Below, one piece after another: positions 1 to 27,421 of a stretch of DNA of 27,421 nucleotides. The notes under the pieces are model-generated. The model was not told where the DNA came from and did not search any database. It saw only the letters and a program-made list of their open reading frames with translations. The position numbers were made by a program, and so were the translations under genes. The stretch lies in the IMG/VR virus record IMGVR_UViG_3300018084_000011, positions 1 through 27,421 of that record; one strand, given 5' to 3'. This stretch comes from a virus. The first letter of the stretch is position 1. Every line of letters begins with the position of its first letter.

Positions 1-179
1 CAGGACTTGCGGCCGCCGGTAATGCCTCCAAAGGGTTCTTCTCCGGAGGCTCCACAGGTACCGATTCTGCGGTGGCCGACCGGACCACTTATGCAACCGA
101 AGTGACGGTAGCGGTTTCTGGTGCGAACCTGAGTGTGGCCCGTCAGCAACTTGCGGCCGCTGGCACTGGAATTTTCTAG
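1..179 (+). CDS. C-terminal end of a repeat-bearing tail fibre protein (5' truncated by window)
   Basis: The reading frame is open from base 3 to a TAG at 177-179. The 58 visible residues are one unit of the same repeat found five times in the next gene (KGFFSGG..., VADRTTYATE, VSGANLSVAR) and end in the same tail, AAAGTGIF. This is therefore the end of a paralog lying directly upstream of the 188-1426 gene. The repeats resemble the kelch-like or beta-propeller-like 'GFFGGG...D' repeats common in tail fibres of aquatic T4-like phages; that is family knowledge from memory. A role in host attachment is inferred. The Shine-Dalgarno sequence of the next gene overlaps its stop codon. Confidence 0.75.
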   Translation, partial: GLAAAGNASKGFFSGGSTGTDSAVADRTTYATEVTVAVSGANLSVARQQLAAAGTGIF

Positions 180-187
180 AGGACGTT

Positions 188-1426
188 ATGAATATCATAC
201 TATCAGAAGGCAATACCGCAACCCTGACCGTGGATACGATTGTTCTGAGAGGGAATACGTCAGGCACGATCACACTCGGAGCCAATTCTGTAGCCGGTTC
301 CTCCAATCTCTCATTGCCTGGTTCAAATGGCACATTGTTGCTGACAGAGAATTCCAGCATGATTATGACTTCACCGGTGATTACTCCAGCCCAGATCACC
401 GCTGATACGGATGATTGGGCACCCACAGGATATGCGAATGCCTGGATGATCAATGCCAATACCAGTGACACCTGGTCTCTGGGTGGACTGACGTATGGAT
501 TGACGAATTCTGTCATCATAAATAATGTTGGAGCAAATAGAATTCTATTGAACCATGAGGCGAATACCTCAACTGCCGCGAATCAATTTTGGTTAGACGA
601 AGATCAAGTCACCGTGTATGCGAATGTGTCGATTTTCCTCATGTATGACGTCACTGGGACCCGTTGGGTTGTCAATGGGGCCGAACGAAAAGTCGGTAAA
701 GGTTTCTTCTCAGGAGGTTCCACGGGTTCCCATTCTGCTGTGGCCGACCGGACGACCTATGCGACCGAAGTCACCGCTGCGGTCTCTGGTGCGAACCTGA
801 GTGTAGCCCGAGATGGACCTGCAGCCGCAGGCAATGCCTCCAAAGGTTTTTTCTCAGGAGGCGACACGGATACCGATTCTGCGGTGGCCGACCGGACGAC
901 TTATGCAACCGAGACGACCGCAGCGGTCTCTGGTGCGAACCTCAGCCTAGCACGGCGTTACCCAGGGGCCACAGGAAATGCCTCCAAAGGGTTCTTCTCA
1001 GGAGGCTACGCATCAGGTCCCGCTTCTGCTGTGGCCGACCGGACGACCTATGCAACAGAGACGACTGCAGCGGTCTCTGGGGCGAATCTGAGTGTGGCAC
1101 GGTACGAACTGGCGGCCGCAGGCAATGCCTCCAAAGGGTTCTTCTCAGGAGGATACACAGGTTCCGCTTCTGCTGTGGCCGACCGGACGACCTATGCAAC
1201 CGAAGTGACGGTAGCGGTCTCTGGAGCAAACCTGAGTGTAGCCCGAGATGGACTTGCGGCGGCCGGAAATGCTTCCAAGGGATTCTTCTCAGGAGGTCAC
1301 GTTGCGGCTGTTTCTCTTGTGGCCGACCGGACCACCTACGCCACCGAGGTCACTGCAGCGGTCTCTGGTGCGAATCTGAGCCTAGCACGGCAAGTACCTG
1401 CGGCCGCTGGCACCGGAATTTTTTAA
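188..1426 (+). CDS. Tail fibre protein with five C-terminal kelch-like repeats
   Basis: A 412-residue virion protein, probably a receptor-binding or distal fibre subunit. Residues 1-65 are low-complexity Thr/Ser/Asn beta (repeated GNT, GTI, GSN). Residues 66-170 look like a fibre module often seen in phage fibres (PTGYANA, INNVGANRILLNHE, MYDVTGTRWVVNG). Residues 171-412 are five units of about 48 residues, each with KGFFSGG, VADRTTYATE and VSGANLSxAR, closing with AAAGTGIF. The variable positions are the four to six residues after FFSGG and after the SxAR motif, as expected for exposed loops. The start ATG has an AGAGGA Shine-Dalgarno at 178-183 overlapping the upstream stop. The same repeat ends the preceding gene, so these are tandem paralogs. 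Function is inferred from composition and repeat type; no catalytic motif is visible. Confidence 0.75.
   Translation: MNIILSEGNTATLTVDTIVLRGNTSGTITLGANSVAGSSNLSLPGSNGTLLLTENSSMIMTSPVITPAQITADTDDWAPTGYANAWMINANTSDTWSLGGLTYGLTNSVIINNVGANRILLNHEANTSTAANQFWLDEDQVTVYANVSIFLMYDVTGTRWVVNGAERKVGKGFFSGGSTGSHSAVADRTTYATEVTAAVSGANLSVARDGPAAAGNASKGFFSGGDTDTDSAVADRTTYATETTAAVSGANLSLARRYPGATGNASKGFFSGGYASGPASAVADRTTYATETTAAVSGANLSVARYELAAAGNASKGFFSGGYTGSASAVADRTTYATEVTVAVSGANLSVARDGLAAAGNASKGFFSGGHVAAVSLVADRTTYATEVTAAVSGANLSLARQVPAAAGTGIF
698..1423 (+). repeat. Five tandem coding repeats of about 144 bp
   Basis: Five direct repeats in frame with the fibre gene, each about 144-147 bp. The core bases encoding VADRTTYATE are nearly identical between copies. 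A sixth copy lies at 3-176 in the upstream paralog. Differences cluster at the two loop positions of each unit. High DNA identity between copies offers a substrate for unequal recombination. Confidence 0.85.
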
Positions 1427-1448
1427 TATTTACGATGAGGAGGTTATA

Positions 1449-2015
1449 ATGAATTTACCAGAAATTATTTCACAACATGATGCACTCTTTGCCGCGTTTG
1501 ACGCCGTGAGTCAACCACGAAGTGATTATCAATTGAGAAAGTTTGTGGTGGGAGAACACGAAACACCAGAGAGACAGTATCTTCAGGTGGTCGTCGAAAT
1601 GCAGCGAAAAGTCTCGTCCCTTCGGCGCGCCGTGATTGAACGACGAAAGAAGATTGCCGCGATGGAGAAGGAAACGAATCTCGATGAAAAGGAATTGATG
1701 CAGATTGATCTCGATGACATGAACTTTGCGATTACGGGGGCCATGCGTGAATTCAACACGCTCTATGACATCTACATGGGCCTCCCGACATTCACCACCC
1801 AGCAACTTCAGGATGCGGAAGAGGGTTACTGGATTCGCCGGTTGATTCGACAATCACAGGTTGATATCGATTCCTGTGGGCAAGTGTCACCTGGTAACAT
1901 GGATGCCCTGAGACAAGCAGGGATTGTCACTGGATTTGAGGAACGATTCAATTTGGTTTCACAGTCACTTCGAGGAGTTAATCATGATTTACTTCAGCTA
2001 TCAACTCAAGGCTAA
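1449..2015 (+). CDS. Conserved-looking helical protein of the fibre region, function unknown
   Basis: A 188-residue, strongly charged and mostly helical protein. Residues 45-85 (VVEMQRKVSSLRRAVIERRK and onward) have coiled-coil-like heptads. The C-terminal third contains a YWIRRLIRQ segment followed by SPGNMDALRQAGI, a pattern I associate from memory with unnamed proteins of aquatic T4-like phages. The ATG is preceded by a strong GAGGAGG at 1437-1443. The last 32 bases overlap the next gene, which suggests translational coupling. Its place between fibre and structural genes points to a virion or fibre-assembly role, but nothing in the sequence proves it. Confidence 0.7.
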   Translation: MNLPEIISQHDALFAAFDAVSQPRSDYQLRKFVVGEHETPERQYLQVVVEMQRKVSSLRRAVIERRKKIAAMEKETNLDEKELMQIDLDDMNFAITGAMREFNTLYDIYMGLPTFTTQQLQDAEEGYWIRRLIRQSQVDIDSCGQVSPGNMDALRQAGIVTGFEERFNLVSQSLRGVNHDLLQLSTQG

Positions 2016-2586
2016 TCCAGACGGTTCCCTATCGGGACCGTCGGGCATTCTTCCCGCAAATTCCATTACTGGAATTACAGCGAATGGAATATACTACGGA
2101 AAATCTTCTATCAATACGATTTCGTTGCTCACGAATGCAGGGTACCAAGCGAACGTCGTGAATAGTGCGTATCAGTATGTCATAGCGAACGTCGCCAACG
2201 GTGTGATTACGGGTGTGGAGCGACGGGCTGACCATCATCTGATCGTGAATAGCTCCGCCAACACCCAAAACGCCGAGAACATTGCGTTTACGGCCTATAC
2301 CACATGGCTAGGGTCGGGCAATAACCCACTACCTCCATCGATGCCCTATGACACCTCTGATTATGAGGGCTTTAGCAATTGGATGAATAACGCCTTGTCT
2401 GTTGTCAATATCAATGCGTTCTGTGCTGCATACCCAGCCTTTACGTGGTTTGTGACCTCACATAATGACGCAGGCATCACCGCGGTGATGATCGATGCGT
2501 TTAATACCGGAAAAATTACTGCGCCGCAATTATCGGCAGTGAGGACCGCGATGACAGATTTTAACATTCCCATCATATTACCATAA
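1984..2586 (+). CDS. Hypothetical protein of the fibre/structural region
   Basis: A 200-residue protein that I do not recognise. I chose the ATG at 1984 because GAGGAG lies at 1972-1977; a longer frame from a TTG at 1924 has no ribosome-binding site. The N-terminal 75 residues are Gly/Asn/Ser rich and beta-like (LKANPDGSLSGPSG, ITANGIYYGKSSINT). The middle holds a run on the pattern VIANVANGVITGVERRADHH. The C-terminal half is more helical, with several aromatic residues (FCAAYPAFTWFVTS). There is no signal peptide or membrane segment. It overlaps the previous gene by 32 bases and is 10 bases from the next. A structural role is likely by position only. Confidence 0.65.
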   Translation: MIYFSYQLKANPDGSLSGPSGILPANSITGITANGIYYGKSSINTISLLTNAGYQANVVNSAYQYVIANVANGVITGVERRADHHLIVNSSANTQNAENIAFTAYTTWLGSGNNPLPPSMPYDTSDYEGFSNWMNNALSVVNINAFCAAYPAFTWFVTSHNDAGITAVMIDAFNTGKITAPQLSAVRTAMTDFNIPIILP

Positions 2587-2596
2587 GCAGGAGACC

Positions 2597-3250
2597 ATGG
2601 CAAAATTACGTCTGAATGGCGACACATCGGGATGGATCGATCTTGTAGCCCCTGCTGTGGCACCCAACACGACCTACACCTTCGACCGAACGACTGGATC
2701 AGTTCTCACACAAGACGACACCGCGATAGGACTGCACACCATGTGGATTCCTGCATGGGCGATGTACCCCACGGTCACAAATGGTGCCTCAGCGGCCAAC
2801 GGTGCGTTTGAATTAGTCACCAATGACCTAATGCTCAAGACCCTGGACTTTGATACCACCACGTCAGAGAAAGCGCAGTTCAGTCTCAAGCTTGGCACCT
2901 CATGGAACCTGGGAACCGTGACGGCCAAGGTGGTCTGGTCACATGGTACCACCACCGTCAACTTTGGTGTTTCGTGGTCGGTATCAGGTCGTGCATTCAG
3001 TGACAACGAAGCCGGCGACCAGGCACTCGGTACCCCAATGGTATTCAGCGACACTGGGGGAACTGCAAACAACATTTACATTTCACCTGCATCGGGAGGT
3101 ATCACGATTGGTGGTACTCCAGCGGATGGTGATTGGATCATCATGGAAGTCTTGCGCTCAGTCGCCAATGCCAGTGATACCATGGCGATTGATGCAAGAC
3201 TCCATGGTGTCGAGTTGACCTACACCACCGATGCAGGCACGGATACCTAA
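2597..3250 (+). CDS. Virion beta-sandwich protein, possible carbohydrate-binding fibre component
   Basis: A 217-residue, all-beta-looking protein poor in Lys and Cys. Residues 45-215 fit, from memory, a module seen in many phages and prophages: WIPAWAMYPT..NGA, ELVTNDLMLKTLDFD, AQFSLKLGTSWNLGTVTAKVVW, DTGGTANNIYISPASGGI, ITIGGTPADGDWI and a final DARLHGVELTYTTDA. In those genomes it sits with tail fibre genes and is often a virion surface protein, so glycan binding or fibre decoration is a reasonable inference. The ATG at 2597 has CAGGAG just upstream. It lies in a run of fibre-region genes with short spacers (10 bases upstream, 9 downstream). Confidence 0.7.
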   Translation: MAKLRLNGDTSGWIDLVAPAVAPNTTYTFDRTTGSVLTQDDTAIGLHTMWIPAWAMYPTVTNGASAANGAFELVTNDLMLKTLDFDTTTSEKAQFSLKLGTSWNLGTVTAKVVWSHGTTTVNFGVSWSVSGRAFSDNEAGDQALGTPMVFSDTGGTANNIYISPASGGITIGGTPADGDWIIMEVLRSVANASDTMAIDARLHGVELTYTTDAGTDT

Positions 3251-3259
3251 GAGGAACCT

Positions 3260-3682
3260 ATGCGACATTATGCATGTCTATACGCCGATACGTTGACCAT
3301 CCATCACTTCCAGGATTTTCCTATACATGAAAATCTGCCGAAGGATATTCCACATAAAAATATCCTCTGGAGAGAATGGGTGGAGATACATCCACCGTTT
3401 GACCCAAAGACCGAAGAGGAAGAAGGTACCATTCAAAAAATTACAGAGACCCAGTGTATCACGACGCACTTGATTGTGCCGAAAAAACCTATTCCAGTGG
3501 AGACCCCTGAACAAATTCAAAGCCGAACCCTACGATTGATTCAGTCATCCTGTTTTTCAGAAGATCGACTCCCATTGTCGATGCTTGTGCTTGAGTTGTA
3601 TAATGAGGTTCGCATACTCAAAGGTCAGGAACCCATACTCGTAGACGACTTCAAGAAAGTGTTGCAACATTATGCAACCTAG
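3260..3682 (+). CDS. Small protein, possible tail fibre assembly factor
   Basis: A 140-residue acidic protein starting at an ATG preceded by AAGAGGAA. It has an N-terminal beta segment (MRHYACLYADTLTIHHFQDF), an acidic middle (DPKTEEEEGT) and a helical C-terminus (LPLSMLVLELYNEVRILKGQ, DDFKKVLQHYAT). The size, the acidic linker and the place just before a glycine-rich adhesin recall small fibre-assembly chaperones of phages, but I see no diagnostic motif. Its last 11 bases overlap the start of the adhesin gene, suggesting coupled translation and possibly a chaperone-client pair. Confidence 0.6.
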   Translation: MRHYACLYADTLTIHHFQDFPIHENLPKDIPHKNILWREWVEIHPPFDPKTEEEEGTIQKITETQCITTHLIVPKKPIPVETPEQIQSRTLRLIQSSCFSEDRLPLSMLVLELYNEVRILKGQEPILVDDFKKVLQHYAT

Positions 3683-4661
3683 TACCCAGCAGACTGGATT
3701 CAACTTCGGAAGAAGAGAAGAATTCAGCAGCCGCACCATCATCACTGTGGCCACAGCGAACACGGCGTTTACTGTACCCGGGGATTGCTACAACATCGGT
3801 GTCAGAATGTGGGGTGCAGGCGGTGGTGGTGGTCGTGCAGGGTCCACATCAGCTTCGACGGGCGGTGGAGGCGGTGGTGGTGGATTCATACGAGGAGTTC
3901 TTGCAGTCACTCCAGGGGAAACAATATTCTATGCGCTCGGTGCTGGTGGTGCTCTGGGAGGCACAGTCAGACACGGTGCTGGAGGTGGCGGTGGTACCTG
4001 GCTCATGCGCGGCAACACGATGCTCTGTGCTGTGGGTGCCGGCGCAGGTGGTGCTTCTGGTGCTGATAACAACGCAGAAGACGGTGGCGGCGGCGGCGCG
4101 GGTGGAGGTACCACAGGAGGCACTGGAGAAACTGGAAGCGGTGGAGGAGGTACAGGGGGTACTGGTGGCACGCAAGCCGCTGGTGGTACCGCTGGTGGTT
4201 CTGGTACACCCATTGGAGAAAACGGAGAAATAGACGGCACACATTTCGGAGGCGACGGCGGGAGAAACAACGCCGACGGCACGCAGGGTGGTGGTGGAGC
4301 AGGTGGAGCCCCAGGTGGTGGTGCCGGAGGCTCAGTTGTAGCCGCGGCAGGCGGTGCGGGTGGAGGCGGTGGCGCAGGATTCTTTGGAGGTGGCGGCGGA
4401 GGTGGAGGACCCACAGGAGAAGCCGGGGGTGGTGGTGGAGGTGGATCGAGTTATACTGGTGGATTGATAGATGGTGTTGGTTTCACAATTGTCAATACTC
4501 AGGGATCTGCTGCGGTCGGCCCCACGGGTGGTAATAACGCCGGAGAAAGTGAACCTGACAAACTTGTAGGTTCTTACGGTGAGGGTGGCTCTGGTGGAGT
4601 TGGCACCGATGCTGCAGGTACCGCTGGTAGCGGCGGTGTCATCATTCTCTATACCAACTAA
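3672..4661 (+). CDS. Glycine-rich tail fibre adhesin
   Basis: A 329-residue protein that is largely glycine from residue 45 on. Residues 25-125 match the general pattern of the glycine-rich domain widespread in phage fibres: TITVATANTAFTVPGDCYNI, VRMWGAGGGGG, a GG run, VLAVTPGETIFYALGAGG, then GAGGGGGTWLM. Residues 125-270 are dense poly-Gly tracts broken by short Thr/Ala/Asn segments, the composition of polyglycine-II adhesin tips such as gp38 of phage S16. Residues 275-329 end in GSGGVIILYTN, the usual closing strand. Role: host receptor recognition at the fibre tip (family-based inference). The start ATG overlaps the previous gene by 11 bases and has only a weak ribosome site. A late promoter overlaps its 3' end. 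Confidence 0.75.
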   Translation: MQPSTQQTGFNFGRREEFSSRTIITVATANTAFTVPGDCYNIGVRMWGAGGGGGRAGSTSASTGGGGGGGGFIRGVLAVTPGETIFYALGAGGALGGTVRHGAGGGGGTWLMRGNTMLCAVGAGAGGASGADNNAEDGGGGGAGGGTTGGTGETGSGGGGTGGTGGTQAAGGTAGGSGTPIGENGEIDGTHFGGDGGRNNADGTQGGGGAGGAPGGGAGGSVVAAAGGAGGGGGAGFFGGGGGGGGPTGEAGGGGGGGSSYTGGLIDGVGFTIVNTQGSAAVGPTGGNNAGESEPDKLVGSYGEGGSGGVGTDAAGTAGSGGVIILYTN

Positions 4662-4664
4662 ATA
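4657..4664 (+). promoter_or_regulatory. Phage late promoter (ACTAAATA) before gp13
   Basis: The element ACTAAATAG overlaps the stop codon of the adhesin gene and resembles the T4 late -10 element TATAAATA. The expected start is near 4670, leaving a leader of about 10 bases that still contains the AAAGGAAA ribosome site of gp13. It is one of six such elements placed at gene starts, and gp55, the factor that reads them, is encoded at 24188. Confidence 0.55.
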
Positions 4665-4680
4665 GAATCAAAGGAAACCT

Positions 4681-5649
4681 ATGTCAATTCCAGCAACTCG
4701 CGCACAATTCAAAGATTACTGTCTCCGAGCACTCGGTCACCCGGTCATCGAGATCAACGTGGATGATGATCAGGTAGATGATAGAATCGATGAGTCCCTA
4801 GAATTTTTCCAAGACTATCATTATGACGGTTCCGAAAAGACCTATCTCAAGCACCGAATCACTCAACAAGACCGAGACCGCAGGTATATCTTGATTCCTG
4901 AACGCATCATTGGTGTCACGGGTGTCATGCCCTTTGATGACTCAGCAGCCTCAATCAACATGTTCGACCTCAGGTATCAACTCAGACTTCATGACCTTTA
5001 TGACTTTACCAGTGTCAGCTACGTGCCCTATACGATCACAATGCAGCATATCAGAACGATGCAGATACTCTTCTCAGGTACCCCACAGTTCCGATTCCAT
5101 CGCCATCGCAATCGGTTGAACCTCGACGTGGATTGGAATGCAGTCGCGCAACTGGGTTCCTACGTGGCCATGGAATGTTATGCGACGATGAATCCCGAAC
5201 GCATTGATTTTGCGGGAACCGTGAATACTTCAGCAGGTTCCAATACCATCACCAGCACAGGTACGACATTGGACTCCGCATTCTTCAGGGGTGATGAAAT
5301 TGTCATTGCGAACACCCTGGGTGGTGATGTGTCCACAACAGTCGAAAACATGCTTGATGCGTCATCCATGAATGTCATGACGACCATGGCGTTCACTGAG
5401 TCTGGGTTGTCGGTGTACCAGGTGGGAAATAGTGATGTGTGGAATGATCGGTTTTTGAAGAGGTATGGTACTGCAGTGATCAAGAGGCAATGGGGTTCGA
5501 ATCTCAAGAAATTTTCGGGTGTGCAGATGCCTGGTGGTATCACACTCAACGGGCAAATCATTTTCGATGAAGCCATCAAAGAAATCAAGGAACTCCAGGA
5601 AGAAATGTTCTCATTGAATGTTCTTCCTAATGAATTTTATATTGGATAG
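4681..5649 (+). CDS. gp13: Neck / head-completion protein, gp13-like
   Basis: A 322-residue head-to-tail joining protein of the T4 gp13 type (T4: 309 residues). The N-terminus carries the family signature: YCLRALGHPVIEINVDDDQV, DRIDESLEFFQDYHYDGSEKTYLKH, then an IIGVTGVMPF segment. Together with gp14 it seals the filled head and accepts the tail. Residues 176-248 are a beta-rich block (GTVNTSAGSNTITSTGTTL, FFRGDEIVIA) that looks inserted; the C-terminal helices resume at YGTAVIKRQWGSNLKKFSG. The ATG at 4681 follows AAAGGAAA. A late promoter lies just upstream, and the gene heads the neck operon that also holds the Fe-S genes. Confidence 0.85.
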   Translation: MSIPATRAQFKDYCLRALGHPVIEINVDDDQVDDRIDESLEFFQDYHYDGSEKTYLKHRITQQDRDRRYILIPERIIGVTGVMPFDDSAASINMFDLRYQLRLHDLYDFTSVSYVPYTITMQHIRTMQILFSGTPQFRFHRHRNRLNLDVDWNAVAQLGSYVAMECYATMNPERIDFAGTVNTSAGSNTITSTGTTLDSAFFRGDEIVIANTLGGDVSTTVENMLDASSMNVMTTMAFTESGLSVYQVGNSDVWNDRFLKRYGTAVIKRQWGSNLKKFSGVQMPGGITLNGQIIFDEAIKEIKELQEEMFSLNVLPNEFYIG

Positions 5650-5657
5650 GAGATTCT

Positions 5658-6044
5658 GTGTCCTATTCCGACAAGGTGCTCGACCATTTCAATAATCCTC
5701 GTAACATAGGAAGTATGCCTAAGGGTGACATAGACGTAGGTACTGGTATGGTTGGTGCTCCTGAGTGTGGTGACGTGATGAAACTACAAATTCGCGTGAT
5801 TGATGATGTCATTCAAGATGCCAAGTTCAAAACCTTTGGTTGTGGTTCTGCAATTGCCTCTAGCAGCATGGCGACTGAATGGCTCAAAGGTAGGACACTT
5901 GAGGAAGCAGGGAAGATCAAGAACACAGATATTGTGAGGGAACTCAATTTACCACCAGTGAAAATTCACTGTTCGGTTCTTGCAGAAGATGCAATCAAGG
6001 CTGCTCTTGCAGATTACAAAAAGAAACAGGAGACTAGATCATGA
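5658..6044 (+). CDS. iscU: IscU-like Fe-S cluster assembly scaffold protein
   Basis: A 128-residue protein, full length for IscU (about 128). IscU builds [2Fe-2S] clusters on sulfur from the IscS cysteine desulfurase and passes them to carriers with HscA/HscB help. All key residues are present: Cys37 and Asp39 (GAPECGDVMKLQI), Cys62 (FGCGSAIASSS), His104-Cys105 (KIHCSVLAEDA) and the HscA-recognition LPPVK at 98-102. The match to the proteobacterial type is high from memory. It starts at a GTG (5658) with TAGGAGA upstream, and its stop overlaps the IscA-like ATG (ATGA). There is no iscS, hscA or ferredoxin nearby, so it presumably works with host IscS. Placement between gp13 and gp14 indicates a host-derived gene fixed in a phage late operon. 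Confidence 0.93.
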   Translation: MSYSDKVLDHFNNPRNIGSMPKGDIDVGTGMVGAPECGDVMKLQIRVIDDVIQDAKFKTFGCGSAIASSSMATEWLKGRTLEEAGKIKNTDIVRELNLPPVKIHCSVLAEDAIKAALADYKKKQETRS

Positions 6045-6358
6045 TCACCATCACAGAAAAAGCATCGAACAAAATCAAAGAATTGCTTGGAGAGGACCCA
6101 GAAGCCAAGGGGCTCCGAGTGTATGTTCGTGGTGGTGGGTGCCATGGGTTTGAATATGGGATGCTCCTAGAAATTAACGTGACTGAGGATGACAACACCT
6201 TTGAACAGAATGGTGTCTCGGTGATCGTGGACCCACAGAGCCTTCCGTTGCTTGCTGGTTCTGAAGTGGACTACTCTGACAGCCTCATGGGTGCTGGGTT
6301 CCAGATCAAGAATCCTACGGCAAAAAGTACCTGCGGGTGCGGGTCAAGTTTCTCGTGA
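6041..6358 (+). CDS. A-type Fe-S carrier protein (IscA/ErpA/SufA family)
   Basis: A 105-residue protein of the HesB/IscA family (usual length 105-115). The three cluster ligands are in place: Cys34 in GGGCHGFEYGM, and Cys98 and Cys100 in STCGCGSSFS at the C-terminus. The segment VDYSDSLMGAGFQIKNP also fits the family (usual form: DY...L.G.GF...NPN). Such carriers receive clusters from IscU and deliver them to apo-enzymes. I cannot separate IscA, ErpA and SufA by eye, so no symbol is given. The ATG overlaps the iscU stop by four bases, and its own TGA overlaps a GTG start of the next gene, so three genes are likely translationally coupled. Confidence 0.9.
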   Translation: MITITEKASNKIKELLGEDPEAKGLRVYVRGGGCHGFEYGMLLEINVTEDDNTFEQNGVSVIVDPQSLPLLAGSEVDYSDSLMGAGFQIKNPTAKSTCGCGSSFS

Positions 6359-6633
6359 CCCCCTTTGTTCTGACGTATATTCTCTGGGGTATTATCGCAA
6401 CCACCAATCCCAATGTCAGTAACTTTATGGTGCTGGATGAATTTCCTGACAGGGATGACTGTATGAAAATCGCAACAGAAACGGCTGTTATGGCAGCCCG
6501 GCAAATTACAGCACTCAAGGTACCTGATGTCACCAGTATCACCGTGGTGTGTATACCAGCCCCTGCTGGAAGACCCGATGTGGTACCCAACGAGAAATCC
6601 AAGAAACATTTGCGAACAGAGCCGATAGGATAA
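6355..6633 (+). CDS. Small exported or membrane-anchored protein with two cysteines
   Basis: A 92-residue protein if it starts at the GTG overlapping the upstream TGA (GTGA at 6355); an in-frame GTG at 6337 is the alternative. The N-terminal 18 residues (TPFVLTYILWGII after the start) are hydrophobic and look like a signal or anchor. Then follow MVLDEFPDRDDCMKIATETA and ITVVCIPAPAG, giving two Cys about 35 residues apart that could form a disulfide. The tail is charged. The layout resembles the protein at 20956-21201. No known function. It completes the three-gene cassette with iscU and the A-type carrier. The ribosome site is weak, so coupling to the upstream gene is likely. Confidence 0.65.
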   Translation: MTPFVLTYILWGIIATTNPNVSNFMVLDEFPDRDDCMKIATETAVMAARQITALKVPDVTSITVVCIPAPAGRPDVVPNEKSKKHLRTEPIG

Positions 6634-6634
6634 C

Positions 6635-7531
6635 ATGCCCACGAATCATTATTTTAATTTTTTTCCCGAACAGATTACCTCAGAGCAATTGCTCGTCGAG
6701 GACCTGGTCATTGAGTCGTTGAAAATACACGGCATGGATGTCTATTATTTGCCCAGGGAATCAAGAGACCAGATTGATCCGTTGCTAGGTGAAGAACAAC
6801 TGAAGTCCTTCGGGTCCGCATACACGATTGAAATGTACCTTGAAAATGTGCTGGGTATGGAAGGCGAGCAGGACCTCATTACTCGCTTTGGTCTCGAAAT
6901 ACGCGATGAAATGACTCTACTGGTGTCTCGACGACGATTCCAGTTCACCATTCCCTCGATGGTTCGCCCACGAGAGGGTGACTTGGTGTATGTCCCATTG
7001 CTACAGAATTTTTTTGAAATTCTTCATGTGGAACACGAGAACCAGCAGGCTGCATTCCACACCCTAGGACGTGGACGTGGGGGCAATGTGAATGTGTATG
7101 CGTTGAAGCTCAAGCAATTTGTGTTCTCCAATGAGCAAATTCAAACAGGGGTATCCGAGGTGGACGTAGAAATCATCGAAAATTATCAACTCACCAACCT
7201 CGTGCTCTCAACGGGTACTGGGTCCTTTGACGTCGCCAATAATGAATTGGTCTTTCAGGGTGCGAATATTGCTGCTGCGAATGCGTTCGGCACCGCACAC
7301 ACCTGGGACTCAGCGAACACCACGCTGTCCATCTACCTGGTCAATGGGTTGTTCTCCAATACTGCGAACGTGGTTGGCGCGAATAGCGGAGCACAATGGA
7401 TCATGGCAAGTCTCGACACCGATACACCGGTGGGATCACAGTTCGAAGATCCTGGTGATAACAAACAGATTGAAACAGAGGCCAATGAGATCCTGGATTT
7501 TGATGCCTCCAATCCGTTTGGAAACCCATAA
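6635..7531 (+). CDS. gp14: Neck protein, gp14-like
   Basis: A 298-residue homolog of T4 gp14 (256 residues), which forms the head-completion neck with gp13. The N-terminus (HYFNFFPEQITSEQLLVEDL, LKIHGMDVYYLPRE) and the core (RDEMTLLVSRRRF, RPREGDLVYVPL, FEILHVEHE) are typical of the family. Extra length comes from residues 189-263, a beta-rich insert with THTWDS-like and GANSGAQWIMASL segments that recalls one in gp15. After it the conserved C-terminus returns (KQIETEANEILDFDASNPFG). The ATG at 6635 follows ATAGGA overlapping the previous stop. It is split from gp13 by the Fe-S cassette; in T4, genes 13 and 14 are adjacent. Confidence 0.85.
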   Translation: MPTNHYFNFFPEQITSEQLLVEDLVIESLKIHGMDVYYLPRESRDQIDPLLGEEQLKSFGSAYTIEMYLENVLGMEGEQDLITRFGLEIRDEMTLLVSRRRFQFTIPSMVRPREGDLVYVPLLQNFFEILHVEHENQQAAFHTLGRGRGGNVNVYALKLKQFVFSNEQIQTGVSEVDVEIIENYQLTNLVLSTGTGSFDVANNELVFQGANIAAANAFGTAHTWDSANTTLSIYLVNGLFSNTANVVGANSGAQWIMASLDTDTPVGSQFEDPGDNKQIETEANEILDFDASNPFGNP

Positions 7532-7540
7532 AGGAACACG

Positions 7541-8566
7541 ATGCTCGGGCACAGACCATTTTTTCATAACACCATCAGAAAATATGTGGTCCTCATGGGG
7601 TCCCTGTTCAACGACATCTTTGTGGTTCACGAAACCACTGAAGGTGCCGAGAGGGAACGCCAGAAGGTACCCATTCTCTATGGTCCCAAGGAAAAATGGC
7701 TAACGAGTCTCCGCACCGACCCAAACCTTACCAAATCCATTTTGACCACCGTACCTCGTATGAGTTTTGAGTTGATGGCGCTGACCTACGATCAGACTCG
7801 CAAGCAGGAGTCTACAATTCGTCACCGTGCCAGAAACTCAGCGAACAGTGCGGTGCCACAGACCCAGTATGTGGGGGTACCCTATAATTTTGAGTTCAGC
7901 GTCTCGGTGTATGTGCGAAACATCAGCGATGGTCTCCAGATTGTCGAGCAGATACTTCCATTTTTCTTGCCCGACTATACGGTGAGTGCCCAGGTGTCTC
8001 AGGAGTTGGATATCGTCAAGGATATTCCGATCATTCTCAAGTCTGTGTCTGAAAAAATAGATTACGAGGGTGCGATGCCCGATGGCACACGCCTGGTCAC
8101 CTGGGACCTGGAGTTCACACTCAAGGGTTACATTTTTGGACCGATTGCGAACACGGCGATCATCAAGGGTGTCCAGACGGGCAACACGATCACCGGTGGT
8201 GTCTATGTGAACCTCTATACGGACGTCAACAACAAGACCCTGCAGAAGGTCGTGCTCACTGGGGGTATCACAGACTATCGTGACCTGGAGGCGATCCGTG
8301 AACCTGAGCATGACATCACAGGGGCGGTGTATTCCTGGAGCAACACCTCGAACACCCTGATCCTCACAGGTATGACAGGGGTCCTCAAGGCCAACGACGA
8401 GGTCTGGGGTCTGGTCAGCGGCGCTCACTGGACGGTCCAGAGCGTCGAGGTCACCAACCTCAAGGATGCAGAAATTTGGATTACGCAGAATCCCATAACG
8501 GCCAATGCTGACAGTGACTATGGGTACACGACAACTATTACGGAATTCCCTGACACGATACCCTAG
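7541..8566 (+). CDS. gp15: Tail sheath stabiliser / tail terminator, gp15-like
   Basis: A 341-residue homolog of T4 gp15 (272 residues), the hexamer capping the finished tail and joining it to the neck. The family features are FFHNTIRKYVVLMGSLFNDI at the N-terminus, RQKVPILYGPKEKWL, PRMSFELMALTYD, a central YNFEFSVSVYVRN with IVEQILPFFLPDYTV, and RLVTWDLEFTLKGYIFGPI. The C-terminal 80 residues exceed T4 gp15 and hold a beta block at 259-304 (GAVYSWSNTSNTL, LVSGAHWTVQSVE) similar to the gp14 insert. The ATG follows AAAGGA nine bases after the gp14 stop. Confidence 0.87.
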   Translation: MLGHRPFFHNTIRKYVVLMGSLFNDIFVVHETTEGAERERQKVPILYGPKEKWLTSLRTDPNLTKSILTTVPRMSFELMALTYDQTRKQESTIRHRARNSANSAVPQTQYVGVPYNFEFSVSVYVRNISDGLQIVEQILPFFLPDYTVSAQVSQELDIVKDIPIILKSVSEKIDYEGAMPDGTRLVTWDLEFTLKGYIFGPIANTAIIKGVQTGNTITGGVYVNLYTDVNNKTLQKVVLTGGITDYRDLEAIREPEHDITGAVYSWSNTSNTLILTGMTGVLKANDEVWGLVSGAHWTVQSVEVTNLKDAEIWITQNPITANADSDYGYTTTITEFPDTIP

Positions 8567-8580
8567 AGGATGACTAGATC

Positions 8581-9063
8581 ATGAGCGACACACGACTCAA
8601 TGAAATTTTGGACGTGGAGGTGCCAATGGGTACCTCCGAGACGATGCAGGACCTGACGGTGCTGGCGCCGCCTGACCTCGCGCACTATGCGAACAACTCG
8701 GTCGAGCAGGATGCGCTGGAGTCACGAACCTACATCCGACAATCGATGGCGCAACTGTCCACCGCAATCACCGAGATGCTGGCCATTGCGAAGGCCTCAG
8801 GGAAACCCAGGGCCTATGAGGTCGTCACGCAGATGCTCCGCTCGCTCGCTGAGATGCAGCAAGACCTGATGGGCAGCCACCAATCGGAGCAGGTGCTATC
8901 GCAACCAGAAGCCCCCGGTGAAATTCACAACCATTTCGAGAGCGCGGTGTTCGTTGGATCGACCAGTGAACTGGGGGAGTTGGTGAGACTGAAGCGCCAA
9001 GAGCGGGCTGAGCGAGAGGCCAACACTATCACTGTGAGTGCGACCCATGCAGCCAATACCTAA
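8581..9063 (+). CDS. gp16: Small terminase subunit, gp16-like
   Basis: A 160-residue protein (T4 gp16: 164) that binds phage DNA and stimulates the gp17 packaging motor. It has the family layout: a variable acidic N-terminus, a central helical hairpin for oligomerisation (ALESRTYIRQSMAQLSTAIT, then RAYEVVTQMLRSLAEMQQDL) and a C-terminal charged segment (LVRLKRQERAEREAN). The ATG has AGAGGA upstream at the end of gp15. Its 3' end overlaps gp17 by 17 bases, as is common for this pair. Confidence 0.82.
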   Translation: MSDTRLNEILDVEVPMGTSETMQDLTVLAPPDLAHYANNSVEQDALESRTYIRQSMAQLSTAITEMLAIAKASGKPRAYEVVTQMLRSLAEMQQDLMGSHQSEQVLSQPEAPGEIHNHFESAVFVGSTSELGELVRLKRQERAEREANTITVSATHAANT

Positions 9064-10783
9064 AAAGAAACCCAACGCCTTCAGCTTCAGAGTCAAGCCG
9101 GTACCCAACGGGTTTTACCTGAAGAATCCCAAACTCAAACAAGTTGGTGTCAAGGTTCAATTCACCCAAGACCAGGTATCCGAGTGGGTGAAGTGCTCAC
9201 AGGACCCCGTGTATTTCATCAGGAAATACTGCAAGATTGTCCACGTCGACCGCGGTGTGATACCCTTTGACATGTGGGACTTCCAGGAAAAAATTATTGA
9301 GACGTATTTTTGCGAACGTAAGGTCATCGTCAAGCTTCCTCGCCAGATGGGAAAATCCACAGCGACCGCGGGTTTCTTCCTGTGGTACATCCTGTTCAAC
9401 AGCAACAAGGTCTGCGCGATTCTGGCCAACAAAGCTGAGATGGCCCAGGAAATTCTCGGTCGCCTCAAGTTCATGTATGAGTTCATCCCACTGTGGCTCC
9501 AGCAGGGTATTGCAGAATGGAACAAACGTTCGATCACCCTGGAAAATGGTTCGCGTATCCTCGCGGCAGCAACCAGTTCAAGCGCCATTCGAGGTTACTC
9601 GCTGTCCATCGTGTTCCTGGACGAATTTGCTCACGTACCCAACAACATCGCTGAGGATTTCTTCACCTCCATCTACCCAACGATTTCATCAGGAAAAGAC
9701 ACCAAGATTTTAATTGCCTCAACGCCGTTTGGTATGAACCACTATTACAAATTCTGGACCGAGGCGATCAACAAGGCCAATGACTTTATACCCGTGCAGT
9801 ACCCCTGGAACGCGATACCAAGCCGCGACCAAGCTTGGTTCGACGAACAAAAACGGGCTTTGGGTCCTGTCAAGTTCCGCCAAGAGGTACTCTGCGAATT
9901 CCTGGGGTCATCGGGTACCCTTATTTCGGGTGAAAAATTGGCTGCGCTGGCCATGACGAAACCCATCTACACTGAGGACAACTGGAGTGTCTATGAGCAC
10001 CCACAAGAGGGAAAGACCTATGTGATTGCGTGTGACCCTGCGAGGGGTCTGGACCAGGACGCCTCCGCCTTCTGGGTCATTGATATCACCAATATACCCT
10101 ATAGGTGTGTCGCACGCTACAAGAGCCATACGGTGTCACCGATTATTCTGCCCAACTTCCTATACAATGCGGCCGTCAGGTATAACCATGCGTTCATTCT
10201 TGTTGAGATCAACGACAACGGACAGCAAGTGGTTGACCTTCTACACTATGACCTCGAATATGAGAACATTTTCAAGCTTGAATCCACCATGAAAAGTGGG
10301 TCTCAGGGAGCCAAGATCAGCGGTGGTTTCAAGAAACAGATGCGTCTGGGTCTCCGCATGACCGAATCCGTCAAGCGTATTGGGTGCCTGAACCTCAAGA
10401 CTTTCATCGAACAGGACAAGCTCTTGGTGACCGATTTTGACACCATTTCGGAGTTGTCTACGTTCACCCAGCAACTCCAGACCTATAAGGCTGAAGAGGG
10501 GTACCATGACGACCTGGTGATGTGCCTGGTCATGTTTGCTTGGTTGATGACCCAAAAGTATATCCGCGAATCACAGGGTATGGGTGTCGATATACGAAAA
10601 GCCCTTGAGGATGAACAAAATTCCCGTATCGACGAGGACCTGGTACCTTTCGGACTCATTGATAATGGACTGGAGGAGGATGCCTTTGTCGAGGGCAACG
10701 ACCTCTGGGTCAGGGCCAATAAAATGTACCCAGGTGACACTGGGGTCAAGTCCAACGACTATATCAGGCGCGGAGAAAGATAG
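9047..10783 (+). CDS. gp17: Large terminase subunit, gp17-like
   Basis: A 578-residue packaging ATPase and nuclease (T4 gp17: 610). I chose the ATG at 9047; an in-frame GTG at 9038 adds three residues. ATPase domain: Walker A PRQMGKST (98-105), Walker B IVFLDEF with Asp192-Glu193, and the coupling motif ASTPFG (224-229). RNase H-fold nuclease domain: ACDPARGLDQDA with Asp330, VEINDNG with Glu387, and YHDDLVM with Asp488/Asp489, matching the acidic triad of the family. It docks on the portal and drives headful packaging. The gene overlaps gp16 by 17 bases and ends 84 bases before gp18. Confidence 0.95.
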   Translation: MQPIPKKKPNAFSFRVKPVPNGFYLKNPKLKQVGVKVQFTQDQVSEWVKCSQDPVYFIRKYCKIVHVDRGVIPFDMWDFQEKIIETYFCERKVIVKLPRQMGKSTATAGFFLWYILFNSNKVCAILANKAEMAQEILGRLKFMYEFIPLWLQQGIAEWNKRSITLENGSRILAAATSSSAIRGYSLSIVFLDEFAHVPNNIAEDFFTSIYPTISSGKDTKILIASTPFGMNHYYKFWTEAINKANDFIPVQYPWNAIPSRDQAWFDEQKRALGPVKFRQEVLCEFLGSSGTLISGEKLAALAMTKPIYTEDNWSVYEHPQEGKTYVIACDPARGLDQDASAFWVIDITNIPYRCVARYKSHTVSPIILPNFLYNAAVRYNHAFILVEINDNGQQVVDLLHYDLEYENIFKLESTMKSGSQGAKISGGFKKQMRLGLRMTESVKRIGCLNLKTFIEQDKLLVTDFDTISELSTFTQQLQTYKAEEGYHDDLVMCLVMFAWLMTQKYIRESQGMGVDIRKALEDEQNSRIDEDLVPFGLIDNGLEEDAFVEGNDLWVRANKMYPGDTGVKSNDYIRRGER

Positions 10784-10794
10784 GTTCCTCGAAT

Positions 10795-10802
10795 CATAAA
10801 TA
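10795..10802 (+). promoter_or_regulatory. Phage late promoter (CATAAATA) before gp18
   Basis: CATAAATAG lies in the 84-base gap between gp17 and gp18 and differs from T4 TATAAATA only at the first base. The expected transcript start is near 10808, giving a leader of about 60 bases before the sheath gene. The gap is otherwise empty apart from the ribosome site AAGGAG at about 10856-10861. Confidence 0.75.
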
Positions 10803-10867
10803 GTCTGAAGGAAACCCTTACTATACGACCACTGCAACTGTTGTTCCTATAAAGCAAGGAGATCACG

Positions 10868-12769
10868 ATGGCATTTCAATTATCGCCGGGCGTTAATGTA
10901 TCTGAAGTGGATTTGACCACTATAGTTCCCACAGTCTCCACAACCATAGGGGCATTTGTTGGGCAATTTGTGTGGGGACCAGTTGATACCCGCATTTCAA
11001 TCGACCAGGAAGTCAAGTTAGCTACTAAATTCGGTAAGCCCGATTCCAACACCTTCGTATCATTCTTTACGGGTGCGAATTTCTTGGCTTATGGCAATAA
11101 CCTTCTCCTCACTCGTGCTGCCAACACTCTCTCGAAGAATGCTGTCGCCAATACGACCGCGGGGGCCGCACTTCTCATCAAGAATGAAGTGGTCTACGAA
11201 AATAGCTATTTCGACGGATCAGGAAACTTTGGTTCTTTCGCTGCTCGTTACCCAGGAGCCTTAGGCAACAACCTGAAGGTTTCGGTCTGCGGTTCCGCCA
11301 ACGTATTTTCAAGCAATGTAACTGTTCAGACTGGACAATGGGCTCAGACATCGAGCGCAGGGGCCACCACGATTCCTACAACCGGTAACACCGCTGCCTA
11401 TGTGCGACCTGGTGACCTCGTCAAGTTGGATACCAACCCTTACATCACCGTATCTTCGGCTAATGCGACCTACATCACTCTCGCTGCCGGATTGACCACA
11501 GCGATTACTTCCAATACTGCGATCCTTCGCAAGTGGGAGTATGCTGATGAATTCGACAGTGCCCCAGGTACCTCGGAATATGTTGAGTCGCGCCTTGGGT
11601 TGAATGATGAACTCCACATCATCGTCGTGGATGAAGATGGTGGAATCACAGGTTCAACTGACGTCATTCTTGAAAAATATCCATTCGTCTCCAAGGCCTC
11701 CGATGCCAAGCAGAACGATGGTTCTTCAATTTATTACCCAGTCGTGATTTTCAACAAGTCCGTTTGGATTTATTGGGGAGATCATGATCCTCTCGGAACA
11801 AACTGGGGCAACACCGCGTTGAGCACCACATTCACCGACGTTACGGTCGCAGAGAGATTGTCGTTGGTTGGTGGGGCCGACCAGACAGTTTCAACCGGAG
11901 ACCTGGAACGTGGATGGGACCTCTATGCCGATGCAGATACCGTTGACGTGTCCTTGCTCGTTACGGGGAACACTGATGCAACTCTTGCTAACTACATCAT
12001 AGACAATATCGCCCTAGCTCGTAGAGACTGTGTGGTGTTCTTGTCACCTCCTCGTGCTACTGTGGTGGATAATGTTGACTCTGAGGCTGACGATATCGTG
12101 ACCTATCGCAATACCTTGTCCTCGACGTCCTATGGCGTTCTGGACAGTGGTTGGAAATATCAATATGACAAGTACAACGATACTTACCGTTACCTTCCAT
12201 TGAACGGTGATATCGCCGGACTCTGTGTTCGCACGGACACCACCAGAGACCCATGGTTCTCACCAGGTGGATTTGATCGTGGACAAGTCAAGAATGTTGT
12301 GAAGCTTGCTTGGAACCCACGTAAGATTTTCCGCGACACACTTTACAAGAATGGAATAAATCCAGTGGTGACCTTCCCTGGTGATGGAACCGTGCTCTAC
12401 GGAGATAAGACTCTGTTGAGCAAGCCATCAGCCTTTGATCGTATCAATGTGCGCCGGTTGTTTATCGTGTTGGAGAAGTCCATTGCTCGTGCTGCGAAAT
12501 TTTCGCTCTTTGAATTCAATGATGAATTCACTCGTGCAGCGTTCCTCGCATTAGTGGAGCCATTCCTCCGTGATGTGCAGGGTCGTCGAGGCATCTTTGA
12601 TTATCGCGTTGTTGCTGATGCAACCAATAATACTCCTGAAGTGATTGACCGCAATGAATTTGTTGGTGACATCTATGTGAAACCAGCCCGTTCAATCAAC
12701 TTTATCCAGTTGAACTTTGTGGCAGTCAGAACTGGAGTTTCATTTGACGAAATTGTTGGAAAGTTCTAA
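10868..12769 (+). CDS. gp18: Contractile tail sheath protein, gp18-like
   Basis: A 633-residue sheath subunit (T4 gp18: 659). The N-terminus LSPGVNVSEVDLTTIVPTVS with TTIGAFVGQFVWGPV is the classic start, followed by LLLTRAAN. The C-terminus has the conserved contractile core: NPRKIFRDTLYKNGINPVVT, GDGTVLYGDKTLL, DRINVRRLFIVLEKSI, then FNDEFTRAAFLALVEPFLRD and a final INFIQLNFVAVRTGVSFDEI. These form the extended-strand mesh linking sheath subunits. Residues 152-222 look like an inserted beta domain (GATTIPTTGNTA, RPGDLVKLD). A strong AAGGAG precedes the ATG, and a late promoter lies about 65 bases upstream. Confidence 0.95.
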   Translation: MAFQLSPGVNVSEVDLTTIVPTVSTTIGAFVGQFVWGPVDTRISIDQEVKLATKFGKPDSNTFVSFFTGANFLAYGNNLLLTRAANTLSKNAVANTTAGAALLIKNEVVYENSYFDGSGNFGSFAARYPGALGNNLKVSVCGSANVFSSNVTVQTGQWAQTSSAGATTIPTTGNTAAYVRPGDLVKLDTNPYITVSSANATYITLAAGLTTAITSNTAILRKWEYADEFDSAPGTSEYVESRLGLNDELHIIVVDEDGGITGSTDVILEKYPFVSKASDAKQNDGSSIYYPVVIFNKSVWIYWGDHDPLGTNWGNTALSTTFTDVTVAERLSLVGGADQTVSTGDLERGWDLYADADTVDVSLLVTGNTDATLANYIIDNIALARRDCVVFLSPPRATVVDNVDSEADDIVTYRNTLSSTSYGVLDSGWKYQYDKYNDTYRYLPLNGDIAGLCVRTDTTRDPWFSPGGFDRGQVKNVVKLAWNPRKIFRDTLYKNGINPVVTFPGDGTVLYGDKTLLSKPSAFDRINVRRLFIVLEKSIARAAKFSLFEFNDEFTRAAFLALVEPFLRDVQGRRGIFDYRVVADATNNTPEVIDRNEFVGDIYVKPARSINFIQLNFVAVRTGVSFDEIVGKF

Positions 12770-12796
12770 GTCATAGTTTTCAAGATGAATAGCGAG

Positions 12797-12804
12797 CATA
12801 AATA
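12797..12804 (+). promoter_or_regulatory. Phage late promoter (CATAAATA) before gp19
   Basis: CATAAATAA is in the 55-base gap between sheath and tube genes; predicted start about 12810, followed by AAAGGAG and the gp19 ATG at 12825. A separate promoter for the tube gene fits its high copy number in the virion. Confidence 0.75.
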
Positions 12805-12824
12805 ATTCCGTAAAGGAGACTAAC

Positions 12825-13379
12825 ATGGCATTCAACGTTTTTGAGTTCCGATCACAAATGCAGGGCGACGGAGCACGTCCAAATCTGTTTGAAGTGCAGT
12901 TGACATTTCCAACAGCCGTTAACCCCGGGTCTGCAAATAAAAAGCTGACCTTCATGTGCAAGACTGCTTCACTTCCAGGTTCAACCATTGGACATGTTCC
13001 AGTGTTCTATTTTGGGCGTGAAACAAAGTTGGCTGGAAACCGCACATTCCCAGAATGGACCTTGTCAATTCTGAACGATGAAGATTTCTCGGTTCGCAAC
13101 GCATTCGAAAAGTGGTTGAATGGTATCAACCGTCATGTCAGCAACGTCCGTGACCTCTGGGCTGGAAATTCCTTAGGGTACTCAACACAAGGATTGGTCA
13201 AGCAATACAGCAAGACCGGTGATGTGCTGAAGCAGTACACCTTCGAAGGTTTGTTCCCTGTAGATGTGGGCCAGATCGATCTGGACTGGGGCAGCAACGA
13301 TACAATCGAAGAATATAGCGTGACATTGGCATATCAATACTTTACAAGTGTCGCAAAGGACAACACCGTTATCGTCTAA
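12825..13379 (+). CDS. gp19: Tail tube protein, gp19-like
   Basis: A 184-residue tube subunit (T4 gp19: 163). Conserved features are FEFRSQMQGDGARPNLFEVQ at the start, CKTASLPGSTIGHVPVFYFG, TFPEWTLSILNDEDF, AFEKWLNGINRH, and the C-terminal FEGLFPVDVGQIDLDWGSND with SVTLAYQYF. It polymerises on the baseplate inside the sheath to form the DNA channel. It starts after AAAGGAG, has its own late promoter and is followed eight bases after the stop by an intrinsic terminator. A clear paralog of the same fold is at 21213-21746. Confidence 0.93.
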   Translation: MAFNVFEFRSQMQGDGARPNLFEVQLTFPTAVNPGSANKKLTFMCKTASLPGSTIGHVPVFYFGRETKLAGNRTFPEWTLSILNDEDFSVRNAFEKWLNGINRHVSNVRDLWAGNSLGYSTQGLVKQYSKTGDVLKQYTFEGLFPVDVGQIDLDWGSNDTIEEYSVTLAYQYFTSVAKDNTVIV

Positions 13380-13386
13380 ACGGACT

Positions 13387-13416
13387 GGGGGTTCCTTCAG
13401 GGGCCCCCGTTTTTTT
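13387..13416 (+). terminator. Intrinsic terminator after gp19
   Basis: A nine-pair stem: GGGGG-TT-CC (13387-13395) pairs with GG-GG-CCCCC (13400-13408), including two G-U pairs, around a TTCA tetraloop. After one G it runs into seven T residues (13410-13416). It is a textbook rho-independent terminator and separates the tail operon from the portal/head operon. Confidence 0.92.
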
Positions 13417-13429
13417 CAATACTATGAGT

Positions 13430-13434
13430 GGAGG
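13430..13434 (+). promoter_or_regulatory. Ribosome-binding site setting a TTG start for the portal gene
   Basis: GGAGG at 13430-13434 stands five bases before a TTG codon (13440). The only longer in-frame start, GTG at 13428, would place this site inside the coding region and has no ribosome site of its own. From the TTG the protein begins MAFRLFGFSLGK, like other portal proteins of the family. Confidence 0.7.
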
Positions 13435-13439
13435 TTATT

Positions 13440-15161
13440 TTGGCTTTTCGTCTGTTTGGATTCTCTCTAGGAAAAACCCCCGAAATCACCCATATCGAAG
13501 ATCCCGCCAAGCAAAACTTGGTGATACCACAGTCACAAATTGACGATGGTGCGGTCACTATTACTCAAGGCGGCTATACAGGAACATACGTAGACCTTGA
13601 AGGTTCCGTTCGTAACGAATTGGAACTGATCACACGTTATCGTGAAATGTCTCTGCACCCAGAGTGCTCTGAGGCCATCGAGGAAATCATCACTGAGGCT
13701 GTCACAGCCGATGAGGATGGTGAGGTGGTTGGATTGAACCTTGACAAACTCATGGTTCCCGCGAGCATCAAAAAGAAAATCACCGACGCTTTCGATAAAA
13801 TCAAGTCCATGCTCTCGTTCCAGGACCTTGGTGAGGACCTGTTCAAGCGTTGGTATGTCGATGGGCGACTGTATTTTCAGGTCGTCGTGGATACCACGAA
13901 ACCCAAAGAGGGTATCCAAGAACTTCGCTACATCGATCCTCGCAAAATTCGCAAAGTGCGAGAAATTTTGAAGGACCGCGACCCACGTAGCGGTATCGAA
14001 ATTATCAGAGCGACCAGTGAATACTACGTCTACAACGAGAACGGTCTCACTGCACAAGCCTATACCGCCTCTGTGAACCAGGGTACCCGTATTGCTCCAG
14101 ACTCTATCGTATTCGTGCCTTCTGGGCTCCTGGATGCCAAGTCGGTGATGGTCATTGGGTACCTCCACAAGGCCATCAAGTCTCTGAACCAACTCCGCAT
14201 GATCGAAGATGCAGTGGTCATTTATAGGTTGTCCCGCGCACCCGAGCGCCGCATATTCTACATCGACGTCGGCAACCTACCCAAAGCCAAAGCAGAGCAG
14301 TACCTCAAGCAAATCATGACCCAGTATCGCAACAAGCTGGTCTATGATGCTTCGACTGGTGAACTCCGTGATGAACGCAAACACCTCTCGATGCTGGAGG
14401 ATTTTTGGCTCCCTCGTCGTGAAGGTTCCAAGGGTACAGAAATCACCACGCTACCTGGTGGCGAGAACCTGGGCAAGATGGAGGACGTCGAGTATTTTCA
14501 AAAGAAACTCTACAAGTCTCTCAATGTGCCTATCGGACGCCTCGATTCTCAATCTGGTGGTACCGGTGGCCTCCAAGGCCTTGGTCGTGTCGCTGAACTT
14601 ACCCGCGATGAGGTCAAATTTCACAAGTTTATTCTCAGACTTCGCAACAAATTCTCACGTATATTCGATGAAGCCTTGGCTCGCCACCTGGTGTTGACTG
14701 GAGTGTGTTCGCAAGAGGAATGGGTTGAGTTTCGAGAACATGTCACCTATGAGTATAAAAATGATAACAACTTCACCGAACTCCGTGACTCAGAATTGCT
14801 TCGTGAGCGTGTTGCAACCCTGCTGCAGGTTCAACCATTTATTGGCACCTACTATTCGAATACCTGGGTCAAACGACATATCCTGATGTTCGATGACAAA
14901 GAAATCGAAGAAATGATGGATGAGATCGACGAGGAAACCAAACGAGGTGAATTGCCATTAGCGATACCTGGTCAAGAAGGTCAACCTGGACAAGGTGGGC
15001 AGCCGGGACAACCAGGAGGAGGCGGAGCACCTGGTGGCGCCGCTGGAGCCCCTGCACCAGAACCCGTCAACAACACCATTGACACGAGTGAGGAACCCAC
15101 AGAATCCTTGACGCCGGGCTTAGATAAAGCAGTGGACCGGGCGTTCCGAAAGCATAAATAG
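13440..15161 (+). CDS. gp20: Portal vertex protein, gp20-like
   Basis: A 573-residue portal subunit (T4 gp20: 524), the dodecamer through which DNA enters and leaves the head. Family segments are LITRYREMSLHPECSEAIEE, DLGEDLFKRWYVDGRLYFQV, LRYIDPRKIRKVRE, LKSLNQLRMIEDA-like KSLNQLRMIEDAVVIYRLSR, APERRIFYIDVGNLPKAKAE, LEDFWLPRREGSKGTEITTL, and the long helix ending EVKFHKFILRLRNKFSRIFD. The last 75 residues are a Gly/Pro/Gln-rich low-complexity tail (residues 512-540), then an acidic stretch and a basic end RAFRKHK; this extension is longer than in T4. The start codon is a TTG chosen from GGAGG spacing. A late promoter overlaps its stop codon. Confidence 0.94.
   Translation: MAFRLFGFSLGKTPEITHIEDPAKQNLVIPQSQIDDGAVTITQGGYTGTYVDLEGSVRNELELITRYREMSLHPECSEAIEEIITEAVTADEDGEVVGLNLDKLMVPASIKKKITDAFDKIKSMLSFQDLGEDLFKRWYVDGRLYFQVVVDTTKPKEGIQELRYIDPRKIRKVREILKDRDPRSGIEIIRATSEYYVYNENGLTAQAYTASVNQGTRIAPDSIVFVPSGLLDAKSVMVIGYLHKAIKSLNQLRMIEDAVVIYRLSRAPERRIFYIDVGNLPKAKAEQYLKQIMTQYRNKLVYDASTGELRDERKHLSMLEDFWLPRREGSKGTEITTLPGGENLGKMEDVEYFQKKLYKSLNVPIGRLDSQSGGTGGLQGLGRVAELTRDEVKFHKFILRLRNKFSRIFDEALARHLVLTGVCSQEEWVEFREHVTYEYKNDNNFTELRDSELLRERVATLLQVQPFIGTYYSNTWVKRHILMFDDKEIEEMMDEIDEETKRGELPLAIPGQEGQPGQGGQPGQPGGGGAPGGAAGAPAPEPVNNTIDTSEEPTESLTPGLDKAVDRAFRKHK
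15153..15160 (+). promoter_or_regulatory. Phage late promoter (CATAAATA) before the prohead core gene
   Basis: CATAAATAG overlaps the stop codon of the portal gene. Predicted start about 15166, a leader of about 28 bases with a GGAG ribosome site, then the ATG at 15194. Confidence 0.7.
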
Positions 15162-15183
15162 CTAAGATACACCTTAATAACCT

Positions 15184-15459
15184 GGAGCACAACATGAACG
15201 AAGAACATATCGGTGAACCTGGCAGTTTGCATCACGTTCTCTCATCATATGGATATGAACGTCTCGGAGACCCGGGTAAAGGTTGGTATCAGTATTCCAA
15301 AGGACGACATAGTGTACTGGCCACTAATTCCAACAAAGGGCTTGAATGGTCACACAACAATTATGCTAAGAAAAATTCAAAGGCCACCAAGGGCACCGGT
15401 ACCGAAAGTCTCCACAAACATTTGTCAAGTTTACACGAGGAGCACAACATGAACGAAGA
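15184..15459 (+). repeat. Duplicated ribosome-site-plus-start element (two 21-bp direct copies)
   Basis: Identical 21-base copies at 15184-15204 and 15439-15459 each contain GGAGCACAAC followed by ATG and the codons for Asn-Glu-Glu/Asp. The first is the true gene start. The second lies 255 bases downstream in the same frame, so the core gene contains a complete internal ribosome-binding site and start. Confidence 0.85.
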
Positions 15460-15853
15460 TTTATCACCCATTGCGGACGCTATTACTCTTGTGGCTAATG
15501 GTCAGGCCGGAGAGGCCACTGGGTTAGTCCATGACCTTCTGGGTGCCCGAGTCTTGGATGCCCTGCAGAGTCATAAACAAGAAATTGCTCAGTCGCTTTT
15601 TGCTCCTAGTGCTGATGCCTTGGCAGAAGAATCCGAACAGTTGGATGAAATTTCTCTCAAAACAAAATTCAGTGCTTACAAGGCAGCCGCTGAAGCTGAG
15701 GATTCTGGACAACCCAAAGAGCGCGAGAGGAGTAAGTCTCTTACGGCGCGCATCGAAAAGGATGTCGAAAAGAAACACGGGGCTAAGATGGTTGGGAACC
15801 TTGAACGAGCGGCTTCAGTTCAACATTATGGCCGTGCAGCCCTGAAGAAATAA
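15194..15853 (+). CDS. Prohead core protein (gp67/gp68-type) with an extra N-terminal domain
   Basis: A 219-residue, two-part protein. Residues 1-85 form a basic, His/Tyr/Trp-containing module (HHVLSSYGYERLGDPGKGWY, GLEWSHNNYAKK, ESLHKHLSSLHEE). Residues 86-219 are of the prohead core type: PIADAITLVANGQAGEA, GARVLDALQSHKQEIAQSLF, SEQLDEISLKTKFSAYKAAA and a basic end. Such proteins fill the assembling head together with gp22 and are degraded or trimmed by gp21. An exact copy of the ribosome site and start lies at 15439-15459, so a 134-residue form from the ATG at 15449 may also be made. It follows its own late promoter, four bases before the next gene. The core assignment rests on position and the IAQSLF/QLDEIS pattern. 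Confidence 0.72.
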   Translation: MNEEHIGEPGSLHHVLSSYGYERLGDPGKGWYQYSKGRHSVLATNSNKGLEWSHNNYAKKNSKATKGTGTESLHKHLSSLHEEHNMNEDLSPIADAITLVANGQAGEATGLVHDLLGARVLDALQSHKQEIAQSLFAPSADALAEESEQLDEISLKTKFSAYKAAAEAEDSGQPKERERSKSLTARIEKDVEKKHGAKMVGNLERAASVQHYGRAALKK

Positions 15854-15856
15854 CCC

Positions 15857-16885
15857 ATGAAAGAATTCACCGAATTCCGAACAGAATTGAATGAAGGTGT
15901 CGAGGACCTCGTCGAACATGTGACGATGCCACCGAACATTTTGATTCTCCGTAGGAGAACGGTACGTCAGTTTCCTGATGGTGTCTATGTCGCGCTGTAC
16001 TACAACGACAAACTGGGTCTCCAGTTCAGCATACCCTATGGGGCTGCGACAGAACCCATTGTGACACCGGTTGCGTTGAAGGAAACTGAAGAGTTAAAAG
16101 AAATCTCGATACCTGTTGCCAATCGTGCCTATCACGAAAGGCAGAAGCGTGGAACTGAAGCACTCAAAAAATCTGATTATAAAACCGCTAGCGGTCATTT
16201 CAAAAAAGCGATGAAAACTGTAGACTTGAGAGCCAAGAAATACGACATTGAGGATCGTGGTGGACTGGTGAAAGAATCCGAACATTTGACTGAAGTGGAA
16301 CAGGACACACCAGAAGAATTGAAACGACATGCTGAAATCGCAGCGTTATGGCAAAAGCGGAAAAAGAAGTTGGGTGAGAAGCAACCCACCGAAAAGAAAT
16401 TAGAAGAGGGGTTAGGTTTACCTGTACGTGGCTACATTTCACCAGAACGTAGGCGTCACCTTTGGATGCGAGAGTTTGAGAACCATGTGGTCAAAACACA
16501 CCCACATCTCGCTGGAAAAATTGATTGGAATACCGCAGCCCACTTGCATAATACAGGTCATAAACCTGAAGGTGCAGCCCATTGGTATACCGCGAGCAAG
16601 CCGTTGAAGGAAACCGTTAAGAAATTAACAGAAGATCATCCAGAGGAAGAGTCCGAACACGGCCTTGTTCAGCGTCTCCGTAATATTACAGATTTTCATG
16701 CGATTCACCACATCACTCATGCCGATGGCTCCAGGACACATGTAGATCCGACAACCGCACACGCGCTTTTGACAGTCCACGATAGCTTGCATCCCGATAA
16801 CCAGAAGAAGTTTGTTCAGCACCTGGAGCATTCGAAAGCAAAGTTTCACAAAATGTTGGATTTTACGTGGAAAAGTGTGAAATGA
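15857..16885 (+). CDS. Multidomain prohead-core-like protein
   Basis: A 342-residue charged protein of the portal-protease interval. Residues 1-70 include a beta segment (LILRRRTVRQFPDGVYVALY, GLQFSIPYG). Residues 75-135 are helical and basic (ELKEISIPVANRAYHERQKR). Residues 185-245 contain a compact WMREFENHVVKTHPH...LHNTGHKP stretch. Residues 270-342 (TTAHALLTVHDSLHPDNQKK, FHKMLDFTWKSV) resemble a short C-terminal module in head-assembly proteins of aquatic T4-like phages, from memory. Three sites fit the gp21 cleavage rule [LIV]-x-E|[GAS]: LNE|G near residue 12, VKE|S near 140 and LEE|G near 185. A core or internal head role is inferred; function is unproven. The ribosome site is weak, so translation may be coupled. 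Confidence 0.65.
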   Translation: MKEFTEFRTELNEGVEDLVEHVTMPPNILILRRRTVRQFPDGVYVALYYNDKLGLQFSIPYGAATEPIVTPVALKETEELKEISIPVANRAYHERQKRGTEALKKSDYKTASGHFKKAMKTVDLRAKKYDIEDRGGLVKESEHLTEVEQDTPEELKRHAEIAALWQKRKKKLGEKQPTEKKLEEGLGLPVRGYISPERRRHLWMREFENHVVKTHPHLAGKIDWNTAAHLHNTGHKPEGAAHWYTASKPLKETVKKLTEDHPEEESEHGLVQRLRNITDFHAIHHITHADGSRTHVDPTTAHALLTVHDSLHPDNQKKFVQHLEHSKAKFHKMLDFTWKSVK

Positions 16886-17196
16886 ACACCGTGACCCTAG
16901 AGGTGGTCTGTGAGTTGCTGAGTGAGATCGCCAGCAGGAACCGCATGAAGCAGGGTCGCACGATCCTGATTCGCAGAAGAATTCGTAAGGGAAAATTGCA
17001 GAGGAATATTCGACGTTCAGCGGTCAAAGGGTACACGGTTCGCCGAGGGAAGATCACACGGATACCTGTAGCGCGGCGCATTCACATGAGGATTGTGCAG
17101 AAGCGAGCGAGCCGGAAGCGCAAGGCTCACATGCAACAAACCCTCAGGAAACGGAAGTTGAGTCTCAGGAAACGCAAGGCACTTGGCATAAAATAA
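16882..17196 (+). CDS. Very basic small protein, possible head-internal or core protein
   Basis: A 104-residue protein starting at an ATG that overlaps the previous stop (ATGA); an in-frame GTG at 16867 is less likely. After an N-terminal helix (MNTVTLEVVCELLSEIASRN) the chain is dense in Arg and Lys, including RRRIRKGKLQRNIRRSAVKG and SRKRKAHMQQTLRKRKLSLR, with almost no acidic residues after position 20. Similar Arg/Lys-rich small proteins occur at this place in aquatic T4-like phages (memory). DNA or RNA binding inside the prohead, or charge balance for the acidic scaffold gp22, is a reasonable inference; no motif defines it. Confidence 0.65.
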   Translation: MNTVTLEVVCELLSEIASRNRMKQGRTILIRRRIRKGKLQRNIRRSAVKGYTVRRGKITRIPVARRIHMRIVQKRASRKRKAHMQQTLRKRKLSLRKRKALGIK

Positions 17197-17208
17197 TAAG
17201 GGGATACC

Positions 17209-17592
17209 ATGGGATTAGAAATTATCAATAAATTTCGGGGACCTTCGATCATTCGCGTGACCAATGCACTGTCAGCGACCACGATCAATTTGTCACAACT
17301 GAGTGCCAATGTCAACACAGAGAATGTCATCTCCGCGGTGATCACATCGGCTAAATGGACCCTGCAACCCACAACAGGAAACTTTATTGTGAGTCGTGGA
17401 AACCCGGTGAGCAACTTGACCAACACGGTCTTGAACGCCTGGCAAACGGGTTACTGGCAACACGATGAAGGTGCGAGAGCCTTGGGTAACACCCCAACCG
17501 GAAATATCATCGTAACCCTGGTGACCGATGGTACTGGCATCTTTACTGTCTCGAAAGATTGTTCCTATAACGTCGATACCTCGGTCCTGTAA
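17209..17592 (+). CDS. Hypothetical beta-rich protein of the head gene cluster
   Basis: A 127-residue protein I do not recognise. It is rich in Thr, Asn, Val and Ile with alternating hydrophobic strands (IIRVTNALSATTINLSQL, NVISAVITSAKWTLQ, IIVTLVTDGTGIFTVSK), a single Cys near the C-terminus and no membrane segment. The ATG has AAGGGGAT upstream. The place between the basic core protein and the prohead protease, and the all-beta look, suggest a small capsid-associated or decoration protein, but that is positional guesswork. Confidence 0.6.
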   Translation: MGLEIINKFRGPSIIRVTNALSATTINLSQLSANVNTENVISAVITSAKWTLQPTTGNFIVSRGNPVSNLTNTVLNAWQTGYWQHDEGARALGNTPTGNIIVTLVTDGTGIFTVSKDCSYNVDTSVL

Positions 17593-17602
17593 GGGAGACC
17601 CA

Positions 17603-18280
17603 ATGAAGCTGATTAGAGAGTGCTTCGAAAACGTCAAGGTTCTCACGGAAGCCGATAAACTGTCAGGCAAAAAATCCTTCTACATCGAGGGGATTTTTAT
17701 TCAGACCGAGCGGCCCAACAAGAACCGTAGGCAGTATTGCTTTGAGTCGATGAACCGTGAGATCAAGCGGTACACCGACACCTACATCAAGGAAAACCGG
17801 GCGTTTGGTGAATTGGGGCACCCTGATACCCCAACGATCAACCTGGAACGAGTCTCGCACCTCATCAAGGAACTCAGGGCCGATGGAAAGGACTTCTATG
17901 GCAAGGCCAAGATCCTGACCACTCCCTATGGGAAAATTGTTGAATCCTTGCTGGAAGAGGGCGCCAAGATTGCGGTGAGTACCCGTGGCCTAGGGTCCCT
18001 CGTAGCTGGACCCAATGGTATCAACATGGTTCAGGACGATTTTCAGTTGGCCACAGCGGCCGACATTGTAGCGGACCCCTCAGCCCCCGATGCCTTCGTG
18101 GCCGGGATCATGGAGGGTCGTGAGTGGGTATTTGAGGCCGCCAAGGGTACCTGGGTGGAAAAACAGATCGAACAACTCTACGAGGCTCTCCCAAAATACA
18201 GCACCAAACAGTTACACGAGACGGCCGCCAAGCTCTTTACAGATTTCATGGACGGTATCACCAAGACGGGGCGAAAATAG
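17603..18280 (+). CDS. gp21: Prohead maturation protease, gp21-like
   Basis: A 225-residue serine protease (T4 gp21: 212) that cleaves head proteins during maturation. The catalytic pair is visible: His73 in GELGHPDTP and Ser126 in VSTRGLGSL. Other family segments are SFYIEGIFIQTERPNKNRR at the N-terminus and HLIKELRADGKDFYGKAKIL with TPYGKIVESLLEEGAKI. The start is the ATG at 17603, with AAGGGAG upstream; the frame is open further 5' but that part is inside the preceding gene. Likely cleavage sites are visible in gp22, gp23 and the core protein. Confidence 0.93.
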   Translation: MKLIRECFENVKVLTEADKLSGKKSFYIEGIFIQTERPNKNRRQYCFESMNREIKRYTDTYIKENRAFGELGHPDTPTINLERVSHLIKELRADGKDFYGKAKILTTPYGKIVESLLEEGAKIAVSTRGLGSLVAGPNGINMVQDDFQLATAADIVADPSAPDAFVAGIMEGREWVFEAAKGTWVEKQIEQLYEALPKYSTKQLHETAAKLFTDFMDGITKTGRK

Positions 18281-18301
18281 ACAGAGACAGGTATCAAGTA
18301 T

Positions 18302-18309
18302 TATAAATA
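18302..18309 (+). promoter_or_regulatory. Phage late promoter (TATAAATA) before gp22
   Basis: A perfect match to the T4 late consensus TATAAATA in the 59-base gap before the scaffold gene. Predicted start about 18315, then AAGGAG and the ATG at 18340. It probably drives both gp22 and gp23, since no other promoter lies between them. Confidence 0.88.
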
Positions 18310-18339
18310 GTCATCACGCACACAACAAGGAGTTACCCA

Positions 18340-19422
18340 ATGAAGAAGAATAATCTCATGGAAGCCGCAGCAGAAATCCTTAAAGGTAGCCTGTCCTCGG
18401 CACCTCGTGAAGAAATGCACAAGGTTGAAGGTGAAGTACAGGACCTTGGTGGCGACACACCTCAAAAGCACAGTGACGAAAAACTCGATGTCCACGCAAA
18501 AGAAGCAACACCTCCTGGCAAGCAGCCTGATTCAAGCACCAAAGCCCCAGCCCAAAAGCTCGCGGGTTCTGATGCTCCTGTCATTGACCCAACAGACCGG
18601 GGTGATGCCAGTGACGAAGAAGAGGAAATTGAGAGTCGCATTCACGCAGGTTTGGAAAAGGGTGACTTGACCGAAGAGTGGAAGCAATCCATCTCCGAGG
18701 ACGTCGCTGCAATTCTCGCATCCGAAACAGGACTCCCCAAGGAATTTTCGACCAAGATTGGGACCATCTACGAAGCTCGCGTGACCGACAAGATTCAGAG
18801 CATCGCAGAATCACTCGAAGCAGAATACGCAGAGAAATTTGAAGCCGCTGTGATCGAAGTTCGTGACAACCTGACCGAGCAAGTCAATGACTATCTCGAT
18901 TACGTCGTTGAAGAGTGGATGACACAAAACGAACTCGCAATCGAAAAGGGACTCCGTTCCGAGTTGACCGAAGAATTCATCGGTGGATTGCGTAACTTGT
19001 TCCTTGAACACTACATCGACATTCCAGCCGAAAAAGTTGACCTCGTTGACGAACTCGCCACCAAGGTTGAGGAATTGACCGGATCATTGAACGAAGAAGT
19101 CGCCAAGAGCGTGGAACTCAAGAAACAGCTTGGCGAATCCAAGAAAGTAGAAATTCTCCAAGGTGTCTGTGAAGGATTGACACAGACCCAAGTTGAGAAA
19201 GTTCGCTCACTCGCAGAGAGCGTCGAACTCACCGCAGAAGGTGATTACAAGGAGAAGTTGTCCACAATCCGTGAGAACTACTTTCCCGCAACAGCAGGAA
19301 AGAAGATCGATGCGAAAGTGTTGACCGAAGCTCAGGAACCCTTGGCGGAAGATAAGCCAAAGGCCTACGCTGAAGCTGGAGTTGCCTCAGTCGCAGCAGC
19401 ATTGAGCCGAACGAACAAGTAA
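18340..19422 (+). CDS. gp22: Prohead scaffolding core protein, gp22-like
   Basis: A 360-residue acidic scaffold protein (T4 gp22: 269). The conserved region is NDYLDYVVEEWMTQNELAIE, SELTEEFIGGLRNLFLEHYI and IPAEKVDLVDELATKVEELT, forming long helices. Residues 1-110 are an extended, low-complexity acidic arm (SSTKAPAQKLAGSD, ASDEEEEIE) longer than in T4. Several sites match the gp21 rule [LIV]-x-E|[AGS], e.g. LME|A near residue 8, IYE|A, LGE|S and LTE|A, as expected for a scaffold that is cut up and expelled. The late promoter with the best T4 match lies just upstream, and gp23 follows after 25 bases. Confidence 0.9.
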   Translation: MKKNNLMEAAAEILKGSLSSAPREEMHKVEGEVQDLGGDTPQKHSDEKLDVHAKEATPPGKQPDSSTKAPAQKLAGSDAPVIDPTDRGDASDEEEEIESRIHAGLEKGDLTEEWKQSISEDVAAILASETGLPKEFSTKIGTIYEARVTDKIQSIAESLEAEYAEKFEAAVIEVRDNLTEQVNDYLDYVVEEWMTQNELAIEKGLRSELTEEFIGGLRNLFLEHYIDIPAEKVDLVDELATKVEELTGSLNEEVAKSVELKKQLGESKKVEILQGVCEGLTQTQVEKVRSLAESVELTAEGDYKEKLSTIRENYFPATAGKKIDAKVLTEAQEPLAEDKPKAYAEAGVASVAAALSRTNK

Positions 19423-19447
19423 GATCACCTTCACAAGGAGAATCACA

Positions 19448-20788
19448 ATGTTTTTATCAGAAAACCTCGAAAAGAAATGGGCACCAGTCCTCGACCACGA
19501 GGGATTGCCTAAGATTACTGACAAGTACCGACGCGCGGTCACCGCAGTCGTACTGGAGAACATGGAAGTCGCCCTCAAGGCGGAATCCAGAATGCTCAAC
19601 GAAGCAGCCCCAATCAACGCAACAGGCGGTGGTTTGACGGGTGCAGCGACCGCAACGGGACCGATGGCGGGATATGACCCCATCCTCATCTCGTTGGTTC
19701 GTCGTTCACTCCCGAACCTCATTGCCTATGACATTTGCGGTGTTCAGCCGATGACCGGTCCTACGGGATTGATCTTCGCTATGCGTACCGTCTATGCCAA
19801 CGCGACACTGGGACGCCTCGAAGAAGCATTCTACAACGAAGCCAACACAGGTTGGTCGGGTGCACAAGCAGCCCAAACAGCCTTGACACTCACTGCCTCA
19901 GGTAACACCGCGGTGGTCTTCCAGACACCAGTGAATCCTGGAGTGGGTATGTCTACGGCCTCAGCGGAAGGTTTGGGTGCCTCGGGCAACAACGCTTTCC
20001 AAGAAATGGCCTTCTCAATCGAGAAAGTCACCGTTACTGCAGTCACCCGTGCATTGAAGGCTGAATACAGTCTTGAACTCGCACAGGACCTGAAGGCAGT
20101 TCACGGATTGGATGCAGAGACCGAATTGTCGAACATCCTCTCAGCCGAAGTGCTCTCAGAAATCAACCGCGAAGTTATTCGCTCCATCTACTCGATTGCT
20201 CGCGTGGGTTGCCAAGTCGGAACCACCGCAATCGGAACCTTCGACCTCGACACTGACTCCAACGGACGTTGGATGGTGGAAAAGATCAAGGGCTTGGGCT
20301 TCCAGCTTGAGCGTGAAGCGAACACCATCGCCAAGCAAACTCGTCGTGGCAAGGGCAACGTGGTCATCTGCTCGTCAGATGTCGCGTCCGCTTTCGCACT
20401 CGCCGGATTGCTCGACTACGCTGGTGCCTTAGCGAACAATGTGAACCTCAATGTTGACGACACAGGCAACACCTACGCAGGATTGCTCTTGGGTCGCTTC
20501 AAGGTCTACATTGACCCTTACTTCCCAGTCTCTCAGTCACAGGAGTTTGTGGTTGTCGGATACAAGGGATCGAACGCCTATGACGCAGGACTCTTCTACT
20601 GCCCATACGTTCCTCTCCAGATGGTCCGCGCCATTGACACCAACACCTTCCAGCCTAAGATTGGATTCAAGACTCGTTACGGGCTTGTCGCCAACCCATT
20701 CGCTGAAGGGTTGACCCAGGGATCAGGTGCGCTCACCGTGCGCTCAAATGTTTACTACCGCGCATTCAAGGTAGCAAACATTGCCTAA
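19448..20788 (+). CDS. gp23: Major capsid protein, gp23-like
   Basis: A 446-residue HK97-fold capsid subunit (T4 gp23: 521). Family features are WAPVLDHEGLPKITDKYRRA at the N-terminus, GYDPILISLVRRSLPNLIAY, DICGVQPMTGPTGLIFAMR, EMAFSIEKVTVTAVTRALKA, SLELAQDLKAVHGLDAETEL, NILSAEVLSEINREVIRSIY and KVYIDPYFPVSQSQEFVVVG. A gp21-type processing site is visible at MLNE|AAPINATGG, giving cleavage after Glu52 and a mature chain of about 394 residues. The ATG follows AAGGAG 25 bases after gp22 and is read from the same late promoter. A terminator follows 36 bases after the stop. Confidence 0.96.
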   Translation: MFLSENLEKKWAPVLDHEGLPKITDKYRRAVTAVVLENMEVALKAESRMLNEAAPINATGGGLTGAATATGPMAGYDPILISLVRRSLPNLIAYDICGVQPMTGPTGLIFAMRTVYANATLGRLEEAFYNEANTGWSGAQAAQTALTLTASGNTAVVFQTPVNPGVGMSTASAEGLGASGNNAFQEMAFSIEKVTVTAVTRALKAEYSLELAQDLKAVHGLDAETELSNILSAEVLSEINREVIRSIYSIARVGCQVGTTAIGTFDLDTDSNGRWMVEKIKGLGFQLEREANTIAKQTRRGKGNVVICSSDVASAFALAGLLDYAGALANNVNLNVDDTGNTYAGLLLGRFKVYIDPYFPVSQSQEFVVVGYKGSNAYDAGLFYCPYVPLQMVRAIDTNTFQPKIGFKTRYGLVANPFAEGLTQGSGALTVRSNVYYRAFKVANIA

Positions 20789-20824
20789 GTTATTCTGGAA
20801 AACCAGATAGCATAGCAAAGAATT

Positions 20825-20852
20825 GGGGTCCTCACAAGGGACCCCTTTTTTT
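20825..20852 (+). terminator. Intrinsic terminator after gp23
   Basis: A seven-pair stem, GGGGTCC (20825-20831) with GGACCCC (20839-20845), around a TCACAAG loop, followed by seven T residues (20846-20852). It ends the head operon and sits only three bases before a sigma70 -35 hexamer. Confidence 0.93.
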
Positions 20853-20855
20853 ATC

Positions 20856-20884
20856 TTGACATTCCATCCTAAATAGCGTATAGT
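20856..20884 (+). promoter_or_regulatory. Sigma70-type promoter TTGACA-17-TATAGT
   Basis: A perfect -35 TTGACA (20856-20861), a 17-base spacer and TATAGT (20879-20884) lie in the intergenic gap immediately after the gp23 terminator. Predicted start is near 20891, about 65 bases before the next ATG. A late promoter element (20868-20875) is nested in the spacer. It would let host RNA polymerase transcribe the downstream module independently of gp55. Confidence 0.85.
20868..20875 (+). promoter_or_regulatory. Phage late promoter (CCTAAATA) nested in the sigma70 spacer
   Basis: CCTAAATAG, the same CTAAATAG core as the element before gp13, lies between the -35 and -10 hexamers of the sigma70 promoter. 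Its predicted start is near 20881. If functional, the downstream genes would switch from host to phage late control at almost the same start site. Confidence 0.55.
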
Positions 20885-20955
20885 GTATCGCTTAGGTCTC
20901 AAAGTCCGCCTATAAACCCTTTCTGTTCGCTCTGGGGGCACTTTTAGGAGTCTCT

Positions 20956-21201
20956 ATGTCCGTATGGTTACTGCTCATGGTCCTCATCGGCCCCGTATCG
21001 GGTCTCGATTCCTCATATCTCCTCAACACCTTCACTTCTCCAGAGGCCGCCACCGAATGTCATGATGAAAAAATTCGCATTGGTGAGGAAATGGCCAAGG
21101 CCTATCCTGGTGATGAGAGTTTCAAAATTATTTGCAGAGAACGAACAACCATACCAGTGGAACCTGAACCAGAACCCCAGGTCATTGAGAAACAAATTTA
21201 G
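20956..21201 (+). CDS. Small exported protein with two cysteines
   Basis: An 81-residue protein with a clear N-terminal signal-like segment (SVWLLLMVLIGPVSGLDSS), a possible cleavage after VSG, then TFTSPEAATECHDEKIRIGE and ESFKIICRERT, and a Pro/Glu tail (VEPEPEPQV). Two Cys about 25 residues apart could pair outside the cytoplasm. No lipobox is evident. The layout matches the protein at 6355-6633. AGGAG lies nine bases before the ATG. It is the first gene behind the sigma70/late double promoter. Function unknown; action in the host envelope is inferred from the signal segment. Confidence 0.65.
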   Translation: MSVWLLLMVLIGPVSGLDSSYLLNTFTSPEAATECHDEKIRIGEEMAKAYPGDESFKIICRERTTIPVEPEPEPQVIEKQI

Positions 21202-21212
21202 GAGGCTTGATC

Positions 21213-21746
21213 ATGGCACTACCCAGCATACCCCATACCCCAGCGAATCCGAACCTGATGCACCCCAACAAGTTCGTGGTGACCTTTGTGGCCCTCCCGA
21301 ACATCGAATATTGGGTCCAATCCGCAAACCTACCGGGGCTCTCATTGGGGGAAGCACCGAGACAGACACCGTTTATTGACCTCTACTCACCAGGTGACAA
21401 ACTGATCATCAATCCATTTTCGTTTACCTTTCTGGTCGACGAGGACCTGTTCGGTTGGAAAGAAATTTATACCTGGATGCGTGGCATGACGTTTCCTAGA
21501 GACTTCAAGGAATACCGAGACCTCAACAAACGCCCGGGTACCTTTGGGGCTGTGACACCACAATTCTCAGATGCCGCACTGACGATCCTGGACTCAAAAC
21601 AAAACCCACAGATTCGTGTGAAATATTTTAATTGCTTTCCCATCACCCTTACTGACCTTCTGTTCTCAGCGACCTCAACACCCGATGACCCGGTGACCGC
21701 TGACGCGACGTTTCGTTTCGACCTCTACGAAATAGAAAACTGTTGA
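21213..21746 (+). CDS. Tail-tube-fold structural protein (gp19 paralog, possible baseplate tube component)
   Basis: A 177-residue protein with the tail tube pattern: NLMHPNKFVVTFVALPNIEY, VQSANLPGLSLGEAPRQTPF, FSFTFLVDEDLFGWKEIYTW and MRGMTFP. The same blocks occur in gp19 here (CKTASLPGSTIGH, LSILNDEDF, FEKWLNG). In T4 the baseplate tube initiators gp48 and gp54 share this fold, but they are much longer. The start is the ATG at 21213, seven bases after GGAGG; a TTG at 21207 would be too close to it. It occupies the slot after gp23 where relatives carry tail-completion genes. Its TGA overlaps the -35 of the uvsY promoter. Confidence 0.75.
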   Translation: MALPSIPHTPANPNLMHPNKFVVTFVALPNIEYWVQSANLPGLSLGEAPRQTPFIDLYSPGDKLIINPFSFTFLVDEDLFGWKEIYTWMRGMTFPRDFKEYRDLNKRPGTFGAVTPQFSDAALTILDSKQNPQIRVKYFNCFPITLTDLLFSATSTPDDPVTADATFRFDLYEIENC

Positions 21747-21771
21747 CAACCCCGTGAGACTGTGTTATAAT
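21743..21771 (+). promoter_or_regulatory. Consensus sigma70 promoter TTGACA-17-TATAAT at uvsY
   Basis: TTGACA (21743-21748), a 17-base spacer and TATAAT (21766-21771) form a full consensus promoter. The A of the uvsY ATG is the eighth base after the -10, the normal position for transcription start, so the predicted mRNA begins at or one base before the start codon. The -35 overlaps the stop codon of the upstream gene. Confidence 0.9.
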
Positions 21772-21778
21772 TGTCGTC

Positions 21779-22243
21779 ATGATTCTTGACACTTCACACC
21801 CATCGACAACCCAGGTTGACGCACTGCTCACCGAGTGGCAAAAAGACTCGGCTATGAACCGTCTGGAGCCATCTGCTGAACTTCAAAAAATTGGGTCGAT
21901 GCACTCCAAGTACCTACTGATTCTCTCAACACACCGAAGGGCCCTCCATGAGGGTGAACGGAAAGCGGCCAAATTGCGACGACTCAAATATGAATATTAT
22001 GCTGGCCGCTTGGACAAGGACACCTTAGACAAATATGGTTGGCCCCCATTTCCCTATACCCTCAAAGGTGATCTGGTAATGTATATGGACGCTGACAAGG
22101 ATTTGTCGAATGCCAAGCAGGTGCTCCATGTCCATGAGGAAATTGTGAACCTTTGCGAATCCATTCTCAAGGAACTGGGCAACCGTACGTATCAACTGAA
22201 AGACATTATTCGTTGGGAAATGTTTATCCAGGGTACCCACTGA
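21779..22243 (+). CDS. uvsY: Recombination mediator protein UvsY
   Basis: A 154-residue protein (T4 UvsY: 137) that loads the UvsX recombinase onto gp32-coated single-stranded DNA. The diagnostic region is RLKYEYYAGRLDKDTLDKYG, then MYMDADKDLSNAKQVLHVHE and a C-terminal RTYQLKDIIRWEMFIQG, matching the T4 order YYSGR...ADKDVLK...FAIKHIQDMRAFEAG. The N-terminus is about 15 residues longer than T4. ATG 21779 is the only usable start in frame, and there is no Shine-Dalgarno before it; a consensus promoter ends seven bases upstream, so leaderless translation is likely. Its stop overlaps the uvsW ATG by one base (TGATG). Confidence 0.9.
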   Translation: MILDTSHPSTTQVDALLTEWQKDSAMNRLEPSAELQKIGSMHSKYLLILSTHRRALHEGERKAAKLRRLKYEYYAGRLDKDTLDKYGWPPFPYTLKGDLVMYMDADKDLSNAKQVLHVHEEIVNLCESILKELGNRTYQLKDIIRWEMFIQGTH

Positions 22244-23724
22244 TGGAACAGATCACCCTCACCAAATTCAATGAGTCCTTCGTTAAGTTTGCGTGTGAGA
22301 AAGGGGTCGCACAGGAAATCTGGGACTTCTTCTCGTTCTATGTGCCCGGGTTTCAGTACATGCCTGCATTCAAGAAGAAATTCTGGGACGGCAAGCTGCA
22401 CCTAGCGAACCTCCAGACCCATACACTCCCAGGTGGACTGGTGGGATACCTCAAGACGTTCGCTGAGGAGCGACAATATCACCTGGTGATCGATGAGGCG
22501 ATCCTACTGACCACGAATTTTTCACTGGCAGAAGCGCAGTCCTTTGCGGATTCACTGAGACTACCGCATGTGCCCAGAGACTATCAAATCGAGGCGTTTG
22601 CAAAGAGCATTCGAAACCGTCGGTTACTGGTCGTGAGCCCAACGGCCTCAGGGAAATCATTGATCATCTATCTGATCGTTCGGTATCTGCATCTCACACA
22701 CCTCAAGGGGTTGGTGATTGTCCCCACGACCTCGCTGGTTGAACAATTATTCGGTGACTTCAAGGACTATGGGTGGGACTCTGACGAGTTTGTGCATCGC
22801 ATTTACTCAGGAAAAGAGAAACACACGGGCCATTTTTTGACCATCTCGACATGGCAATCCCTCCACCGACAGGGACCGGACTACCTCAAGCAATTTGATT
22901 TTGTGATAGGCGATGAGGCGCATCAGTTCAAAGCGAAATCCCTCACGGATATCATGTCGAACCTGACGAATGCTGATGTTCGAATAGGCACCACAGGAAC
23001 GCTGGATGGTGCCAAGGTTCACAAGCTGGTGCTTGAGGGACACTTCGGACCAGTCTCACAATCAGTGACAACCAAGGAACTCATGACGTCAGGTCACCTA
23101 GCGAATCTCAATATCAAATGTCTGGTACTCAAGTACCCCAAAGAGTTGTGCGCCCAGTTGAGAAAATCCACCTACCCTGAGGAGTATGAGGCAGTTGTCC
23201 AACATGAGGGCCGAGCAAAGTTCATTCGAAACCTTGCGCTATCACTCAAAGGAAATACCCTGATCCTGTTTCAGTTGGTCAAGAAACATGGGCGACCACT
23301 CTACGAGAACATTGCTGAACACACACAGCTTGGGCGCTCGGTGTTCTTTGTTCATGGTGGTGTCGAAACTGAGGACCGTGAGGCTGTGCGAAAAATCACT
23401 GAGGAGAGTGAGGATGCCATTGTCATAGCGTCCTATGGAACCTTCAGCACGGGTATCAACATCAAGAATCTTCATAACGTGATTTTTGCAGCACCCTCCA
23501 AATCGAAGATTCGAAACCTTCAATCAATTGGACGAGGGCTCCGAACCACAGACAGCAAGACTCAAGCGACGTTGTTTGACATTGTGGATGACCTTCGGAT
23601 TGGGAAACACCGGAATTTCTTGCTCAAGCACTTTATAATACGCACACAGATTTACCATGACGAAAAATTCCCCTTTCAACAATACCTCATCGACCTGAAA
23701 GGACCCAATGCCCCCACAGGATAA
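22243..23724 (+). CDS. uvsW: RNA-DNA and recombination helicase UvsW
   Basis: A 493-residue superfamily 2 helicase (T4 UvsW: about 500) that unwinds R-loops, branch-migrates junctions and remodels stalled forks, shutting down origin-dependent initiation late in infection. Motifs: PRDYQIEAF Q-like motif (111-119), Walker A SPTASGKS (132-139), PTTSLVEQ motif Ia, GDEAH (223-227), TTGTLDG motif III (250-256), TFSTGINIKNL motif V and QSIGRGLR motif VI (427-434). Residues 1-100 form the small N-terminal DNA-binding domain typical of UvsW (FQYMPAFKKKFWDGKLHLAN). The start overlaps the uvsY stop. The frame continues 5' into uvsY but without a start supported by spacing. Confidence 0.95.
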   Translation: MEQITLTKFNESFVKFACEKGVAQEIWDFFSFYVPGFQYMPAFKKKFWDGKLHLANLQTHTLPGGLVGYLKTFAEERQYHLVIDEAILLTTNFSLAEAQSFADSLRLPHVPRDYQIEAFAKSIRNRRLLVVSPTASGKSLIIYLIVRYLHLTHLKGLVIVPTTSLVEQLFGDFKDYGWDSDEFVHRIYSGKEKHTGHFLTISTWQSLHRQGPDYLKQFDFVIGDEAHQFKAKSLTDIMSNLTNADVRIGTTGTLDGAKVHKLVLEGHFGPVSQSVTTKELMTSGHLANLNIKCLVLKYPKELCAQLRKSTYPEEYEAVVQHEGRAKFIRNLALSLKGNTLILFQLVKKHGRPLYENIAEHTQLGRSVFFVHGGVETEDREAVRKITEESEDAIVIASYGTFSTGINIKNLHNVIFAAPSKSKIRNLQSIGRGLRTTDSKTQATLFDIVDDLRIGKHRNFLLKHFIIRTQIYHDEKFPFQQYLIDLKGPNAPTG

Positions 23725-24172
23725 TATACGCATGTTTTTGCTGACCAATAACGAACTGGTGATTAGTGATGTGTTCGACACCTCGACTGATGCGATAAAC
23801 CTCAACATGCCTGCGGTTGTGTTCTCCAACCGCATCCAGCAAGGAGACCTGGGGTTTCTTCTTCTGCCTTGGCAACCTTTTGAATTGTTGGACAGCACCA
23901 TCATGGTCTTATCACGAACCAAAAATATTTTTTGTGACTTGCTACCCAGCCCAGGATTGGTTGAGTATTACCGGTCCTGGAAACACAACGAAGAGGACAA
24001 ACGTTCCAGGTTCTCAAAACGACTCATGGAACAATTACAACAAATCACCAAGCTCACGAACATTCGGCACCATGAGATGGTTTCAGGTGACAGTATCGAG
24101 GATTTTACAGCGGCCGTCAATGAGAAATTTGAACATGACTCCGAGTGGGGCGACCCATCAGCTAACAATTGA
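23708..24172 (+). CDS. Conserved-looking phage protein, Sm-like fold candidate
   Basis: A 154-residue protein. The N-terminal 75 residues (MFLLTNNELVISDVFDTST, NLNMPAVVFSN, LGFLLLPWQPFE, TIMVLSRTKNIF) resemble short beta-barrel proteins of aquatic T4-like phages that begin with a 'LxTGE...ISDV' strand and contain a PW-PF motif, placed by some with Sm/Hfq-like folds; this is from memory and weak. The rest is helical and acidic. Two starts are possible: ATG 23708 (AAAGGA upstream, overlapping uvsW by 17 bases) or ATG 23732, which would begin at MFLL and leave a 7-base gap. The family pattern favours the second, the ribosome site the first. Confidence 0.6.
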   Translation: MPPQDNIRMFLLTNNELVISDVFDTSTDAINLNMPAVVFSNRIQQGDLGFLLLPWQPFELLDSTIMVLSRTKNIFCDLLPSPGLVEYYRSWKHNEEDKRSRFSKRLMEQLQQITKLTNIRHHEMVSGDSIEDFTAAVNEKFEHDSEWGDPSANN

Positions 24173-24187
24173 GATTGGAATGAACCT

Positions 24188-24745
24188 ATGGCGAACACTG
24201 AGTATGTCAATAATGCCACGCTCTTGCAAGAACTCATCATCCATCGAAAGGCCATGCGGAAGGCCAAGCGAGCCAAGCAAGAACTTCCTCTTCTCAATGA
24301 CTACATTGGGACCTGCTTTCTCAAGATTGCGGACCACATGTCACGCAAACCCAGGTTTTTGTATTATAGCTTTCGCCAAGACATGATTTCAGAGGCCGTG
24401 GAATTGTGTGTGCGCTATGTCAACAATTTTGACCCGGCGAAGTCCAAGAACCCATTTGCGTATTTCACGCAGATCACATACCATGCGTTTTTTCATCGTA
24501 TCAACAAAGAGCGCAAGCAACTCTACCTGCGGTACAAGTCCACAGAGTTGTTGGGGTTACTTCAAGGCACTCCGCTTCACGATACCAAGGACCTTGGCAT
24601 CGAACGTGGTAAAGCCTTCAAGGTCTATGAGAACATCAGCGATTTTATTCAGACCTTTGAACAGAGTCGCAAGCAGAAAAAACGTCGCAAAACAGCGAAA
24701 CCTACGACACGCGGTACCCTCAAAAGTTTTATTGGAGATAAATAG
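24188..24745 (+). CDS. gp55: Late-transcription sigma factor, gp55-like
   Basis: A 185-residue sigma factor (T4 gp55: 185) that directs host RNA polymerase to late promoters of the TATAAATA type. It keeps the family pattern YVNNATLLQELIIHRKAM, FRQDMISEAVELCVRYVNNF, DPAKSKNPFAYFTQITYHAF and FHRINKERKQLYLRY, a reduced sigma region 2. The C-terminal GTLKSFIGDK fits the hydrophobic tail that docks on the sliding clamp gp45 in T4 (SLxxFL-like), so clamp-activated late transcription is probable. Six candidate target promoters are found in this window. Start ATG 24188 has GGAA upstream. Confidence 0.87.
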   Translation: MANTEYVNNATLLQELIIHRKAMRKAKRAKQELPLLNDYIGTCFLKIADHMSRKPRFLYYSFRQDMISEAVELCVRYVNNFDPAKSKNPFAYFTQITYHAFFHRINKERKQLYLRYKSTELLGLLQGTPLHDTKDLGIERGKAFKVYENISDFIQTFEQSRKQKKRRKTAKPTTRGTLKSFIGDK

Positions 24746-24901
24746 GTGGCGCTCAAATTTCAGAATCCACAACGATCAGCATTTGACCCTACAGAATTGG
24801 AGGCCCGATTGGCAAGAATTGAGGAAACACTCACGGCGATCCAAGACAGTCTCCAACGAATTGATTGGATCATTGAAACCCACGTGGTGATCAGACCATG
24901 A
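24746..24901 (+). CDS. 51-residue protein between gp55 and gp47
   Basis: A GTG start directly after the gp55 TAG opens a 51-codon frame whose TGA overlaps the gp47 ATG (ATGA). GGAG at 24734-24737 gives a ribosome site eight bases upstream. The protein has a polar start (ALKFQNPQRSAFDPTELEAR) and then one amphipathic helix (ARIEETLTAIQDSLQRIDWI) with hydrophobics in heptad spacing, ending in VVIRP. It fills the gap exactly, which supports it being real. Function unknown; a small coiled-coil partner is possible. Confidence 0.7.
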   Translation: MALKFQNPQRSAFDPTELEARLARIEETLTAIQDSLQRIDWIIETHVVIRP

Positions 24902-25977
24902 AAATAGCTCTTATAAATGACACCCACTTCGGTGCGCGTGGTGAGAATCCCCACATCAATGAATATTTTCACAGGTTCTATCAGAATATCTTCTTCCCCT
25001 ACATCAAGGAACACCAGATTACCACAGTAGTTCATTTGGGTGATGTGGTTGACCGTAGAAAATTTATCAATTTTCAGATTTGGAACTCGTGGCGTACCAG
25101 GGTCTTTGATCGTCTGCGGCGTGAGGGTATCACCGTCCACATGCTCACGGGTAACCATGATACCTACTACAGAAACACTAATGACGTCAATGCGCTGGAT
25201 GAATTACTCGGTGGCTACACGAACATCAAGATTTACACTGAGACCTGTGACGTCAAGTTCGGGGACCTCACGGTCACCATGGTACCCTGGATCAACAGCG
25301 ACAACCTTGAACGCACCTTGGATTACCTCAAGCACACTGACTCACAGGTAATTTTTGGTCACCTGGAAATTTCTGGGTTCGAAATGGACCGTGGGAATGT
25401 CTGTCAGACTGGGTTGACCCGAGAGATTTTTGACAAATTTGACATGGTGCTCAGTGGACATTTTCACCACAAATCCAGCGATGGTACGATCTACTACCTG
25501 GGTAACCAAGTGGAAATTACCTGGGCAGACTACGGGGACCGCCGAGGTTTCCATATTTTTGATACGGACACCCGCGAACTGACATTCGTGGAGAACCCAG
25601 ACCACTTGTTTTACCGTTTGACCTATGACGACAGCATTCAGAATTTTGAATATTGGAAGCATCAGGATTTTGCGCCCTATGCGAACTCCTATGTCAAGAT
25701 GGTCGTTACACGTAAGCAAAATCCCTATCTCTTTGATACGGTCATGGACCAACTCTACAAAGTCACCCCCATCGACGTCACGGTCGTTGAGGATTACACC
25801 GAACAGTCGATAGGTGAGCAACACGAACTCAACCAAGCAGAGGATACCATCACCATTATTCAGAAATGTGTAGACACCATGAAACTTGAAAACCATGTGC
25901 AACCAGCGGCCCTCAAGCAATTGCTCCAGGAATTGTATGTGGAAGCCCTGAATACCGAAACGGCGATCCAATCATGA
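24898..25977 (+). CDS. gp47: Recombination endonuclease subunit gp47 (Mre11-like)
   Basis: A 359-residue metallophosphoesterase (T4 gp47: 339), the nuclease partner of gp46 that resects DNA ends for recombination-dependent replication. All phosphoesterase motifs are visible: NDTHFG (Asp8, His10), HLGDVVDRR (Asp49), LTGNHDTYY (Asn86, His87), FGHLE (His155) and SGHFHHKS (His188, His190). The C-terminal 100 residues form the capping and gp46-binding part. The ATG overlaps the upstream 51-residue gene, and its TGA overlaps the gp46 ATG by four bases, typical for this complex. Confidence 0.95.
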   Translation: MKIALINDTHFGARGENPHINEYFHRFYQNIFFPYIKEHQITTVVHLGDVVDRRKFINFQIWNSWRTRVFDRLRREGITVHMLTGNHDTYYRNTNDVNALDELLGGYTNIKIYTETCDVKFGDLTVTMVPWINSDNLERTLDYLKHTDSQVIFGHLEISGFEMDRGNVCQTGLTREIFDKFDMVLSGHFHHKSSDGTIYYLGNQVEITWADYGDRRGFHIFDTDTRELTFVENPDHLFYRLTYDDSIQNFEYWKHQDFAPYANSYVKMVVTRKQNPYLFDTVMDQLYKVTPIDVTVVEDYTEQSIGEQHELNQAEDTITIIQKCVDTMKLENHVQPAALKQLLQELYVEALNTETAIQS

Positions 25978-27421
25978 TTCGATTTTTATCGATTGAGTGG
26001 AAAAATATACTCAGTACGGGAAATTACTATACCCGTATCGACCTCAACGCTTCACAGAATACACTGATCGTGGGTGAGAATGGGTCTGGGAAATCCACGA
26101 TCCTAGATGCTCTGTGTTTCGCACTCTACAATAAACCGTTTCGCAACATCACCAAGCCGGCGTTGCTGAATTCGATCAACCAGAAGGAAGCCCTGGTCAA
26201 GGTGGAGTTTACCACTGACAACCACACGTTCAAAATTGTGCGGGGCATCAAACCCAACATCTTTGAAATTTTCAAGGACGGGACCTTGCTGAACCAGGAG
26301 GCTGAGTCCAAGGACTACCAGGGGTACCTGGAGAAATTCATTCTCAAGCTGAACTACAAGTCATTCACCCAGATTGTGATTCTGGGGTCCGCGTCGTTCA
26401 CCCCCTTCATGCAGCTTTCGGCCTCAGACCGCAGAGCCATCATTGAGGACCTGTTGGACATTCAGATTTTCTCGGTCATGAATGGCCTGGTCAAAGAGAA
26501 GTTTTCGGGTATCGTGTCGCAGCGCAATGAGAACCGTTTGCTCATCGACGGTACCCATGAGAAAATCAGTATTCAAGAACGGTACCTCAATGAGATGCAG
26601 CAAGACCACGAGAAAATGATTCTTGAGTACCAGAAGGAACACCAGCAACACACCGAGGAAATCAACAGGCTCGCTACGAACATCATGGACTGCAAGCACA
26701 CGATCAACACCCTGGCCACGACGATTCTCGACAAACCAAAGGTCGAGGCGGCCATCAAGAAGGTCACACAACTCGAAGCACAAATCGAGAATGTATCAAG
26801 CAAACACGTCAAATCAGTTCAATTCTTTGAGTCTCATGACAATTGCCCAACCTGTACCCAGGTGATTGACGCGAGCTTCAAGACCGAGCACCTATCAGAA
26901 TTGAACGACAAAATTGAGGATTGCGCCAAGGGTCTCATTCAACTTGAGGAAAAATTCCTGGTACACCAAGCCCGATTGACCGAGATTCATGACACCGAAG
27001 CCCAGATCGACAAAAAGAAGCATGAACTCGCGGTCGATACCACCTCGGCCTCACAGATCAAAAAATTTATTGGCAAGCTCAATGAAAAAATTTCAGGACT
27101 CCAGGGCACCCATCACTCGGTGGAACGAGAGCACGAACGATTGGAAACCCATCGGCACGAACTCGTCCAATTAGAAGAAACCAAAAAGAACCTTATAGAA
27201 CAAGCGGCCTACTACGAGGTCGCGGGAAGTCTCCTCAAGGACACGGGTATCAAGACCAAGATTATTCGTCAATACCTTCCGATCATCAATATGTTTGTCA
27301 ACAAGCACCTGGCCCAGATGGACTTCTTTGTGAACTTCAACCTCGATGATACCTTCAAGGAAACCATCAAGTCACGACACCGCGATGAATTCACGTACCC
27401 TTCATTCTCAGAGGGTGAGAA
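25974..27421 (+). CDS. gp46: Recombination endonuclease subunit gp46 (Rad50-like), 3' truncated by window
   Basis: The first 482 residues of an SMC-like ATPase (T4 gp46: 560). Walker A is VGENGSGKST (33-42), followed by LDALCFALYNKPF and a Q-loop-region segment (FTQIVILGSASFTPFMQL). Residues 170-285 and 300-410 are coiled-coil arms around the zinc hook NCPTC (Cys291, Cys294), whose two cysteines bind one Zn with a second subunit. The C-terminal lobe begins near IKTKIIRQYLPIINMFVNKH, and the window ends at SFSEGE, the ABC signature. It lacks only the signature's end, Walker B and the tail, which lie outside the window. Confidence 0.95.
   Translation, partial: MIRFLSIEWKNILSTGNYYTRIDLNASQNTLIVGENGSGKSTILDALCFALYNKPFRNITKPALLNSINQKEALVKVEFTTDNHTFKIVRGIKPNIFEIFKDGTLLNQEAESKDYQGYLEKFILKLNYKSFTQIVILGSASFTPFMQLSASDRRAIIEDLLDIQIFSVMNGLVKEKFSGIVSQRNENRLLIDGTHEKISIQERYLNEMQQDHEKMILEYQKEHQQHTEEINRLATNIMDCKHTINTLATTILDKPKVEAAIKKVTQLEAQIENVSSKHVKSVQFFESHDNCPTCTQVIDASFKTEHLSELNDKIEDCAKGLIQLEEKFLVHQARLTEIHDTEAQIDKKKHELAVDTTSASQIKKFIGKLNEKISGLQGTHHSVEREHERLETHRHELVQLEETKKNLIEQAAYYEVAGSLLKDTGIKTKIIRQYLPIINMFVNKHLAQMDFFVNFNLDDTFKETIKSRHRDEFTYPSFSEGE

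Follow-up and report, generated by a model that had tools for sequence, protein, structure and literature searches.

Why does a head gene of a T4-like phage carry the same ribosome binding site and start codon twice, in one reading frame? We address this question for a locus in a 27,421-base virus record (here called the window, meaning the whole stretch of DNA analyzed). A sequence-only reading of the locus had proposed that an 85-residue N-terminal domain was grafted onto a prohead core gene at its start element and that the original start remained functional. Below, we compare the gene with its relatives and weigh other explanations of the repeat.

The start element occurs twice in one frame

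On the plus strand, which carries all features of the locus described here, GGAGCACAACATGAACGAAGA is found exactly at 15184 to 15204 and again at 15439 to 15459, with a start-to-start distance of 255 nt (85 codons) that keeps the copies in frame. Copy 1 comprises the Shine-Dalgarno (SD) sequence GGAG, the spacer CACAAC, the start codon ATG1 (15194), and the codons N-E-(E). Copy 2 is identical and contains ATG2 (15449), in frame with ATG1, but its SD is extended to GAGGAG (from 15437). Both starts belong to a single open frame whose last position is 15853, and the gene probably yields two products, predicted at 219 aa (15194 to 15853) and 134 aa (15449 to 15853). With this extension, the internal SD is the stronger (duplex energy of −8.1 kcal/mol, versus −5.6 kcal/mol at start 1), and the cost of local opening is low and similar at both sites (4.1 kcal/mol at start 1 and 5.3 kcal/mol at start 2). 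The window gene is thus a nested-start gene in the sense of having an internal in-frame ATG with its own SD.

The two elements might resemble each other by chance, or a chimeric assembly might have been joined at the 21-mer. The virus record is metagenomic, and a search of IMG/VR with the 21-mer returned, as its only other match, the start of one unrelated phage gene on a single contig (L088); the element is therefore also a generic good start signal, besides being a repeat. However, the two copies are the sole pair in the whole window that agree within three mismatches, and shuffled sequence yielded no match even when 3 mismatches were allowed. The frame also continues through the junction, and a likely homolog of the domain precedes the same core on separate contigs (L006 and L007, discussed below). 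We therefore consider chance or misassembly very improbable, and the exact in-frame repeat described by the sequence-only reading stands.

The region downstream of the second start resembles T4 gp67

The window virus is a marine T4-like phage. Its gene order is T4-like, with gp17-, gp18-, gp19-, and gp20-like genes (assigned by sequence and by their order) followed by the focal gene, a 342-aa ORF, gp21, the gp22 scaffold gene, and a gp23-like gene; Pfam matches were obtained for the gp21 protease (Peptidase_S77) and the gp22 scaffold (T4_CASP). The focal gene lies between the portal gene gp20 (13428 to 15161; a later ATG may be its true start) and the gene for the prohead protease gp21 (17528 to 18280; true start probably near 17603), which is predicted to cut the focal product. 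The 342-aa ORF and small ORFs intervene. The order in T4 is 20-67-68-21 (NC_000866), which places the focal gene in the position of gene 67.

A profile built from the marine versions of the protein matched the Straboviridae gp67 profile with a probability of 91 and a pairwise E value of 1.2e-6, and the near-clade profile alone reached a probability of 66 (E = 5.7e-5). Single-protein PHROG matches were weak, with phrog_1064 only at E = 0.045. By synteny and profile comparison, the focal protein from Met86 onward corresponds to a diverged T4 gp67 (PIP, a prohead core protein). Its core of about 66 residues (15449 to 15646) is conserved in relatives and opens the gene in those that lack an extension. 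T4 gp67 likewise lies between the portal gp20 and the protease gp21, and in the profile comparison about 50 residues of its core are homologous to the window protein. It differs in that it begins at the core and carries an acidic tail at its end, whereas the window gene has the 85-residue domain first, the internal start between domain and core, and another C-terminal module. In T4, gp67 is a core protein of about 340 copies that is degraded by gp21 (PMC9958956).

Both gp67 and gp68 have been stated to be missing from all cyanophage genomes (PMC2984593). Cyanophage S-RIM32 encodes a diverged gp67-like "hypothetical protein" (L084:3444-3614; phrog_2088) between gp20 and gp21, and 60 records match this phrog_2088-type protein, with the gp20-gp21 position checked in four. 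Contrary to the earlier statement, gp67 is thus indicated as present in cyanophages in a diverged form.

Other genes of these phages also merit description. Adjacent iron-sulfur cluster assembly genes lie among the tail genes of the window at 5658 to 6044 and 6041 to 6358 (Pfam NifU_N, E = 9e-51; Fe-S_biosyn, E = 6e-22). The 412-aa protein encoded at 188 to 1426 is built mostly from a unit of about 50 residues (KGFFSGG..DRTTYATE..VSGANLS.AR) repeated in tandem and has no Pfam match. A 160-aa ORF resembling HNH homing endonucleases lies between gp19 and gp20 in relative L001 (L001:1756-2238) and is not present in the window; it has no Pfam match at an E value of 0.01.

The N-terminal domain is absent from the nearest relatives

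Homology to relatives in IMG/VR begins at about residue 86 of the focal protein in most loci, in agreement with the earlier proposal that the core-type region starts at the second copy. In five relatives (L001, L002, L003, L008, and L011), the gene begins at the equivalent of Met86, with its own SD shortly after the portal stop. By portal protein comparison, L002 (96% identity) and L001 are nearest to the window, and both lack the 85-residue domain (15194 to 15448). The DNA of L001 is 83 to 87% identical to that of the window along gp18-gp23, but the aligned sequence is interrupted between the end of the portal gene and 15450 and a second time after 15649. Given this break and the missing domain, we conclude that, compared with the closest relatives, the 85 residues are an insertion bounded by the two start copies. 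The starts in L001 and L002 are spelled (e.g., AGGAGAAACACCATGCTGAATGAAGA in L002) unlike both window copies, which are themselves identical; the duplication, or a later homogenization of the copies, is therefore younger than the split, and the graft, or its copied start, appears to be recent. The branching order of the window, L001, and L002 is not fixed by the portal tree, so the domain may instead have been lost in both L001 and L002, but its gain is the simpler reading. Comparison with relatives lacking the domain, which the sequence-only reading had suggested as a check, thus supports its account of an N-terminal graft at the start element.

The repeats could instead mark a removable cassette. 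Recombination between the 21-bp direct repeats would delete exactly 255 bp and restore the unextended gene, so that populations would carry both forms and the repeat would serve as a switch, not as a second start. Exact direct repeats do flank the domain, their deletion would be in frame and scarless, and one relative (L010) has lost its upstream start through a small deletion. However, L001 and L002 do not have the start spelling that such a deletion would leave, and 21 bp is short for frequent recombination. A switch of this kind is improbable in our estimate.

Searches for the origin of the domain

A segment with 28% identity to the grafted domain lies inside the 339-aa leader that precedes the same core in L006 and L007. 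In an alignment of just these two sequences, G, W, and H positions are shared, and homology is likely. When the domain and its L006 counterpart were used together as the query against IMG/VR, only the L006 and L007 contigs matched, and the domain alone matched nothing in that database. The full-length protein and the L006 copy gave no useful match among annotated phages; the domain was found neither in the bacterial and archaeal genome collection nor elsewhere in 11 related phage records searched whole, one of 178 kb. From these searches, no donor emerged.

AlphaFold2 modeled the domain as a small alpha/beta fold with moderate confidence (pLDDT of 76), for which Foldseek returned no match at an E value of ≤0.001 among the PDB and viral models. 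A HicA/dsRBD-like fold, guessed from sequence, was dropped, as HicA was absent from the 50 best Foldseek matches listed (PDB and viral models). In a low-confidence model of the full-length protein (pTM of 0.29), the internal Met lies in a linker from the grafted domain to a helical core.

Internal start elements recur in other extended relatives

Eight distinct relatives with in-frame extensions were counted, including the window, with leaders of 34 to 339 aa. In six of these (the window, L006, L023, L024, L027, and L014), AGGAG lies 4 to 6 nt upstream of the core ATG and its duplex energy is roughly −8 kcal/mol or better, whereas the motif precedes only 4.2% of 544 internal ATGs at the same loci (binomial P = 1.5e-7 if the relatives are independent, which overstates the case because they may share history). 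AGGAG is read in each of the three possible codon phases, and the residues that it specifies vary accordingly (EEH, KKE, QGV, and KRR), which indicates that a nucleotide motif is kept rather than a residue pattern. The leaders themselves appear to be translated, as the form RxLAAxIRSK..K is conserved at the protein level in six sequences; leader and core regions are thus both coding. In L010, the leader frame contains no ATG, GTG, or TTG while the internal SD-ATG is kept, so the internal element must be the start there.

These observations bear on a further alternative, in which only the 219-aa form is made and the internal element is an undecayed fossil of a recent insertion. The identity of the two window copies points to recency, as this alternative expects. 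Moreover, the lineage L102 to L105 has kept the leader, its start, and the Met while losing the internal SD (−2.1 kcal/mol), and a test of synonymous codon choice at the SD was only mildly significant (combined P = 0.015), with rare AGG-AGA arginine codons in L027 contributing most. A fossil would not, however, be expected to persist across widely diverged leaders in differing codon phases or to carry a stronger SD than the upstream start, and it does not account for L010. We regard a purely fossil start as rather unlikely. The loss in L102 to L105, together with a weak internal SD in L025 (−4.7 kcal/mol), indicates that the nested start is common but not required. The proposal that the original start is functional has indirect support: most extended relatives keep the SD-ATG, and L010 has no other start available, but one lineage has lost it. 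The gene is best read as a gp67 gene whose N-terminal modules are exchangeable and whose nested start has been retained, most likely with products of 219 and 134 aa.

C-terminal modules and protease sites

Downstream of the sequence EESEQLDE, the C-terminal module (15647 to 15853) differs among the window, L001, and L002. The next ORF, a probable further core or internal protein, is 342 aa in the window (15857 to 16885) and 163 aa in L001 (L001:4385-4876); the window version carries about 180 residues, inserted close to an LKE site, that L001 lacks. The start of this ORF, MKEFTEFRTELNE, is similar to a capsid-targeting peptide of T4 and carries an LxE site. From the differences in the C-terminal module and the next ORF, it follows that the entire gp20-gp21 interval exchanges modules. 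The EESEQLDE cassette, which contains an LxE motif, occurs at window positions 15626, 16079, and 16271 and at many near-clade loci, where it heads interchangeable C-terminal modules of gp67-like and neighboring proteins; comparable modules are also present in large hypothetical proteins encoded by cyanophages S-SKS1 and P-TIM68. The sequence-only reading was for the most part correct, but the gp67-like nature of the core, the recurrence of an extension and internal start with other leaders, and the exchange of modules in the C-terminal part and next gene were all absent from it.

In the focal protein, (L/I)xE motifs occur at residues 8, 82, 145, and 152, all near module borders. Their number (4, versus 2.7 expected from shuffles) is not significantly enriched. 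The first of them ends the N-terminal MNEEHIGE, and such a motif is found within the first 17 residues of 27% of SD-led genes at the same loci. For a propeptide resembling a capsid-targeting sequence on the leaders, the signal is weak: 4 of 4 leaders, chosen after the fact, carry one, set against this 27% background. Cleavage by gp21 occurs after L/I-X-E (PMC9026906).

Discussion

The model that we favor, and that we judge moderately probable as a whole, runs as follows. An 85-residue domain would have been inserted in frame at the start element by recombination, producing two SD-ATG-NE copies. Upstream initiation would give a 219-aa protein carrying the extra domain, and the retained internal SD-ATG would give the 134-aa ancestral form, so that plain gp67 would still be supplied. 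Their shared gp67 part would bring both forms into the prohead core, and cleavage of both by gp21 at (L/I)xE sites would release the extra domain within the head. The repeat and its frame, the lack of the domain in the nearest relatives, and the internal SD kept by most extended relatives are observations, whereas use of both starts, joint assembly, cleavage, and any cargo role are inferred. Release of the domain by processing counts among the latter because the number of (L/I)xE motifs does not exceed that of shuffles. Service of the grafted domain as head cargo is one possibility.

Nested in-frame starts as such are already known, and we file the focal gene as gp67 with a new variant architecture. 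The classic case is lambda C/Nu3, in which translation of a scaffold protein begins in frame within a longer head gene; the N-terminal part there is a protease, and the proteins are unrelated to those of the window. T4 genes 21 and 17, as annotated in NC_000866, resemble the window gene in being head genes of the same cluster in which a downstream second start in the one frame gives an N-terminally shorter protein. They are, however, different genes; the upstream portion of the window gene is a seemingly recent insertion, and one of its start elements duplicates the other. In bacterial Rpn genes, a variable C-terminal part is reported to be translated on its own as well, from an internal start, but these are toxin-antitoxin genes unrelated to the window gene (PMC10327210). 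The T4 internal proteins IPI to IPIII likewise bring variable small domains into the prohead core, behind a short N-terminal peptide, 10 to 20 residues long, that ends in (L/I)xE and is cut by gp21; IPI is known to inhibit host nucleases. In the window, by contrast, the variable domain is fused ahead of gp67 itself, and MNEEHIGE is only a putative counterpart of the targeting peptide. In the literature searched, mostly outside subscription journals, we found no report of such a nested start for gp67.

More speculatively, gp67 of this clade may be a delivery chassis: swappable N- and C-terminal domains would be added at protease sites or at the start element, travel into the prohead as fusions with the core protein, and be released as head cargo through gp21 cleavage, with the nested start providing gp67 on its own. 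This broader idea is doubtful at present; if it is true, the ratio of the two start sites would set the cargo dose. The locus presents what appears to be a domain graft on a head-assembly gene with the old start signal kept, alongside close relatives that are unextended and another, L010, that has the internal start only. It thereby makes testable how phages may add domains to core proteins while retaining the original product.
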